The notes below the pieces were generated by a model. That model was not told the DNA's origin. It was given only the letters and a program-made list of their open reading frames with translations, and made no database searches. Shown here piece by piece: positions 1 to 64,000 of a stretch of DNA of 64,000 bases; the first letter of the stretch is position 1, and the number at the start of each line of letters is the position of its first letter. The stretch comes from Ancylobacter radicis (GTDB taxonomy: Bacteria; Pseudomonadota; Alphaproteobacteria; Rhizobiales; Xanthobacteraceae). Made by a program: the position numbers and the translations under genes. The stretch covers positions 62,001 through 126,000 of the forward strand of contig NZ_JAHCQH010000004.1 of NCBI RefSeq assembly GCF_018449475.1, written 5' to 3'.

Positions 1-125
1 AGGGCGAGGGCCATGTCGAATGGTTCGAAGGCAACTTCCACGATTACGAGGAAGACAAGAAGCGCCGCCTCGGCGTCGACGAGATCGTCCCGCACCGCAT
101 GAAGCACAAGAAGCTGACGCGCTGA
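1..125 (+). CDS. ettA: EttA (ABC-F translational throttle), C-terminal fragment
   Basis: The reading frame starting at base 3 encodes about 40 residues that begin GEGHVEWFEGNF and end KHKKLTR before a TGA at 123-125. This matches the C-terminal tail of the ABC-F ATPase EttA, a cytoplasmic ribosome-bound protein that gates entry into the elongation cycle according to energy state. Both ABC modules lie outside the window, so only the tail is seen and the call rests on the characteristic DYEEDKKRRLG segment. Confidence 0.75.
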   Translation, partial: GEGHVEWFEGNFHDYEEDKKRRLGVDEIVPHRMKHKKLTR

Positions 126-131
126 GGGGGC

Positions 132-428
132 TCAACCGGGGAACAGCAGGGGCTCGTAATCCATCGCACCGTGCAGGACATGAAGGATCTGCACGGTGTC
201 TTCGCTGACCCGGAAGAAGATGAGATAATTGCCGTGGACGCAGCGGCGCACGCCCGCCGCCGCGACGCGCGGCACCAGCGGGTAGGCCTCCGGGGCCGCC
301 CCGATGCGCGCGGCATGCTCGCGCAGCTCTCGTATGAAGGCGAGGGCGCGCCGCGGATTGTCGGCGGCGATGTGGTCGCCGATGCGCTCCAGATCCGCCT
401 CGGCCTGCGCCGTGATGAGGACGATCAT
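132..428 (-). CDS. parE: RelE/ParE-family toxin
   Basis: This 98-residue basic protein has the ParE/RelE fold signature: an N-terminal strand-helix segment (ITAQAEADLERIGDHIA), a central PRVAAAGVRRCVHGNYLIFFRV block, and a C-terminal ILHVLHGAMDYEPLLF strand. ParE toxins poison DNA gyrase, whereas RelE relatives cleave mRNA; sequence alone does not decide the target, although the missing RelE catalytic pattern favours ParE. It overlaps the upstream antitoxin gene by 4 bases (425-428), typical of translationally coupled toxin-antitoxin operons. It is transcribed towards and nearly abuts the end of ettA. Confidence 0.85.
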   Translation of the reverse strand: MIVLITAQAEADLERIGDHIAADNPRRALAFIRELREHAARIGAAPEAYPLVPRVAAAGVRRCVHGNYLIFFRVSEDTVQILHVLHGAMDYEPLLFPG

Positions 429-700
429 TCGCCGGTCTTGTCGACCATCGCCGCGTATTTCGCCTCAAGCCGCCCGAGAACGCGCTCTGCCGGCGTCACC
501 CGCCCGGCCTCGGCGTCGTCCAGCCCGCGCGCGAGTGCCTGCTCCAGCGCGGCGACCCGCATCTCGCGCTCCTGAAGCAGCCGCACACCCTCGCGCAGCA
601 CCTCGCTTTTGGAATGGTAGCGGCCCGAGGCGACGAGCCGGTTCACATAGGTCTCAAGCTGCTGGCCGAGTTCGGCGCTGATGGCCATGGCGTCCTCCAT
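425..700 (-). CDS. parD: ParD-like antitoxin (ribbon-helix-helix)
   Basis: This is a 91-residue protein, or 87 if translation starts at the internal Met at base 688. The N-terminal half (GQQLETYVNRLVASGRYHSKSEVLREGVRLL) is the classic CopG/ParD ribbon-helix-helix DNA-binding and dimerisation unit. The acidic C-terminal half (about residues 50-91) is the expected toxin-binding tail. It precedes and overlaps the ParE-like toxin gene. A 13-base palindrome 20 bases upstream of the start is a plausible autoregulatory operator. Confidence 0.85.
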   Translation of the reverse strand: MEDAMAISAELGQQLETYVNRLVASGRYHSKSEVLREGVRLLQEREMRVAALEQALARGLDDAEAGRVTPAERVLGRLEAKYAAMVDKTGE

Positions 701-720
701 TCGCGTCAGTCTAGCGCACC

Positions 721-733
721 AATAACAGTTATT
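721..733. promoter_or_regulatory. Candidate ParD operator palindrome
   Basis: AATAAC-A-GTTATT is a perfect inverted repeat with 6-base arms, sitting in an unusually AT-rich patch directly upstream of the antitoxin start. ParD-type antitoxins bind palindromes at this position to repress their own operon; binding here is inferred. Confidence 0.45.
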
Positions 734-802
734 GAATCAAATCTGCGCGGTGGTGCCGTGGTCGGGTGGTGCGGGCGGCGCGGGATCGGTTAGGTAGGGG
801 GC

Positions 803-2023
803 ATGAAGCACATCCCGATGATGCTGGTCGCCGCGCTGATCGCGCTCACCCCCGCGCTCGCCCGCGCCGATGCCGCCTTCGACCGGTGGCTGGCGGCGCA
901 ATGGCCGGCGGCGCAGGCGATGGGGATTTCCCGCGCCACCTTCGAGCGGGAAACGCGCGGCCTTGAGCCCGACCTCTCGCTGCCGGACCTCGCTCTGCCC
1001 GGCAAGCCGAAGGCGCCGGACCGGCAGGCCGAGTTCGTGCAGACGCCGGCCACCTATGTCTCGGACAAGGCGATCGGCACCTATGCCGCGCGCGGCCGGG
1101 CGCTCGCCAAGCAATATGGCCCGCAGCTCGCCGCGCTGGAGAAACGTTTCGGTGTGCCGGGCCCGATCCTGCTCGCCATCTGGGCGCGCGAGACCTCCTA
1201 TGGCGGGGCCAAGCTCGACCGCGACGCGCTGCGCGTATTGGCGACGCAGGCCTATGTCGGCCGCCGCAAGGACGAGTTCCGCGCCGAATTCCTCGCCGCG
1301 CTGAAGATCCTCGACGAGGGGCATATCTCCCGCGCGCAGATGAAAAGCTCCTGGGCCGGCGCCATGGGCCTCACCCAGTTCCTGCCGACCGGCTATCTGG
1401 AATATGGCGTCGATCTCGACGGCGACGGCACCGCCAATATCTGGACCGATGTGCCGGAGGCGCTGGCCGCGACCGCCAGCCTGCTGAAGGAAAAGGGCTG
1501 GCAGGCCGGCAAACGCTGGGCCTATGAGATCACCGTCCCCTCCGGCTTCGACTGCACGCTGGCCGAGCCGGAAACCCGCCTTTCCATCGGCGACTGGCTG
1601 AAGCGCGGGGTGAGAATCGCCGATGGCCGCCGCGTGCCGCCATCCGCGCTCAAGGACGAGGCCTCGATCATCATGCCCGCCGGCCCGTTCGGCCCGGCAT
1701 TTATGACGCCGGCTAACTATTTCGTGCTCAAGAGCTACAATTTCGCCGATCTCTACGTGCTCTATGTCGGCCATCTCGCCGACCGCATCGAGGATGACCG
1801 GCCCTTCGCGCAGGGCTGGAAGGACATCGCGCTGGTGAAGACCGCCGATCTCGAATTCATGCAGAAGGTACTGACTCATCAGGGCTATTACACCGATAAG
1901 GTCGACGGCAAGGCTGGCATGAAGACCCGCGCCGCGCTCGGCGCCTACCAGAAGGTCAACGGCCTCGCACTCGATTGCTGGCCCGACGCGGCGGTGCTCG
2001 CCCATATGCGGAAGGGTGGGTAG
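803..2023 (+). CDS. Lytic murein transglycosylase, MltB family, with peptidoglycan-binding domain
   Basis: This 406-residue protein has an N-terminal signal peptide (cleavage near ARA, residues 20-22). The SLT/MltB catalytic domain covers roughly residues 25-320, with the catalytic Glu130 in AIWARETSYGG. The motifs SSWAGAMGLTQFLP and DGDGTANIW are diagnostic of MltB. A C-terminal peptidoglycan-binding-type-1 domain (about 340-400, LTHQGYYTDKVDGKAGMKTRAAL) anchors it to the wall. It cleaves the MurNAc-GlcNAc bond in the periplasm with 1,6-anhydro product formation. A second, shorter MltB is encoded at 42014-42853. The last 42 bases are duplicated at 2249-2290. Confidence 0.92.
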   Translation: MKHIPMMLVAALIALTPALARADAAFDRWLAAQWPAAQAMGISRATFERETRGLEPDLSLPDLALPGKPKAPDRQAEFVQTPATYVSDKAIGTYAARGRALAKQYGPQLAALEKRFGVPGPILLAIWARETSYGGAKLDRDALRVLATQAYVGRRKDEFRAEFLAALKILDEGHISRAQMKSSWAGAMGLTQFLPTGYLEYGVDLDGDGTANIWTDVPEALAATASLLKEKGWQAGKRWAYEITVPSGFDCTLAEPETRLSIGDWLKRGVRIADGRRVPPSALKDEASIIMPAGPFGPAFMTPANYFVLKSYNFADLYVLYVGHLADRIEDDRPFAQGWKDIALVKTADLEFMQKVLTHQGYYTDKVDGKAGMKTRAALGAYQKVNGLALDCWPDAAVLAHMRKGG

Positions 2024-2133
2024 GGGGCACGCCGGCTAAGTAAAAAAGCCGGCTGTTGGACAATGTCGATCGCTGGAAGGTTTTTAAATACCGTTGCACG
2101 CGCCTTTCGCCTCACCCTTTCCACCTCACACAC

Positions 2134-2222
2134 CGTCATGGCCGGGCTTGACCCGGCCATCCACGTCTTGGCCGGCGCGCGCGGGACGTCGTGGATCCCC
2201 GGGTCAAGCCCGGGGATGACGG
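2134..2222. repeat. RIME-like composite palindrome, copy 1
   Basis: Two inverted half-elements face each other. The left half reads GTCATGGCCGGGCTTGACCC and the right half ends GGTCAAGCCCGGGGATGAC, separated by a GC-rich spacer. Each half can itself fold around GGGCTTGACCC/GGGTCAAGCCC. This arrangement matches the intergenic mosaic elements common in Rhizobiales. The stretch 2024-2550 contains this copy, a second copy and a gene-tail duplication, and I see no convincing coding sequence in it. Confidence 0.75.
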
Positions 2223-2248
2223 CGCGAGGGTGGGCCCCGTGTCCCGGG

Positions 2249-2290
2249 CGCGGCGGTGCTGACGCATATGCGGAAGGGTGGGTAGGGGGC
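2249..2290 (+). repeat. Duplicated 3' end of the MltB gene
   Basis: Bases 2249-2290 match 1987-2028 at 39 of 42 positions. The copied segment re-encodes the tail AAVLxHMRKGG and its TAG stop. The three differences are clustered at 2261-2264 and change LAH to LTH. The two copies bracket the first RIME-like element, 262 bases apart. Confidence 0.8.
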
Positions 2291-2406
2291 CCCGGTTGCC
2301 TCTCCTCCCTTTCCACTCCACGCGCCGTCATAGACGGGCGTGTTCCATCCTCTGGTCGCAAAGGAGGATTTCATGCAGCCGTTCCAAATGACACACCGTC
2401 AGGACC

Positions 2407-2505
2407 GTCCCCGGACGTGATCCGGGGATCAGCCCGGCCATCCACGTCGTTGGCCCGGCGCTCGCGGAAAGTCGTGGATCCCCGGGTCAAGCCCGGGGAT
2501 GACGG
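2407..2505. repeat. RIME-like composite palindrome, copy 2
   Basis: The right half (GGTCAAGCCCGGGGATGAC) is identical in sequence to the right half of copy 1, and CCCGGCCATCCACGTC recurs in the spacer-proximal left half. The left outer arm has diverged (CCCCGGACGTGATCCGGGG) but still forms a hairpin, as expected for an element under structural constraint. It lies just downstream of the beta-lactamase gene on the opposite strand. Confidence 0.7.
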
Positions 2506-2550
2506 CCCGACAGGTGGACGGCGGGGCGAGCGCGACGCGCGTGCCCTCTC

Positions 2551-3447
2551 CTACTTCCCCGCCAGCTTCTCCAGCCGCGCCGGCAGTTCGGCGAGCAGGG
2601 CGTCGCGGGCGCGCACGCTGGTCGGCGTCTCCTGCCGGGTGGCGTCGCGGTCGAGCTGGGCGAAGAGGATGCTGCGCCCGTTCCGGCTCGCCCAGCCGAC
2701 ATACCAGCCATAGGGCTGGCCGCGCACCGGCGCGCCCTTGGCGTCGAGCGCGAAGCCCATGCCGGTCTTGCCGTGCACGGTCCAGCCGCCCACCTCGCCA
2801 TAGCGGATGATCGCGGCGGTCATCGCCACCGCATGGGGCGAGACCGGCAATTCGCCGCGCAGCATCCGGCCGAGGAAAGCCGCCTGCTCGCGCGGGGAAA
2901 TGGCCAGCGAGGTGGAGAGCCAGGACCGGGTGAGCCCGTCATCTTTCCCGCGCGTGCCCGCCACATCCGCATTGCCGTAGCCGAAGCCGGTGACATAGGC
3001 GTTGAAGCGTTTCATGCCGAGCCTGCGGGTGATCTCCTGCGAGTACCAGACGACCGATTCCTTCATCCAGTAGGTCGGATCGGTGTCCCGCTTCCATTCC
3101 TCCCGCCATGAGGCATAGCCCGGCTTGAACGACCAGACGGGGGCATGGGCGTCGGTCAGGATGCCGGCATCATAGCCCATCAGCGCGATCGGGATCTTGA
3201 AGGTCGAGGCCGGCGTCACGCGGGCGGCGCAGCCCGGTCCCTCCTCGCTCAGCACCGTGCTGGTGGCGGCGTCGGCGAACAGCGTGCACAGCGTCTCGGC
3301 CCCGGCGCGGCTTGCCAGCGGCAGCGTGAACAGGGCGGCGAGAAGACCGGCAAGTGGAAAGCCGGCGACGATGCGGAGCGGGGCAGGGGGCAATGGCGCG
3401 ATTCCGGTTGAAGGCGCGCGCACCCCACCATCACCCTGTGGCGACAA
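2551..3447 (-). CDS. Class D beta-lactamase (OXA-type)
   Basis: This 298-residue protein begins with an atypically long N-terminus before a hydrophobic export segment (about 24-50). All class D motifs are present: STFK at 81-84 (active-site Ser81, carbamylatable Lys84), S-x-V at 131-133 (SVVWYSQEI), YGN at 157-159 and KTG at 227-229. WLSTSLAISPREQAAFL is also typical of the family. It should hydrolyse beta-lactams in the periplasm; the spectrum cannot be read from sequence. The true start may be further in, since residues 1-23 are not signal-peptide-like. It lies 31 bases downstream of prmB on the same strand. Confidence 0.9.
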   Translation of the reverse strand: MSPQGDGGVRAPSTGIAPLPPAPLRIVAGFPLAGLLAALFTLPLASRAGAETLCTLFADAATSTVLSEEGPGCAARVTPASTFKIPIALMGYDAGILTDAHAPVWSFKPGYASWREEWKRDTDPTYWMKESVVWYSQEITRRLGMKRFNAYVTGFGYGNADVAGTRGKDDGLTRSWLSTSLAISPREQAAFLGRMLRGELPVSPHAVAMTAAIIRYGEVGGWTVHGKTGMGFALDAKGAPVRGQPYGWYVGWASRNGRSILFAQLDRDATRQETPTSVRARDALLAELPARLEKLAGK

Positions 3448-3478
3448 TCGGGAGCGGCGTCGCTCGAACGCAGCGCCT

Positions 3479-4423
3479 CTAGCGCGGCATGCGGCTGATG
3501 ACGCGCAGGTCCTTGCCGGCGCCGAGGTCGCGGGCGGAGAGCCAGAACACCTCGCCCTCGCTGTCCTCGGTGTCGAGCCAGAGGAAGGGCAGGTTGGGAT
3601 ATTCGGCTTCCAGCAATTCGCGGCCGGTGCCGATCTCGCAGACGATGCCGCCCTTGGCGGTCAGGTGCTTGGGCGCTTCGGTGAGGATGCGCCGGACGAG
3701 GTCGAGTCCGTCCGGCCCGCCGTCGAAGGCCAGCGTCGGCTCGTGCCGGTATTCCGGCGGCAGCGTGGCCATCGCCTCGGCATCGACATAAGGCGGGTTG
3801 GTGATGATGAGGTCGTAGAGCCGCCCGGTCAGCGGGCCGAACAAATCGCCCTCGATCAGGCTCACCCGCTCGCCCAGCTCGTGCTCGGCGACATTCTCGG
3901 CGGCGAGTTCCAGCGCCTTGGGCGAGAGGTCGACCGCGTCGACCTGCGCTTCCGGGAAGCTCATGGCGGCGAGAATGGCGAGGCAGCCGGAGCCGGTGCA
4001 CAGATCCAGCACCCGCCCCACCGCGTCGGGGTCCTCGATCAGCGAGAAGCTGTGGCCGCCGCTGAACAGGTCGCCGGCCATCAATTCGCCGATGAAGGAG
4101 CGCGGCACGATGGCGCGCGCATCGCTCTTGAACGGCACGCCGCGAATATAGGTGCGCCCGAGCAGATAGGCCGCCGGCTGGCGGGTCAGGCAACGCTGGT
4201 CGATCAGGTCGGCGAGCCGGGTGCGCTCGCCCTCCACCAGCCTTGCGTCGAGCCAGGGGGCGAGGTCGTCGACCGGCAGGTGCAGCGATTCCAGCACGAT
4301 GAAGGCGGCTTCGTCGAGCGCCGTGGTGGTGCCGTGGCCGAAGGCCAGGTCCGCCTGGTTGAAGCGGCTTACCGCATAGCGCACGAAGTCCCGTACCGTC
4401 TTCAACTCGTCGGCCGCCGCCAT
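3479..4423 (-). CDS. prmB: PrmB, ribosomal protein uL3 N5-glutamine methyltransferase
   Basis: This 314-residue class I SAM methyltransferase has a helical N-terminal domain, a SAM-binding loop DLCTGSGCLAI (140-150) and the NPPY glutamine-binding motif at 209-212. N-terminal features such as RLVEGERTRLADLI and AAYLLGRTYIRGVPF separate PrmB from its paralogue PrmC. PrmB methylates a glutamine of ribosomal protein uL3 during large-subunit assembly in the cytoplasm. The gene leads a minus-strand pair with the beta-lactamase. Confidence 0.92.
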   Translation of the reverse strand: MAAADELKTVRDFVRYAVSRFNQADLAFGHGTTTALDEAAFIVLESLHLPVDDLAPWLDARLVEGERTRLADLIDQRCLTRQPAAYLLGRTYIRGVPFKSDARAIVPRSFIGELMAGDLFSGGHSFSLIEDPDAVGRVLDLCTGSGCLAILAAMSFPEAQVDAVDLSPKALELAAENVAEHELGERVSLIEGDLFGPLTGRLYDLIITNPPYVDAEAMATLPPEYRHEPTLAFDGGPDGLDLVRRILTEAPKHLTAKGGIVCEIGTGRELLEAEYPNLPFLWLDTEDSEGEVFWLSARDLGAGKDLRVISRMPR

Positions 4424-4522
4424 TATCGTCTCCCTGTCCGTGCCAGAGGTGCAGCACGACCGGCGGGGGAAAGCAAGGCCGGCCGGGCGCGCCCGTCGCC
4501 GGGTCCCGTTTCCGGGGGGCCT

Positions 4523-4570
4523 GTTTTCAGCACGACCTTGTTTTCAGCGCGACCTTGTTTTCAGAACGAC
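4523..4570 (+). repeat. Tandem 17-base repeat, nearly three copies
   Basis: The unit GTTTTCAGCACGACCTT occurs at 4523-4539, with one change (GC for AC) at 4540-4556, and as a truncated third copy at 4557-4570 (GTTTTCAGAACGAC). There are no spacers. It lies in the divergent gap between prmB and the small hypothetical gene at 4611, so it could be a regulatory array or simply slipped replication. Confidence 0.8.
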
Positions 4571-4610
4571 ATGGTTCGATAGGAAGAAGGTGTGAGCGCG
4601 GAAAGGATGC

Positions 4611-4898
4611 ATGATGGCCGACGCGGCAAGTGACGAAATCACCCTGGTGGTCGACCGCTCGGTCGCGGTCGTGCTGTTCGAGTTCCTCTCGCGCACGGTC
4701 GACGATGCCGATGGCGAGGCGCTGCTCGACTTCATCGACGACGAGGCGGAGATTCCCGCCCTCTGGGCCCTGCTGGCGGGGCTGGAGAGCGTGCTGACCG
4801 AGCCGATGGCCGAGGATTACGAGCGCCGCGTGCTCGCCGCCCGCGAGGCGGTGATGAAGCGTTTCGGCGGCGCCTTCTCGGGCAAGGGCGAGGACTGA
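4611..4898 (+). CDS. Small acidic hypothetical protein
   Basis: I do not recognise this 95-residue protein. It is acidic and predominantly helical in appearance (VLFEFLSRTVDD, ALLDFIDDEAEIPALWALLAGLESVL, DYERRVLAAREAVMKRFGG), with no signal peptide or membrane segment. A good ribosome-binding site (GGAAAGGA, about 4600-4607) precedes tandem ATG codons at 4611 and 4614. It stands alone, divergent from prmB and convergent with the SGNH hydrolase gene. Confidence 0.7.
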   Translation: MMADAASDEITLVVDRSVAVVLFEFLSRTVDDADGEALLDFIDDEAEIPALWALLAGLESVLTEPMAEDYERRVLAAREAVMKRFGGAFSGKGED

Positions 4899-4940
4899 CA
4901 CCGAGACCGCGCCGGGCGGTATGGACTGCCTTCGCGCGCC

Positions 4941-5843
4941 CTATGGCGCCAGCGTCGCGGTCGGTGCCGCGATCGAGGCCGGCACCGCGCCGCCCGCGCC
5001 CGCCGCTGCCGACGCCGCTGCCTTGGGCGAGGTCATGTCGGCGGAACGCTGCTGGCTGTCGATATTGGCGATCATCGCCCGGCCGAGATCGCGCGCCAGG
5101 CAGTTATAGCTCCAGTCATTCATGTGGAAGCCGTCCTTCCACAGGAAGGATTCGAACGGCATGCCGGCCGTCTCGTGCCATTCGCGCATCAGCGCGAAGC
5201 GGTGATAGACGCCGACGCCCTGTTCCGCCGCGATGGTGTCGATCATGCGGATCATCGGCGCGGTGTCGGCATCGGCCAGCACGCGCGGGGAATATTGCGG
5301 GTCGACCAGCAAGAGGTCGGCATGGATGGCGCGCACGCGGGCGATCGCCTCGCGCAGCTGCCCCTCGGCGGTGCTGAGGCCGTTGTCGCGGAACAGCGCG
5401 TTCACGCCGGCCTGCCAGATCACCAAAGTCGGCTGGGCGGCGGCGACGTCGGTGTCGAACCGGGCCAGCATTTCCGGCGCGTCCTGCCCGTTCACCCCGC
5501 GATTGAGCACGGTGATGTCGGCCTGCGGAAAGCGTTCGCGCAGCAGGGCCTGAAGGCGGCTCGGATAGGAGCCTTCAGGCGTCGAGGCGCCGGCGCCGGC
5601 GGTGGAGGAGGAGCCGATCGCCACGATCACTACGGTCTCGCCGGCGCGCAGCCTGGCCGCGGTGCGGGCCAGCGGCTGGGTCAGCCGGGTCGCGACCTTG
5701 GGCGCCGGGCAGGTGGGGGCGCTCAACAGCGGCTGGCCGCCCAAAGTCTGGCCTCCCAAACTCTGCGCGCCGGCGGGCAGCGCCAGCAGGGGCAGCGCCA
5801 GCAGGGGGAGGATCGCGGCGGCGGTGAGGGCGGTGCGGCGCAT
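4941..5843 (-). CDS. Periplasmic SGNH/GDSL-type hydrolase
   Basis: This 300-residue protein has a clear signal peptide (residues 1-26, ending PAGAQ). The SGNH blocks are intact: block I GSSST at 77-81 supplies the serine, NRGVNGQD (114-121) the oxyanion glycine, AGVN (145-148) the asparagine, and DGFH (237-240) the Asp-His pair. Such enzymes are esterases or acetylhydrolases acting on envelope polysaccharides. It is the last gene of a probable operon with a degenerate paralogue and opgC, so a substituent on periplasmic glucans is a reasonable but unproven substrate. The C-terminus is a low-complexity Ala/Pro tail. Confidence 0.85.
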   Translation of the reverse strand: MRRTALTAAAILPLLALPLLALPAGAQSLGGQTLGGQPLLSAPTCPAPKVATRLTQPLARTAARLRAGETVVIVAIGSSSTAGAGASTPEGSYPSRLQALLRERFPQADITVLNRGVNGQDAPEMLARFDTDVAAAQPTLVIWQAGVNALFRDNGLSTAEGQLREAIARVRAIHADLLLVDPQYSPRVLADADTAPMIRMIDTIAAEQGVGVYHRFALMREWHETAGMPFESFLWKDGFHMNDWSYNCLARDLGRAMIANIDSQQRSADMTSPKAAASAAAGAGGAVPASIAAPTATLAP

Positions 5844-5845
5844 GG

Positions 5846-6634
5846 TCAGCGGGAACCCAGAGTGCGGCTGTCGACGCCATCGACGATCATGCCGACCAGA
5901 AGCCGGCCGATGCAGCGATGGACATCCTCGAACAGGGAGGGGGAGGGGCGGGCACTGTCGAAATCGAAGATGCCCTCGGTCTCCCAGAAGCGCATCACGT
6001 CATAGCGGTCGAAGAACGGCACGCCGGCCGCGCGGGTGGTCCAGGCGAGGGCGCTGCTATAGGGCGCGACATCGAAGGCGAAGGCGGTGCGCGGGCTGTA
6101 TTGCGGGGAGACGACGATCACGTCCGCCCCCGCCTCATGCGCCGTCTCAATACCGTTCATCACCGCGTCGGAGAAGGACGAGGTATCGGCCCCGAGGATC
6201 GCGTCATAGGTGCCGGTCTGCCAGATCATCAAAGCGGGCTTGGTTTCCGCCAGCGCCTCCGGCAGCGTGGCGAGAATGGCCTCGGCGGTGGCGCGCGGCT
6301 GGTTGTGCGTGGTCACCACCACCCCGCCAGCCGGATAACGCTCGCGCAGGATTTCCTCGATGAAGCTCGGGAAGCCGCGCGGTATCGCGTCCTTCGCGGC
6401 GGCGCTGCCGGAGGATTTGGTCGCGGGGGCCTTCTTGGCGGTGGAGGAGTTCAGCACGAGGATGGTGGTCGGCTCCTTGCCGGCAAGCGAACGGGCGAGG
6501 CGCGGCAGGGCGAAGCCGGCGCGAGTGAGTTCGGACGGGGCGGCGCACACCGGCTCCCCCGCCGCGCGGGCCATGTCGGCACCCGCTAGGGTGAGGGCGG
6601 AGATCAGGACGAACCCAAGGATCCGGCGTGTCAC
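5846..6634 (-). CDS. SGNH-like protein with degenerate active site
   Basis: This 262-residue exported protein (signal peptide about 1-25, ending ARAAG) is a paralogue of the next gene. They share the block order and VSPQYSPR near residues 175-182 (VDPQYSPR in the neighbour). The active site has decayed: block I reads NSST (62-65), the GxN block reads GTY (141-143) so the asparagine is gone, and the C-terminal pair is spaced D237-x-H239 instead of DxxH. It may be a pseudo-enzyme partner or have different chemistry. The gene overlaps opgC by 4 bases and lies 2 bases from its paralogue, so the three are probably co-translated. Confidence 0.75.
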   Translation of the reverse strand: MTRRILGFVLISALTLAGADMARAAGEPVCAAPSELTRAGFALPRLARSLAGKEPTTILVLNSSTAKKAPATKSSGSAAAKDAIPRGFPSFIEEILRERYPAGGVVVTTHNQPRATAEAILATLPEALAETKPALMIWQTGTYDAILGADTSSFSDAVMNGIETAHEAGADVIVVSPQYSPRTAFAFDVAPYSSALAWTTRAAGVPFFDRYDVMRFWETEGIFDFDSARPSPSLFEDVHRCIGRLLVGMIVDGVDSRTLGSR

Positions 6635-7836
6635 GATGAACCGCGTCGATCAGTCAATTTTCGCGCGGCAACTTCGCGCTCGACGCGACCATACCACGAC
6701 AGAAGAACCGAGAGAGCTACCATTAAGGCGATGCCGGCGACGCTGAGCGCAAGCTGCATCCACAGCGCGCCGGTGATTTCGTTAAGCACGAAATGTGCGG
6801 CAAAAGAAAGGAAGACGCCGAAACAGAAGACTTCGAGCGAGTTCTGGCCGCACAGGATCATCGGCCGAAGTATCGGGCTACGCAATGCCGGCAGATCGAC
6901 CGGTATCAATCGTACCACAACCACCGCCAGTGCGAGGAAATGCAGCACCCGCAGCGGCGACAGGTCGGTCTTGCTGATCGGGTAGATGATCTGTGCCACC
7001 AGCTCCGGCACGATGCCATCGAGCGGGGGCCACCACCAGCTCAGGACCACGGCCAGCGAGAGCGCGAGATAGGCGACCGACAGCGCCAGCACCAGCCGCG
7101 AATGGACGAGGAAGCCCAGCCGGTCGCTGCCGCCCAGCCCGCACCAGCCGCCGAACACGAACATCAACTGCCAGGCGAAGGGGTTGAAGAACCACATCCG
7201 GTCGTCGGGATAGGCCGGCAGGTTGAAGCCGGTCATGCCCGCCGCCGCCCAGACGAGAAGGGAGACCGCGAGCGTCAGGTCCGGCGCCTTCTTCAGCGCC
7301 CACAGGATGGGCGGGAAGGTGGCGAGCAGCACGATGTAGAGCGGCAGCACGTCCATATTGGCCGGGCGGAACTTCAGCAGCATCGCCTGCACCAGCGCCA
7401 CATCCGGCTCGGCGAGGAATTGCAGCGCGCCCATCTCCTCCGCATAGAGCGGGTTGGAGAAGGAGCCGACGACATAGGAGATTTCCGCGAGATAGATGAC
7501 GAACAGGAAGATGAAGGCGACGTAGAGCTGCCAGGCGCGGCGCAATATGCGCGCCGAGGTCACCATTACGCCCGCCGTGTCGATCTGCCGGCCATAGACC
7601 ATGGCGGCGGTGTAGCCGGAGATGAAGACGAAGATCTCGGTGGCGTCGGAAAAGCCGAAATTCCGGTTGGTGATCCAGTTCGCCACATTGTTCGGGATGT
7701 GGTTCAGGAAGATGAACCACAGCGCGAGGCCGCGAAACAGGTCGAGCCGCAGATCCCGCCCGCTGGGCGCCGGGGGCGCCGGCCTTTCGGCCGACGTCCC
7801 GGAGGTGTCCGCCATGGCGGCGGGGCGGGCGAGCAC
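6631..7836 (-). CDS. opgC: OpgC-family membrane acyltransferase
   Basis: This 401-residue polytopic protein has about ten membrane segments. The opening RLDLFRGLALWFIFLNHIPNNVANWITNRNFG and FSDATEIFVFISGYTAAMVYGR are hallmarks of OpgC, the inner-membrane protein that transfers succinyl groups to osmoregulated periplasmic glucans. A start at Met8 (base 7815, MADTSGTS) is also possible. It lies 10 bases after the HdeD-like gene and overlaps the next gene, suggesting one stress-inducible envelope operon of four genes. Confidence 0.88.
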   Translation of the reverse strand: MLARPAAMADTSGTSAERPAPPAPSGRDLRLDLFRGLALWFIFLNHIPNNVANWITNRNFGFSDATEIFVFISGYTAAMVYGRQIDTAGVMVTSARILRRAWQLYVAFIFLFVIYLAEISYVVGSFSNPLYAEEMGALQFLAEPDVALVQAMLLKFRPANMDVLPLYIVLLATFPPILWALKKAPDLTLAVSLLVWAAAGMTGFNLPAYPDDRMWFFNPFAWQLMFVFGGWCGLGGSDRLGFLVHSRLVLALSVAYLALSLAVVLSWWWPPLDGIVPELVAQIIYPISKTDLSPLRVLHFLALAVVVVRLIPVDLPALRSPILRPMILCGQNSLEVFCFGVFLSFAAHFVLNEITGALWMQLALSVAGIALMVALSVLLSWYGRVEREVAARKLTDRRGSS

Positions 7837-7846
7837 GAGGCTCGGC

Positions 7847-8425
7847 TCACTTCTTCAGGCGCAGGCCGAGCATCAGCACGGCAAGGCCATTGAAGACGAG
7901 GTCGACGCCGAGGAACAGGCCGAGCACCCAGATCCCGCTCACCGGCCAGCCGGCGACGATCATCACGCCGAGCAGCACGGTCAGCACGGCGGAGGCGGCG
8001 ATCCAGCCCCAATTGGCGGCCGGGCGCATCTGGAAGGCGGCGATGATGCGGAACACGCCGCCGACGATCAGCGCCGCGCCGAGCAGCAGGGTCAGCACCG
8101 CCGCCGCCAGCAGCGGCTCGGCAAAGGCGACCACGCCCGCCGCGACATAGAGCAGGCCGTCGAGCAGCCAGAAGGCGAAGGCGCCCCAGCCCTTGACCTG
8201 GAAGGCATGGAAAATCTGCGCCACGCCGGAAATGGCCAGCACCACGCCGATATAGAGCACCGACACCACCGTGCCGAGCGCGACATTGCCGAGCACGAAG
8301 GCGCCGGCGGCGATCATCAGCAGGCCGAGGGCGACGAACCAGCCCCATTTGGTCCGCAGTTCGCTGAGGTAGCCGGCGAGCGCGCCGCCGGGCGTCGGCG
8401 TCAGGGAGTCAGTCGGAAGTGACAT
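7847..8425 (-). CDS. HdeD-family membrane protein (DUF308)
   Basis: This 192-residue protein has six predicted membrane helices in three hairpins. The repeated GLLMIAAGAFVL, GVVLAISGVAQIFHAF and GAALIVGGVFRIIAAFQMR segments define the HdeD/DUF308 family, members of which are linked to acid and general stress resistance. A GGAAC-N16-CGTT match lies 39-63 bases upstream of the start. This is the first gene of the minus-strand run hdeD-opgC-SGNH-SGNH. Confidence 0.85.
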   Translation of the reverse strand: MSLPTDSLTPTPGGALAGYLSELRTKWGWFVALGLLMIAAGAFVLGNVALGTVVSVLYIGVVLAISGVAQIFHAFQVKGWGAFAFWLLDGLLYVAAGVVAFAEPLLAAAVLTLLLGAALIVGGVFRIIAAFQMRPAANWGWIAASAVLTVLLGVMIVAGWPVSGIWVLGLFLGVDLVFNGLAVLMLGLRLKK

Positions 8426-8463
8426 GATCGGTCCTCATCCATTCGGCGCGCCGGCAGCGCGGT

Positions 8464-8488
8464 AACGCCGTCCGGCCTCCGGGGTTCC
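8464..8488 (-). promoter_or_regulatory. EcfG-type general stress promoter
   Basis: On the minus strand GGAAC (8488-8484) is followed after exactly 16 bases by CGTT (8467-8464). This equals the EcfG sigma factor consensus of the alphaproteobacterial general stress response. The geometry puts transcription start about 30 bases ahead of the hdeD ATG. Confidence 0.65.
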
Positions 8489-8584
8489 ATCGACTCGTCC
8501 GGGGACGAGTGCCCCATGGTATAGTCGCGCCCATCTCAGCGGTAACGCCGCTTCGCACGTCCGTATTCTGACTTAGGAGCCAGG

Positions 8585-9289
8585 ATGGCCGCAGAATCCG
8601 ACCCTTTGACGGTGCCCGCCTTCGCCGTCGACCTGTTCGGTGCCCCCTCGGAGATTCCCGCGCGGCGGATCAAGGCCCGGCTCGCCCGCACCTTGGTCGC
8701 CGATGGCCGGGGCTTTCTCACCCGCGACGTGCCGGCGCTGGCCGTGACGCTGGAGGGCATCGCCGGGGACCGCCATCACGGCGTCGCCCGGCCGGCGGAT
8801 TCGCGCGTGCCCTGGTATCCGCGCGGCACGCCGATCCGCAATTCCCGCCAGCTTACGCTGGTGTCGCCGGAGGAACTCGCCGAGATCGCCCGCCGCCTTG
8901 CCATTCCCGAGCTGCGGCCGGAATGGCTCGGCGCCAATCTGGTGATCGAGGGGCTGGCCCGCCTCACCCGGATCCCGGTCGGCACGCGGCTGCATCTGCC
9001 CGGCGGCGCGGCGCTGGTGGTGGAAGGCGAGAACGCGCCCTGCCGTCACGCCGGCAAAGCTGTGGCCCAGGGGCTGGCGGTGGCGCAGGGGCTCGCGGAG
9101 AGGGGGCTGCTGGCCGCGTCCGGCCGGGCGGGGCCGTCCTCGGGCGAGGAGAAGCCGCTGGAGACCGCCTTTGTCGGCGCGGCGCGCGGGCTGCGCGGCC
9201 TCGTCGCCTGGGTCGAGCGCGCGGGCGAGATCGCCGCCGGCAGCGAGATCACCGTGAAGGTGCCGGCGCAGCGTTTCTGGGAGCCGTGA
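8585..9289 (+). CDS. MOSC domain protein
   Basis: This 234-residue protein has the MOSC core: LEGIAGDRHHG (57-66), RQLTLVSPEEL (88-98), NLVIEGL (118-124) and the cysteine motif NAPCRHAG (150-157, Cys153). MOSC domains bind molybdenum-sulfur intermediates in molybdenum cofactor sulfuration or in N-hydroxylated substrate reduction. No N-terminal beta-barrel domain is present, so this is a stand-alone MOSC protein. A TAGGAG ribosome-binding site precedes the ATG. It ends at a strong bidirectional terminator. Confidence 0.88.
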   Translation: MAAESDPLTVPAFAVDLFGAPSEIPARRIKARLARTLVADGRGFLTRDVPALAVTLEGIAGDRHHGVARPADSRVPWYPRGTPIRNSRQLTLVSPEELAEIARRLAIPELRPEWLGANLVIEGLARLTRIPVGTRLHLPGGAALVVEGENAPCRHAGKAVAQGLAVAQGLAERGLLAASGRAGPSSGEEKPLETAFVGAARGLRGLVAWVERAGEIAAGSEITVKVPAQRFWEP

Positions 9290-9305
9290 GGCCGCGCCTT
9301 TAACG

Positions 9306-9340
9306 AAAACCCCGGCGAACGCGCGGTTCGCCGGGGTTTT
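9306..9340. terminator. Bidirectional intrinsic terminator
   Basis: A perfect 15-bp stem (AAAACCCCGGCGAAC / GTTCGCCGGGGTTTT) encloses a 5-base loop, with A-tract and T-tract at its ends. It can terminate in both directions between the convergent MOSC and L,D-transpeptidase genes. Confidence 0.93.
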
Positions 9341-9380
9341 GCTACAAGGGTCTTGCGTAATCGCGAAAGCGAAACTGCGC

Positions 9381-10544
9381 TCAGCGCACCACGCCGGGGG
9401 CGCCGCTGGCGGCGGTGCTGACCGGCATGGGCTGCGGGTCGAGCGGGGCCTCGGCGGTCTTGGGCGCGGTGTTGCCCGGCAGCACGACGACGCGGGTGCC
9501 GACCTTCACCCGGTCATACAGGTTCTCGACATCCTCGTTCAGCATGCGGATGCAGCCCGACGACATGAACTGGCCGATGGTGGAAGGCTGGTTGGTGCCG
9601 TGGATGCGGTAGATGGTGCCGCCCAGATACATGGTGCGGGCGCCGAGCGGGTTGCCCGGACCGCCGGCCATGAAGCGCGGCAGATAGGGCTGGCGCTCGA
9701 TCATTTCCGCCGGCGGGCGCCAATCGGCCCATTCCGCCTTGCGGGAGATCTTCTCGGTGCCGGCCCAGGTGAAGCCCTCGCGGCCGACGCCGATGCCGTA
9801 ACGCTCCGCCTTGCCGCCCGGCAGCACGTAATAGAGGTAGGTGTTCGGCGTATCGATGATGATGGTGCCCGGCGGCTCCTTGGTCACGTAGTCGACCACC
9901 TGCCGGCGCAGATTGTCCGGCAGCGGCTTGGCCGGGCCGTCCTCGGGCTGGTCTTCCGGCGGCAGCATGGCGACGCTGGAGCCGTTCGAGCCATAGGAAT
10001 TGTTCAGGTCCTGACGCGGGGCGCTGCCGACGGCGGCCGGGGGCGCATAGACCGGCGCGCCCGGCTGGGCGGCGGCGGAGCCATAGGCCGGCGGCTGGCC
10101 GTAATTATTGGCCGGCGCCTGCCCATAGGGCGAGGCCATGCCCGCCGGCTGCTGGCCGGAATAGGCACCCGACGGATAGCCGGCGGGCTGGCGCGACGGA
10201 TCGGAATAGGGCGCGTTGGCGATCGGGGCGACGCCCGGCGGCACGTTGGACGCGCCGGGGGCAGCCGCGGCCGGAACCTGCCCGGCGCCGGCGATCGGCT
10301 GCGCATAGGGATCGCGCACGCCCGGCGGCGTGGTGCTGGCCGGCTGCCCGGCGGGGGCGGCGGCCGTCGCGCCATAGGGATCATAGGGGGCCGGAATCTC
10401 GGCCTCGGTCGGCGAGGTGGCCGCCTCATAGGGCGAAGCGGAAGACTGTGCGGCGGGATAGGACTGCGCGCCGGCGGTGCCGGCCGACGCCAGCACGATC
10501 AGCGCGACAGCGGGAGCGAAACCAAGGCGAACGACCATCATCAA
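9381..10544 (-). CDS. L,D-transpeptidase (YkuD) with long Pro/Ala/Gly-rich linker
   Basis: This 387-residue exported protein has a signal peptide (about 1-26, ending AGAQS). Residues 27-180 form a low-complexity region rich in Ala, Pro, Gly, Tyr and Gln, probably a flexible periplasmic tether. The YkuD domain (about 195-355) holds the catalytic block: His315 in HGTNQP and nucleophile Cys331 in SSGCIRM. The enzyme forms 3-3 crosslinks in peptidoglycan or attaches proteins to it. The transcription unit is monocistronic and closed by the terminator at 9306-9340. Confidence 0.92.
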   Translation of the reverse strand: MMMVVRLGFAPAVALIVLASAGTAGAQSYPAAQSSASPYEAATSPTEAEIPAPYDPYGATAAAPAGQPASTTPPGVRDPYAQPIAGAGQVPAAAAPGASNVPPGVAPIANAPYSDPSRQPAGYPSGAYSGQQPAGMASPYGQAPANNYGQPPAYGSAAAQPGAPVYAPPAAVGSAPRQDLNNSYGSNGSSVAMLPPEDQPEDGPAKPLPDNLRRQVVDYVTKEPPGTIIIDTPNTYLYYVLPGGKAERYGIGVGREGFTWAGTEKISRKAEWADWRPPAEMIERQPYLPRFMAGGPGNPLGARTMYLGGTIYRIHGTNQPSTIGQFMSSGCIRMLNEDVENLYDRVKVGTRVVVLPGNTAPKTAEAPLDPQPMPVSTAASGAPGVVR

Positions 10545-10768
10545 GCCTTAACTGAAATGCCGGGACAGGGGGCGCGGAACGTCCACGCGATGCTTTCGAG
10601 AGCAGATGACCTACGATCAAGGCAGGTTCAAGACCAGAGTGAGGTTCGGAACCGACCCGCAACATCCAGCCATGCGCGTTGTGCAGGGCTGATGCATTCT
10701 TGTCACATTCACCTTAGCGTCAGCTTAGCGGTGGGTTGCTGGCCCGAAGCTTGTCGCACCAGCCCCCA

Positions 10769-11281
10769 TCAAGTCCCGTCCGGCCGCTTGTGTTCCCGAT
10801 GCCAGCCGACAATCGCCTCGGGGAAGTCGTCGGTCGAGGCGAAATAGGGTTTGATGTCGAGCAGCGGCGTGCCGTCGAGGCAGTCGAGCCCGGCGACGGT
10901 GAGGGTGCTGTCGGTCATGCCGAGAAGGCGCACCGCGCTCATCGCGATCGGGTTCGGCCGGGCCGGGCTGCGCAGCGCGAAGGTACCGCGCCCGACGCCA
11001 TAGGAGCGGGGCACCTGCACGACCAGGTTTCGCGGCGCATGGTCCATCCAGTAGAGCAGCCAGAGATGGCTGGTGCCCGCCAGCCCCTCCAGAGCGGGGC
11101 GGAAGGGGGCGTCGATCTCCACCGTGCAGGGGGCGTCCGATTCGCGGCTGTTGCGCGGGCAGTCCGCCCGGCGCGTCCAGGGCGTACGCAGGCGCCCGAT
11201 GAAATGCAGCCCGGCATCGGGCGTGGCCGGCAGCTCGATCGCGATCTCGCCGGGGCGGGGGCCGAAATCCGGGCCGCTCAT
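10769..11281 (-). CDS. trmO: TrmO, tRNA t6A37 N6-methyltransferase
   Basis: The TsaA/TrmO beta-barrel family is recognised by FIGRLRTPW, EGLAGTSHLWLLYWM, FALRSPARPNPIAMSAVRLL and LDCLDGTPLLDIKPY. The enzyme uses SAM to methylate t6A at position 37 of certain ANN-reading tRNAs in the cytoplasm. I place the start at the Met at 11281 (MSGPDFGPRPG), which leaves a short lead before the domain; in-frame ATGs at 11323 and 11389 would add unconserved residues. It is divergent from the ArsR-type regulator. Confidence 0.85.
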   Translation of the reverse strand: MSGPDFGPRPGEIAIELPATPDAGLHFIGRLRTPWTRRADCPRNSRESDAPCTVEIDAPFRPALEGLAGTSHLWLLYWMDHAPRNLVVQVPRSYGVGRGTFALRSPARPNPIAMSAVRLLGMTDSTLTVAGLDCLDGTPLLDIKPYFASTDDFPEAIVGWHREHKRPDGT

Positions 11282-11429
11282 CGGGCGGGGCTCCGCCGGA
11301 CGCGCGGGCGTGTCGACAGGCATCTGAACCCGATGGACTCGCTGATACACATTGGCCTGATCGTCCACCTCACTGCACTGACACTCCACGCTCCGGGGCT
11401 GGGATGCCAGACCCCTTGCGCTATGTTCC

Positions 11430-11461
11430 GATAAGACATAAACATATCTTTATATCTTATC
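11430..11461. promoter_or_regulatory. Operator palindrome of the ArsR-type methionine-cycle regulator
   Basis: GATAAGACATAAA (11430-11442) and TTTATATCTTATC (11449-11461) form 13-base inverted arms with one mismatch around a 6-base centre, in a patch far more AT-rich than its surroundings. It lies 11 bases before the GTG at 11473 and overlaps a weak promoter (TTGCGC at 11416), a placement suited to autorepression by the adjacent ArsR-family protein. Confidence 0.7.
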
Positions 11462-11472
11462 AGAGAGCGCCC

Positions 11473-12471
11473 GTGGCCACGCTGCCCCTATCCTTCCCGC
11501 TGCTGCTCGACGGCCTCAAGGCAGCCGGCGAGGACACGCGCCTGCGCCTGCTGGCGCTGATCGGCGAGGGGGAACTCACCGTCTCCGAGCTTACCGAGAT
11601 TCTCCGCCAGTCGCAGCCGAGAATTTCGCGTCATCTCAAGCTTTTGGCCGAGGCCGGGCTGGTCGAGCGGTACCGCGAGGCGAGCTGGGTGTTCTACCGC
11701 CGCGCCACTGACACGCCCGCCGCCGCGCTCACCGACGCGCTGCTCGACCTGATCGCGGCGGATGACGCCATCCTGCTGCGCGACCGCGAGCGGCTGGAGG
11801 CGGTGCGCGCCGCCCGGGCCGCCCAGGCGCAGGCCTATTTCCGCGCCCATGCCCATGAATGGGACGCCATCCGCCGCCTGCACGCCCCCGAGGCGCAGGT
11901 GGAAGCCGCTATAAAATCAGCACTTTCCGGCGCGCCGATCGGCGCCCTGCTCGATCTCGGCACCGGCACCGGGCGCATTCTGGAGCTGTTCGCCGAGCAG
12001 ATGGAGCGCGGCGTCGGCATCGACCTGTCGTCGGAAATGCTCACCGTCGCCCGCGCCAATCTGGAACATGCCGGCGTGCGCCATGCCAGCGTGCGCCACG
12101 GCGACATCTACAGCCTTGCGCTGCCCCGCGATTCCTTCGATGTGGTAATTATCCACCAGGTGCTGCATTTCCTGGAGGACGCCCCCCGCGCGCTGAAGGA
12201 AGCCGCGCGGGTGCTGCGTCCCGGCGGGCGGCTGCTGGTGGTCGATTTCGACCCGCACGATCTGGAGTTCCTGCGCGAGCAGCACGCCCATCGCCGCCTC
12301 GGCTTCGCGCCCGAAATCATGGAAAATTGGCTTGTGCAGGCGGGACTTAGCCCGCAGTCGCATCGCCTTCTCGCGCCGCAAGCCGACGGCAAGCTTACGG
12401 TTTCACTATGGCTCGCCCGCGATCCGCGCATCGCGCTGGCGGATACTCAGAACACAAGGGAGGTCGCCTGA
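11473..12471 (+). CDS. ArsR-family regulator fused to a SAM-dependent methyltransferase domain
   Basis: From the GTG at 11473 the protein has 332 residues. A winged-helix ArsR domain (about 10-95, TVSELTEILRQSQPRISRHL) is joined to a class I methyltransferase domain (about 145-260) with SAM motif I LLDLGTGTGRILELF and post-motif VLRPGGRLLVVDF. The ATG at 11404 is unlikely because it would place the operator palindrome inside the coding region. The gene overlaps metF (TGATG), and metH follows, so it is very likely the local regulator of methionine regeneration, sensing SAM or S-adenosylhomocysteine. SahR is the known ArsR-family precedent; identity with SahR is inferred. Confidence 0.85.
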   Translation: MATLPLSFPLLLDGLKAAGEDTRLRLLALIGEGELTVSELTEILRQSQPRISRHLKLLAEAGLVERYREASWVFYRRATDTPAAALTDALLDLIAADDAILLRDRERLEAVRAARAAQAQAYFRAHAHEWDAIRRLHAPEAQVEAAIKSALSGAPIGALLDLGTGTGRILELFAEQMERGVGIDLSSEMLTVARANLEHAGVRHASVRHGDIYSLALPRDSFDVVIIHQVLHFLEDAPRALKEAARVLRPGGRLLVVDFDPHDLEFLREQHAHRRLGFAPEIMENWLVQAGLSPQSHRLLAPQADGKLTVSLWLARDPRIALADTQNTREVA

Positions 12472-13400
12472 TGTCGTCGGATGTCGAGCGCCGCAGCCGC
12501 CGCGCCGGCGGGCGGCCGATTTCGGTTTCGTTCGAGTTCTTTCCGCCGAAGACGCCGGAAATGGAGGCGACCCTGTGGTCGTCCATTACCCGTCTGGCGC
12601 CGCTCGCCCCGAAATTCGTCTCCGTGACCTATGGTGCGGGCGGCTCCACCCGTGAGCGCACCCACTCCACCGTGGAGCGCATCGTCAAGGAGACCCGCCT
12701 GTCCCCCGCCGCCCACCTCACCTGCGTCTCCGCCTCGAAGGGCGAGGTGGACGAGGTCGTGCGTGGGTATTGGGATGCCGGCGTGCGCCATATCGTGGCG
12801 CTGCGCGGCGATCCGCCGGGCGGTGTCGGCCAGTCCTATGAGCCCCATTCGGACGGCTACAAGACCTCCGCCGATCTCGTGTCCGGCATCCGCCGCATCG
12901 CGAATTTCGAAGTTTCCGTCTCGGCTTACCCGGAAAAGCACCCGGAGAGCCCGAGCTTCGATACCGATCTCGACATCCTCGCCGCCAAGGTCGAGGCCGG
13001 CGCGACGCGGGCCATCACGCAATGCTTCTTCGATAACGACCTCTATTTCCGCTACCTCGACAAGGCGCGCGCGCGCGGTATCGAGGTGCCGATCGTGCCG
13101 GGCATCCTGCCGGTCTCCAACTTCAAGCAGGCCAAGAACTTCTCCGAGAAGACCGGCACCTACATGCCCGGCTGGCTCGCCGCGCGTTTCGAGGGGCTCG
13201 ACAATGATCCCGAGACCCGCAAGCTGATCGCAGCGGCCGTGGCCGCCGAGCAGGTGTTCGATCTGGTGGATCGCGGCGTGACCGAGTTCCACTTCTACAC
13301 GCTGAACCGCGCCGACCTCGTCTACGCCGTCTGCCACCTGCTGGGCCTGCGCCCGCCGCAGGAGGCCGTGGCCGGGCAGAACGGGCAGGCAGCCGCGTGA
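12471..13400 (+). CDS. metF: Methylenetetrahydrofolate reductase
   Basis: From the ATG at 12471 the protein has 309 residues. It forms the MetF TIM barrel: VSFEFFPPKTPEME at the start, FVSVTYGAGGSTRERT, HLTCVSASKGEV, HIVALRGDPPGG, FSVSAYPEKHPESP-like segment, ITQCFFDN and EFHFYTLNRADL. The flavoprotein reduces 5,10-methylene-THF to 5-methyl-THF, the methyl donor for MetH encoded downstream. The start overlaps the regulator's stop codon, with AAGGGAGG (12456-12463) as ribosome-binding site, so the two are co-translated. Confidence 0.96.
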   Translation: MSSDVERRSRRAGGRPISVSFEFFPPKTPEMEATLWSSITRLAPLAPKFVSVTYGAGGSTRERTHSTVERIVKETRLSPAAHLTCVSASKGEVDEVVRGYWDAGVRHIVALRGDPPGGVGQSYEPHSDGYKTSADLVSGIRRIANFEVSVSAYPEKHPESPSFDTDLDILAAKVEAGATRAITQCFFDNDLYFRYLDKARARGIEVPIVPGILPVSNFKQAKNFSEKTGTYMPGWLAARFEGLDNDPETRKLIAAAVAAEQVFDLVDRGVTEFHFYTLNRADLVYAVCHLLGLRPPQEAVAGQNGQAAA

Positions 13401-13430
13401 GCGGAAATTGAGCTGATGTGGCGGTACCTT

Positions 13431-13480
13431 AACCTCTCCCCGACGGGGAGAGGTCGCCGCGCAGCGGCGGGTGAGGGGGA
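13431..13480 (+). repeat. Composite palindrome, end A
   Basis: End A consists of a CCTCTCCCC/GGGGAGAGG hairpin followed by a second hairpin (CGCCGC-GCA-GCGGCG) and the tail GGGTGAGGGGG. Inverted copies with changed but still pairing second stems occur at 22818-22867 and 40174-40221. Here it lies immediately before, and slightly inside, the DUF559 gene start region. Confidence 0.85.
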
Positions 13481-13851
13481 TGCCGGGTAGGATTTCGCGA
13501 GCGCGTCGGTTGAGGAAAGACCAGACCGATGTCGAAGCCCTGCTCTGGTCGCGTCTGCGCGATCGTCGGCTGGAAGGCTGGAAGTTTCGACGTCAGGCGC
13601 CGGTCGACAGATATATCGTCGACTTCCTCTGCGTCGATGCGAAACTGGTGATTGAACTCGACGGTGGTCAACACGCCGTCGAAGACGATGCGGAAAGAAC
13701 ACGGATGATCGAGGCCTGTGGCTATCTGGTCATCCGTTTCTGGAATAACGACGTGCTGACAAACCTCGACGGCGTTCTGCTGCGCATTGTGGAAGCTCTG
13801 TGCGGTGGAACCCCTCACCCCAACCCTCTCCCCGTGGGGGAGAGGGAGTAG
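13480..13851 (+). CDS. DUF559 (Vsr/restriction-endonuclease-like) protein
   Basis: From the ATG at 13480 the protein has 123 residues (a GTG at 13471 would add three). It shows the DUF559 pattern: [39 protein letters not shown], then the PD-(D/E)XK-like [10 protein letters not shown] and [13 protein letters not shown]. The family is related to Vsr mismatch endonucleases; activity is not proven for most members. The last 13 residues ([13 protein letters not shown] plus E) are encoded by palindrome end B, so the gene is embedded in a repeat element. It separates metF from metH. Confidence 0.88.
13811..13846 (+). repeat. Composite palindrome, end B
   Basis: End B reads CCCCTCACCCCAACC followed by a CCCTCTCCCC/GGGGGAGAGGG hairpin. 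Inverted copies occur at 22771-22807 and 40113-40150. It encodes the C-terminus of the DUF559 protein; the metH ribosome-binding site begins 4 bases after it. Confidence 0.85.
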
Positions 13852-13862
13852 GAAGCGTTCTC

Positions 13863-17603
<3,741 letters not shown>

Positions 17604-17631
17604 GCCGCGATCGGGCCGATGGGCCTCCGGC

Positions 17632-18936
17632 TCAGCCGGCAGCGATGGCGCGCTCAAGGAAACGGGCGGCGCTGAGCGTGGCGCGGTCCCGGCCGAAGCG
17701 GCCGACGACCTGAATACCGATCGGCAGGCCGGTCGCGCCGGTGAGGCCGGTGACGTTGACGCAGGGCGCGCCGGTCAGCGTCCATAGCCGGTTGAAGGCT
17801 GGCGATCCGGTTGTGGCGAAGCCCTCCGGCGCTTCGCCGGGAGCCGCGAAGGTCAGCAGCGCATCGAAGCCGGCGAAGAGATCGGCCTGCGCATTGCGGG
17901 CCTTGCGGGCGGCGCGGCGCGCGGCATCGTACTGTTCCGGCGTGGTGTTCTGCGCCTCGGACAGATAGCCCTGCAGCAGCGGCGAGAGCTGGTCGCGGTG
18001 CCGGTCCCATTCGTCGGCCATGGCGAGAGAGGCTTCATAGGCCTGCATGGCGGCGCTGGCCGCGTCCCCGGCCTCGAGCGCCGGCGAAAATTCGACCGCC
18101 TCCACCGAGGCTCCGGCCTGACGCACGGCGCGCACCGCCTCTTCCAGCGCCGCATGGGCATCCGCCGAGGCAAGTCCGGCACGGGGTGTGGGCGCCACCG
18201 CGAAGCGTGGCAGGACCGGCTCGGCGTCGAGGTCGAAGTCCCGCCCGGTGATGGCCGCCATGGCGAAGGCGACATCGGCGACATGGGCGCCGAACAGGCC
18301 GATCGTGTCGAGCGACCAGGCGAAAGGCTTCAGGCCGAGCACCGGCAGCAGCTTGAAGGACGGCTTGTAGCCGGTGACACCGCAGAAGGAGGCGGGGCGG
18401 ATGACCGAGCCGCCGGTCTGGGTGCCGATCGCGAGCGGCAGCATCCCGGCCGCCACCGCCGCCGCGGAGCCCGAGGAGGAGCCGCCGGGCGTATGGCTCA
18501 GGCGGCGCGGATTGCGCGTCGGCGAGGGCTGCATGAAGGCAAATTCGGTGGTGACGGTCTTGCCGGCGATCAGGCCGCCGGCGCGGGCCACCATGCGCAC
18601 GACCGCCGCATCCGCCGGCGGGCGGTAGCCGGCAAAGAGCGGCGAGGCGCGTTCAGTGGGGAAGTCCACCGTGTCGAGAATGTCCTTGATACCGACCGGA
18701 AGACCCGCCAGCGGCGTCTGCGCCAGCCCCTCGGCCTGCGCCGCGCGGGTGAGCGCCTCAGGGTCGAAGGCGGCAAAAGCCTTTATTTCCGGCTCCCGCG
18801 CGGCAATCGCTTCGAGACAGAGCGCGGTGACATCGGCGGGTGACAGGCGCCCGGCGCGGATGGCCTGGGCAAGAGCGGCGGCGGAGAGCATCTCGGTCAT
18901 GGTCATCGCTGTCGCATGAGCGGCCGCGTCCGGCAA
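17632..18936 (-). CDS. Amidase (amidase signature family)
   Basis: This 434-residue protein has the Ser-cisSer-Lys triad of the family: Lys84 in LPVGIKDILDT, the cis-Ser within GGSSSGSAAAVAAG (151-164) and nucleophile Ser177 in GTQTGGSVIRPASFCG. The rest (GYKPSFKLLP, GLPIGIQVVGRFGRD) is typical of stand-alone amidases rather than GatA, because the glutamine-channel partners GatB and GatC are absent nearby. The substrate is unknown. A start at Met11 or Met13 is possible. It is convergent with metH and divergent from pdxY. Confidence 0.88.
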   Translation of the reverse strand: MPDAAAHATAMTMTEMLSAAALAQAIRAGRLSPADVTALCLEAIAAREPEIKAFAAFDPEALTRAAQAEGLAQTPLAGLPVGIKDILDTVDFPTERASPLFAGYRPPADAAVVRMVARAGGLIAGKTVTTEFAFMQPSPTRNPRRLSHTPGGSSSGSAAAVAAGMLPLAIGTQTGGSVIRPASFCGVTGYKPSFKLLPVLGLKPFAWSLDTIGLFGAHVADVAFAMAAITGRDFDLDAEPVLPRFAVAPTPRAGLASADAHAALEEAVRAVRQAGASVEAVEFSPALEAGDAASAAMQAYEASLAMADEWDRHRDQLSPLLQGYLSEAQNTTPEQYDAARRAARKARNAQADLFAGFDALLTFAAPGEAPEGFATTGSPAFNRLWTLTGAPCVNVTGLTGATGLPIGIQVVGRFGRDRATLSAARFLERAIAAG

Positions 18937-19076
18937 GGGGAGTGCGCCGCCGCCAAGAACGGGCCGTTCGGCAACACATCCAGCAAGGTTATGGGTTTGC
19001 TCACCGAATTTCGTTTGAGAGCTTGCATCGCAAGGCTTAAGCGCGGATCGTTCCGGTCAGGTGGGGCGCAGACGCG

Positions 19077-19925
19077 ATGAATATTCTCTCGATCCAGTCT
19101 TGGGTCGCTTATGGTCATGTCGGCAATGCGTCGGCGATGTTTCCGATGCAGCGCCTCGGCCATGAGGTCTGGGGCGTGCATACCGTGCAGTTCTCCAACC
19201 ACACCGGCTATGGCGCCTGGCGGGGCGAGGTGTTCGGCGCCGGCCTCATTCGCGAATTGGTCGGCGGTCTTGAGGACCGCAACGTGCTGCCGCGCTGCGA
19301 CGGCGTGCTCTCGGGCTATATGGGCTCGGCCGAGACCGGCGACGCCATTCTCGACGCGGTCGGCCGCGTCAAGGCGGCGAATTCACAGGCGCATTATTGC
19401 TGCGATCCGGTGATCGGCGATGTCGGGCGCGGGGTCTTCGTCCGGGCTGGCCTGCCGGAATTCATCCGCGAACGCGCCGTGCCGGCCGCCGATCTCATCA
19501 CCCCGAACCAGTTCGAGCTGGACTACCTGTCTGGCCGGACCACGACCACGCTGGCCGAGGCGCTGGCGGCCTGCGATGTGGTGCACGCCACCGGGCCGCG
19601 CGTCATCCTCGTCACCAGCCTGCACACCGAGGACACCCCGGCCGATTCCATCGACCTGATGGCTTCCGGTCCCGACGGGCGATTCCGCGTGCGCACGCCC
19701 AAGCTCGGCATTTCCGTCAATGGCGCCGGGGACGCCATCGCCGCTCTGTTCTTCGTGCACTGGAAGTCGACCCACTCGACCGCCGAGGCGCTCTCCAAGG
19801 CCGCGTCTTCGGCCTATGGCTTGCTTGCCCGAACGGCAGCCGCCGGCTCGCAGGAGATCCTGACCGTCGCGGCACAGGATGAATTCGTCACGCCGTCCCG
19901 CCTCTTCACGCCGGAGAAGCTTTGA
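19077..19925 (+). CDS. pdxY: Pyridoxal kinase
   Basis: This 282-residue ribokinase-fold protein opens with [18 protein letters not shown] and contains [42 protein letters not shown] and the anion-hole motif [12 protein letters not shown]. These are PdxY/PdxK signatures; the enzyme phosphorylates pyridoxal in the PLP salvage pathway. The stop is close to the PhzF-family start at 19931, so the two genes may be cotranscribed. Confidence 0.93.
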
Positions 19926-19930
19926 TCGCC

Positions 19931-20827
19931 ATGACCCGCCGCTTCCTCACGCTCGACGTTTTCACCGATCGTCCCCTCGCGGGGAATCCGCTCGCCGTCG
20001 TGCTGGACGCGGAGGGGCTGGACGGCAACCAGATGCAGGCCATCGCCCGCGAGTTCAATCTCTCGGAGACGGTGTTCCTGGTGAAGCCGCAGGACGAGCA
20101 GAGCCGCGCCAAGCTGCGCATCTTCACCGTCAATCACGAACTGCCCTTTGCCGGTCATCCGACCGTCGGCACCGCGGTGCTGCTGGCGATCCGCGACGGG
20201 GTGGAGACGTCGACGGACTTCGTGCTGGAGGAAAATGTCGGCCCGATTCCCTGCCATGTGAACGTCAAGGGCGAGCGCCTCGGCCACGCCATCTTCACCG
20301 TGCCGCGCATCCCCGAGATCGTTCTTGAGGAGCCGATGAGCGTGGAGGCCTGCGCGCAGGCGCTCGGCCTCGATACCTCCGATATCGGCTTCGACGGCTA
20401 CCGCCCGGTGGTCGCCTCGGCGGGCGTGCCCTTTGTCTGCGTGCCGCTTGCCTCGCGCTCGGCGCTGGCGCGCATCAGCCCGAGCGCCGCCCGCCTCATC
20501 GGCACGTTCGGCGGCGAGGCGGACTCGGTCTATGTGTTCTGCCGCGACGAGGATGGCGAGGGCGATTTCCGCGCCCGCATGTTCGGCGCCAATATGGGCA
20601 TCGACGAAGATCCCGCCACCGGCTCGGCGGCCGCCTCCCTGGCCGCGGTGCTGTTCGCCGGCGAACGGCCGGGAGATGGCTTCCACGCCTTCGACATTCT
20701 CCAGGGGGTGGAAATGGGGCGGCCGAGCCTTGTGCGGCTCGGGCTGGAGGTGACGAGTGGGGCGCTCTCCGCTGTCACCATCGGCGGCGGCGCGGTGATC
20801 GTGGGCGAAGGCGTGATCCATGTCTGA
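19931..20827 (+). CDS. PhzF-family isomerase/epimerase-like protein
   Basis: From the ATG at 19931 the protein has 298 residues (a TTG at 19922 would overlap pdxY). It shows the duplicated DapF-like fold of PhzF: FLTLDVFTDRPLAGNPLAVV, FNLSETVFLV with the catalytic Glu, FTVNHELPFAGHPTVGTA, and FGANMGIDEDPATGSAAASLA. The family includes the PhzF isomerase, but no phenazine genes are nearby, so this is a homologue of unknown substrate. Confidence 0.88.
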   Translation: MTRRFLTLDVFTDRPLAGNPLAVVLDAEGLDGNQMQAIAREFNLSETVFLVKPQDEQSRAKLRIFTVNHELPFAGHPTVGTAVLLAIRDGVETSTDFVLEENVGPIPCHVNVKGERLGHAIFTVPRIPEIVLEEPMSVEACAQALGLDTSDIGFDGYRPVVASAGVPFVCVPLASRSALARISPSAARLIGTFGGEADSVYVFCRDEDGEGDFRARMFGANMGIDEDPATGSAAASLAAVLFAGERPGDGFHAFDILQGVEMGRPSLVRLGLEVTSGALSAVTIGGGAVIVGEGVIHV

Positions 20828-20857
20828 GGTTGGGCCTGGTTCCATGGCGCGCAGGTC

Positions 20858-21604
20858 GTGACGCTGGCCGGCGCCGGGCCGATCGAGGTCTTCCGGTTCG
20901 AGCGACTCGACATGCGCCTCGATCCGGCTCCCTGCGCCCTGTCCATGGAGAACCGGCCGGCCATCGACGCGCATTTCGCCGAACGCGTGCGGCGTCAGCC
21001 CGACATCTGGAACGGGCCCGTTCTTCTCCTCGTCGACCATGACATCGACGGCCCCGTTCTGACCGGGCGCTATGCACAGGCGGATTATGCCTCGCTGCTC
21101 TGGCTGCTGGCGACCGAACCTGCGCACCCCCGCGCCCGCAACGCCTTTGCCATGGGCGCGCTGCGCGGGGCTGATGGCGGTTTCGTGCTCGCCCGCATGG
21201 CGCCGTGGACCGCCAATGCCGGCCGCATCTACTTCGCCGCCGGCACGCCCGACCCCTCCGACGTAACGCCGGACGGGCGGGTCGATCTGGACGGCAGCCT
21301 GCTGCGCGAGCTCACCGAAGAAACCGGCATCGCTGCGGCCGAGGTGCGCCCCGCGCCGTTCTGGACCGCGCTGCGCGATGCGCGGCGCCTCGCCCTGTTG
21401 CGCGAGATCGTCGCCGAGATGCCCGCCGAGGCGCTCGCCGCCCGCATCCGCGCCCATATCGCCGGTGAGGAGCGGCCGGAGATCGACGCGGTGATTATCG
21501 CGCGCGGCCCGGACGATCTTGCCGAAGGGATGCCGCCTTTCATCCGTAGCTATCTCCAGTCCGCCTGGGGATGCTCCGAAAACGCGCGTGACTTTTCGGA
21601 CTAA
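20858..21604 (+). CDS. Nudix-type hydrolase
   Basis: From a GTG at 20858 the protein has 248 residues. The Nudix helix GSLLRELTEETGI (146-158) supplies Arg150, Glu151, Glu154, Glu155 and Gly157, preceded by FAAGTPDPSDV. The N-terminal half (VLLLVDHDIDGPVLTGRY, YASLLWLLA) resembles Nudix proteins that carry an extra beta domain. The substrate is not predictable. It follows the PhzF gene by 30 bases and may share its transcript. I see no better ribosome-binding site for another start. Confidence 0.75.
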   Translation: MTLAGAGPIEVFRFERLDMRLDPAPCALSMENRPAIDAHFAERVRRQPDIWNGPVLLLVDHDIDGPVLTGRYAQADYASLLWLLATEPAHPRARNAFAMGALRGADGGFVLARMAPWTANAGRIYFAAGTPDPSDVTPDGRVDLDGSLLRELTEETGIAAAEVRPAPFWTALRDARRLALLREIVAEMPAEALAARIRAHIAGEERPEIDAVIIARGPDDLAEGMPPFIRSYLQSAWGCSENARDFSD

Positions 21605-21708
21605 TCAGTTCGAAAATGGCACGAGGCTCGCATGGAAGGGCGCCTTGCACGGCGTGATCGGCATCATCCTGGCCGTACCACCGTCTTTTGCTCGGGGAGA
21701 TGAGAGAA

Positions 21709-22746
21709 ATGGTCGTCAAGTCGTCCGGCACCCTGCTGCTTTTTTCCGCAGGAAGCATTGATCGGCGGCAGCTCCTGGCGCTCGGCGCCGGCGCGCTCGC
21801 GCTGACCACCTTTGGCGGCGCGGCTTTCGCCGCCAAGCCCACGCCCATCAAGGTCGCCGCCATCTTCACCGTTCCGGTGGAACAGCAATGGGTGTCGCGC
21901 ATCCATAAGGCGCTGAAGGCCGCCGAGGCGCGCGGCGACATCACCTATAAGTTCTCCGAGAATGTCGCCAACACCGATTATGAGCGGGTGATGCGGCAAT
22001 ACTCGCAGGAGGGCGCCGACCTCGTGGTCGGCGAGGTTTTCGCGGTCGAGCGTCCGGCCCGCAAGGTGGCGGCGGACTATCCCAAGACGGCCTATCTCAT
22101 GGGCTCGTCCTTCGGCCCGACCAAGCCGAACTTCTCGGTGTTCGACAATTTCATCCATGAGCCGTCCTTCCTGACCGGCATGGTGGCCGGCAAGACCACC
22201 AAGTCCAACGTCATCGGCCTGGTCGGTGGCTATGCGATCCCGGAGGTGAACCGGCTGATGCAGGCCTTCATGGAGGGCGCGCTGTCGGTGAACCCGAACG
22301 TGAAGTTCATCGTCACCTTCATCAACTCCTGGTACGACCCGCCCAAGGCCAAGGAGGCCGCCTTCGCCCAGATCGACAAGGGCGCGGACGTTCTCTACGC
22401 CGAGCGTTTCGGCGTGTCGGACGCGGCCAAGGAACGCGGCGTGAAGGCGATCGGCAACGTGATCGACACCTCCGCCCAGTATCCGGGCACGGTGGTCGCC
22501 TCGGCGCTCTGGCACATGGAGCCGACCATCGACCGCGCCATCAAGGCGGTGATCGACGGCACCTTCACCGCCGAGGATTACGGCCCGTTCAGCTACATGG
22601 CCCATGGCGGCGCGAGCCTCGCCCCGCTCGACCCCAAGGTCGTGCCGCCGGAGGTGATCGACGTCGTCCTTCTCAAGGAGAAGGAGATCAAGGACGGCCT
22701 GTTCCGCGTCAACGTGAACGACGGCGAGCCCAAATCGACGATGTGA
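21709..22746 (+). CDS. BMP-family ABC transporter substrate-binding protein
   Basis: From the ATG at 21709 (GGGGAG ribosome-binding site just upstream) the protein has 345 residues; ATG 21700 and TTG 21688 are alternatives. The N-terminus has a twin-arginine-like export signal (DRRQLLALGAGALAL). The BMP/PnrA fold is seen in IKVAAIFTVPVEQQWV, SQEGADLVVGEVFAVE, YPKTAYLMGSSFG, VIGLVGGYAIPEVNRLMQAF and DAAKERGVKAIGNVID. BMP proteins bind purine or pyrimidine nucleosides in the periplasm. It heads the importer genes that end in a cytosine deaminase. Confidence 0.9.
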   Translation: MVVKSSGTLLLFSAGSIDRRQLLALGAGALALTTFGGAAFAAKPTPIKVAAIFTVPVEQQWVSRIHKALKAAEARGDITYKFSENVANTDYERVMRQYSQEGADLVVGEVFAVERPARKVAADYPKTAYLMGSSFGPTKPNFSVFDNFIHEPSFLTGMVAGKTTKSNVIGLVGGYAIPEVNRLMQAFMEGALSVNPNVKFIVTFINSWYDPPKAKEAAFAQIDKGADVLYAERFGVSDAAKERGVKAIGNVIDTSAQYPGTVVASALWHMEPTIDRAIKAVIDGTFTAEDYGPFSYMAHGGASLAPLDPKVVPPEVIDVVLLKEKEIKDGLFRVNVNDGEPKSTM

Positions 22747-22770
22747 GTCGATAATAGGCCCGCTGCCTTC

Positions 22771-22867
22771 CCCCTCTCCCCGCCGGGGAGAGGGGTGGGG
22801 TGAGGGGCCGTGCTCTACCCCCTCACCCGGCCGCTTTGCGGCCGACCTCTCCCCGTCGGGGAGAGGT
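22771..22867. repeat. Empty composite palindrome (ends B and A)
   Basis: End B (22771-22807) and end A (22818-22867) lie in inverted orientation with a 10-base spacer. The second stem of end A reads GGCCGC-TTT-GCGGCC. It is the empty counterpart of the DUF559 element and lies between the substrate-binding and ATPase genes of the importer. Confidence 0.85.
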
Positions 22868-22895
22868 GCAGATCGCGCCCCAGGCGGCAGTTCAC

Positions 22896-24443
22896 ATGCA
22901 CCCCGATCCCCGCCCGCTCGTCCTCTCGCTTGCCGGCATCACCAAGCGTTTCGGCCCGCTGACGGCGAACGACCAGATCGACCTTGATGTGCGGGCGGGC
23001 GAGATCGTGGCGCTGCTCGGCGAGAACGGCGCCGGCAAGACCACACTGATGAGCATCCTGTTCGGCCACTACATCGCCGATGAGGGGACGGTGCACATTG
23101 CGGGGGCGGATGGTCAGCTCGTCCCGCTGCCCGGCGGCTCGGCGGATGCCGCATTGAAGGCCGGCATCGGCATGGTGCACCAGCACTTCGCGCTGGCCGA
23201 GAATCTCACCGGCTTCGAGAATATCGTGCTGGGCACGCAGCCTCTGTTCAGCCTCACGCTCACCCGCCGTGCCGCCCGTGCCAAGATCGAGCGGCTGATG
23301 GCGGAAAGCGGCCTCACCGCCGACCTCGACGTGCCGGTGGCGCGGCTTTCGGTCGGCGAGCAGCAGCGCATCGAGATTCTCAAGGCCCTTTACCGCGACG
23401 TGCGCGTGCTCATTCTCGACGAGCCCACGGCGGTGCTCACACCGCAGGAGGCCGACGGCCTCGCCGCCACGGTGCGGGCGCTGGCGGGAAGGGGGCTGGC
23501 GGTCATCTTCATCAGCCACAAACTGCACGAAGTGCTGGCGCTGTGCGAGCGCGTCGTCGTGCTGCGCGGCGGCGCCAAGGTGGCGGACCGCCCGACCGCC
23601 GGCGCCGACCGGGCGATGCTCGCCGAACTCATGGTCGGGCGGGCCATCCCGCCGCGCGAGCGCCCGCCTTCCACACCGGGCGCACCGGTGCTGAGCCTCA
23701 AGGCTGTCAGCGTCGGCTCGCCCGGCCAGCGCGATCGTCTGGAACAGGCGGATCTTGACGTCTGCGCGGGCGAGATCGTCGGTATTGCCGGCGTGTCGGG
23801 CAACGGTCAGGGGGCTCTGGCCTCTCTTGTGGCCGGCCTTGCCGCCCCGCGCGAGGGCGAGGCACGGATCGCCGGCGCCCGTCTCGGCCGGGCCGATCCT
23901 TCCGGTCGCATTGCGGCCGGTGTCGGCCGTATCCCGGAGGATCGCCATCGCGACGGCACGGTCGGGGCGCTCACCGTGGCGGAGAATTACGTGCTGGAGA
24001 GCATTTCCGAGCCGGAGAACCAGTCCGGCGGCTTCCTGCGGCGCGGCGCCATCCGCGCGCGGGCGCAGGAGGCCATTGCCGCCTTTGACGTGCGCTGCCC
24101 CGGCCCCGATGCGGCAATCCGCGCCCTGTCCGGCGGCAATATGCAGAAGGTGGTGCTGGCCCGCGCGCTGGCCCGCGAGCCACGCCTCGTGCTGGCCCAC
24201 CAGCCGACGCGCGGCCTCGACATCGGCGCGACGACCGATGTTCACCGCCGCCTCATCGCCGCGCGCGGGCGCGGTGCGGCGGTGCTGCTGATCTCCGAGG
24301 ACCTCGACGAACTCTTCGCCCTGTGCGACCGCATCGCCGTAGTCCATGCCGGTCATCTGTCGCCAGCGATGGACACGCAGGGCCTCGACGTGCGCACGGT
24401 GGGGCTCATGATGGCCGGGCACGGCGCGGGGGAGGCGGCGTGA
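22896..24443 (+). CDS. Nucleoside/simple-sugar-type ABC transporter ATPase (two ABC modules)
   Basis: From the ATG at 22896 the protein has 515 residues. Module 1 is complete: Walker A GENGAGKTT, signature LSVGEQQRIEIL, Walker B VLILDEPTAVL. Module 2 has a degenerate Walker A (GVSGNGQGAL) but keeps the signature LSGGNMQKVVLARAL and the family-typical Walker B region LAHQPTRGLDIGAT. This asymmetry is normal for the RbsA/NupO class. It energises the importer formed with the two permeases downstream. In-frame codons upstream of 22896 run through the palindromic repeat and are unlikely to be used. Confidence 0.93.
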   Translation: MHPDPRPLVLSLAGITKRFGPLTANDQIDLDVRAGEIVALLGENGAGKTTLMSILFGHYIADEGTVHIAGADGQLVPLPGGSADAALKAGIGMVHQHFALAENLTGFENIVLGTQPLFSLTLTRRAARAKIERLMAESGLTADLDVPVARLSVGEQQRIEILKALYRDVRVLILDEPTAVLTPQEADGLAATVRALAGRGLAVIFISHKLHEVLALCERVVVLRGGAKVADRPTAGADRAMLAELMVGRAIPPRERPPSTPGAPVLSLKAVSVGSPGQRDRLEQADLDVCAGEIVGIAGVSGNGQGALASLVAGLAAPREGEARIAGARLGRADPSGRIAAGVGRIPEDRHRDGTVGALTVAENYVLESISEPENQSGGFLRRGAIRARAQEAIAAFDVRCPGPDAAIRALSGGNMQKVVLARALAREPRLVLAHQPTRGLDIGATTDVHRRLIAARGRGAAVLLISEDLDELFALCDRIAVVHAGHLSPAMDTQGLDVRTVGLMMAGHGAGEAA

Positions 24444-24533
24444 TGGGGCTCGCGGTCGATCACTATCCTTCGAGGCTCGCGGGCCCTGCCTTGGGACACG
24501 CTGCTCAAAGTCTGAGGGCAAAGCCTTCGATCG

Positions 24534-24630
24534 ACGTCATCCCCGGGCTTGACCCGGGGATCCCCGCCTTCGACTCAGCTCGCTCTCGGCCAGAAGACGT
24601 GGATGGCCGGGTCAAGCCTGGCCATGACGG
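24534..24630. repeat. RIME-like composite palindrome, copy 3
   Basis: The left half CGTCATCCCCGGGCTTGACC and right half GGTCAAGCCTGGCCATGACG face each other across a 40-base spacer. It fills most of the 238-base gap between the ATPase and first permease genes, inside what should be one operon. Confidence 0.8.
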
Positions 24631-24681
24631 TGCGCGAATGCATCGCCGACACATGACAAGAGTCGTGCCCGGAGACTCCGC

Positions 24682-25749
24682 ATGATCCGCTTCGTGCCGC
24701 GCGCGCGGACCCCGGTCTGGCTCACCGTCGCCGTCTCGGTCGGCTCGGGCCTTGCCGCGCTCCTTCTCACCGCCGTTCCGCTGGCGCTTTCCGGCGCGCC
24801 GGTGCTGGCGGCCTTCGTGCTGATGGCGCAGGGCGCGGCGGGCGACGGCTTCGCTCTTGCGGAGACGCTGACCCGCGCCACGCCGCTGATCTTCACCGGC
24901 CTTGCCGCCGCCGTCGCCTTCCGGGCCAAGCTCTGGAACATCGGCGCCGAAGGCCAGCTTTATGCCGGGGCGCTGGCCACCGTCGCGCTGGGGGCGGGGC
25001 TGATCGAGGCGCCAGCCTATATTCTCGTGCCGACCGTGCTCATCGGCGCCGCCGCGGCCGGCGCGGCGCTGTTGCTCATTCCGGTGCTGTTCAAGACCCG
25101 CTTCGGCGCCGACGAGGTGGTCGTCACGCTGCTGATGAATTTCATCGTGCTGCTGTTCGTGCAGATGATGATCGAAGGCCCGATGAAGGACGAGATGGCG
25201 ATGGGCTGGCCGCAATCGGCGCCCGTGCTCGACGAGGCGACGCTGCCCAAGCTGGTCGCCGGGCTGCGGCTGCACTGGGGCTTGGTCATCGCCGTGGTGG
25301 CCGCGCTGGCGCTGCACATCTTCATCACCCGCACCGTCTGGGGCTTCCGCATTCGCGCGGTGGGCGAGAATGCGCGCGCCGCCCGCTATGCCGGCCTTCC
25401 CGTCGGCAAGGCGATGGCGCTGGTCGGCGTGCTCTCCGGCGGGCTGGCGGGGCTGGCCGGAGCCAGCGAGGTGGCGGGGCTCAAGGGCTATCTCACCTCC
25501 GATCTCTCGCCCGGCTTCGGCTATGCCGGCATCGTCGTCGCGACGCTGGCGAACCTGTCACCGCTCGGCGTCGTTCCCGCCGCCATTTTCGTCGCCGGGG
25601 TGTTCGTCGGCGCGGATTCGATGAGCCGGGCCATCGGCGTGTCCAATTACCTCGCCGATCTCGTCGTCGCCTTCGCGCTGCTGAGCGTGCTGGTCGGCGG
25701 CCTGCTCACCCGCTTCCGCATTGTCGTCGTGCGCCGGGGGACAGCTTGA
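24682..25749 (+). CDS. ABC transporter permease 1 (BMP-type nucleoside importer)
   Basis: This 355-residue inner-membrane protein has about ten helices. LTRATPLIFTGLAAAVAFRAKLWNIGAEGQ is the signature of the YufP/NupP-like branch of the BPD_transp_2 family, and FGADEVVVTLLMNFIVLL follows. GGAGACT precedes the ATG. It overlaps the next permease gene by one base, so the two subunits are coupled. Confidence 0.92.
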   Translation: MIRFVPRARTPVWLTVAVSVGSGLAALLLTAVPLALSGAPVLAAFVLMAQGAAGDGFALAETLTRATPLIFTGLAAAVAFRAKLWNIGAEGQLYAGALATVALGAGLIEAPAYILVPTVLIGAAAAGAALLLIPVLFKTRFGADEVVVTLLMNFIVLLFVQMMIEGPMKDEMAMGWPQSAPVLDEATLPKLVAGLRLHWGLVIAVVAALALHIFITRTVWGFRIRAVGENARAARYAGLPVGKAMALVGVLSGGLAGLAGASEVAGLKGYLTSDLSPGFGYAGIVVATLANLSPLGVVPAAIFVAGVFVGADSMSRAIGVSNYLADLVVAFALLSVLVGGLLTRFRIVVVRRGTA

Positions 25750-26693
25750 TGTGGGACGCGTTCGACATTCTTCTTCAGGCCAATTTCTGGGCGGCGACCA
25801 TCCGCATCGCCACGCCGCTGATCTTCGGCGTGCTCGGCGCGCTGCTGTGCGAGCGGGCCGGGGTGCTCAATCTCGGTATTGAGGGCATTTTTGTTGCCGG
25901 CGCCATGTCGGGCTGGCTGGCGGTCTATCTCGGCCTGCCGCTCTGGGGCGGCGTGCTGGTGGCGGCGGGGGTCGGCGCGTTGTTCGGGCTGATCCATGGC
26001 ACGCTCACCGTGCCGCTCGGCCTGTCCCAGCACGTCACCGGCATCGGGGTCACGCTGCTCGCGACCTCGGTGGCGTATTTCGGCTACCGCGTCGCCTTCC
26101 CCAATGTCGCGACGCCGCCGCGCATCGAGCCGTTTGCCCCGCTGGATGTGCCCGTGCTCGGCGAGCTGCCGTTCATCGGGCCGATCCTCGGCCAGCAGAC
26201 CGCCTTCACCGTGCTGGCCTTCGCCTGTGTCGGCATCCTCGCCTTCGTGCTGGCGCGAACCCCGCTGGGCCTCGCGCTGCGGGCGGTGGGCGACAACCCG
26301 GAGGCCGTGGAGGCGCAGGGGCTCTCCGTGGTCGGCCTGCGCATGGGGGCGGTGATGGCCGGTTCGGCGCTGATGGCGCTGGGCGGCGCCTTCCTCACGC
26401 TGTCCGCCTTCAACGCCTTCTATTTCGGCATGATCAACGGACGCGGCTGGGTGTGCATCGCGCTCACCGTCTTCGCTTCGTGGCGGCCCGGCAAGGCGCT
26501 GCTGGGGGCGCTGCTGTTCGGTGCGCTCGACGCCTATCAGCTCCGGCTCCAGACCATCACCGGCGGCGCGGTGCCCAGTCAGATTTTCCTGATGCTGCCC
26601 TATCTCTTCTCCATCGCCGCTCTTGTGCTGGTCGCCCGCCGCGCCGACTATCCACGTGCGTTGATGAAGCCCTATTTCAAGGGCCAAAGGTGA
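25749..26693 (+). CDS. ABC transporter permease 2 (BMP-type nucleoside importer)
   Basis: This 314-residue inner-membrane protein has about eight to ten helices. RIATPLIFGVLGALLCERAGVLNLGIEGIF identifies the YufQ/NupQ-like partner. LGLSQHVTGIGVTLLATSVAYFGYR and the C-terminal GALLFGALDAYQLRLQ also fit. The ATG at 25749 shares its A with the stop codon of permease 1. The cytosine deaminase gene starts 13 bases after its stop. Confidence 0.92.
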   Translation: MWDAFDILLQANFWAATIRIATPLIFGVLGALLCERAGVLNLGIEGIFVAGAMSGWLAVYLGLPLWGGVLVAAGVGALFGLIHGTLTVPLGLSQHVTGIGVTLLATSVAYFGYRVAFPNVATPPRIEPFAPLDVPVLGELPFIGPILGQQTAFTVLAFACVGILAFVLARTPLGLALRAVGDNPEAVEAQGLSVVGLRMGAVMAGSALMALGGAFLTLSAFNAFYFGMINGRGWVCIALTVFASWRPGKALLGALLFGALDAYQLRLQTITGGAVPSQIFLMLPYLFSIAALVLVARRADYPRALMKPYFKGQR

Positions 26694-26706
26694 GCCGCGA
26701 ATCCAG

Positions 26707-27999
26707 ATGAGCATCGATCTGCTTGTGAAGAATGCCCGCCTGCCGGACGGGCGCACAGGTGTCGACATCGCCTGCGAGGGTGGCCGTATCATCGCTGTCG
26801 AAGCTGGGATCGAGGCCGAGGCGGGCCGGGTCGTCGAGGCCGATGACCGGCTGGTCACCCCGCCCTTCGTCGACGTGCATTTCCACATGGACGCGACGCT
26901 GTCGCTTGGCCTGCCGCGGCTCAACACCTCCGGCACGTTGCTGGAGGGCATCGCGCTGTGGGGTGAGCTGAAGCCGCTGCTGACCCATGACGCCGTGGTC
27001 GAGCGCGCGCTGGCCTATTGCGATCTCGCGGTCAGCCAGGGCCTGCTTGCCATCCGTTCGCATGTCGATATATGCGACGACCGGCTGCTGGCGGTCGAGG
27101 CGCTGCTGGATGTGCGCGAGCGGGTGAAGGACTATATCGACCTCCAACTCGTCGCCTTCCCGCAGGACGGTTATTACCGCTCCCCCAACGCCGCGCGGAA
27201 CCTCGACCGCGCGCTCGATATGGGCGTCGATGTGGTCGGCGGCATTCCGCATTTCGAGCGCACCATGGCCGATGGCGCGGCCTCGCTGAAGGCGCTGTGC
27301 GAGATCGCCGCCGCGCGCGGGCTGCGCGTCGACATTCACTGCGACGAGACCGACGATCCGCTGTCGCGCCACATCGAGGCGCTGGCCTATGAGACGCAGC
27401 GGCTCGGCCTGCAAGGCCGGGTGGCGGGCTCGCATCTCACCTCCATGCATTCGATGGACAATTACTATGTCTCGAAGCTGATCCCGCTGATTGCCGAGGC
27501 GGGCGTCCACGCCATCGCCAACCCGCTGATCAACATCACCTTGCAGGGCCGGCACGACACCTATCCCAAGCGTCGCGGCATGACGCGGGTGCCGGAACTG
27601 CGCGCCGCCGGGGTCAACGTTGCCTTCGGCCATGATTGCGTGATGGACCCCTGGTACTCGCTCGGCTCGGGCGACATGCTGGAGGTGGCGCATATGGCGC
27701 TGCATGTGGGTCAGATGACCTCGCGCGAGGCCATGAACTGGTGCCTGGACGCGGTGACCACCAACCCGGCGACGATCATGGGGCTGGAGGGTTACGGCCT
27801 CACACCCGGCTGCAACGCCGATTTCCTTGTGTTGCAGGCGGCCGATCCGATCGAGGCGATCCGTCTCAAGGCGGCGCGGCTTTTCGTGGTCCGGCGCGGG
27901 CGGGTCATCGCCGAGGGCGCCCCTCGGGTCTCCGCCCTCAGCTTGCCGGGCCGGCCGCCAATGGTCGATCCGGCCGCCTATGCGCCGAAGGAAGCATGA
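26707..27999 (+). CDS. codA: Cytosine deaminase-like amidohydrolase
   Basis: This 430-residue amidohydrolase-superfamily protein aligns with E. coli CodA with every metal or catalytic residue shifted by exactly three: His58 and His60 (VDVHFHMD), His211 and Glu214 (HCDETDDPLSRH), His243 (SHLTSMHS) and Asp310 (FGHDCVMDPWY). The loop LQGRHDTYPKRRGMTRV is also CodA-like. It should deaminate cytosine or a related ring to feed uracil salvage. Its position directly behind a BMP importer suggests that the imported ligand, or a product of it, is the substrate. Confidence 0.88.
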   Translation: MSIDLLVKNARLPDGRTGVDIACEGGRIIAVEAGIEAEAGRVVEADDRLVTPPFVDVHFHMDATLSLGLPRLNTSGTLLEGIALWGELKPLLTHDAVVERALAYCDLAVSQGLLAIRSHVDICDDRLLAVEALLDVRERVKDYIDLQLVAFPQDGYYRSPNAARNLDRALDMGVDVVGGIPHFERTMADGAASLKALCEIAAARGLRVDIHCDETDDPLSRHIEALAYETQRLGLQGRVAGSHLTSMHSMDNYYVSKLIPLIAEAGVHAIANPLINITLQGRHDTYPKRRGMTRVPELRAAGVNVAFGHDCVMDPWYSLGSGDMLEVAHMALHVGQMTSREAMNWCLDAVTTNPATIMGLEGYGLTPGCNADFLVLQAADPIEAIRLKAARLFVVRRGRVIAEGAPRVSALSLPGRPPMVDPAAYAPKEA

Positions 28000-28098
28000 G
28001 GCATTTCATATCGGGAAACATATGATGGGCGCGCTATGTATGCTGGTGGCATCCTGTCTCCCATTCGGCGAGTGATCCCGTCTCGCATGTGATCGGTC

Positions 28099-30210
28099 AT
28101 GTCGTTCAAAGCCGAAGATATGCCCCCTCTGCCCCATTCCCTTCCGGAGTGCCGGACGGAGGGCTTCGACCTGCTGTACCGGCCGGTCTGGATCCTCGAC
28201 ATGGATGCCATGCGGAAATTCTATGCCAATGGCGCGGCGCGGGCGCTGTGGCGGGTCGAACCGGGCGAGGAGGCGGAATTCTTCGCGCGGGACTTTGCCC
28301 CGCATTCTCCAGCGATCCGCTCGCGGCTGACCCGCACGATGGAGCGGCTGCGCGCCGGCGAGGTGTTCACCGAGCGTTGGACCTTCTACCCCAAGAGCCA
28401 GCCCTTTACCGCCGCCTGCCTGATGAGCGGCGTGCGGCTGCCCAATGGCCATGCCGGCATGCTGGTCGAGGCGATGGTCGCGGAGACCGAGCCGGAGGAT
28501 CTGCGGGCGCTGGAGGCGCTGCGCCACACCGGGGTGCTGGTGACGCTCTATGACGAGGCCGGCGCGGTGCTGTACCAGAATCCGGCCGCGGCGCGCGGCT
28601 ATCCCGGCGAGCATCATCGCTTCATTGATAGCTTCGCGGTTCGGGAGGAGGGGCGGTCGCTCTGGGAGGCGGCGTTTCGCCATGATCCGGCCCGGACGAA
28701 TGCCTTCATGGGCCAAACTGTCTCTGGCGAGTTCCGCGTGCTCACCAGCGCCGGGGAGCGTTGGCACGGCATCGACCTGCGCACCACGACCGATCCGGTA
28801 AGCGGGCATGTCGGGGCGCTGGTGAATGAGCGCGACATCACCGAGCAGATGCGGGCCAAGGCGCGCTCCGAATATCTCTCCACCCACGACATGATGACGG
28901 ACCTGCTCAACCGGACCACCTTTGTGGAACGGTTGCAGGAGGCCATGGAACAGCCCGGCGCCGCCGGCGCCTTGCTCATGATCGACCTCGACAATTTCAA
29001 GGAGGTCAACGACACCTATGGCCATGCGGCGGGCGACGGAGTGCTGCGTGAGATCGGTGCGCGGCTGCGGGCGAGCCTGCGGCCGGGGGACGTGGCGGCG
29101 CGCCTGGGCGGGGACGAGTTCGCCCTGCTGCTGGCCCATGTGGTCGACGCGGAGGTGTTGCGGCGGCGCGCCAGCGAGATCGACCTGCGGCTCATCCAGC
29201 CCATCGCGGATCCTGTCTCGGGCGCGGTCTTCAGCATGGCGGCAAGCTTCGGCATCGCCACCTGGCCGGAGGATGGCGAGAGCCCGGACACGCTGCAGCG
29301 CAACGCCGATCTCGCTCTCTACGCCGCCAAGACCGAGAGCGGTCGACGCGTGCGCCGCTTCAATGTCGGCATGAGGCGCGAGGCCGACGAGCGCCATCAA
29401 TGCATCCTCGACCTCTCCTCCGCACTGGAGCATGACGAGTTCGAGATGTTCTACCAGCCCATCGTCGATCTCGCGACGCTGGCGCCAAAGGGTTTCGAGG
29501 CCTTGCTGCGGTGGCGCCATCCCACGCGCGGCCTTTTGCTGCCCGATTATTTTATCCCGGCGGCCGAGAGTGTCGGGCTGATGGCGCCGATCGGCACGGC
29601 GATGTTCGCGCGCATCTGCGCGCAGGTGCGCGCCTGGATCGACGAAGGGCTCGATCCGGGCCGCGTCGCGGTCAATCTTTCAGCGAACCAGTTCCGCAAT
29701 CGCGCCCTTCCTGATCATATCCTCGCGGAGCTTGACGCGGCTGGCCTCACGCCCGCGCGGATCGAGTTCGAGGTCCCGGAGACGGTGACGCTGGGGCGCA
29801 GCGGCGAGGCCGTGGTGGATACGCTCTCGGCACTGCGGCGGGCCGGATTCAGCATCGCGCTGGATGATTTCGGCACCGGCCATGCCTCGCTCACCCATTT
29901 GCGGCGCCTGCCGGTCGACGTCATCAAGATCGACCGCAGTTTCATTGCCGACATGGAGCACTCCGCCGCCGACCGTGCCATCGTCCACGCGGTGATCGCG
30001 CTGGGCCGGGAACTGGGCATGAGCGTGCTGGCGGAGGGGATCGAGAATGAAGGGCAGCGCGCCTCGCTGCACCTGCTCGGCTGCCATCTCGCCCAGGGCT
30101 ATCTGTTCGGCCATCCGATGCAGGCGGCCCGCGCGGCCGAATGGATGCAGCGCCAGGCCGCGCGCCTGGGAGCGGGCAGCAAGGTCATCACCTTCCCGGC
30201 AGCACCATGA
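28099..30210 (+). CDS. PAS-GGDEF-EAL cyclic di-GMP enzyme
   Basis: This 703-residue cytoplasmic protein has two PAS-like N-terminal regions (about 15-120 and 130-255, each with WxF/Y-type cores), a GGDEF domain (about 265-425) and an EAL domain (about 435-690). GGDEF is intact at 337-341 and preceded by a product-inhibition I-site RPGD at 328-331. EAL is intact at 467-469, with NLSANQFRN, EVPETVTLG and LDDFGTGHASLTHL supplying metal ligands. Both synthesis and hydrolysis of c-di-GMP are therefore possible. No membrane segment is seen. The 3' end overlaps the convergent hydrolase gene by 23 bases. Confidence 0.93.
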   Translation: MSFKAEDMPPLPHSLPECRTEGFDLLYRPVWILDMDAMRKFYANGAARALWRVEPGEEAEFFARDFAPHSPAIRSRLTRTMERLRAGEVFTERWTFYPKSQPFTAACLMSGVRLPNGHAGMLVEAMVAETEPEDLRALEALRHTGVLVTLYDEAGAVLYQNPAAARGYPGEHHRFIDSFAVREEGRSLWEAAFRHDPARTNAFMGQTVSGEFRVLTSAGERWHGIDLRTTTDPVSGHVGALVNERDITEQMRAKARSEYLSTHDMMTDLLNRTTFVERLQEAMEQPGAAGALLMIDLDNFKEVNDTYGHAAGDGVLREIGARLRASLRPGDVAARLGGDEFALLLAHVVDAEVLRRRASEIDLRLIQPIADPVSGAVFSMAASFGIATWPEDGESPDTLQRNADLALYAAKTESGRRVRRFNVGMRREADERHQCILDLSSALEHDEFEMFYQPIVDLATLAPKGFEALLRWRHPTRGLLLPDYFIPAAESVGLMAPIGTAMFARICAQVRAWIDEGLDPGRVAVNLSANQFRNRALPDHILAELDAAGLTPARIEFEVPETVTLGRSGEAVVDTLSALRRAGFSIALDDFGTGHASLTHLRRLPVDVIKIDRSFIADMEHSAADRAIVHAVIALGRELGMSVLAEGIENEGQRASLHLLGCHLAQGYLFGHPMQAARAAEWMQRQAARLGAGSKVITFPAAP

Positions 30211-31021
30211 CCGTCGGCGTGGTCGGCAGCGTGGCGCGCGAGAACATCATGGTCGCGCTCGGCTGCCGCTGGACGGCATAGCGGCTGTCCGCCAGCCGGG
30301 CGAGGAAACGCTCCAGCGTGCTCGGGTTGAAATAGTGCATGGGAATCACGACCGGCGATTCCAGCGCCTTCAGCACCTCGATCATGCCGTCGACATCCAG
30401 CGTGTAGCTCCCGTCCACCGGCGCCAGCACGATGTCGATCCGGCCGAGCGCCCCGAGATCTTCCGGCGTCAGAATATGGTGCAGATGGCCGAGATGGGCG
30501 ATGCACAGGTCGGCGGCGCGGAAGATGAAGATCGAATTGCCGTTCTGGATCGTGCCACCTTCCCAGTCGCGGATATTGGTCGGCAGGTTGCCGATCCACA
30601 GATCGTCCACCTCCAGGTCATGGCGCGCCGGCTCGCGGTCCTCCCGCCAGCCCTTGAGCACATGCTCGATGCCGGGATCGGGATTCAGCGAATAATGGGT
30701 GGAATGGGCGCGGTTCATGGTGGCGACGCGCGGCACGATGGCGGGGCGCACATAGTCGTTGTAATCGGTTGCCAGCGTCACCCCGCCGGCGGTCTCGATC
30801 AGGAAGGTCGCGTGCCCGACAAAGGTCAGGCTGACCTCGCGCGGCTGCGGCATGGCGGCCGGCAGGGCGGTGAGCCGGGGCGGGGAGAGGAAGGGGCTGG
30901 TGGCCACCAGCTTCGGGCAACGATCGGCCTGCGCGTGGCCCGGCGTCGCGAGTGGGGGCATCGCGAGGCCGATCAGGCCGAGGATGCAGACGGCGAGCAA
31001 ACGCGGAAACGGGCTCGGCAT
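30188..31021 (-). CDS. Exported MBL-fold hydrolase with atypical metal motif
   Basis: This 277-residue protein has a signal peptide (about 1-31, ending PGHAQ). EVSLTFVGHATFLIETAGGVTLATDYND marks an MBL fold like that of UPF0173/NAPE-PLD-type enzymes. The usual HxHxDH motif is not present; the equivalent region reads NRAHSTHYSLNPDPG. Downstream HLGHLHH, APVDGSYTLD and VVIPMHYF could still provide ligands. The substrate is unknown. Convergent overlap with the GGDEF-EAL gene is 23 bases. Confidence 0.78.
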   Translation of the reverse strand: MPSPFPRLLAVCILGLIGLAMPPLATPGHAQADRCPKLVATSPFLSPPRLTALPAAMPQPREVSLTFVGHATFLIETAGGVTLATDYNDYVRPAIVPRVATMNRAHSTHYSLNPDPGIEHVLKGWREDREPARHDLEVDDLWIGNLPTNIRDWEGGTIQNGNSIFIFRAADLCIAHLGHLHHILTPEDLGALGRIDIVLAPVDGSYTLDVDGMIEVLKALESPVVIPMHYFNPSTLERFLARLADSRYAVQRQPSATMMFSRATLPTTPTVMVLPGR

Positions 31022-31123
31022 GGGCGGGGCTCCGGGCGGGCGTCCGAAGCATCATGGCGCGGGCTGACGCAGGGGCGAGTCACGTTTGCGTGCCGGCTGG
31101 CAGCACGTCACTGACAAGCCATC

Positions 31124-31759
31124 TCAGCGGATGAAGGGGTTGGTCCGCTTTTCCAGCGCGATATTGGTCGCGTTGCCATGGCCGGGCAGCACGGTGAAGG
31201 CATCCCCGAGCGGGAGGATCTTCTCCTTGATGCCCTTGATGAGCAGCGGGCCGTCGCCATAGGGGAAATCCGTCCGACCGACCGACCGCTGGAACAGCGT
31301 ATCGCCGACGATGGCCAGCCGATTGTCATGGTTGACCAGCACGATATGGCCGGGCGTGTGGCCGGGCACATGCAGCACGTCGAAGGCAATGCCGCCAATG
31401 TCCACGGTATCGCCTTCGTCGAGCCAGCGGTCCGGGGTCACCGCGCGGCCGGGAATGCCGGTGCGCTCGCCATCGGCGGGCAGGTTGTCGAGCAGGAACC
31501 TGTCGCCCTCATGCGGGCCTTCGACCAGAATCTTCAGCGTTTCGGACAGCTCGGCCGCGCCCGCCGCGTGATCGATATGGCCATGCGTGAGCACGATCTT
31601 CTCGGCATTGACCTCAAGTTCTTCCAGCGCAGCGAGGATGCGCGGCAGGTCGCCGCCCGGATCGATCACCGCCCCGCGCTTGGTCTCCTCGTCCCAGATG
31701 ATCGAGCAGTTCTGCTGGAAGGGGGTAACGGGAACGACGGCGACCTTCAGTTGCGGCAT
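31124..31759 (-). CDS. gloC: MBL-fold glyoxalase II-like hydrolase (GloC/YcbL type)
   Basis: This 211-residue protein lacks the long C-terminal domain of GloB. Metal ligands are intact: THGHIDHAAG, HVPGHTPGH, VGDTLFQRSVGRTDFPYGD and VLPGHGNATNI. The QRSVGRTDFP motif is typical of YcbL/GloC, which hydrolyses S-D-lactoylglutathione in methylglyoxal detoxification. It has no signal peptide. It lies 96 bases downstream of the third Cys-rich peptide gene on the same strand, but a functional link is not evident. Confidence 0.85.
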   Translation of the reverse strand: MPQLKVAVVPVTPFQQNCSIIWDEETKRGAVIDPGGDLPRILAALEELEVNAEKIVLTHGHIDHAAGAAELSETLKILVEGPHEGDRFLLDNLPADGERTGIPGRAVTPDRWLDEGDTVDIGGIAFDVLHVPGHTPGHIVLVNHDNRLAIVGDTLFQRSVGRTDFPYGDGPLLIKGIKEKILPLGDAFTVLPGHGNATNIALEKRTNPFIR

Positions 31760-31855
31760 TGACGGCTCCTCGACACAGGCTGCGGGACTGTGGTCGATGA
31801 TATGCCAGCGCGCAAGGGTGGCCGGCGCCCCGGAGTGCGCCGGCCGGGCTTGGCG

Positions 31856-32026
31856 TCAGCACTGGCCGATATTCGGAATGCAGGCGCCGACGCAGTTGCC
31901 GAACAGGCAGGCGCCGACACAGCATTTTCCGGGGCCGCAGCAATCCGAGGGCTGCAGGCCGGCGCTCAGGTCTCGCGCGGCGGTGGTGTGCCGCGCCACG
32001 GGGAGGGACTGGGAGGGAAGTCGCAT
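31856..32026 (-). CDS. Cys-rich precursor-like peptide C
   Basis: This 56-residue peptide is preceded by an excellent ribosome-binding site (AAAGGAAA, 32033-32040). Residues 1-28 contain no Cys; residues 29-56 hold eight (positions 29, 30, 35, 36, 40, 45, 49, 56), half of them in CC or CxxxC patterns with Gly. The leader starts MRLPSQSLPVAR, matching peptides A and B at Met1, Lys/Arg2, Leu/Met3, Pro4, Gln6 and Arg12. This leader-core layout is that of a ribosomal peptide precursor or a small metal-binding or disulfide-rich peptide. Function is unknown. Confidence 0.7.
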   Translation of the reverse strand: MRLPSQSLPVARHTTAARDLSAGLQPSDCCGPGKCCVGACLFGNCVGACIPNIGQC

Positions 32027-32074
32027 AGTCGCTTTCCTTTCAAGGTCGCTGGCCCGGGAGGCTCGGTGGCTGGT

Positions 32075-32114
32075 GCCGGCATACGCCGGCGAGACGCCGC
32101 TCCCGCAGCGGCGT
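32075..32114 (-). other. Two consecutive hairpins between peptide genes
   Basis: GCCGGC-ATAC-GCCGGC (32075-32090) and ACGCCGCT-CCCGC-AGCGGCGT (32094-32114) are perfect inverted repeats separated by three bases. They lie immediately after the stop of peptide B and before the ribosome-binding site of peptide C. No T-tract follows, so they are more likely RNA stability or processing structures than a full terminator. Confidence 0.6.
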
Positions 32115-32120
32115 GTTCGA

Positions 32121-32333
32121 TCAGAGGCACTCGATGCAGTCGCTCATGCCGAGCGCCGCGAAGCACTGGATGCAGGCCCCCGGACCGCCGGCACAGGCCG
32201 CGACGCATGCCGCCACGGCGGCGGCGCAGATGACGTTCTCGGGAAATCCGCAACCGGCGGGATGCACCGCGCCATTGAACGGCGCGAAGCTCGGGCTGCG
32301 AAGAATGGCGGGGCTCTGGATGGGCATTTTCAT
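32121..32333 (-). CDS. Cys-rich precursor-like peptide B
   Basis: This 70-residue peptide has AGGA nine bases before the ATG. There is no Cys in residues 1-27, then eight (28, 36, 43, 47, 54, 57, 66, 69), partly in CxxxxxxCxxxC and CxxC spacing within an Ala-rich, amphipathic stretch (AAAVAACVAACAGG). The leader MKMPIQSPAILR matches those of peptides A and C. The Ala/Gly/Cys-rich core recalls halocin C8-like and other Cys-rich antimicrobial peptides, but that is only resemblance. It is the third gene from the protease. Confidence 0.7.
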   Translation of the reverse strand: MKMPIQSPAILRSPSFAPFNGAVHPAGCGFPENVICAAAVAACVAACAGGPGACIQCFAALGMSDCIECL

Positions 32334-32396
32334 GATGATGTTCCTCGTGCTCGGGGTGTGGGCGTCCGCGCCCTGTCGACAGGGCGCAGACAGGGA

Positions 32397-32639
32397 TCAG
32401 AGGCGGCAGTGCTGGCTGCACAGAATGCGGCAGGTCTCCCGCATCGGCTTGGGAAGTTCGCTGCAGGCCGCATGGCAGCGGACGCAGTCGGAAAGCGTCA
32501 TGCCGAGGCGTATCTGCAGCGGCTGCGTTGAGGGCCCGCGCGGTCGCGGCGGGACCTGCGGCGGCAGGCGCATCAGGCTCGCCACGGGCGCGGGTGCGGC
32601 GGGCTTGCGCCGGGAAGCTCGCGGGCGCTTTTCCGCCAT
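32397..32639 (-). CDS. Cys-rich precursor-like peptide A
   Basis: Starting at 32639, two bases after the protease stop, the peptide has 80 residues. An internal ATG at 32573 would give 58 residues beginning MRLPPQVPPRPR, which aligns with the starts of peptides B and C. The Arg/Pro/Ala-rich front contains no Cys; six Cys follow near the end (52, 55, 59, 70, 74, 78 of the long form), spaced CxxCxxxC, then a gap of ten residues, then CxxxCxxxC. The spacing also recalls small copper- or zinc-binding helical proteins, so metal binding is an alternative to a matured peptide. Confidence 0.68.
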   Translation of the reverse strand: MAEKRPRASRRKPAAPAPVASLMRLPPQVPPRPRGPSTQPLQIRLGMTLSDCVRCHAACSELPKPMRETCRILCSQHCRL

Positions 32640-32641
32640 GG

Positions 32642-34549
32642 CTAGACTCTCCGCGCCCAACTGCGCACGGTGCCCACCGTCACCGGCACGACATCGCTGA
32701 CATCGACGGTGAAGCGGTAGATACGGCTCGCGACATTGGTGTTGTCGGGATTGAAGAAGGCGATCTCGACGTCGTAGCAGTCGGAATCGGGCCGGCAGAC
32801 CGGGCTTTTCTTGACCATGATCGAGTCGAGGTCGAGCTGCTGGCGCGTCGTGCTCTGGAGCACCGAGGCGATCTGGCTCGCATTGGTGGCCGAGTAGTTG
32901 AGGGCGCGCTCCTCGCCGGTGATGCCCAAATTGCGCAGGTCATAATAGACGCGGCTGAGGAAGTTGGTCAGTCCGGCGGAAAAGCGGTCATAGGTGTCCT
33001 GATCCGTCGCCGCCATCGGTTGCATCCCGAGAATCGCATCAATTATCGCTTGCGGATTCCAGCAGTAGATGCCGCGAATGGCCGGCACGATGACCGGTAC
33101 CGTTTGCCCCGACTGCAGCCTCGCCGTGCCGCTGATCACGCCGGGAATGGAGACGATCTCCGCGCCCTCGTGGATCTGCGCCTTGAAGGCGTCGCGCAGC
33201 ATCTTGTAACCGGTATCGCCAAAGGCACCGACCGGGTGGATCGCGTAGATCGGCGTCGCGTCGAGATTGAGCGTCCAGATCACCGACGCGGCGTCGTAGG
33301 GCTTGGCATCGAGATGGCCGAGCCAATGATCCGGGTGAAGGGGATTGTTGGCCTCGCCTGCCATCGCCTGCATGAACGAATCGCGCCGGGCTTCCGAACC
33401 GAAATCATAGCCGACCCGCCCGAGCGCATAGACGAGCTGTGGTCGGGCGGGCGCTTGACCCTTGCCGCCACAGCCGCATCCGCAGCCGCCGCCTTCGGCT
33501 TTTTTCTTGCCCCCGCACCCGCATCCGCAATCGGAGGGTGTCACCGTGGCCTGTTCCGGGCCGGGGCTGGCATCGGTCGCCGAGGGCTCGGGCGCCGGCT
33601 CGCCCGATGCCATGATGCGGGCAGAGGCGAGTGGCCGGGGCGCGGTGTCCCGGATCGTGGCGTCGGCGATCGGCACGTGCAGGCTATCGGACATGGCGCA
33701 TCCCCCTTGAATCCTTGCGGTGGCTCCGATGATGTCGAGACGGCCGGCGAGAAAGCGCGCGCAGTCGGCGGCGCTTTCGTCCGGGCACGGAATGGCGGTC
33801 TCAAGCAGCGCCGCGCGGATCGCATGCGGGTCAGGCGCATGTCCGCAGGCTATCTGCAGGGCGGCGAGCCGGGCGGCCTGGCCGGCGACATGGGGCGCGG
33901 CATAGCTCGTGCCGCTGCGCCGCGCCGTGCCGCCACCGGCGCGGGCTCCGAGGATCTCCTGGCCCGGCGCGAGCAGGCCCTGCGTCCGGTAAAGGGCACC
34001 CCAATTGCTCGAGGCCAGCGGCGCCCCGTCCGTGCCGAGAGCGCCGACCGCGAGCACGGAGGGGACCGCTGCCGGAACATGCAGGCACGCGCACCCGTCA
34101 TTGCCCGCCGCCGCGATGATGAGCACGTTGCGCTCGGCACAACGGGCGATGGCCTGCGCGAGCACGGGATCGGGCGCGCCGGAGGGCGAGAGCTGCCCTC
34201 CGCTTATGTTGATGAAGTGCGCACCGTTTTCCACAGCCACCAGGATCGCCCTGGCGAGATCGAGCTGGGAGGCGGCGAGCCGGTCTCCATCCCCGGTGAA
34301 GATGGGAATGATGAGCCCGCGGCAGGCCGGAATCAGGCCGGCCACCTCGCTGCCGATCTGCCCGAACAGCAGGCTCGCCACATGCGTCCCGTGCAGCGTG
34401 GCTGCCGAACTGTCGAGAGGCTCGGGCTGGCCAAGCGGCAGTTCTATCTGCGCTCCGCGGAAGCAGGCGTGATCCAGGTCGACGGGGCCGTCCAGTACAG
34501 CGACCGTGACCTGCGTCTGTCCCTGCTGACCGGCGGCCGTGATGTGCAT
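32642..34549 (-). CDS. PatA/PatG-like subtilisin (S8) protease with Cys-Gly linker
   Basis: This 635-residue protein has a subtilase domain (about 10-285) with triad Asp20 (VAVLDG), His53 (HGTHVASLLFG) and Ser215 (SGTSYAAPHVAG), plus oxyanion Asn150 (AAAGND). There is no signal peptide, so it acts in the cytoplasm. A Pro/Ala-rich linker follows, containing CGCGCGG (341-347) and a second CGCGCGG (356-362). The C-terminal domain (about 370-635) resembles the domain that follows the protease in PatA/PatG cyanobactin maturation enzymes. It is the first gene of a four-gene run with three Cys-rich peptides, its likely substrates. Confidence 0.85.
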   Translation of the reverse strand: MHITAAGQQGQTQVTVAVLDGPVDLDHACFRGAQIELPLGQPEPLDSSAATLHGTHVASLLFGQIGSEVAGLIPACRGLIIPIFTGDGDRLAASQLDLARAILVAVENGAHFINISGGQLSPSGAPDPVLAQAIARCAERNVLIIAAAGNDGCACLHVPAAVPSVLAVGALGTDGAPLASSNWGALYRTQGLLAPGQEILGARAGGGTARRSGTSYAAPHVAGQAARLAALQIACGHAPDPHAIRAALLETAIPCPDESAADCARFLAGRLDIIGATARIQGGCAMSDSLHVPIADATIRDTAPRPLASARIMASGEPAPEPSATDASPGPEQATVTPSDCGCGCGGKKKAEGGGCGCGCGGKGQAPARPQLVYALGRVGYDFGSEARRDSFMQAMAGEANNPLHPDHWLGHLDAKPYDAASVIWTLNLDATPIYAIHPVGAFGDTGYKMLRDAFKAQIHEGAEIVSIPGVISGTARLQSGQTVPVIVPAIRGIYCWNPQAIIDAILGMQPMAATDQDTYDRFSAGLTNFLSRVYYDLRNLGITGEERALNYSATNASQIASVLQSTTRQQLDLDSIMVKKSPVCRPDSDCYDVEIAFFNPDNTNVASRIYRFTVDVSDVVPVTVGTVRSWARRV

Positions 34550-34590
34550 TTTGCAACCCCCGGATGCAATTTGCCGTTGTGGGCTCGGTT

Positions 34591-34640
34591 CGTCAACCTA
34601 TGATATATGTAAAGTTAAATTATCTACCTTTGATTGCAGT
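34591..34640. promoter_or_regulatory. AT-rich divergent promoter region
   Basis: This is one of the most AT-rich patches in the window, lying between the protease (minus) and lepA (plus) start codons. On the minus strand TTGACG (34596-34591) could be a -35 box for the protease operon, but no good -10 follows at 17 bases, so the exact promoter is uncertain. Confidence 0.35.
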
Positions 34641-34761
34641 TGCGCGTATGCCGACCTGCGCCGGGTCCGTGATCGGCCGCTTGAGGGAGCGGCGCGCCGC
34701 GCCTGTTCGGCCGTGTAGATGAGGTTTCCGTTTTCGCTGCGGATGCTCTATACGCCCGGCC

Positions 34762-36567
<1,806 letters not shown>

Positions 36568-36570
36568 GAC

Positions 36571-36843
36571 ATGTCCGTTTCGGTCGAGATAGCCCCACAC
36601 GCCCGAGAGAGTGCACAGGAGCGGGGCGCGACCGAAGTCGAGATCGTCGAGACGGTTGTGTCAGGCGAATCGTTTCCAGCGAAGTTCGGAAGGGTTGGCT
36701 TTCGCCGTAATCACCCTTTCAATTCTCACTGGCGTGGCCAATTCTATACCACCAAACAGATCGAAGTTTTTGCGGTCGAGGAGCACGGTCGCTGGATCGT
36801 CGTAACCGTTCTGGTCAAATTCTTCGGAAAGGCGGCGCCATGA
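36571..36843 (+). CDS. DUF4258 protein, candidate toxin
   Basis: This 90-residue basic protein follows the DUF4258 pattern: an N-terminal APHARESAQERGATEVEIVETV helix region, a GFRRNHPFNSHWRGQFYTTKQIEVFAVEE strand block and a C-terminal WIVVTVLVKFFG. DUF4258 proteins resemble RelE-like toxins and often lie beside DUF2283 genes; toxicity here is inferred. The start is 3 bases after lepA and it overlaps the DUF2283 gene by 4 bases, a typical toxin-antitoxin arrangement. Confidence 0.75.
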   Translation: MSVSVEIAPHARESAQERGATEVEIVETVVSGESFPAKFGRVGFRRNHPFNSHWRGQFYTTKQIEVFAVEEHGRWIVVTVLVKFFGKAAP

Positions 36844-37229
36844 AACTCACCCATGATCCGACGCTGAACATCGCCTATATCCGCCTGCGCGAGCCTGCCG
36901 GCGAGGTTGAGACCGTTCATATCAGTGATGAGCTGAACGTCGATCTGGCGCCGGACGGATCGATCTACGGCATAGAGCTGTTGAATGCGAATGAACAGCT
37001 CGGGGCGCAAGAACCCGTCGCAATCGTCAAGAGTGCATCGGGTTCGGGGAACCGCATCGAGATTTATCGAGACAAGACGGGCGAGTATCGCGTCAGAGGG
37101 CTCAGGCCGAATGGCGAGCCTCTCTGGCTGGCTGGACCTTTTACCGGCAAGGCCGAGGCGGTTGCCGCCGTTGAGGAAATGCGGAAGGGTTTCTCCGAAG
37201 CCGAGCTTGCGGACCTGACAGCGGCGTGA
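36840..37229 (+). CDS. DUF2283 protein with YegP-like C-terminal domain, candidate antitoxin
   Basis: This 129-residue protein has a DUF2283 domain at 1-55 (MKLTHDPTLNIAYIRL, HISDELNVDLAPDGSIYGIEL). Its second half (71-117, IEIYRDKTGEYRVRGLRPNG) aligns with the YegP/DUF1508 protein encoded 88 bases downstream (FEVYKDKAGEFRFRFKAPNG). The protein is therefore a DUF2283-DUF1508 fusion. With DUF4258 upstream it forms a probable toxin-antitoxin pair, with this acidic partner as antitoxin. Confidence 0.75.
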   Translation: MKLTHDPTLNIAYIRLREPAGEVETVHISDELNVDLAPDGSIYGIELLNANEQLGAQEPVAIVKSASGSGNRIEIYRDKTGEYRVRGLRPNGEPLWLAGPFTGKAEAVAAVEEMRKGFSEAELADLTAA

Positions 37230-37232
37230 TCT

Positions 37233-37257
37233 GCCGCGCTCAAGGTGGACGACTGAG
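37233..37257 (+). repeat. Duplicated 3' end of lepA
   Basis: GCCGCGCTCAAGGT(G)GACGACTGAG repeats 36544-36568 with a single mismatch (24/25). It again encodes AALKVDD and stop, the lepA C-terminus. The mismatch is synonymous (GTC/GTG). The two copies enclose exactly the DUF4258/DUF2283 pair, 689 bases apart. Confidence 0.85.
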
Positions 37258-37296
37258 CGCGCCTACCCACGGGCGGCCTTTCGTGCTGACATGGTG

Positions 37297-37311
37297 CCTC
37301 CCACAGGGAGG
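37297..37311 (+). promoter_or_regulatory. Hairpin sequestering the yegP ribosome-binding site
   Basis: CCTCCC-ACA-GGGAGG is a perfect 6-bp hairpin whose right arm is the Shine-Dalgarno sequence for the ATG at 37317. Folding would hide the site, so translation may be temperature-, helicase- or RNA-regulated. Confidence 0.5.
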
Positions 37312-37316
37312 AAACC

Positions 37317-37499
37317 ATGTACAAATTCGAGGTCTACAAGGACAAGGCGGGCGAATTCCGCTTTCGCTTCAAGGCGCCGAACGGCGAGGCGATGTTCAGC
37401 TCGGAAGGCTACAAGGCCAAGGCGTCCGCCTTGAGCGCCATCGAGTCGATCAAGAAAAACACCCCCGGCGCGGATCTGGTCGACACGACCAAGGAATGA
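37317..37499 (+). CDS. YegP-family (DUF1508) protein
   Basis: This 60-residue protein is a single DUF1508 repeat: FEVYKDKAGEFRFRFKAPNGE followed by the helix KASALSAIESIKKN. The family has a compact beta-beta-beta-alpha fold; its function is unknown, though members are often stress-induced. It is related to the C-terminal half of the DUF2283 protein just upstream. A perfect terminator follows 14 bases after the stop. Confidence 0.88.
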   Translation: MYKFEVYKDKAGEFRFRFKAPNGEAMFSSEGYKAKASALSAIESIKKNTPGADLVDTTKE

Positions 37500-37513
37500 C
37501 CGACCCTAATGAA

Positions 37514-37544
37514 AAGGCCGGGCGCGAGCCCGGCCTTCTGTTTT
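37514..37544 (+). terminator. Intrinsic terminator
   Basis: AAGGCCGGGC-GCGA-GCCCGGCCTT is a perfect 10-bp stem closed by a GNRA tetraloop, followed by CTGTTTT. It ends the lepA-side transcripts, and the preceding A-run makes it partly bidirectional for the convergent PRC-barrel gene. Confidence 0.88.
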
Positions 37545-37559
37545 GTGGGACGTCGCCCG

Positions 37560-37943
37560 TCAGATGACGTAGGGCGGCACCTTGTAATAGTCGTTCACCT
37601 TGCTGTCCCAGTCGCGGTCTTCCCAGGAGCGGTCATCGGCGCTCGCATGGTGGGGCGCGCCGCGCAGCTGCTCCTCGGTGATGTCGACCACATAGCCGTC
37701 CAGCGCCTCGTCATAGTTCAGCAGCGACCAGGGCAGGGGATAGTAGTCCTCGCCAAAGCCGAGAAACCCGCCGAAGCTCATCACCGCATAGGCGGTCTGG
37801 CCGCTGAGCTTGTCGATCATGATGCGCTCGATGGAGCCGACGCGCTCGCCATCGGGGCGGTACACGGCGGTGCCTTCGACCTTGTCGGAGCCGATCAGCG
37901 TCATGGTTTCGCTGGCGGCGAGATTGTGCTGCGTGCTGTCCAT
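37560..37943 (-). CDS. PRC-barrel domain protein
   Basis: From the ATG at 37943 (AGGAGAG ribosome-binding site) the protein has 127 residues. The PRC-barrel core spans about 14-95 (LIGSDKVEGTAVYRPDGERVGSIERIMIDKLSGQ-type segment, AVMSFGGFLGFGEDYYPLPW). The C-terminus is hydrophilic (ADDRSWEDRDW). PRC-barrel proteins of this type are frequent targets of the alphaproteobacterial general stress response, and an EcfG-type promoter lies just upstream. A further in-frame ATG at 38009 overlaps that promoter and is unlikely. Confidence 0.88.
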   Translation of the reverse strand: MDSTQHNLAASETMTLIGSDKVEGTAVYRPDGERVGSIERIMIDKLSGQTAYAVMSFGGFLGFGEDYYPLPWSLLNYDEALDGYVVDITEEQLRGAPHHASADDRSWEDRDWDSKVNDYYKVPPYVI

Positions 37944-37982
37944 ATCGTGGCTCTCCTGTTGAATGGCTTGCATTGTCAGGAA

Positions 37983-38007
37983 AACGACCGAGACAACGTA
38001 ACGTTCC
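37983..38007 (-). promoter_or_regulatory. EcfG-type general stress promoter
   Basis: On the minus strand GGAAC (38007-38003), 16 bases, CGTT (37986-37983). Transcription would start near 37975, about 30 bases before the PRC-barrel ATG. Confidence 0.7.
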
Positions 38008-38162
38008 ATGTCAAATTTCGAAGAAAATAAGATGTTCCTGCGGTTCGCCAGCCGCGCGGCGCCGAAAACCTGCGCCGTTCAGCTTCATGTTACCTGTCAG
38101 CTGACGCGTCTGGCCGACATGGCGTCCGCCGGCCCCCGACGCTATAAAGCGCGCCAGGTCCG

Positions 38163-39188
38163 ATGCGGAGAATCACCCCTATGCGCCACGCCCGCTCCCT
38201 TCCGCTGACGCGGCGCACCGCTCTGGGACTGTTCGGCATGGGTGCCGCGGCCGCACTCGCGGGGCCGGCGACCGCGCAGACGGCGGTCGTCACCGATGTC
38301 GATGCGCTGAAGCCCGGACAATATGTCTGGTATCCCGACCGCGCGCCGGACGGTTTCGTCGCCATCATCGTCTCGCTGCCGGACCAGCGTTGCTATGTCT
38401 ATCGCAACGGCGTCCGCATCGGTGCGTCCACCTGTTCGACCGGCAAGGAAGGCCACGAGACGCCGGTCGGGGTGTTCACCATCCTGCAGAAGGATGTCGA
38501 TCACCATTCGTCGATCTATGACGACGCCTCCATGCCCTTTACCGAGCGCCTGACCTGGTCGGGCGTCGCGCTGCATGCGGGCGGGCTGCCGGGCTATCCG
38601 TCCTCGCATGGCTGTGTTCACCTGCCGCTCGAATTCGCCAAGCTGGTGTTCGGCGTGACGCATTACGGCACGCCGGTCATCATTGCCGATTCCCATTCCC
38701 AGCCGGTCGACGTGCTGCATCCCGGACTCGTGCTGCCGGCCGATGCCACGACCGCCATTCAGGCCGACGCGCCAAAGAACGCCAATGGCACGCCCGACAC
38801 GGAAGCCGCGCCGAACCCGGCGCAGGACGCCGTCTCGCTGATCGTCAGCGGCGCCGACAAGCAGCTCGTTGCCCTCAAGGATGCGGTGGAGGTGCTGCGC
38901 GCGCCCGTCACCCTCACCGATCCGCAGACCCCGCTCGGCAATGTCGTCTATGTGCTGAAGCAGGTCGGCGGCGAGGTGTCCTGGACCGCCATTTCCTTCG
39001 AGGGCAATGGCGCGGCGGCGGGCAAGGCCACGAGCGCCATCAACCGCATCACCGTCGCGCCGGAGGCCAACCAGCAGCTCGCCAAGCTGCTCGTGCCGGG
39101 CTCGACCCTGTTCATCACCGACCTGTCCGCCGCGCCGCAGACGCGCTCCGGCAAGGATTTCGTCGTGCTCTCCCAGGCGATGAGCTAA
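38163..39188 (+). CDS. L,D-transpeptidase with possible Tat signal
   Basis: This 341-residue protein, or 335 from the ATG at 38181, has a twin-arginine-like signal (LTRRTALGLFGMGAAAALAG, Arg17-Arg18). The YkuD domain (about 63-175) contains His138, His149 and Cys151 in LHAGGLPGYPSSHGCVHLP. A C-terminal extension (about 200-340) of unknown fold follows a disordered linker. It should crosslink peptidoglycan in the periplasm. The mepA gene starts 2 bases after the stop, so synthesis and cleavage of crosslinks are coupled genetically. Confidence 0.9.
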   Translation: MRRITPMRHARSLPLTRRTALGLFGMGAAAALAGPATAQTAVVTDVDALKPGQYVWYPDRAPDGFVAIIVSLPDQRCYVYRNGVRIGASTCSTGKEGHETPVGVFTILQKDVDHHSSIYDDASMPFTERLTWSGVALHAGGLPGYPSSHGCVHLPLEFAKLVFGVTHYGTPVIIADSHSQPVDVLHPGLVLPADATTAIQADAPKNANGTPDTEAAPNPAQDAVSLIVSGADKQLVALKDAVEVLRAPVTLTDPQTPLGNVVYVLKQVGGEVSWTAISFEGNGAAAGKATSAINRITVAPEANQQLAKLLVPGSTLFITDLSAAPQTRSGKDFVVLSQAMS

Positions 39189-39190
39189 CC

Positions 39191-40066
39191 GTGCGGGGCG
39201 CGGTGATCCTTTTGCTGGCCGCGATGCTGGCGCCCTCCGGCGCGCAGGCGCAGTCCGCCGCCGACACCACGCCCGCCAAGCAATTGTTCGGCGGCGCCAA
39301 GGAGCCGGCGGAGCTGTCGACCCGCTCCATCGGCTTCTATTCCAAGGGCTGCCTCGCCGGTGCGATCGCCCTGCCGATCAACGGCAAGGCGTGGCAGGCG
39401 ATGCGCCTGTCGCGCAACCGCAGCTGGGGCCATCCCGCCCTCGTCGCCTTCTTGGAACGCTTCGCCGCAAAGGTGCCGCAGGTCTCCAAATGGCCGGGCA
39501 TCCTGGTCGGCGACATGTCGCAGCCGCGCGGCGGGCCGATGCTCACCGGCCACGCCTCGCACCAGATCGGGCTTGATGCCGATATCTGGCTGACCCCGAT
39601 GCCGAAGCGCGCCTTCACGCCTGAGGAGCGCGAGAAGATTTCCGCCACCATGATCGTGCGGCCCGACCGGCGGGACGTCGATACGGCGGTGTGGACGCCC
39701 TCGCATATCGCCGTCATCCGCGCGGCGGCGCAGGACCCGGATGTCGAGCGCGTGCTGGTCAACGCGGCCATCAAGAAGGCGCTGTGCCGCGATGCCACGG
39801 GCGACCGGACATGGCTCCAGAAGGTCCGCCCCTATTGGGGCCACGACTACCACATGCATGTGCGCATCGCCTGCCCGGAGGGTAGCCCCGACTGCCGGCC
39901 GCAGGACCCGGTGACGCCGGGCGAGGGATGCGGCAGCGCGCTGGACTGGTGGTTCTCGGAGGGCAATATCAACCCCAAGCCGGCGCCCAAGCCCGCCAAG
40001 CCGCCACCGCCGATGATGCTGAAGGACCTGCCGCCCGCCTGCCGTCAGGTGCTGCTGGCGCCGTAG
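39191..40066 (+). CDS. mepA: Penicillin-insensitive murein endopeptidase
   Basis: From a GTG start the protein has 291 residues with a signal peptide (about 1-21, ending GAQAQ). The LAS-type metal site is intact: GHASHQIGLDADIWL and HDYHMHVRIACP. Cys residues in KGCLAG, CPEGSPDC and GEGCGSALDWWF fit the disulfide-bonded MepA fold. MepA cuts D-Ala-mDAP and mDAP-mDAP (3-3) crosslinks, the latter made by the L,D-transpeptidase encoded just upstream. The C-terminus is Pro/Lys-rich. Confidence 0.94.
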   Translation: MRGAVILLLAAMLAPSGAQAQSAADTTPAKQLFGGAKEPAELSTRSIGFYSKGCLAGAIALPINGKAWQAMRLSRNRSWGHPALVAFLERFAAKVPQVSKWPGILVGDMSQPRGGPMLTGHASHQIGLDADIWLTPMPKRAFTPEEREKISATMIVRPDRRDVDTAVWTPSHIAVIRAAAQDPDVERVLVNAAIKKALCRDATGDRTWLQKVRPYWGHDYHMHVRIACPEGSPDCRPQDPVTPGEGCGSALDWWFSEGNINPKPAPKPAKPPPPMMLKDLPPACRQVLLAP

Positions 40067-40112
40067 CTTTCGCCGATCGTCAAAATGGGGCGCTTATGGC
40101 GATGGGGGCTCC

Positions 40113-40221
40113 TCCCTCTCCCCGCCGGGGAGAGGGTTGGGGTGAGGGGGCACTTCCGCCCGCAGCCGTGTCACCCCTCACCGACCCGCTTCGCGGGCCA
40201 CCTCTCCCCAATGGGGAGAGG
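40113..40221. repeat. Empty composite palindrome (ends B and A), second copy
   Basis: End B (40113-40150) and end A (40174-40221) are separated by 23 bases. The second stem of A is ACCCGC-TTC-GCGGGC, differing from the other copies but still paired. It occupies most of the gap between convergent mepA and the GMC oxidoreductase. Confidence 0.85.
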
Positions 40222-40271
40222 AAAGAGGCCGCTAGGAGGTGCTCCCACTGGGCAACGAGTGGATAGTGTTC

Positions 40272-41897
40272 TCACCGCCCGTCCTCGAGGATCATTCCCG
40301 CCGCCTTCTCGGCGATCATGATGGTCGGCGAATTGGTGTTGCCGGAGGTGATGGTCGGCATGACCGAGGCGTCCGCCACCCGCAGCCCGCCGATCCCGAA
40401 CACCCGCAGCCGCGCGTCGACCACCGCCATCGGGTCGCTCGGCAGGCCCATCTTCGCCGTGCCGACGGGATGGAAGATGGTGGTGCCGATGTCGCCGGCC
40501 GCCCGCGCCAGCGCCTCCGGCGTGTCGTCGATGCTCGGGCCCGGCAGCATCTCGTCCGGCCGGTAGGGCGCCAGCGCCTTCTGCCCGACGATGCGGCGGG
40601 CGACCCGGATGCTGTCGGCGGCGACCTGCCGGTCTTCGTCGGTCGCCAGATAGTTCGGGCGAATGCGCGGGGCGGCGGTGGCGTGGGCGCTGGCCAGAGT
40701 GAGGTCGCCCCGGCTGGTCGGACGCAGGTTGCACACGCTCATGGTGAAGGCCGGGAAGCTGTGCAGCGGCTCGCCGAACTTGCCGAGCGAGAGCGGCTGC
40801 ACGTGGAATTCGAGGTCGGCGCGTTCCACCTCGGCCCGCGAGCGGGTGAAGATGCCGAGCTGCGAGGGCGCCATGGTGAGCGGCCCGCGCTGGAACAGCG
40901 CGAAGTCCAGCCCCATCTTCGCCCGGCCGAACAGCGAGTGATATTGCTCGTTCAACGTCGGCACGCCCGAGACCTTGTAGATCATCCGCAATTGCAGATG
41001 GTCCTGAAGGTTGGCGCCGACGCCCGGCCGGTCGAGCGCGACCGGGATGCCGTGCCCCGCCAGTTCCGCGCCGGGCCCGATGCCGGAGAGCTTCATCAGA
41101 TGCGGCGAGCCGATGGCGCCGGCGGCGAGGATCACCTCAGCCTTCGCGCGGGCGGTGCGCGTCACCCCATTCTGCCGGTAGACCACGCCAACCGCCCGAC
41201 CATTCTCGATCAGCACCCGCTCGGTCAAGCAATGGGTTTCCAGCCGGAGATTGTCCCGCTTCAGCGCGGGTTTGAGGAATCCCCGCGCGGCGCTCCAGCG
41301 AAAGCCGCGCTTCTGGTTCACCTGGAAATAGGACGACCCCTCATTGTCCCCGGTGTTGAAATCGGCGATCGGCGGGATGCCCGCCTGCTCGGCCGCCTTG
41401 CGCACCGTGTCAAGCAGCGTCCAGGTGAGGCGGGGAAACTCCACCCGCCACTCGCCGCCCGCGCCGTGGAATTCGCCCGCGCCGAGATAATGGTCTTCGT
41501 GCTTTCGGAACACCGGCAGCACGTCGTCCCAGCCCCAGCCGGTGAGGCCGAGCTGGCGCCAGTGGTCGTAGTCGCCGGCCTGCCCGCGCATATAGATCAT
41601 GGCGTTGATGGCGGAGGAGCCGCCAATGGTCTTGCCGCGCGGGTAGTTCAGCGCCCGCCCGTTCAGTCCCGGCTCGGCCTCGGTCTTGAAGCACCAGTCG
41701 GCGCGCGGATTGCCGATGGCGAAGAGGTAGCCGACCGGGATGTGGAACCAGATCCAGTTGTCACGGCCGCCCGCTTCCAGCACCAGCACGCGGTTCTTCG
41801 GATCGGCCGAGAGCCGGTTCGCCAGCACGCAGCCTGCCGAGCCGGCACCGACGATGATGTAGTCATAGGCTTCCGTGTCGGGGGAGGGGGCGGGCAT
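40272..41897 (-). CDS. GMC-family FAD oxidoreductase (choline dehydrogenase-like)
   Basis: From the ATG at 41897 the protein has 541 residues. It has the FAD-binding motif [18 protein letters not shown], the GMC signature segments [22 protein letters not shown] and [18 protein letters not shown], and a catalytic-His region [12 protein letters not shown]. It oxidises an alcohol group; which one is unclear. The betaine-pathway partners BetB and BetI are not adjacent, so choline is not assured. An in-frame ATG at 41999 would add 34 residues of non-conserved sequence. Confidence 0.92.
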
Positions 41898-42013
41898 GGG
41901 CGATTCCTCGGACGATTCAGCGGTACGTTTCTTGGCCCGCAACCTGCCCGCCACGCCGCCGCGCGACAATGCGCATTCCCGCCCACGCGATGTTCGCAAA
42001 CGCGGGCTGCGCC

Positions 42014-42853
42014 CTACTGCGTCAGCTGTTCGGCGAAGATGCCGAGCGCCTTGGCGTAGACCTCGGCCTTGTTCCAGCCGAGCAGCGCCTGGTAGTTCGG
42101 CTCGCCCGGTCCCCAGCCGGCGCCGGCGCGCCAGCCATAGCCGCGCAGGTAATTGGCGGTGGAGGCCAGCACGTCGGGCGCGCTGCGCACGAGGTCGGCG
42201 CGCCCGTCGCCGTCGAAATCGACCGCGAACTTCGCATAGGAGCTGGCGAGGAACTGCGTCTGGCCGATCTCGCCGGCCCAGGCGCCGCGCATCTCGTCGA
42301 GCGTCAGGTCGCCGCGCTGATAGATGCGCAGGGCGTCGAGCAGTTGCGGCGTGAAGAAGCCGGAGCGGCGGCAGTCATAGGAGAGGGTGGCGAGCGAGCG
42401 CAGGATCGGCATCTTGCCGATATTGGCGCCGTAATCGGTCTCCATGCCCCAGATCGCCACGAGGATCGGGCCGGGCACGCCATATTGGCGCTCGATGCGC
42501 GCCAGCGTCGGTCCGTACTGCTTGAGCATCTGCCGGCCCTTGGCGATACGGCCCTTGGAGATGCGGTTCTTGATGAACTCTTCGAGGCTTACCTTGAAGT
42601 GCTTCTGGTTGCGGTCGAGGCTGATGACCTTGGTGTCGTAGGTCACCCCGTCCAGCGTGCGCAGCGTCGCCGGGGTGATGCCCTGCGCCACGGCTTCGCG
42701 GCGGAACTCGCCCAGCCAGGCATTGAAGCCGGAGGCGTCATTGCCGCATTGCGCCGCCTGCGCGGGGGCCGCGAGGGCGAGGAACGCGGCGGCGCCGGCA
42801 GCGGCGAGAAGGGCACAGGCTCGGACGGTGCGCGTGGCGGTCTGGTTCAGCAT
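42014..42853 (-). CDS. Lytic murein transglycosylase, MltB family, catalytic domain only
   Basis: From the ATG at 42853 (GGGGAGGAA ribosome-binding site) the protein has 279 residues. A signal peptide ends near APAQA. The MltB core includes AIWGMETDYGANIGK (catalytic Glu), WAGEIGQTQFLASSYAKFAVDFDGDGRAD and the C-terminal NYQALLGWNKAEVYAKAL. Unlike the paralogue at 803-2023 it has no C-terminal peptidoglycan-binding domain. It lies 116 bases upstream of the GMC gene on the same strand. Confidence 0.92.
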   Translation of the reverse strand: MLNQTATRTVRACALLAAAGAAAFLALAAPAQAAQCGNDASGFNAWLGEFRREAVAQGITPATLRTLDGVTYDTKVISLDRNQKHFKVSLEEFIKNRISKGRIAKGRQMLKQYGPTLARIERQYGVPGPILVAIWGMETDYGANIGKMPILRSLATLSYDCRRSGFFTPQLLDALRIYQRGDLTLDEMRGAWAGEIGQTQFLASSYAKFAVDFDGDGRADLVRSAPDVLASTANYLRGYGWRAGAGWGPGEPNYQALLGWNKAEVYAKALGIFAEQLTQ

Positions 42854-42919
42854 GGTTCCTCCCCGGAGTATTTCTTCCATCATGCACGCGGCTGATGAAC
42901 GCGCGGTATCCGCCGAGGA

Positions 42920-43663
42920 TCAAATGCCGATGCGGCCAAAGCCGGGCAGCTTGATACCCGGCCGCCGCACATCGAGCCCCGCGACGGCGCCGAGGATGTT
43001 CACCTCGATGCCTTCCACCCAAGCGAGGGTGAACCCGGCATAGCCGTCGAGCGACACTTTCAGGCCCGTGCCCGAGGGGGCAAGGCCGAACCAGCCGCCG
43101 GCCACCGGATAATCCTTGCCGATGGCGGTGGGCGGCAGGGCGATGGCCATTTCCGGCACCTGCCCGACGACATGGGCGATGAAGGTGTTCGAGTTCGGTC
43201 CCGGCCAGACCCGGTAGTCGCCATAGTCCCGGTAGGGATAGCTCTCGACCGCCGCCCGCAGCTTCGGAATCAGCGCGGCGGCCTGCGCGCCGCTCGCCTC
43301 GAACACGATCTCCGGCTCGTTGCCATACCAGCGCCCGTCCGGGGCGTAGCCATTGCGGCGCACCGGCGAGCCCCAGCCGACCTTGTCGTAGCGCTCATAG
43401 GCCCGCGCGCCGTCGTCCTTCAGCACCAGCCAGGTATGGACGGCGAAGATGCCGCGCCAGCGCCCGACCCGCGCCGCATAGACCCGCACCATGGCGTCGG
43501 GATGCGCGTCGGCGGCGGGCAGGGTGCCGGTGCTCGACCAGTCGGCGGTGCGCCAGTTCGCCGACCAGTCGCGCCCGTGCCATTGCACGAGGGCATGGGC
43601 GCCGAGCGGCAGGGCGAAGAACAGGAGAAAGGTGAGGAGGAGCATGCGGAAGGCGCGGATCAT
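42920..43663 (-). CDS. DUF3750 protein
   Basis: This 247-residue protein has an N-terminal hydrophobic segment (residues 5-25) that is a signal peptide or anchor. WRGIFAVHTWLVLKDDGARAYERYDKVGWGSP and WPGPNSNTFIAHVVGQVPEM are the conserved DUF3750 core. The NSNTF/H pattern resembles lipid-active or NlpC/P60-like exported enzymes, but no function is established. Divergent from malonyl-CoA decarboxylase; the 237-base gap between them shows no clear feature. Confidence 0.85.
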   Translation of the reverse strand: MIRAFRMLLLTFLLFFALPLGAHALVQWHGRDWSANWRTADWSSTGTLPAADAHPDAMVRVYAARVGRWRGIFAVHTWLVLKDDGARAYERYDKVGWGSPVRRNGYAPDGRWYGNEPEIVFEASGAQAAALIPKLRAAVESYPYRDYGDYRVWPGPNSNTFIAHVVGQVPEMAIALPPTAIGKDYPVAGGWFGLAPSGTGLKVSLDGYAGFTLAWVEGIEVNILGAVAGLDVRRPGIKLPGFGRIGI

Positions 43664-43900
43664 GGGGTGCTAATCTGTCCCCGATGGCGCCATCCACAAG
43701 GCCTTGCGGCGCCGCACGCGAAAATGTGTCCTCTCCGCACCTCCGCGCCGAAAGAGCAGGGCACTGGATTTGCCGCACCGGTCACCACTTTGCGCCCACG
43801 ACCCGGCGCGGCCCCGGCTTGCGCCCGTCGTACCGACGCGCTCTCATACGTTCCTCTCCGGCGCGGTTCGCGCGCCCGCTCACCATTGCCAGGAGCGACC

Positions 43901-45298
43901 ATGGACGCAGGCGCGCGCTTCTTCGGCGATCTGCTCGGCTCCATCGCTGAGCGCGGCCGCGCGCTGCTCGATATCGGCCGCGAGCGCCGGCCGGCGGGGG
44001 CGCTGCGGGCCGCCGGGCTCAAGGATCTGTGCGACCGGCTGCTGTCGGGGCAGGGCGAGGCGTCGGGGGTGGCGCTGGCGCGGGAGATCCTGCTCGCCTA
44101 TGGCCGGCTGAAGACCGGCGAGCGCAATGCCTTCTTCGAGACGCTGGCGACCTCTTTCGGGCCGGACATGGCCCGGCTCGACGCCGCCATAGCCACTCAT
44201 GCCGCCGCGCCCTCCGGCGCCTCCATCGCCGAGCTCCACGCCGCGAGCGAACCGCGCCGGCAGGAACTGATCCGGCGGCTGAACCTTGCCCCCGGCGCCA
44301 CGGCCCGGCTGGTCGCCCTGCGCGCCGACCTGCTCGACGGCCTGCCCCGCCGCCGCGACCTCGCCGAGGTTGACCGCGACTTCACCCATCTGTTCTCATC
44401 CTGGTTCAATCGGGGGTTCCTCGTGCTGCGCCGGATCGACTGGTCGACGCCCGCCAATGTGCTCGAAAAGATCATCCGCTATGAAGCGGTCCACGAAATC
44501 CGCGACTGGAACGACCTGCGCGCCCGCGTCGACAGCCCGGATCGGCGCTGCTACGCCTTCTTCCATCCCGCGCTGGTCGACGAGCCGCTGATCTTCGTCG
44601 AGGTGGCGCTGACCCGCGAGGTGCCCGGCGCCATCGCTCCGATTCTCGCCGAGAAACGCACGCCGCTCGACCCGAAGACGGCGAAGGCGGCGGTGTTCTA
44701 TTCCATCTCCAACTGCCAGCGCGGGCTTGGCGGGGTGAGCTTCGGCAATTTCCTCATCAAGCAGGTGGTCGAGGAGATTTCCCGCGAATTCCCCAACCTC
44801 TCCACCTATGTCACGCTCTCGCCGGTGCCCGGCTTCCGCGCCTTCATCGAGGCGGAGCGGGCTGACCCGGCCTCCCTCGTGCTGACCGGCGAGGACCGCG
44901 TCGCGCTCGACGCGCTGGCCGCGAGCGATTCGCCCGATGCCGCGCAGCTCGCGGCGGCGACGGCGACCATCGAGGCGCTGGCGGCGCATTATTTCCTGAT
45001 CGCCCGCTCGCCCAAGGGCAAGCTGCTCGATCCGGTGGCGCGCTTCCATCTCGGCAATGGCGCGCGGCTGGAGCGGATCAACGCCTTCGGCGACCTGTCC
45101 GCCCGCGGCATGGCGCAGGCCTTCGGGCTGATGGTCAACTACCGCTATCTGCTGGAGGATATCGAAGCCAATCACGAGGCCTATTTCGACAAGGGCGAGA
45201 TCGTCGCCAGTGCCCCGGTGCGCCGTCTCCTGCGCGCGGAAGGGCCCGCCAAACCCGCTGCCGCCAAATCCGCGACCAGCCGGGCGCTCGCCGGCTGA
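43901..45298 (+). CDS. Malonyl-CoA decarboxylase
   Basis: From the ATG at 43901 (CCAGGAGCG ribosome-binding site) the protein has 465 residues. The N-terminal helical domain (about 1-150) precedes the acetyltransferase-like catalytic domain with WSTPANVLEKIIRYEAVHEI, CYAFFHPALVDEPLIFVEVAL, AVFYSISNCQRGLGGVSFGNFLIKQ-type segment, and LSPVPGFRAFI. The enzyme converts malonyl-CoA to acetyl-CoA and CO2 (MatA/MLYCD family). No matB or matC is adjacent. Long in-frame sequence upstream of 43901 lacks family conservation. Confidence 0.93.
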   Translation: MDAGARFFGDLLGSIAERGRALLDIGRERRPAGALRAAGLKDLCDRLLSGQGEASGVALAREILLAYGRLKTGERNAFFETLATSFGPDMARLDAAIATHAAAPSGASIAELHAASEPRRQELIRRLNLAPGATARLVALRADLLDGLPRRRDLAEVDRDFTHLFSSWFNRGFLVLRRIDWSTPANVLEKIIRYEAVHEIRDWNDLRARVDSPDRRCYAFFHPALVDEPLIFVEVALTREVPGAIAPILAEKRTPLDPKTAKAAVFYSISNCQRGLGGVSFGNFLIKQVVEEISREFPNLSTYVTLSPVPGFRAFIEAERADPASLVLTGEDRVALDALAASDSPDAAQLAAATATIEALAAHYFLIARSPKGKLLDPVARFHLGNGARLERINAFGDLSARGMAQAFGLMVNYRYLLEDIEANHEAYFDKGEIVASAPVRRLLRAEGPAKPAAAKSATSRALAG

Positions 45299-45395
45299 CG
45301 TTCCTGCTGACGTTACGTTGATTTGCTCTTTCGATGCCTGCGGCGTCCTGATGTGATCAGATATTTTCGAACGTTGCCGAAGGACGAGGCCCGAC

Positions 45396-46826
45396 TTGCA
45401 GCAAGACGGGGTGCCAACGAACGATAGCGCGGTATCGCCGCTGCTCCGGCACATGGACGGCCGCTCGATAGACGATCTTCTCGATCTCGCCTGCATGGCC
45501 CTCGACATGCCGGGGGCCATGCTGTTGCTGAGCGCGCCGCCGGGCCGCGTGCGCCGTGGCACGCTGAAGGCGGATGTGCTGGATGGCGTCGATCTCGCGG
45601 CGTTTCATGGCACCGGTGGCCTGCGCGTCGTGGAGGACACGCGCGCGGATGCGACGCTGGCGCATGTGGCCCGGCTTGGCTTCTATGCCGGCGTGCCGGT
45701 CGAGCTGGATGGCGAGACCAAGGCGATCCTCGCGGTCTTTGATGCCTGCCCGCGCGCTTTTCCCGCGAGCGCGGCCGCGGGCCTTGAGCGTGTCGCCGGT
45801 GTCGTCGCGGGTCTGCTGCGCATGGCGACGCGGACCGATGCCATCACACGGGAAGCGCAGGGCCGCGAGGCGGACCTTGTCCGCTACCGGAAAATGTATG
45901 AGCGATCCTCCAGCCTCGCGCGGATCGGGGTCTGGGAATGCGATCTGGTCACCGGCGAATTGACCTGGACCGACGGCATTTACGACATCTTCGGGCTGCC
46001 GCGCGGCAGTCCCATCACGCGAGAGACCGCTCTGCGCCTCTACAGCGATGAGTCGCGCGAGCAGATGGAGCGTCTGCGCTCCCGCTGCGTCGCCGAGGGT
46101 GGAGGCTTCACCCTCGATATCGAGGTGCGCACGATGACGGGACAGGCCCGCTGGGTGCGGCTGTCGGCGGAAGTCGAAACCGTCGATGATCGCCCGGCCC
46201 GCATCTTCGGTACCAAGCAGGACATCACGCTGGAACGCCAGCTCATGGACCGGCTGCGGGTTCTGGCGGAGTGCGATCCGCTGACCGGTATCGCCAATCG
46301 CGGGGTGTTCGAGGCCCGGCTGGCGGAAGCCGCGGCGGCTGGCGAGGGGCGCAACCGGCTGGCGGCGCTGGTCATCGTGGATATCGACGGCTTCAAGCAG
46401 ATCAACGATACGTTCGGCCATGCGGCGGGGGATGAGTGCCTGCGCGAGGTGGCGCGGCGCCTGCGCGGCGTGTTCGGTGCCGATGCGCTGGTGGCCCGCA
46501 TCGGCGGCGATGAATTCGGCGTGCTGGCCTTCGGTCCCCGCGAGGAGGCGGCGATTGCCAGCCTCGCCGCCTGTGCGGTGGCGAGCCTTGCCGTGCCCTT
46601 CGTCTGGCGCCACCGGCCCGTGTCGATCAACGGATCCATGGGCGTCACTCTGGCGGGCTCGCCGGCGCATGCGCCGTCCGACCTTTTCGCCCAGGCCGAT
46701 CGCGCCCTCTATGCCGCCAAGGCGGCGGGCCGCAGCACCTACTGCCTGTTCGACCCCCAACGTCACAGGCCCGGCCAGTCCGGGCGGCGGCCGGTCGCCG
46801 TTGTTTCCAGAAACAGTCTGCCTTGA
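45396..46826 (+). CDS. GAF/PAS-containing diguanylate cyclase
   Basis: From a TTG at 45396 (AGGACGAGG upstream) the protein has 476 residues. The N-terminal region (about 18-145) looks like a GAF domain, and a PAS domain (about 170-285) carries ARIGVWECDLVTGELTWTDGIY. The GGDEF domain (about 290-455) has an intact GGDEF at 370-374. The I-site position reads GADA, so RxxD product inhibition is absent. It is cytoplasmic, with no EAL domain. It is predicted to make c-di-GMP in response to an unknown ligand. Confidence 0.9.
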   Translation: MQQDGVPTNDSAVSPLLRHMDGRSIDDLLDLACMALDMPGAMLLLSAPPGRVRRGTLKADVLDGVDLAAFHGTGGLRVVEDTRADATLAHVARLGFYAGVPVELDGETKAILAVFDACPRAFPASAAAGLERVAGVVAGLLRMATRTDAITREAQGREADLVRYRKMYERSSSLARIGVWECDLVTGELTWTDGIYDIFGLPRGSPITRETALRLYSDESREQMERLRSRCVAEGGGFTLDIEVRTMTGQARWVRLSAEVETVDDRPARIFGTKQDITLERQLMDRLRVLAECDPLTGIANRGVFEARLAEAAAAGEGRNRLAALVIVDIDGFKQINDTFGHAAGDECLREVARRLRGVFGADALVARIGGDEFGVLAFGPREEAAIASLAACAVASLAVPFVWRHRPVSINGSMGVTLAGSPAHAPSDLFAQADRALYAAKAAGRSTYCLFDPQRHRPGQSGRRPVAVVSRNSLP

Positions 46827-46883
46827 CAGGGCGGGCCGGGCGGTGCCCGATGCCCCTCTTTTTGTCGACGTGCGGTGCCCTTC

Positions 46884-48122
46884 ATGCGGTTTCTTCCCCA
46901 TTTGCTGAAACGTTTCGTCCACAAGGGCAGCCTCGTGGTTATCGAGCCGGAGGGGACAAGGACCGTTTTCGGCAGTGGCCGGGAGGGGCCCACCGTCGTC
47001 ATGCGCCTGCACGACGACAAGCTCGACCGCGAGCTGTTCTTCAATCCCGAATTGCTGGCCGCCGAGGCCTATATGGACGGCCGGCTGACCTTCGAGGATG
47101 GCTCGACGGTCTATGATTTCCTCTATCTGTTCTCGATCAACCGCCGGGGTCTGGCCGCCCATCCGGTGCAGCAGGCGCTGCGCCGCGGCTGGCGGGCCCT
47201 GAAGCGGTGGCACCAGTCCAATCCGCTTGGCCGCGCCGCCAGCAACGCGCAGAGCCATTACGATCACCCGCCGGATTTCTACCGCCTCTGGCTCGACAGC
47301 CAGATGATCTATTCCTGCGCCTATTTCCCCACCCCCGATGCCTCGCTGGAGGAGGCCCAGCAGGCCAAGCTCCGCCACATCGCCGCCAAGCTGAAGCTGG
47401 AGCCGGGGATGCGGGTTGCCGAGATCGGCTCGGGCTGGGGCGCGCTCGCCATCTATCTCGCCAAGCTCGGCGTGCATGTCACCGCCATCAACGTCGCCAC
47501 CGAGCAGCTCGCCGAATCGAAGAAGCGCGCGGAGGCGGCCGGCGTGCTCGACCGCATCACCTTCTTCGAGCGCGATTACCGCGACCTGACCGGCACGTTT
47601 GATCGCGTGGTCTCGGTCGGCATGATGGAGCATGTCGGCGTCAATCATTTCGACGACTATTTCAACACGATCAAGCGCCTGCTGGCGCCCGGCGGCTTCG
47701 CCATGATCCATGCCATCGGCCGCATGTCGCAGCCGGGCACGACCGCGCCCTTCATCCGCAAATACATCTTCCCCGGCGGCTATGTGCCGGCCATGTCGGA
47801 GGTGTTCACCTCGCTGGAGCGGGTGGGGCTGTGGACGGCGGACTGCGAAGTCCTGCGGCTGCACTATTACTGGACCATCAAGCACTGGCGGCAGAACTTC
47901 GAGGCGGTGCGCCCGCAGGTCGTCGCCATGATGGGCGAGCGTTTCACGCGGATGTGGGAATTCTATCTGGTCGCCGTGGAGCTCGGCTTTCTCAACGGTT
48001 CCAACATGGTGTTCCAGCTCCTGCTGGCCAATGAGCGCGACGCGGTGCCGGTGATCCGCGACTTTATCGTGGACGAGGAACGCGCCTTGGCGGCCCGTAT
48101 GCCGCAGGCGGAACTCGCCTAG
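46884..48122 (+). CDS. cfa: Cyclopropane-fatty-acyl-phospholipid synthase
   Basis: From the ATG at 46884 (or GTG at 46875) the protein has 412 residues. The SAM-binding site is VAEIGSGWGALAIYLA. SHYDHPPDFYRLWLDSQMIYSCAYF, VGMMEHVGVNHF, FIRKYIFPGGYVP and the C-terminal REFYL-like MWEFYLVAVELGFLNG are Cfa/UfaA signatures. It methylenates unsaturated acyl chains of membrane phospholipids, usually in stationary phase or acid stress. It lies 49 bases after the diguanylate cyclase gene. Confidence 0.94.
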   Translation: MRFLPHLLKRFVHKGSLVVIEPEGTRTVFGSGREGPTVVMRLHDDKLDRELFFNPELLAAEAYMDGRLTFEDGSTVYDFLYLFSINRRGLAAHPVQQALRRGWRALKRWHQSNPLGRAASNAQSHYDHPPDFYRLWLDSQMIYSCAYFPTPDASLEEAQQAKLRHIAAKLKLEPGMRVAEIGSGWGALAIYLAKLGVHVTAINVATEQLAESKKRAEAAGVLDRITFFERDYRDLTGTFDRVVSVGMMEHVGVNHFDDYFNTIKRLLAPGGFAMIHAIGRMSQPGTTAPFIRKYIFPGGYVPAMSEVFTSLERVGLWTADCEVLRLHYYWTIKHWRQNFEAVRPQVVAMMGERFTRMWEFYLVAVELGFLNGSNMVFQLLLANERDAVPVIRDFIVDEERALAARMPQAELA

Positions 48123-48126
48123 GTCT

Positions 48127-48151
48127 GGAACTACCGTCGGGCGCAGGCGTT
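48127..48151 (+). promoter_or_regulatory. EcfG-type general stress promoter
   Basis: GGAAC (48127-48131), 16 bases, CGTT (48148-48151), only 4 bases after cfa ends. It would drive the bacteriophytochrome gene with a 5' leader of about 130 bases. Confidence 0.6.
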
Positions 48152-48291
48152 GAAAGTGCTTTGGTCGCCAATGGTCAGAGCTCCCGCCCGCATGTCCGCT
48201 TCATCCGCCTTCATCCATTCACGGCCTCCGCTCCGTCCGGTCCCGTCCCCCGCCGCCGGGCGGCGCGCCGGCCGCGTGGGCTGAGGGGCGT

Positions 48292-50859
48292 ATGGTGCAG
48301 GGACCCGTCGACCTCTCCAATTGCGACCGCGAACCGATCCATGTGCCCGGCGCCACCCAGTGCCATGGCTGCCTGATCGTCTGCGATCCCCAGGGCGGGC
48401 GGGTCCGCCGCCATTCCAGCAATGCGCCGGACATGCTCGGCCTGTCCGGCGAGTTTGTTGGGCAGGATCTGGCCGAGCTGATCGGCGAGGCGGGGGCGAC
48501 GCGCATCCGCGCTGCGCTTGATGCGGCGCCCGACCCCTCCGCTCCCGCCCTGCTGTTCGACCTCGCCCTATCCTCCGGCGCGCGCTTTGACGTGGCCGTG
48601 CATTGTTTCGCGGGCAACGCCCTCATCGAGTTCGAGCCGCCCTCGGTGGAGGACGGGCCGACGCTCGACCTCGCCCGCGCGCTGCTGGAGCGGGTACGCA
48701 GCGAAAAGGATGTCGACAAGCTGCTGGAGCACTCGACGCGGCTGCTGCGTTCCACCCTCGGCTATGACCGGGTGATGATCTACCGCTTCGCGGCGGATGG
48801 GGCGGGGCAGGTGGTCAGCGAGGACAAGCGCGAGGAGCTGGAGAGCTTCCTCTATCAGTGGTTCCCGGCCAGCGACATTCCCCAGCAGGCGCGCGCGCTC
48901 TATCTGCGCAACATCATCCGCGTCATCGGCGATGCCGGCGGCGAGCGTTGCGGGCTGGTGCCCGCGGAAGAGGAGATGGACGCGCCGACCGACCTGTCCC
49001 ATGCGCATCTGCGTGCCGTCTCGCCGATCCATCTGGAATATCTGCGCAATATGGGGGTCGCCGCCTCCATGTCGATTTCCGTCGTGGTGGATGGCCAGCT
49101 TTGGGGGCTGGTGGCCTGCCACCATTATGCACCCCGCGTGCTGCCCATGGCGAAGCGCGTGGCGGCGGAAATGTTCGGCGCCTTCTTCGCCCTGCATCTG
49201 CAGGCGCTGAAGCAGAAGCGCACGCTCGACGTCGCCACCGCCGCCCGCCGCACGCTCGACCGCTTCCTGCGGCTGGCCTCGCAGCATGAGAATGTCGGCG
49301 AGCTGCTGCGCACCCATATGGCCGAGTTCGCCAAGCTGATGGCGTGCGACGGCATCGGCCTGTGGCTGTCCGGCGAATGGAGCGCCCAGGGAGCGGTGCC
49401 GCCGATCTCGGCCGTGCCGGGCCTGCTGGCCCATGCCGGGGCGCGGGCTGACGGCAAGGTGTGGGCGACCGACAGCCTGGCGCGCGACTGGCCGGATGCG
49501 GAAGCCTTCAGCGCGACGGCGGCGGGCGTGCTGGCCCTGCCGCTGTCGCAGCTGCCGCGCGATTATCTGTTCTTCTTCCGCAAGGAGATCGTGCACACGC
49601 TGGACTGGGCCGGGCGTCCCGAGAAGATCTACGCCACCGGCCCGTTCGGCGATCGGCTCACCCCGCGCAAGAGCTTCGCCATCTGGAAGGAGACGGTGCG
49701 CCATCAGGCGACCCCGTGGAGCGACGCCGATCGCGAGATCGCCGAGGCGGCGCGCTCGACGCTGGTCGAGATCGTCCTGCGTCACAGCGAACTGATGGCC
49801 GACGAGCGCGACAAGGCCGATACCCGCCAGCGCATGCTCAATGAGGAGCTGAACCACCGGGTCAAGAACATCCTCGCCGTCATCAAGTCGCTGGTCGAGC
49901 ACTCGCTGCAGGATGGGCGGAGCACGCAGGACTATGTCGAGAGCCTGCGCGGGCGCATCCAGGCGCTGGCGGTGGCCCATGACCAGGTGGTGCGCGGGGC
50001 CGGCGGCGGCTCGCTGGCCGATCTGCTGCGGGCCGAGCTTTCCCCCTATGGCGGCACGGCGACGCGCGCCTCGCTAGCCGGCCCCACCGTCTGGCTCGAC
50101 GCGCGGGCCTTCTCGGTGATGGCGCTGGTGCTGCACGAATTGTCGACCAACGCGGCGAAATATGGCGCGCTGTCGCGGCCGGGCGGGCGGGTGGAGGTCC
50201 ACTGGCAGCTCGTCGAGGATGGCAGCTGCGAGGTGCTCTGGCGCGAGTCCGGCGGGCCGGCGGTGGTGCGCAGCGGCCGCTCGGGCTTCGGCACGGCGCT
50301 GATCGAGCGCGCGGTGCCCTATGATCTGGGCGGCGAGAGCGAGATGCGCTTCGAGGCCGCGGGGCTGCAGGCCCGCTTCCGCCTGCCCGCGCGCCATGTG
50401 CTCAGCGCCGGCCTGCTCGACGCCGAAGCGGGGACCGGCGAAGAGGCCGGGGCGCAGGCGGCCCCCGGCGATCCGCTCGACAATGTCGCGGTGCTCCTGG
50501 TGGAGGACCAGATGCTGATCGCGATGGATGTCGAGTTCATGCTGGAGGATGCCGGCATCACCCATGTCATCACCGCGCCCTCGGCGGCGGAGGCGCTGCG
50601 CCGGCTGAAGGACTTCACCCCGGATGTGGCGGTGCTCGATGTCAATCTCGGTGCCGGCACCTCGGCTCCCGTGGCCACCGAATTGCAGCGGCGCGGCGTG
50701 CCCTTCGTGTTCGCCACCGGTTATGGCGACCGCTCGATGATCCCGCCCGGCTGCGAGGACGTGCCGGTGCTCGCCAAGCCCTATGAGCGCGAGCCGCTGC
50801 TGGCCGCGCTGCGGGAATTGCGGCGCCAGAGCGGGGGTCAGCCCACCTTCGCGCCATAG
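48292..50859 (+). CDS. Bacteriophytochrome-HWE histidine kinase-receiver hybrid
   Basis: This 855-residue soluble photoreceptor starts with a PAS domain carrying the biliverdin-binding Cys11 (LSNCDREPIHVPG). A GAF domain follows (about 130-310) with FPASDIPQQAR, RAVSPIHLEYLRNMGV and CHHYAPR. The PHY domain (about 320-500) has its tongue motif near RDYLFFFRKEIVHTLDWAG. The kinase is of the HWE/HisKA_2 type, with phospho-acceptor His522 in LNHRVKNILAV. A C-terminal receiver (about 725-845) has phospho-acceptor Asp783 (VAVLDVNLG) and LAKPY. No heme oxygenase gene is nearby. HWE kinases commonly feed PhyR of the general stress response. Confidence 0.94.
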   Translation: MVQGPVDLSNCDREPIHVPGATQCHGCLIVCDPQGGRVRRHSSNAPDMLGLSGEFVGQDLAELIGEAGATRIRAALDAAPDPSAPALLFDLALSSGARFDVAVHCFAGNALIEFEPPSVEDGPTLDLARALLERVRSEKDVDKLLEHSTRLLRSTLGYDRVMIYRFAADGAGQVVSEDKREELESFLYQWFPASDIPQQARALYLRNIIRVIGDAGGERCGLVPAEEEMDAPTDLSHAHLRAVSPIHLEYLRNMGVAASMSISVVVDGQLWGLVACHHYAPRVLPMAKRVAAEMFGAFFALHLQALKQKRTLDVATAARRTLDRFLRLASQHENVGELLRTHMAEFAKLMACDGIGLWLSGEWSAQGAVPPISAVPGLLAHAGARADGKVWATDSLARDWPDAEAFSATAAGVLALPLSQLPRDYLFFFRKEIVHTLDWAGRPEKIYATGPFGDRLTPRKSFAIWKETVRHQATPWSDADREIAEAARSTLVEIVLRHSELMADERDKADTRQRMLNEELNHRVKNILAVIKSLVEHSLQDGRSTQDYVESLRGRIQALAVAHDQVVRGAGGGSLADLLRAELSPYGGTATRASLAGPTVWLDARAFSVMALVLHELSTNAAKYGALSRPGGRVEVHWQLVEDGSCEVLWRESGGPAVVRSGRSGFGTALIERAVPYDLGGESEMRFEAAGLQARFRLPARHVLSAGLLDAEAGTGEEAGAQAAPGDPLDNVAVLLVEDQMLIAMDVEFMLEDAGITHVITAPSAAEALRRLKDFTPDVAVLDVNLGAGTSAPVATELQRRGVPFVFATGYGDRSMIPPGCEDVPVLAKPYEREPLLAALRELRRQSGGQPTFAP

Positions 50860-51500
50860 GCGGCGAGGAACACCCGCACCGCGCGCTCGACCGCCGTGGC
50901 GATCGCCTCGGCGGTGGGCGGCTCGGCGCCGGTGAACATCATCGCCTTGACGAAATTGCCGTGGCACATGTTGAGGAACAGATGCGCGACCTCGACGGAG
51001 TCCTCGCCATTCAGGTCGAGGCGTCCGCGCGCTTCCTCCCCCCGCAGGAGATCGGCCATACGCCGCCCGCCATGGCAGGGGCCGGCCTCGAAGAAGCTGT
51101 GGCCGATGCGCGGGAATTTTTCGGCGACGCCGACCACCATGCGCACCAGCCGGATGTTGTCGGGCCGCACCATCATGGTCATGAAGGACATGCCGATATG
51201 CTGGAGCACGCCGGCAATATCGTCGACGGCCGGGTCCACCGCGAACAGACGCTCGGCCGAGCGGTCGCGCTCGCTCAGCACCAGCGCCTCGAACAGCTCA
51301 TCCTTGCTGGCGAAATGCGCATAGATGGTCGCCTTGGAGACGCCGGCGGCCTTGGCCACCTCATCCATGCTGGCGCCGTCGAAGCCCTTGTCGAAGAACA
51401 CACGCCGCGCGCCCTCGATCACCTCGCGGCGCTTGGGGGATTCGGCTTCCAGCCGTTCGGCCGCGTGGGCCGTCAGTGTCGCGATATCGGTCATGATCAT
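50838..51500 (-). CDS. TetR/AcrR-family repressor of the EmrAB genes
   Basis: This 220-residue protein has an N-terminal TetR helix-turn-helix (about 25-70: ARRVFFDKGFDGASMDEVAKAAGVSKATIYAHF) and a helical ligand domain. It is divergent from emrA, with two palindromes matching TetR-type operators in between, so local repression of the efflux genes is likely. Its 3' end overlaps the bacteriophytochrome gene by 22 bases. Confidence 0.9.
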   Translation of the reverse strand: MIMTDIATLTAHAAERLEAESPKRREVIEGARRVFFDKGFDGASMDEVAKAAGVSKATIYAHFASKDELFEALVLSERDRSAERLFAVDPAVDDIAGVLQHIGMSFMTMMVRPDNIRLVRMVVGVAEKFPRIGHSFFEAGPCHGGRRMADLLRGEEARGRLDLNGEDSVEVAHLFLNMCHGNFVKAMMFTGAEPPTAEAIATAVERAVRVFLAAYGAKVG

Positions 51501-51547
51501 GTGCCTCCCGACCAGTTAGGCGGCGGAACGGTGCTTTGTCAAAGGCA

Positions 51548-51604
51548 TTGACTAGACGGTTTAGTTTGCTATGTAAATTGTCAAATGAACTAAACGGTTT
51601 AGTT
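51548..51604. promoter_or_regulatory. Promoter with two TetR-type operators
   Basis: AACTAAAC-G-GTTTAGTT (51588-51604) is a perfect 17-base palindrome. ACTAGAC-G-GTTTAGT (51551-51565) is a second copy with one mismatch. TTGACT (51548-51553) and TATGTA (51570-51575), 16 bases apart, form a good promoter for emrA that the first operator overlaps. On the other strand TTGACA (51543-51538) and CTAACT (51520-51515), 17 bases apart, serve the repressor gene. Confidence 0.8.
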
Positions 51605-51624
51605 GACCTTTGGTGAGGTAAGTC

Positions 51625-52827
51625 ATGGCACAGACGGGCAGCCGGACGAGAAACATGGATATCGGCGAGATCGAGCCGCAGGGCGGTTCCGAGCCGGTGC
51701 CCTTCATTGCCCGCAAGCGCGAGGAGGCACCGGCGCAAGCGCCCGAGGCGCCACCGGCCGAGGCGGCGAGCCCATCCCCCGCGCCGCCGAAGACGTCGCG
51801 GCGCCGGCTGGTGTTCGGCGCCCTCCTCATCGCGGCCCTGGCCGGGGGAGGCTATTACGGCGTGCATTGGTGGCAGGTAGGGCGTTTCCTCGTGTCCACC
51901 GATGACGCCTATGTCGGGGCCGACACCTCGATCATCGCCGCCCGCGTCTCCGGCCACATTGTCGGTCTGGATGTGCAGACCAATCAGCCGGTCAAGAGGG
52001 GGGATGTTGTCGCCCGCATCGACGATGGCGATTACCTGCTCGCGGTGAAGGCCGCCGAAGGCAAGATCGCCACCCAGGAAGCGACGATCGAGCGTTATGG
52101 CCAGCAGATCGCGGCGGGGCAGGCGAGCGTCGACCAGACCAAGGCGGAACTGGCCTCCAGTGCGGCGGAGCTGAACCGCACCCAGCTTGAACTTGACCGC
52201 CAGACCGAGCTTGCCAAGTCGCAATTCTCCAGCCGCGCGACTTTTGAGACCGCGCGCGCCGACCGTGACAAGGCGCAGGCGGCCGTCGACGCCGCCAAGG
52301 CCGCCATCGCGTCGGCCGAGGCCAATGTCGCGGTGCTGCATGCCCAGCAGATGGAAGCCGTGCGCCTGCTCGACGAGTACCGCACGGCGCGCGATCAGGC
52401 CCAGCGCAATCTCGATTTCACCGTGGTCCGCGCGCCCTTCGACGGCGTGGTCGGCAACCGCGCGGTGCAGGTCGGCCAGCTGGTGCAGGAAGGCACGCGC
52501 CTTCTGGCGCTCGTGCCGATGAGCCAGGTCTATGTCGACGCCAACTTCAAGGAGACCCAGCTCGGCGAGTTGCATCCGGGCCAGAAGGTCGACATCGCCG
52601 TCGATGCCTACCCGGACGAGCAGTTCCACGGCCACGTGCTCAGCGTCGCCCCCGCGTCGGGCTCCGTGTTCAGCCTGCTGCCGCCGGAGAACGCCACCGG
52701 CAATTTCACCAAGATCGTGCAGCGCGTGCCGGTCCGCATCGAGCTGGACGAGGAAGCCCGCGCCAAGGCCGAGCTGCGGCCGGGCATGTCGGTGGTCGCC
52801 ACCGTCGATACCCGCGGAGGCGCCTGA
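51625..52827 (+). CDS. emrA: EmrA/HlyD-type membrane fusion protein
   Basis: This 400-residue periplasmic adaptor has an N-terminal cytoplasmic tail and a single membrane anchor (about 54-75, LVFGALLIAALAGGGYYGVHWW). The barrel-sandwich halves flank a long coiled coil (about 135-265) rich in Ala, Glu and Gln. VSTDDAYVGADTSIIAARVSGHI and VRAPFDGVVGNRAVQVGQLV are EmrA signatures. It links the EmrB pump to an outer-membrane channel. It is expressed from the TetR-controlled promoter with emrB 23 bases downstream. Confidence 0.92.
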   Translation: MAQTGSRTRNMDIGEIEPQGGSEPVPFIARKREEAPAQAPEAPPAEAASPSPAPPKTSRRRLVFGALLIAALAGGGYYGVHWWQVGRFLVSTDDAYVGADTSIIAARVSGHIVGLDVQTNQPVKRGDVVARIDDGDYLLAVKAAEGKIATQEATIERYGQQIAAGQASVDQTKAELASSAAELNRTQLELDRQTELAKSQFSSRATFETARADRDKAQAAVDAAKAAIASAEANVAVLHAQQMEAVRLLDEYRTARDQAQRNLDFTVVRAPFDGVVGNRAVQVGQLVQEGTRLLALVPMSQVYVDANFKETQLGELHPGQKVDIAVDAYPDEQFHGHVLSVAPASGSVFSLLPPENATGNFTKIVQRVPVRIELDEEARAKAELRPGMSVVATVDTRGGA

Positions 52828-52850
52828 ACCGGCGCCGGAAAGGACCCATC

Positions 52851-54425
52851 ATGTCGGACGCTGTCATCACCGGGACGGGGGAGAGCGCCGCCGCCCGCGA
52901 CCGGCGGCGCATGATCGCCTTTCTCTGCATGGTGTTCGGCATGTTCATGGCGATCCTGGACATCCAGATCGTCTCGGCCTCGCTGGCGGAAATCCAGGCC
53001 GGTCTTGCCGCCTCGTCGGACGAGATAAGCTGGGTCCAGACCAGCTATCTGATCGCCGAAGTGATCATGATCCCGCTATCCGGCTTCCTGTCGCGGGCGC
53101 TGTCGACGCGCTGGCTGTTCGTCGGCTCGGCGGCCGGCTTCACCGTGATGAGCTTCATGTGCGCCACGGCGACCAATATCGACCAGATGATCGCCTATCG
53201 CGCCTTGCAGGGCTTTCTCGGCGGCGGGATGATCCCGACCGTCTTCGCCGCCGCCTATTCGGTGTTTCCGCGCAGCAAGCTGCCCATCGTCTCGCCGATG
53301 ATCGGCCTCGTCGCCACGCTGGCCCCGACCATCGGGCCGACCATTGGCGGCTATCTCACCGATCTGTTCTCCTGGCACTGGCTGTTTCTGGTCAACATCG
53401 TGCCCGGCATCTTCGTCATCATCGCCACGGCGACGCTGGTCGATTTCGACGAACCGGACCTCGCCTTGCTCGACCGCTTCGACTGGTGGGGCCTGCTGTT
53501 CATGGCCGGTTTCCTCGGCAGCCTCGAATTCGTGCTGGAGGAGGGGCCGACCAATGACTGGTTCCAGGACGAGGCGATTCTGATCTTCGCCCTCATCGGC
53601 ATTGTGTCGTCGGTCGCCTTCTTCGCGCGGGTGTTCATGGCGCGCGAGCCGGTGGTGGACCTGCGCGCTTTCGCCAACCGCAATTTCTCGGTCGGCTCGG
53701 CCTTCAGCTTCGTGGTCGGCATCGGCCTTTATGGCCTGACCTATCTCTACCCGCTCTATCTGGCGCGGGTGCGGGGCTATTCGGCGCTGATGATCGGCGA
53801 GACCATGTTCGTTTCCGGCGTCGCCATGTTCCTCACCGCCCCGCTGGCCGGGCGGCTGGTCGCCAAGGTCGATCCGCGGCTGATGATCGGTTTCGGCTTC
53901 CTCGCCTTCGCGCTCGGCACCTGGCAGGTGACCGGGCTCACCAGCGACTGGGATTTCTGGGAACTGCTCTGGCCGCAGATCCTGCGCGGGGTCGGCATCA
54001 TGATGGCAATGATCCCGATCAACAACATCTCGCTCGGCACGCTGCCGCCGGCGCAGCTCAAGAATGCCTCCGGCCTGTTCAACCTGATGCGCAATCTCGG
54101 CGGCGCGGTCGGTCTCGCGCTCATCAACACGGTGCTGAACGACCGCTGGGACCTGCACCTCGCCCGGCTGCACGAGAGCGTGCAATGGGCCAATGGTGTC
54201 GCCGTCGAGCGGCTGGACGCGATGACCAGCGCCCTGTCGGCGCTGGGCTCGGATGCGGACCGCGCGGCGCTCAAGGAAATGGCCGGGCAGGTGCGCATCC
54301 AGGCCGAGGTGATGGCCTTCGCCGATGTGTTCCTCGTGCTCACCGCACTGTTCGTGATGCTGTTCTTCTTCACCCCTCTGATGAGCCGGCCCAAGAACCC
54401 CGGCGGTGGCGGGGGCGGGCATTAG
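52851..54425 (+). CDS. emrB: EmrB-type DHA2 multidrug efflux transporter
   Basis: This 524-residue MFS protein has 14 predicted helices. MFMAILDIQIVSASLAEIQAG opens helix 1, and RALQGFLGGGMIPTVFAAAY contains the motif-C-like helix. It uses the proton gradient to expel hydrophobic drugs or toxic compounds through the EmrA adaptor. The C-terminus is Gly-rich. It pairs with emrA under the divergent TetR gene. Confidence 0.93.
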   Translation: MSDAVITGTGESAAARDRRRMIAFLCMVFGMFMAILDIQIVSASLAEIQAGLAASSDEISWVQTSYLIAEVIMIPLSGFLSRALSTRWLFVGSAAGFTVMSFMCATATNIDQMIAYRALQGFLGGGMIPTVFAAAYSVFPRSKLPIVSPMIGLVATLAPTIGPTIGGYLTDLFSWHWLFLVNIVPGIFVIIATATLVDFDEPDLALLDRFDWWGLLFMAGFLGSLEFVLEEGPTNDWFQDEAILIFALIGIVSSVAFFARVFMAREPVVDLRAFANRNFSVGSAFSFVVGIGLYGLTYLYPLYLARVRGYSALMIGETMFVSGVAMFLTAPLAGRLVAKVDPRLMIGFGFLAFALGTWQVTGLTSDWDFWELLWPQILRGVGIMMAMIPINNISLGTLPPAQLKNASGLFNLMRNLGGAVGLALINTVLNDRWDLHLARLHESVQWANGVAVERLDAMTSALSALGSDADRAALKEMAGQVRIQAEVMAFADVFLVLTALFVMLFFFTPLMSRPKNPGGGGGGH

Positions 54426-54448
54426 GGGCGGGGCCCTGTTTGGGCGTG

Positions 54449-54545
54449 CGTCATCCCGGCCGTAGTCCGCAGGGCGAAGAGCCGGGATCGTCATCGGTTC
54501 GCGCGGCACGCGATCCCGGATCGGCCTGGGGCCGTCCGGGATGAC
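54449..54545. repeat. Imperfect intergenic palindrome (CGTCATCCCGGC type)
   Basis: CGTCATCCCGGCCG at the left faces GTCCGGGATGACG at the right, and inner arms GCCGGGATC and GATCCCGG face each other across the centre. This family differs from the GGGCTTGACCC repeats elsewhere in the window. It lies downstream of emrB and could also serve as a terminator. The rest of 54426-54659 shows nothing else I can support. Confidence 0.7.
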
Positions 54546-54659
54546 GAGCATGGAGTGGGGCTTTCGCCGCCATTGCCCCCCAACACCGCCCCGCTTGCCG
54601 TTTCATCCGCGCTCGGCTAAACAACTCGTCCTGAGAGCAACCCTCGCGAGAGCCGAGCC

Positions 54660-54764
54660 GTGACCTTTGCGTCCGTCCGCCGCTGCACCGCGACCCCGAC
54701 CGCCCTGCGGTTTTCGGGGCTGGCTCTCCTTGCGTCCGGGCTCCTTCTTCTTAGCCGCCCCTGA
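54660..54764 (+). CDS. Leucine-rich attenuation leader peptide upstream of leuA
   Basis: A GTG at 54660 opens a 34-residue reading frame ending LALLASGLLLLSRP and TGA. It contains a run of four consecutive Leu codons (CTC CTT CTT CTT, 54741-54752) and three more just before. GAGAG lies about 8 bases upstream of the GTG. The position 126 bases ahead of leuA, the Leu run close to the stop and the hairpins that follow are what ribosome-mediated leucine attenuation requires. The start codon is the least certain part. Confidence 0.65.
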   Translation: MTFASVRRCTATPTALRFSGLALLASGLLLLSRP

Positions 54765-54808
54765 GGGCCGGCCGGGCATTATGCCTGGGCGCTCAGGGGA
54801 TGACGCCC
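54758..54808 (+). promoter_or_regulatory. Candidate attenuator hairpins of leuA
   Basis: CCCCTGAG (54758-54765), which includes the leader stop codon, can pair with CTCAGGGG (54792-54799). The competing pair GGGCG (54787-54791) with CGCCC (54804-54808) shares bases with it. A ribosome stalled on the upstream Leu codons or resting on the stop would choose between them. Confidence 0.5.
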
Positions 54809-54890
54809 ATCAAGTCGCACCACGCCAGATCAGCGCCGGACGATGCCCATGAAGGCTCCCGGCCGCAGGACGCCCAGAAGGAAGACCCCC

Positions 54891-56441
54891 ATGTCCGATA
54901 AGAACCGCGTCGTCATTTTCGACACCACCTTGCGCGACGGCGAACAGTGCCCCGGCGCCTCGATGACCTTCGAGGAGAAGCTGCAGGTGGCCGAGCTGCT
55001 CGACACGATGGGCGTCGACATCATCGAGGCCGGCTTCCCGATCGCCTCCAATGGCGATTTCGAGAGCGTCGCCGAGATCGCCCGCCGCACCAAGAACGCG
55101 GTGATCGCCGGCCTCTCGCGCGCCGCCCCCGGCGACATCGACCGCTGCGCCGAGGCGGTGCGCCACGCCCGCCGCCCGCGCATCCACACCTTCATCTCCA
55201 CCTCGCCGGTGCACATGAAGTACAAGCTCCAGAAGGACCCGGAGACGGTGCTGGAGATGATCGGCGCCTCCGTCGCCCGCGCCCGCGGCCATGTCGACAA
55301 TGTCGAATGGTCGGCCGAGGACGCCACCCGCACCGAGATGGACTTCCTGTGCCGCGCGGTGGAGATCGCCATCAAGGCCGGCGCCACCACGATCAACCTG
55401 CCCGACACGGTCGGCTACGCCACGCCGGGCGAATATGAGGCGATGTTCCGCACCGTGATCGAGCGCGTGCCGAATTCCGACCAGGCGGTGTTCTCGACCC
55501 ATTGCCACAACGACCTCGGCATGGCGGTGGCCAACTCGCTGGCGGGTCTGGCCGGCGGCGCGCGGCAGATCGAGTGCACGGTCAACGGCATTGGCGAGCG
55601 CGCGGGCAATGCGGCGCTGGAAGAGATCATCATGGCGATCAACGTGCGCAACGACGTGCTGCGCTACGACACCGGCATCGACGCCACCATGCTGATGCGC
55701 GCCTCCAAGCTGGTCTCGGCCGTGACCTCCTTCCCGGTGCAGTACAACAAGGCCATCGTCGGCCGGAACGCCTTCGCCCATGAGAGCGGCATCCATCAGG
55801 ACGGCATGCTCAAGAACACCACCACCTACGAGATCATGACCCCCGAGAGCGTGGGCGTGAACAAGACCTCGCTGGTGATGGGCAAGCATTCCGGCCGCGC
55901 CGCCTTCCGCGACAAGCTGAAGGCGCTCGGCTACGAGCTGGGCGAGAACGCCTTGAACGACGCCTTCACCCGCTTCAAGGATTTGGCCGACCGCAAGAAA
56001 CTGGTCTATGACGAGGACATCGAGGCACTGGTCGATCAGGAGATCGCCGCCGCCCATGACCGCGTGAAGCTGGTCTCGCTCTCGGTCATCGCCGGCAGCC
56101 ACGGCCCGCAGCGCGCCACCATGAAGATGGCGGTCGACGGCCAGGTCATCACCGAGGAATGCGAGGGCAACGGCCCGGTCGACGCGGTGTTCAACTGCAT
56201 CAAGGCGATCGTCCCGCACGCCGCCGCCAAGCTGGCGCTCTATCAGGTCCACGCCGTGACCGAGGGCACCGACGCGCAGGCGGAAGTCTCGGTGCGGCTG
56301 GAGGAAGGCGACAAGGCGGTCACCGGGCGCGGCTCCGACCCGGACACGCTGGTCGCCTCGGCGCAGGCCTATATCATCGCGCTGAACAAGCTGCACACCA
56401 AGCGCCACAGCCTCAACGCCGCCCAGCCCGCGGCGGAGTGA
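54891..56441 (+). CDS. leuA: 2-isopropylmalate synthase
   Basis: From the ATG at 54891 the protein has 516 residues. The catalytic TIM barrel (about 5-275) shows [33 protein letters not shown] and the metal-binding HCHND. The subdomain with [15 protein letters not shown] follows, and the C-terminal regulatory LeuA dimer domain (about 395-510) should bind leucine for feedback inhibition. It condenses acetyl-CoA with 2-ketoisovalerate, the first committed step to leucine. The upstream leader peptide suggests a second, transcriptional, layer of leucine control. Confidence 0.96.
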
Positions 56442-56471
56442 AGGCTCGCGCCATCTCGGCGTGACGAATGA

Positions 56472-56497
56472 GCGGCGCGGGGCCTGCCTCGCGCCGC
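56472..56497 (+). terminator. Strong GC hairpin after leuA
   Basis: GCGGCGCGGGG-CCTG-CCTCGCGCCGC forms an 11-bp stem with one G-U pair and a 4-base loop, 30 bases after the leuA stop. It lacks a T-tract, so it may pause or stabilise the message rather than terminate fully. Confidence 0.5.
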
Positions 56498-56586
56498 CGC
56501 CACAATGATGCCGAGCCGCGCGGCTAGGCATGTCAGGCCACCGTCGGTCCGTCTGATATGCTCCCGTCCACGACGTCCGTTCCCGC

Positions 56587-57306
56587 ATGACGAATGCCGC
56601 GCGCGCTGTGGACCCCGCGGACGCACAGGTGCGCTGGAACGCGTCCGCTCTGCCGCCGCGATGGCCGGGCGGGCTCGATATCGGCGCCTCGCTGGTTTTT
56701 CATCTGGCGCTGCTGGCCCTCGCCCTGCTGGCGGCCATTCGCCCTCTCTCGGCCCCCGAGGCGCCGGCGATCGAGACGGAGGTCATCAGCGCCGCTGAAT
56801 TCGCCGCCGCGACGGGGCGCGCCACCCTGTCCGACCCAGCGCCCTCGGTCGTCGCACCAGCGCCCGCGCCTGCGCTACCGGGCGCTGCGGCCAAGCCGGC
56901 CCGCGCCGCGCCGCCGCCCGACATGATCCGCGCCGAGCGCATGCTCTCGGACGCCGCGCTGCACGAGCCGCGCAACCGCCCGCTGCGCCGCCAGCTCACC
57001 ACCCTTGCCGACGATGAGTATGTGGCGCAGCTCTGCGACTTCGAGGCCATGGAGCAGATCCACCGCTGGCGCGCCAGCCTGCAGCCGGACCGGCTGGTGG
57101 ACTATGCGCTCTCGGACCCACGCTGGGAGGATGGCGCCTTCGTCGCGCAGGGCGGCGCCTTTCGCAGCGGCCGGGCCTGGTACGAGGTGGCCTATCGCTG
57201 CGAACTCGATGCCGCCCGGCGCGCGGTTGCCGGCTTCGCGTTCCGCGTCGGCCCGCCGATTCCGCGCAGCGAATGGTCGGCGCTCAACCTGCCGGCGGTG
57301 CATTGA
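56587..57306 (+). CDS. DUF930 protein
   Basis: This 239-residue protein has one membrane segment (about 33-55, ASLVFHLALLALALLAAI), a Pro/Ala-rich periplasmic linker and a C-terminal DUF930 domain (about 110-238). Conserved pieces are AERMLSDAALHEPRNRPLRRQL, VAQLCDFEAMEQIHRW, AFRSGRAWYEVAYRCEL and VGPPIPRSEWSALNLP. The two Cys (in QLCDFE and YRCELD) may form a disulfide. DUF930 is nearly confined to Rhizobiales and has no known function. No functional link to leuA upstream is apparent. Confidence 0.87.
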   Translation: MTNAARAVDPADAQVRWNASALPPRWPGGLDIGASLVFHLALLALALLAAIRPLSAPEAPAIETEVISAAEFAAATGRATLSDPAPSVVAPAPAPALPGAAAKPARAAPPPDMIRAERMLSDAALHEPRNRPLRRQLTTLADDEYVAQLCDFEAMEQIHRWRASLQPDRLVDYALSDPRWEDGAFVAQGGAFRSGRAWYEVAYRCELDAARRAVAGFAFRVGPPIPRSEWSALNLPAVH

Positions 57307-57324
57307 TCCTGCGGGAGCGGCCGC

Positions 57325-58116
57325 TCAGGCCTCCGGTATGCCCAGCGCGGCCGTCAGCGCCCCTGTGAGCGCGCTCTCCATCTGCGGGGACTGCGCCAGT
57401 GCCACGCCGTCCAGCGCCGCCACCGGGCGCAGGAGCCGCACGGAATTGGTGAGGAACACCGCATCTGCCCCGGCGAGTGCTTCCGGCGCCAGCGGGCGCT
57501 CCTCCACTGCGAGGCAGAGCGCGGGTGCGGCCTCGATAAGCAGCGCGCGGATGATCCCCGGCAGGCAGCCCTCGGCAAGGGACGGCGTGACCAGCCGCCC
57601 GCCGATCAGCATCACCACATTGGCAATGGTCGAGCAGGCGACGCGCCCCTGCGTGTTCAGGATCAGCGCGTCATCCGCGCCGCCCTCCGCCGCCTGCCGC
57701 GCGGCCAGGATATGGTCGAGATAGCCCAGCGTCTTGAGATTGGCGCTCAGTGAGAACTCGTTGCGCCGCCCCGTCGCGGTGATCAGCCGCGCCGGCTGGC
57801 CGATCAGCGACGGGCTCCACGGCGCCGTCGTCGTCACCAGCGTCGGCGCGCCGACGCTGGCCGGCCAGAGTCCGCGCGCGGCGCTCCCGCGTGTCACCGT
57901 GGTGCGCAGGATGGCGGGCGCGTCGCTCAGGCCCGCCGCCATCGCCGCCTCAATAGCCTCATGGGTCACCGCAATGCCAATGGCCTGCGCCGCCGCGACC
58001 AGCCGGTCGACATGGCGTGCGCCGGCCAGCACGCGCCCGTCCAGCGCCAGCGCGGTGTCGAACACCCCGTCGCCGAGCGTGAAGCCGCGATCCTCGACGG
58101 AGATAATGGCGCTCAC
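57325..58116 (-). CDS. pabC: Aminotransferase class IV, probable 4-amino-4-deoxychorismate lyase
   Basis: This 263-residue PLP fold-type IV protein begins with SVEDRGFTLGDGVFDT, contains LKTLGYLDHILAARQAAEGGADDALILNTQGRVACST and GCLPGIIRALLIE, typical of PabC and D-amino acid aminotransferases. It lies last in a 4-base-overlapping run with pabA and pabB, which favours the lyase role: release of p-aminobenzoate and pyruvate from aminodeoxychorismate for folate synthesis. Confidence 0.87.
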   Translation of the reverse strand: MSAIISVEDRGFTLGDGVFDTALALDGRVLAGARHVDRLVAAAQAIGIAVTHEAIEAAMAAGLSDAPAILRTTVTRGSAARGLWPASVGAPTLVTTTAPWSPSLIGQPARLITATGRRNEFSLSANLKTLGYLDHILAARQAAEGGADDALILNTQGRVACSTIANVVMLIGGRLVTPSLAEGCLPGIIRALLIEAAPALCLAVEERPLAPEALAGADAVFLTNSVRLLRPVAALDGVALAQSPQMESALTGALTAALGIPEA

Positions 58117-58820
58117 CGCTCCGCTCCCCAGCGCGCCGGCCAGACCTTGGCCCAGTCCGGCGTCGGCAGGGCGGCCGGGGCCAGCAAAGGCGGGTAGGCG
58201 CCCGGCGCGTGGTCGGGGACGGCGACGGGGCCGAGCATCGGCGTCCGGGTGCCGAGCCCGGCGAGCCCGAGGAAATTGGCGAGGATCTCGTAGCCCGGCC
58301 CGGTGAGCACGGATTCCGGGTGGAACTGCACGCCGAAGGTCGGGTGCGTGCGGTGCGCCAGCCCCATGATCTCGCCATCCTCCGCCCAGGCGGTGGCGAT
58401 CAACGGCGTACCCTCGTCCAACTCCACCGCCAGCGAGTGATAGCGGCCGGCCGGAAAGGGGGAGGGCAGGCCGGCGAACACGTCGCGGCCCTCATGGCGT
58501 ACCGCCGAGGCGCGCCCATGCATCGGCTCCTTCGCCCGCACCACGCGCCCGCCAAAAGCCTGCCCGATGCATTGATGGCCGAGGCAGATGCCGAGAATGG
58601 GCAGCCGCCCGGACAGCGCCCGCACCGCGTCGAGCGATACGCCGGCTTCATTGGGCGAGCAGGGGCCGGGCGAAATCACCAGCGCCCGCGGCGCCAGCCG
58701 CTCGATGGTCGCCACGTCCAGCGCGTCATTGCGGACGACCTCGACCTCCTCGCCCAGTTCGGTGAGGTAGCGCGCCACGTTGAAGACGAAGCTGTCGTAA
58801 TTGTCGATCAGCAGGATCAT
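58113..58820 (-). CDS. pabA: Aminodeoxychorismate synthase glutamine amidotransferase subunit
   Basis: This 235-residue class I glutamine amidotransferase opens ILLIDNYDSFVFNVARYL. SPGPCSPNEAG, the nucleophile loop GICLGHQCIGQAFGG and the His-Glu pair in FGVQFHPESVLTGPG are intact. It supplies ammonia to PabB. A short C-terminal extension (about 195-235) is not part of the family core. It overlaps pabB and pabC by 4 bases each. Some organisms share this subunit with TrpE; the context here points to folate. Confidence 0.93.
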   Translation of the reverse strand: MILLIDNYDSFVFNVARYLTELGEEVEVVRNDALDVATIERLAPRALVISPGPCSPNEAGVSLDAVRALSGRLPILGICLGHQCIGQAFGGRVVRAKEPMHGRASAVRHEGRDVFAGLPSPFPAGRYHSLAVELDEGTPLIATAWAEDGEIMGLAHRTHPTFGVQFHPESVLTGPGYEILANFLGLAGLGTRTPMLGPVAVPDHAPGAYPPLLAPAALPTPDWAKVWPARWGAER

Positions 58821-60256
58821 GCGAGCCCCTCCGGCCGGAAGGCGCGAAACAGCCGCTCCGCCTTGGTCAGGCTTTCCACATGCTCGGCCGCTGGGTCGGA
58901 CAGGGCGGTGATGCCGCCGCCGACGCCGAAGCTGGCCGTGAGGCCGGCCCCGTCCTCCTCCACCGTCACCGTGCGGATGGCGATGTTGAAATCCATCGTG
59001 CCGTCAAAGCCGATATAGCCGATGGAGCCGCAATAGACCCCGCGCGGGCGCCCCTCCAGCTCGCGGATGATCTCCATGGCGCGGATCTTCGGCGCGCCGG
59101 TGATCGAGCCGCCGGGGAAGGAGGCCGCCATCAGGTCGAGCCCGTCGCGGCCCTCCTGCAGCGTGCCGGTCACCACCGAGACGAGGTGATGGACATTGGC
59201 ATAGGTCTCCAGCCCGCACAGATGCGGCACCCGCACCGTGCCCGGCCGGCAGACGCGGGAGAGATCGTTGCGCAGCAGGTCGACTATCATCACGTTCTCG
59301 GCGCGGTCCTTCTCGCTGGCGGTCAGTTCCCGCCCGCGAAAGGCATCGAGCGTCGGCTCCACCGAGCGCAGCACCGTGCCCTTGATCGGCCGGGTCTCGA
59401 CCTCCGCCCCCGTCAGCTTGACGAAACGCTCGGGCGAGGAGGAGGCGATCACGCGGTCCTCATTGACGATCAGCGCGGCGAAGGTGGCCGGGTTGGCGCG
59501 GCGCAACTGGTCGTAGAGCGCCAGCGGATCGAACGCCCCGCCAGCTATCGCGAGGGGCGATTCAAACCGCTGGGTGAAGTTCGCCTGGAAGATGTCGCCG
59601 GCGCGGATATAGGCGATCACCTGCGCGACGGCGTCGCGGTAGCCTGCCGCCTCGAAATTGGAGCGCCAGCCCGTGGCCGTCACCGCCGGGCCGAGGGCGG
59701 GCAGGGGGGCGGCAAGGCGTTCGCCGGCCTGCGCCAGCCGCTCCCGCGCCCGCGCGGCCCGCCGTGCGGGCTCGCCCTCGGGCCAGCCGGTGGAAATGAG
59801 GAAACCGCGCCGGGCCACCGTGTCGAAGGCGATCACCAGATCGTAGAAGCCGAGGTCGATTTCCGGCCCTTCGCCCGGTTCGGCCTGCGGCGTCGGGAAA
59901 CGGTCGAACAGGCGTCCGGCCTCATAGGCGACATAGCCGGCCGCCCCGGCCTGAAACGCGGCCTCGCCCGGCAGACGCGGCTGGGCGTAGCGGGCGAGGC
60001 GCTCCTTCAGCGCCGCCAGCGGCGCGCCAGCAACACGCTCGCCATCCCAACGCGGGATGCCGGCGGCGACGGTGAAGCGGCCGAAGGGCTGCGCCATCAC
60101 ATAGGACCAGCGCCCCAGAAGCGGGTGCGCCATGGCGCTGTCGAGAAAGACGAGGCCCTCCGCCCGCGCATCATCCGCCCGCCCGAGCCGGCGCGCGGCC
60201 TGCCATGGCTCCTGCCAGGCGATCTCGACAATGAGGGGCGGCGGTTCCTGAATCAT
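58817..60256 (-). CDS. pabB: Aminodeoxychorismate synthase component I
   Basis: From the ATG at 60256 the protein has 479 residues (an ATG at 60301 would add 15). The chorismate-binding domain (about 190-460) shows YRDAVAQVIAYIRAGDIFQANFTQRF, SSSPERFV, ETRPIKGTVLRS (catalytic Lys), PGGSITGAPKIRAMEII and GTMDFNIAIRT. It aminates chorismate with ammonia from PabA. It is first in the operon pabB-pabA-pabC and divergent from tctC. Confidence 0.94.
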   Translation of the reverse strand: MIQEPPPLIVEIAWQEPWQAARRLGRADDARAEGLVFLDSAMAHPLLGRWSYVMAQPFGRFTVAAGIPRWDGERVAGAPLAALKERLARYAQPRLPGEAAFQAGAAGYVAYEAGRLFDRFPTPQAEPGEGPEIDLGFYDLVIAFDTVARRGFLISTGWPEGEPARRAARARERLAQAGERLAAPLPALGPAVTATGWRSNFEAAGYRDAVAQVIAYIRAGDIFQANFTQRFESPLAIAGGAFDPLALYDQLRRANPATFAALIVNEDRVIASSSPERFVKLTGAEVETRPIKGTVLRSVEPTLDAFRGRELTASEKDRAENVMIVDLLRNDLSRVCRPGTVRVPHLCGLETYANVHHLVSVVTGTLQEGRDGLDLMAASFPGGSITGAPKIRAMEIIRELEGRPRGVYCGSIGYIGFDGTMDFNIAIRTVTVEEDGAGLTASFGVGGGITALSDPAAEHVESLTKAERLFRAFRPEGLA

Positions 60257-60460
60257 CCGCCGAATATGGAGGCTCGCGCCGCCGCTTCCTAGATCGTCCA
60301 CGCTGCCTCGGGCCGAAACCGCTTCCAGAACGAAACACTAAGCCGAAAGGGCCACTTGACGCAGTGTCATGCGGGTGCTGGCTTAAGCGCCCACAAATGC
60401 CGGATGCAACGTCGTCCGGTCAAAGCGTGCCAAGCGTTTTACATGTCTCGGGAGGGACGC

Positions 60461-61447
60461 ATGAGGAATTTGAAATCGGCCGCGATCGCGCTCGCGGCAC
60501 TGGCGCTCTCGGTAGCGCCCTTTGCCGCCGCGAAGGCCCAGGATTTTCCCAGCCGCAATGTGACGATGATCGTGCCCTTCGCCGCTGGCGGGCCGACCGA
60601 CACGGTGGCGCGGCTGATCGCCGAATCGATGTCCCGTTCGCTCGGCCAGCAGGTCGTGGTCGAGAATGTCGGCGGCGCCGGCGGCACGCGTGGCGCGGGC
60701 CAGGTCGCCAAGGCCGCCCCCGATGGCTACACCATCCTGCTGCACCATATCGGGCAGGCGACCTCCGCCACCCTCTACCGCAAGCTGCCCTACAATGTGC
60801 TGACCGATTTCGAGGAAGTCGGCCTCGTGACCGACGTGCCGATGACCATGATCGGCAAGTCGACGCTTGAGCCCAAGGACGCCGCCGCCCTCATCGCCTA
60901 TGTGAAGGAGAAGAAGGACGGGGTGATCTACGGCAATGCCGGCGTCGGTTCCGCCTCGCATCTGTGCGGCATGCTGTTCATGTCCGCCATCGGCACCCCG
61001 ATGACCACGGTTCCCTATCAGGGCACCGGCCCGGCGATGAACGATCTGGTCGGCGGGCAGATCGACCTGATGTGCGACCAGACCACCAACACCACCGGCC
61101 AGATCAAGGCCGGCAAGGTGAAGGCCTATGGCGTGACCACCCCGAACCGCCTGAAGTCGCTGCCGGACATCCCGACCTTCAAGGAAGGCGCGCTGCCGGG
61201 CTTCGAGATCGCCGTGTGGCACGGCCTGTACGCGCCGAAGGGCACGCCCAAGGTGACGATCGACAAGCTCAACGCCGCGCTGTTGACCGCGCTTCAGGAC
61301 CCCAAGGTGATCGCCCGCTTCGCCGATCTCGGCACCGAGCCGGTGGCGCTGGAGCGCGCGACGCCCGAGGTGCACGAGAAGTTCCTGGCGGCGGAAGTCG
61401 CCAAGTGGAAGCCGGTGATCGAGCAGGCCGGCGTCTTCGCCGACTGA
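60461..61447 (+). CDS. tctC: TctC-type tricarboxylate-binding protein (Bug family)
   Basis: From the ATG at 60461 (GGGAGGGA ribosome-binding site) the protein has 328 residues with a signal peptide (1-26, ending AAAKAQ). The Bug/TctC fold shows FPSRNVTMIVPFAAGGPTDTVARLIAE, NVGGAGGTRGAGQVAKAAPDGYT and VPYQGTGPAMNDLVGGQIDLMCD. It binds a carboxylate substrate in the periplasm for the TctAB membrane complex encoded downstream. The substrate could be citrate or another carboxylate. No TctDE regulator is seen. Confidence 0.93.
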   Translation: MRNLKSAAIALAALALSVAPFAAAKAQDFPSRNVTMIVPFAAGGPTDTVARLIAESMSRSLGQQVVVENVGGAGGTRGAGQVAKAAPDGYTILLHHIGQATSATLYRKLPYNVLTDFEEVGLVTDVPMTMIGKSTLEPKDAAALIAYVKEKKDGVIYGNAGVGSASHLCGMLFMSAIGTPMTTVPYQGTGPAMNDLVGGQIDLMCDQTTNTTGQIKAGKVKAYGVTTPNRLKSLPDIPTFKEGALPGFEIAVWHGLYAPKGTPKVTIDKLNAALLTALQDPKVIARFADLGTEPVALERATPEVHEKFLAAEVAKWKPVIEQAGVFAD

Positions 61448-61462
61448 TCCGAGCCGACCCAT

Positions 61463-61500
61463 CCCGCCCGCTCGTCAGGCCGGAAAGGCCGTCGGGCGGG
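61463..61500 (+). terminator. Hairpin between tctC and tctB
   Basis: CCCGCCCG (61463-61470) pairs with CGGGCGGG (61493-61500), enclosing an inner GGCC-GGAAA-GGCC hairpin, followed by CGGGTCATTTTA. A leaky terminator here would give more binding protein than membrane subunits. Confidence 0.65.
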
Positions 61501-61536
61501 CGGGTCATTTTATCTGAAGGCCGTGCAGGGGGGGCT

Positions 61537-62016
61537 ATGGTCCGTTTCGTCAAGAACCCGCGCAATGTCGCGACAGGGCTGATGCTGATCGCCGTCGCCG
61601 CGTTTTTCGTCTGGCAGGGATCGGATCTGCCGATGGGGCGCGCCATCCGCATGGGGCCGGGCTATTTCCCGATGATCCTGGCCGGTCTGCTGGCGCTGCT
61701 TGGCCTGATCGTCCTCCTCACTGGCCTCACGCGCCCTTCCGACGATGAGGGCTCGATCGCCCTCAGGCACTGGCCCTGGCGGGCCCTCGCCCTCGTCACA
61801 CTAGCGGTAGTATTGTTCGGCTTCGGCATCCGCCCCCTCGGCCTCGGCCCCTCGATGTGGCTGGCCGTGTTCGTCTCCTCCCTAGCCAGCTCCCGCTTCA
61901 ACATCCTCACCGGCCTGCTCTCCGCCTGTATCATGGTGGCGTTCTCATGGGCCGTGTTCATCAAGGGCCTCGGCCTGCCTCTGCCCATGCTCGGGCCGTG
62001 GCTCGGCGGCTATTGA
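61537..62016 (+). CDS. tctB: TctB small membrane subunit
   Basis: From the ATG at 61537 the protein has 159 residues with four predicted helices. GLMLIAVAAFFVWQGSDLPMGRAIRMGPGYFPMIL is the typical TctB opening. It partners the large subunit TctA in the inner membrane. A G-rich ribosome-binding region (CAGGGGGGG) precedes the ATG. The tctA start is 15 bases after its stop. Confidence 0.9.
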   Translation: MVRFVKNPRNVATGLMLIAVAAFFVWQGSDLPMGRAIRMGPGYFPMILAGLLALLGLIVLLTGLTRPSDDEGSIALRHWPWRALALVTLAVVLFGFGIRPLGLGPSMWLAVFVSSLASSRFNILTGLLSACIMVAFSWAVFIKGLGLPLPMLGPWLGGY

Positions 62017-62031
62017 TCAGGAGCCAGACCC

Positions 62032-63531
62032 TTGGAAATATTTGATAATCTGGCGCTCGGCTTCTCCGTCGCCTTCACCTTCCAGAACATTCTCTACTGC
62101 TTTCTGGGCGTGCTGCTGGGTACGCTGATCGGCGTTCTGCCCGGCCTCGGCCCGGTGCCGACCATCGCCATGCTGCTGCCCATCACCTTCGGCCTGCCGC
62201 CTGTGGCGGCGCTCATCATGCTGTCGGGTATCTATTACGGCGCGCAATATGGCGGTTCGACCACGGCCATCCTGATCAATCTGCCGGGCGAGAGCTCCTC
62301 GGTCGTCACCGCCATTGACGGCTATCAGATGGCCCGTCAGGGGCGGGCAGGAACGGCGCTCGCCACGGCCGCACTGGGCTCATTCTTCGCCGGATCGGTC
62401 GCCACTTTCCTGCTCGCCGTGTTCGCCCCGCCGCTCGCCGATCTCGCCTTGAAATTCGGCCCGCCTGAGTATTTTGCCCTTATGGTTCTTGGGCTTATTG
62501 CGTCCGTCGCGCTCGCCTCGGGCTCCGTGATCAAGGCACTGGCGATGGTCGTTCTGGGTATCCTGCTTGGCCTCTCTGGTCAGGATGTCTACACCGGCAC
62601 CCCCCGCTTCACCTTCGACGTGATCGAACTCGCTGACGGGATCGAATTCGTCGCCCTCGCCATGGGCGTGTTCGGCATCGGCGAAATCGTCCGAAATCTT
62701 GAGGACGAGCACACGCGTACCGTCATGGTGCAGAAGGTGAAGGGCCTGCTGCTCTCCAAGGATGACTTCAAGCGCATCATCGGCCCGGTGCTGCGCGGCA
62801 CTTTTCTCGGCTCTTTCCTCGGCATATTGCCGGGCGGCGGGGCGATCCTGTCCTCCTTCGCCTCTTATTCCATCGAGAAGAAGATATCGCGCCACCCCGA
62901 ACGCTTCGGCAAAGGCGCGATCGAGGGCGTGGCGGGCCCCGAATCGGCCAACAATGCGGGTGCGCAGACGTCCTTTATCCCCATGCTGACGCTGGGAATT
63001 CCGTCAAATCCGGTGATGGCGCTGATGATCGGCGCACTCATCATCCAGGGGATCGTGCCTGGCCCGAATGTGGTCAACGAGCAGCCGAACCTGTTCTGGG
63101 GTATCGTTGCCTCCATGTGGATCGGCAACTTCCTGCTGGTGGTGCTCAACCTGCCATTGATCGGCATTTGGGTGCGGCTGCTCACCGTGCCCTACCATAT
63201 CCTGTTCCCTTTGATCGTCGGCTTTTGCTGCATTGGCGTCTATAGCGTCAACAACAATGAGTTCGACGTCTTCACCATGGCTCTCTTCGGCTTGATCGGC
63301 TACGTGCTGGTCAAGCTTCAATGCGAGCCGGCGCCGCTCCTTCTTGGCTTTATCATTGGGCCAATGCTTGAGGAATATTTGCGCCGGGCGATGCTGATCT
63401 CCCGTGGTGACCCTCTGGTGTTCGTGTCCCGTCCGATTTCCGCGACCATGCTGGGGCTTGCCGCGCTCGCGCTGCTCGTGGTTCTGCTGCCTTCGGTGCG
63501 CAAGAAGCGCGAGGATGCGTTCAAAGAGTGA
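62032..63531 (+). CDS. tctA: TctA large membrane subunit
   Basis: From a TTG at 62032 with AGGAG upstream the protein has 499 residues. It has about 10-12 membrane helices. GTLIGVLPGLGPVPTIAMLLPITFGLPP and SGIYYGAQYGGSTTAILINLPGE are TctA family signatures, and SFLGILPGGGAILSSFASY repeats the motif in the second half. It is the transport channel of the secondary, binding-protein-dependent tripartite tricarboxylate transporter. Confidence 0.94.
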   Translation: MEIFDNLALGFSVAFTFQNILYCFLGVLLGTLIGVLPGLGPVPTIAMLLPITFGLPPVAALIMLSGIYYGAQYGGSTTAILINLPGESSSVVTAIDGYQMARQGRAGTALATAALGSFFAGSVATFLLAVFAPPLADLALKFGPPEYFALMVLGLIASVALASGSVIKALAMVVLGILLGLSGQDVYTGTPRFTFDVIELADGIEFVALAMGVFGIGEIVRNLEDEHTRTVMVQKVKGLLLSKDDFKRIIGPVLRGTFLGSFLGILPGGGAILSSFASYSIEKKISRHPERFGKGAIEGVAGPESANNAGAQTSFIPMLTLGIPSNPVMALMIGALIIQGIVPGPNVVNEQPNLFWGIVASMWIGNFLLVVLNLPLIGIWVRLLTVPYHILFPLIVGFCCIGVYSVNNNEFDVFTMALFGLIGYVLVKLQCEPAPLLLGFIIGPMLEEYLRRAMLISRGDPLVFVSRPISATMLGLAALALLVVLLPSVRKKREDAFKE

Positions 63532-63622
63532 GGACAAATAGCGGGAGGGTGTAGACAGGCCGGAATCGCTTTGCTACATGACCCCCCGTTCGCGGGACGT
63601 TGTTCCGCAGACACACGGTCCG

Positions 63623-63698
<76 letters not shown>

Positions 63699-63813
63699 AT
63701 CCTCCCAGGAATGAAATTCTGGACCGGTGTCGGCAAGCGATTTAGTTATCAGGCCATGGATGGCCTTCCCCCGATACCACTCCAATTGACTGTAGCCGCG
63801 CTAGCGTCTGGAA

Positions 63814-64000
63814 ATGTTCGATTGGATTCACCGGACTGATCGTCCGCTTCTTGTGGTGGAAGGGCCTCAGGTCCGGGTCGTGGCAGCGAATGCCGCGGCG
63901 ACGGCGCTGATGGACCAACCCTTGCTGAATTGCGAACCCGGCCCGTTGCTCGCCGAGATCGGTCAGATGCCGGATTGCTCTGTAATGGAGCGGGCCTGGA
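63814..64000 (+). CDS. N-terminal fragment of a PAS-like sensor protein
   Basis: The ATG at 63814 (GGAAA just upstream) opens a frame still open at the window end, giving 62 residues. RPLLVVEGPQVRVVAANAAATALMDQ resembles the opening of a PAS sensory domain. The output domain lies outside the window, so the function cannot be stated. Confidence 0.5.
   Translation, partial: MFDWIHRTDRPLLVVEGPQVRVVAANAAATALMDQPLLNCEPGPLLAEIGQMPDCSVMERAW

Follow-up and report, generated by a model that had tools for sequence, protein, structure and literature searches.

A PatA-type protease encoded with three leader-bearing, cysteine-rich peptides in Ancylobacter radicis: a probable PatA-only relative of cyanobactin maturation

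We propose that four adjacent genes on the reverse strand of the window (the whole 64,000-nucleotide stretch of Ancylobacter radicis DNA analysed here) form a maturation unit in which a PatA-type protease alone would remove a cyanobactin-type leader from three small precursors and free linear, probably disulfide-rich cores. A PatA-only relative of cyanobactin maturation is the best reading of the locus, and we give this maturation unit a probability of about 0.78. The proposal draws on the family of the protease, the coding constraint on the small genes, their shared leader, the enrichment of a junction between leader and core, the co-occurrence of peptides and protease, and the absence of YcaO.

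Results

The protease

The gene at positions 32642..34549 (reverse strand) encodes a PatA-type subtilase of 635 aa with the Pfam domains S8 (about residues 12-251), PatG_D (372-459) and PatG_C (521-630). The profile search gave 656 bits against TIGR03895 (cut-off 421) which, together with the S8 triad and the PatG_D and PatG_C domains, places the protein in the PatA/PatG family. The triad residues Asp20, His53 and Ser215 are all present and no obvious signal peptide was seen on reading the sequence, in agreement with the preliminary description of a cytoplasmic subtilase. Among PDB sequences, the protease scored 294 bits with 4h6v and 286 with 4h6w (both named “N-terminal cyanobactin protease”), against 157 with 4h6x and 203 with 4uvq (“thiazoline oxidase/subtilisin-like protease”). 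We take 4h6v to be PatA, 4h6x the PatG macrocyclase and 4uvq the PatG DUF. The earlier label “PatA/PatG-like” could thus be kept for the family but narrowed within it, as these comparisons point to a PatA-type rather than a PatG-type enzyme. In the Gloeothece cluster, the first protease has an Asp-His spacing of 35; here it is 33. The profile search of the own genome returned a single TIGR03895 match, the protease itself.

The small genes

Three small genes follow the protease on the same strand, as first described. The coordinates and lengths of B (32121..32333, 70 aa, 8 Cys) and C (31856..32026, 56 aa, 8 Cys) were confirmed, and A (32397..32639, 80 aa with its long start, 6 Cys) is present as well; the cores of B and C are predicted to be helical and a beta hairpin, respectively. 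The long start of A lies 2 bases past the protease stop, the position from which it had been said that this gene could begin. We consider 32639 the most likely start, and not 32573 (58 aa) as previously supposed, because the A orthologues in the three related loci L037, L038 and L039 all have the long basic N-terminus, with no Met ahead of the leader motif, and because GGAGAG precedes 32639; the Met at 32573 is real but no GGAGAG-like stretch was seen before it. The cysteine layout first described, with 6-8 Cys behind a Cys-free N-terminal part, stands for B and C, whose first Cys are residues 28 and 29, but the first Cys of A is residue 52 when the long start is used. The peptides A, B, and C end in ...HCRL, ...IECL and ...IGQC, none of the precursors has an obvious signal peptide on reading the sequence, and no Pfam or NCBIfam model matched A, B or C.

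Reading frames without conservation in relatives had been named in advance as grounds for rejection; the frames proved to be conserved and under codon constraint, with pN below pS in 36/36 pairs for C, 45/45 for B and 35/36 for A, the constraint on A being weak (mean pN 0.44, pS 0.59). The core was better conserved than the leader in C (pN 0.13 vs 0.38) and in B (0.25 vs 0.37), and the two were equal in A. As the B and C cores are the better conserved part among orthologues, the variety of cores is, on these sequences, one between paralogues.

A leader profile run on 150 of the 507 candidates of the own genome, with the long start of A lying outside the profile, returned C (1.4e-14) and B (1.2e-12) and, as the next of seven matches, one at E 0.036; no further precursor besides these two was found among the scored candidates.

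The shared leader

The leader motif is LPPQVPPRPR in A (residues 25-34, 32538..32567; 28.8 bits in our matrix, of which it is a training member), MPIQSPAILR in B (residues 3-12, 32298..32327) and LPSQSLPVAR in C (residues 3-12, 31991..32020), all on the reverse strand. Over the loci the consensus is PxQxxPVxR, which contains the PxxxxPVxR of the published cyanobactin precursor leader, given as KKNxxPxxxxPVxR in PMC3428304. The match is exact in C, with PR in A and AI in B in place of PV. The shared leader reported earlier, M[RK][LM]PxQ with Arg12, was real but part of a longer motif, and the Met at 32573 of A most likely does not belong to it. Exact PxxxxPVxR was found in 40 of the 67 precursors that we listed over all loci, a list curated by hand with regular expressions, the matrix and the eye and taking in PatB and the MDMPRQ type, so that the figures drawn from it here and below are not blind.

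An 11-column matrix was trained on 13 leaders from the window and L037-L039. In 19 held-out loci, the 1.5 kb behind the protease on the same strand contained 322 open frames, of which it recognised 34 at 15 bits or more, as against 8/4535 frames elsewhere in these loci, two of which resemble real precursors (L071, 19.4 bits, and L075, 16.8 bits), and 2/1839 frames in 28 control loci of other S8 proteases. The number of held-out loci with a leader ORF behind the protease was 17/19 at this threshold, 14/19 at 17 bits and 12/19 at 20 bits, although these loci are not independent since six of the 19 (L078-L083) are kin of training loci. The leader-bearing small ORFs that the preliminary description had proposed to look for beside relatives of the protease were thus found in 17 loci by the matrix, and in the other two (L043 and L057) one was recognised by eye only; homologous loci devoid of small ORFs, which would have spoken against the system, were not encountered in this set.

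Cores and junction

The cores found behind one leader type are wholly different from each other. Among the 45 listed precursors with at least four Cys behind the first 11 leader residues, the count there was even in 44; three of the 45 have one extra Cys inside the leader, which brings the whole-peptide count to 41 even and 4 odd. The remaining 22/67 have fewer than four Cys behind the leader, the cores of genome G307 and of Streptomyces being Cys-free or Cys-poor. For the cores of B and C, no Foldseek match reached E<=0.001 and PDB profile searches gave nothing significant.

A junction of the form G[LVI]x[APQ][SAD] was present between leader and core in 34/67 precursors (1000 shuffles: mean 3.0, sd 1.7, maximum 8), and a relaxed form, [GA][LVIM]x[APQ][SADN], in 43/67 (mean 7.7, sd 2.5, maximum 16). 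The strict pattern is absent from the other 33, including A and B of the window. The candidate junctions, all on the reverse strand, are GLQPS in C (residues 23-27, 31946..31960), followed by the core DCC...IGQC; AVHPA in B (residues 22-26, 32256..32270), which fits the relaxed pattern only and precedes a core beginning with GC; and GMTLS in A (residues 46-50, 32490..32504), the weakest of the three, which fits neither. In its sequence the junction, G[LVI]x[PA]S, resembles the PatA cleavage consensus G(L/V)E(A/P)S reported in PMC10885120, of which exact copies occur in only 2/67 precursors. In AlphaFold models of modest confidence (mean pLDDT 62 and 66), the stretch predicted to be disordered (pLDDT<50) runs up to residue 25 in C, within its candidate junction, and up to residue 22 in B, the first residue of its own.

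Search for other maturation enzymes

As far as tested, the view of a protease-only system was supported. YcaO went unmatched in the whole own genome and also in Mesorhizobium YM1C-6-2 and Aquibium ELW1220, both of which have orthologues of A, B and C, and a Pfam scan of the eight neighbours over 28.1-38.0 kb revealed no RiPP enzyme or transporter. Clustering of the fetched flanks showed no ORF of at least 110 aa common across lineages, and hence no fixed partner gene, apart from chromosomal context; the clusters obtained were this context, shadows on the reverse strand and, among the Streptomyces loci, a BTAD regulator. We saw no transporter or disulfide enzyme tied to the locus.

Distribution and genomic context

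Other proteobacteria, as well as plasmids of cyanobacteria and of Streptomyces, also carry the leader and junction behind PatA-type proteases, in many lineages together with Cys-rich cores. Across 297 genomes from a related family, a B-type peptide was detected in 12/12 protease-bearing genomes and, at noise level, in 1/285 others, and a C-type peptide in 8/12 and 1/285, these absences being incomplete because only about 20 first-look candidates were scored per genome. One B-type match (G1345) has an internal stop codon. The protease of G034 has decayed, with His and Ser replaced and an internal stop, and no leader ORF lies behind it; in locus L072, a leader precursor adjoins a protease without the Ser stretch. 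Searched against plasmids, the C-type peptide (as a relative's sequence) had no match and the Gloeocapsa precursor found only its own record.

The divergent neighbour of the protease is lepA (34762..36567, forward strand), which adjoins the protease locus in 9/26 loci; we regard it as chromosomal context and do not think that it is part of the system. A phage origin was considered and rejected: no relative was found in viral contigs, and the subtilase matches in phages were partial, each of the 5 records covering less than 80% of the query. The recurrence of lepA makes a shared chromosomal position likelier. It is favoured although a TIGR03895 protease scored above the cut-off in 1/61 relatives and in 0/29 genomes of the same genus.

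Discussion

What we infer of leader cleavage, cut position, disulfides, export and role is as follows. Each small gene would encode a precursor in which a disordered leader with PxQxxPVxR is joined to a Cys-rich core by a PatA-like junction (G-[LVI]-x-[PA]-S). Cleavage by the PatA-type subtilase would take place after the junction and release linear cores of about 29 residues from C, 44 from B and 30 from A, whose 6 or 8 Cys would most likely pair as 3-4 disulfides after leaving the reducing cytoplasm. General machinery would take care of export and folding, and the cores would undergo neither heterocyclisation nor macrocyclisation.

The same processing could instead yield reduced, cytoplasmic metal-binding thiol peptides resembling metallothioneins or metallophores. 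The lack of obvious signal peptides and of a secretion gene among the eight scanned neighbours, the CxxC and CC spacings, and the strong conservation of the B and C cores among orthologues, as for a defined ligand site, are in line with such peptides; nevertheless, we think them unlikely, as the even Cys parity behind the leader (44/45) fits pairing, known metal-peptide families went unmatched in Pfam and NCBIfam, and no cross-lineage gene of at least 110 aa could serve as a metal partner. The small proteins might also be inhibitors, chaperones or regulators that dock on the protease by their N-terminus, with no core released. Tight linkage and co-occurrence would look alike in that case, and a similar motif stands at the start of PatB, a protein described in PMC4663559 as dispensable and without a known function. 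We find this improbable given the enrichment of the junction before the cores, the agreement of leader and junction with those published for cyanobactin precursors and for PatA, and the presence of one leader before wholly different cores.

A split cyanobactin/TOMM pathway, in which enzymes encoded elsewhere would heterocyclise or otherwise modify the peptides, appears highly improbable. The cores are indeed Cys-rich, the leader is of the cyanobactin type, and YcaO occurs on other contigs of Mesorhizobium LHD-90 (2) and Trinickia (1), but the own genome, Aquibium ELW1220 and Mesorhizobium YM1C-6-2 gave no match to it in a genome-wide search that covered YcaO only. Finally, open frames are common in this GC-rich DNA (90 ORFs of at least 40 aa over 28-38 kb), and one might suspect chance frames beside an unrelated protease. 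Conservation with pN<pS across genera, co-occurrence with the protease and enrichment of the leader relative to the S8 control loci leave this suspicion next to no chance of being right.

If true, maturation in the PatA-only unit would be a simple affair of two components, the protease and its Cys-rich substrates. Precursor genes could then be searched for by a signature (TIGR03895, leader and junction), PatB and the conserved PatA DUF, which these small loci have kept, might be assigned a role, and the loci would be a source of Cys-rich, genetically encoded peptides from bacteria. More tentatively, and with the odds in our judgment a little against it, one could envision a peptide class, shared by actinobacteria, cyanobacteria and proteobacteria, whose unmodified cores, whatever their kind (short amphipathic helices or disulfide-rich mini-proteins, depending on the lineage), are freed by a lone PatA-type protease with one leader/junction code, the macrocyclic cyanobactins being a derived branch and PatB a surviving leader-bearing member.

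Comparison with known systems

In the literature within reach of our search, which left out most subscription journals and preprints, we did not find a PatA-only system with Cys-rich peptides; in the cited papers, the assembly of cyclic peptides involves two proteases, of which PatA is one. The locus resembles cyanobactin clusters (PatA/PatG/PatE; TIGR03895, TIGR04446) in its PatA-type protease with the same C-terminal DUF, its leader with PxxxxPVxR, its candidate junction near G(L/V)E(A/P)S and its several precursors. It differs from them in that the TIGR03895 protease stands alone, so that the G protease/macrocyclase, always present in cyanobactin pathways according to PMC4663559, is wanting. 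A, B and C lack the C-terminal RSIII site for macrocyclisation (AYDG, FAGD), their cores are about 29-44 aa long with 6-8 Cys, and the host lies outside the cyanobacteria, to which the clusters identified were confined in that 2015 review (PMC4663559). The own genome has no YcaO match, the YcaO cyclodehydratase being restricted to heterocyclised cyanobactin types in the same source (PMC4663559). With a single protease, no C-terminal site and no YcaO match, we reject the label of a canonical cyanobactin.

The N-terminus of Gloeothece PatB is MRLPKLAPPVKR, and residues 1-12 of peptide B of L038 align with positions 1-12 of the PatB/AcyB/McaB model TIGR04220 (13.5 bits, E 0.042, cut-off 55), the precursors of two relatives giving weak scores to the N-terminus of this model. 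Gloeothece PatB differs from our precursors in its 2 Cys and in the lack of a clear junction. The same leader may be present in cyanobactin PatB, as suggested by sub-threshold profile matches and by one sequence, since PatB found only its own record among plasmids.

Among small disulfide-rich mini-proteins, very weak profile matches linked C with Ado1 and bidentatide (E 2.3 and 2.5) and B with acanthaporin (E 1.0; Pfam E 0.037 for the L038 orthologue), none of these matches being significant. Class III lanthipeptide pathways include a lanthionine synthetase, and none was found among the eight Pfam-scanned neighbours. Their S8 leader protease AmyP belongs to another protease family and cuts at (T/S/A)EVE, but it is like the enzyme proposed here in that an S8 protease takes off a leader at a short motif (PMC10885120).

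The Protease and Its Distribution

The subtilase of the window (635 residues, minus strand, 34549-32642) contains the Pfam domains Peptidase_S8, PatG_D and PatG_C, and Asp20, His53 and Ser215, proposed in the preliminary description as an intact triad, are all present. It matched the NCBIfam model TIGR03895, "PatA/PatG family cyanobactin maturation protease," with 656 bits (cut-off 421). The top PDB sequences were 4h6v (294 bits), then 3zxx, 3zxy and 4h6w ("N-terminal cyanobactin protease," 286 bits); weaker matches were 4uvq (203) and 4h6x (157), both titled "thiazoline oxidase/subtilisin-like protease." We take 4h6v to be the protease domain of PatA and the last two to come from PatG, 4uvq being its DUF and 4h6x its macrocyclase. 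Because of this ranking, and of an Asp-His spacing of 33 residues, near the 35 seen in the first protease encoded in the Gloeothece cyanobactin cluster, we class the protein, by sequence, as PatA-type. The protease-DUF linker (residues 341-362 of the protein encoded at 32642-34549) contains two stretches rich in Cys and Gly, CGCGCGGKKK at 341 and CGCGCGGKG at 356, which are possibly metal-binding; the proteases of L038 and L039 have similar ones.

A scan of genome contigs retrieved loci from Aquibium ELW1220 (L037), Mesorhizobium YM1C-6-2 (L038), Mesorhizobium LHD-90 (L039) and Trinickia fusca (L040), and a fifth with one remote S8 protein (L041). Full-length TIGR03895 matches were rare across the genomes searched. 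Scores over the cut-off were found in 1/61 relatives, this being the window's own genome, and in 0/29 genomes of the same genus. Full-length matches occurred in 2/385 genomes of the class (own and G307), 2/398 of the phylum (own and G746, with coordinates equal to those of L038), 2/249 of Trinickia's family (one being Trinickia itself) and 12/297 of the family of Mesorhizobium YM1C-6-2 (three being the genomes of L037-L039). In the window's own family, the protease of L049 (G034:C30) is decayed: its frame has an internal stop, other residues stand in place of the catalytic His and Ser, and no leader ORF was found behind it.

The plasmid search returned 174 records, mostly short S8 matches; a second Streptomyces xanthophaeus record (H7), scoring the same as H6, was left out. 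Stand-alone PatA proteins are encoded on plasmids of Acaryochloris (L043) and Gloeocapsa (L044), a canonical cyanobactin cluster on one of Gloeothece (L045), an S8 protein without the Ser stretch on one of Nostoc (L072), a truncated protein on L073, and long PatA-like proteins on Streptomyces plasmids L046, L047, L070 and L071. A BTAD-domain regulator lies near the protease on each of these four, and in Gloeocapsa and Nostoc the PatA-type protease is closely preceded by a CAP-domain protein (7269-7859 and 7228-7473, respectively). The eight neighbors of the window protease scanned with Pfam (28.1-38.0 kb) were lepA, two metallo-beta-lactamase-fold proteins, a GGDEF-EAL protein, DUF2283, DUF1508, PRC-barrel and one protein without a Pfam match; lepA adjoins the protease divergently in 9/26 loci.

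Three Small Genes Behind the Protease

Genes A (32397-32639, starting 2 bases past the protease stop), B (32121-32333) and C (31856-32026) lie on the minus strand, each with a purine-rich stretch, judged by eye, ahead of its start. A shorter start proposed for A at 32573 is probably not the true one: no purine-rich stretch precedes that Met, and the orthologues in L037, L038 and L039 lack any Met ahead of the leader motif and share the long basic N-terminus. The first Cys is residue 52 in A, 28 in B and 29 in C, and the Cys counts are 6, 8 and 8. AlphaFold models, built from four sequences each and of modest confidence, had pLDDT below 50 through residue 22 in B, followed by three helices (mean 66), and through residue 25 in C, followed by a short helix and two strands (mean 62).

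Leader-bearing Cys-rich ORFs were found directly behind the protease in L037-L040, as had been expected, with orthologues of all three genes in L037-L039. The reading frames are conserved as well, synonymous differences exceeding non-synonymous ones in 36/36 pairs for C, 45/45 for B and 35/36 for A, where the margin is small (pN 0.44 vs. pS 0.59); A of L078 has one Cys fewer. The proposal of a conserved leader with a variable core stood only in part. Cores are diverse between paralogues and lineages, but among orthologues the pN of core vs. leader was 0.13 vs. 0.38 in C, 0.25 vs. 0.37 in B and 0.43 vs. 0.44 in A, so that in C constraint is stronger on the core than on the leader, opposite to what a hypervariable core would show.

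The B profile matched all 12 protease-positive genomes among the 297 of the YM1C-6-2 family (E ≤ 4e-6; in G1345 the match has a stop inside) and 1/285 negative ones (E 9.3e-4, partial, lacking the start of the leader). The C profile matched 8/12 (E < 1e-27) and 1/285 (9.9e-4). In these searches scoring was confined to some 20 first-look candidates per genome, some profile rows come from genomes among the 297, and the draw is, judging by handles, that of the protease count.

Leader and Junction

An 11-column leader matrix was trained solely on 13 leaders from the window and L037-L039, and applied to 19 held-out loci (26 oriented loci minus the four training loci, L045, the broken L049 and the truncated L073; the partial match L074 was left out of the precursor analysis). 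Within 1.5 kb behind the protease, on its own strand, 34/322 open frames reached scores of at least 15 bits; the same score was reached by 8/4535 frames elsewhere in these loci and by 2/1839 in 28 control loci of other S8 proteases, whose flanks are shorter. At least one such match occurred in 17/19 held-out loci, which are not independent (L078-L083 are related to the training loci, and those from Streptomyces to one another). L043 and L057 had none, their leaders (MRIPNQSIGQIR and MNLPFQCQAVDR) being recognized by eye only.

Our curated list comprises 67 distinct precursors, PatB and the MDMPRQ type included. The latter, MDMPRQxKPQPR..., is a third type of small ORF, located some +770 to +2520 past the protease in L075, L076 and L077, with a conserved C-terminus and a single Cys. 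Between leader and core, 34/67 contain G[LVI]x[APQ][SAD] (GLQPS in window C, GVEPS in L038 B, GIKPS in Gloeocapsa, GITPS in Nostoc, GVEAS and GVEAD in Streptomyces), against a chance mean of 3.0 (sd 1.7, maximum 8) in 1000 shuffles of the same residues; the 33 missed by this strict pattern include window A and B. The consensus site of PatA given in PMC10885120, G(L/V)E(A/P)S, is exact in only 2/67.

Fate of the Cores

Behind the first 11 leader residues, the Cys count is even in 44/45 precursors with at least four Cys there; three of the 45 have one extra Cys inside the leader, many are related, and about a dozen independent core types is a guess. Even counts fit with disulfides. The Cys-rich cores most likely form disulfides following export, with metal binding as the main rival. 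The cores of G307 and Streptomyces are Cys-free or Cys-poor, often short and, by eye, amphipathic; the common element is thus the leader, junction and protease, not Cys.

Two precursors behind the PatA-type protease of G307 (L048, minus strand, 8432-8608 and 8193-8351) have Cys-free, glycine/alanine/leucine-rich, helix-like C-terminal cores. On the Streptomyces plasmids (L046 10779-11952, L047 10728-11575, L070 8713-9699, L071 5116-5304), the small ORFs behind the protease have [LM]xMPxQxPP[IV]DR-like leaders, often a GVEA junction and short, mostly Cys-free cores, and L070 carries near-identical tandem copies.

Comparison With the Cyanobactin Pathway

YcaO, claimed to be absent from the surrounding 30 kb, had no match anywhere in the own genome, nor in those of Aquibium ELW1220 and Mesorhizobium YM1C-6-2; the matches in Mesorhizobium LHD-90 (two) and Trinickia (one) are on contigs other than that of the locus. 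The own genome has a single TIGR03895 match and thus no PatG. Cyanobactin pathways are described as having, as standard, a G protease and a C-terminal site; the window system has neither, and for this reason we rejected that pathway for it. The best-supported mechanism is predicted leader removal, in which a lone PatA-type protease would cut the leader from small precursors.

In an NCBIfam scan of 10 precursors, the sole match of four was a cyanobactin-cluster model (TIGR04446 and TIGR04220, two precursors each), with E 0.042-0.16 and a score well under the cut-off in every case; window B and C had none there, nor had A, B or C up to E 1. PatB of the Gloeothece cluster (L045:12496-12711) starts MRLPKLAPPVKR, near the leader motif described above, and may be a leader-bearing relative, a lead from one sequence and weak profile matches. 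PatB and PatC are described, in PMC4663559, as conserved in nearly all cyanobactin clusters, non-essential and of unidentified function. The motif used to find Microcystis cyanobactin precursors includes PxxxxPVxR within KKNxxPxxxxPVxR, as PMC3428304 gives it, and PxxxxPVxR is contained in the PxQxxPVxR leader of the loci studied; it is exact in 40/67 curated precursors and in window C, A and B differing at PV. The window system would work like the leader-removal step of cyanobactin maturation.
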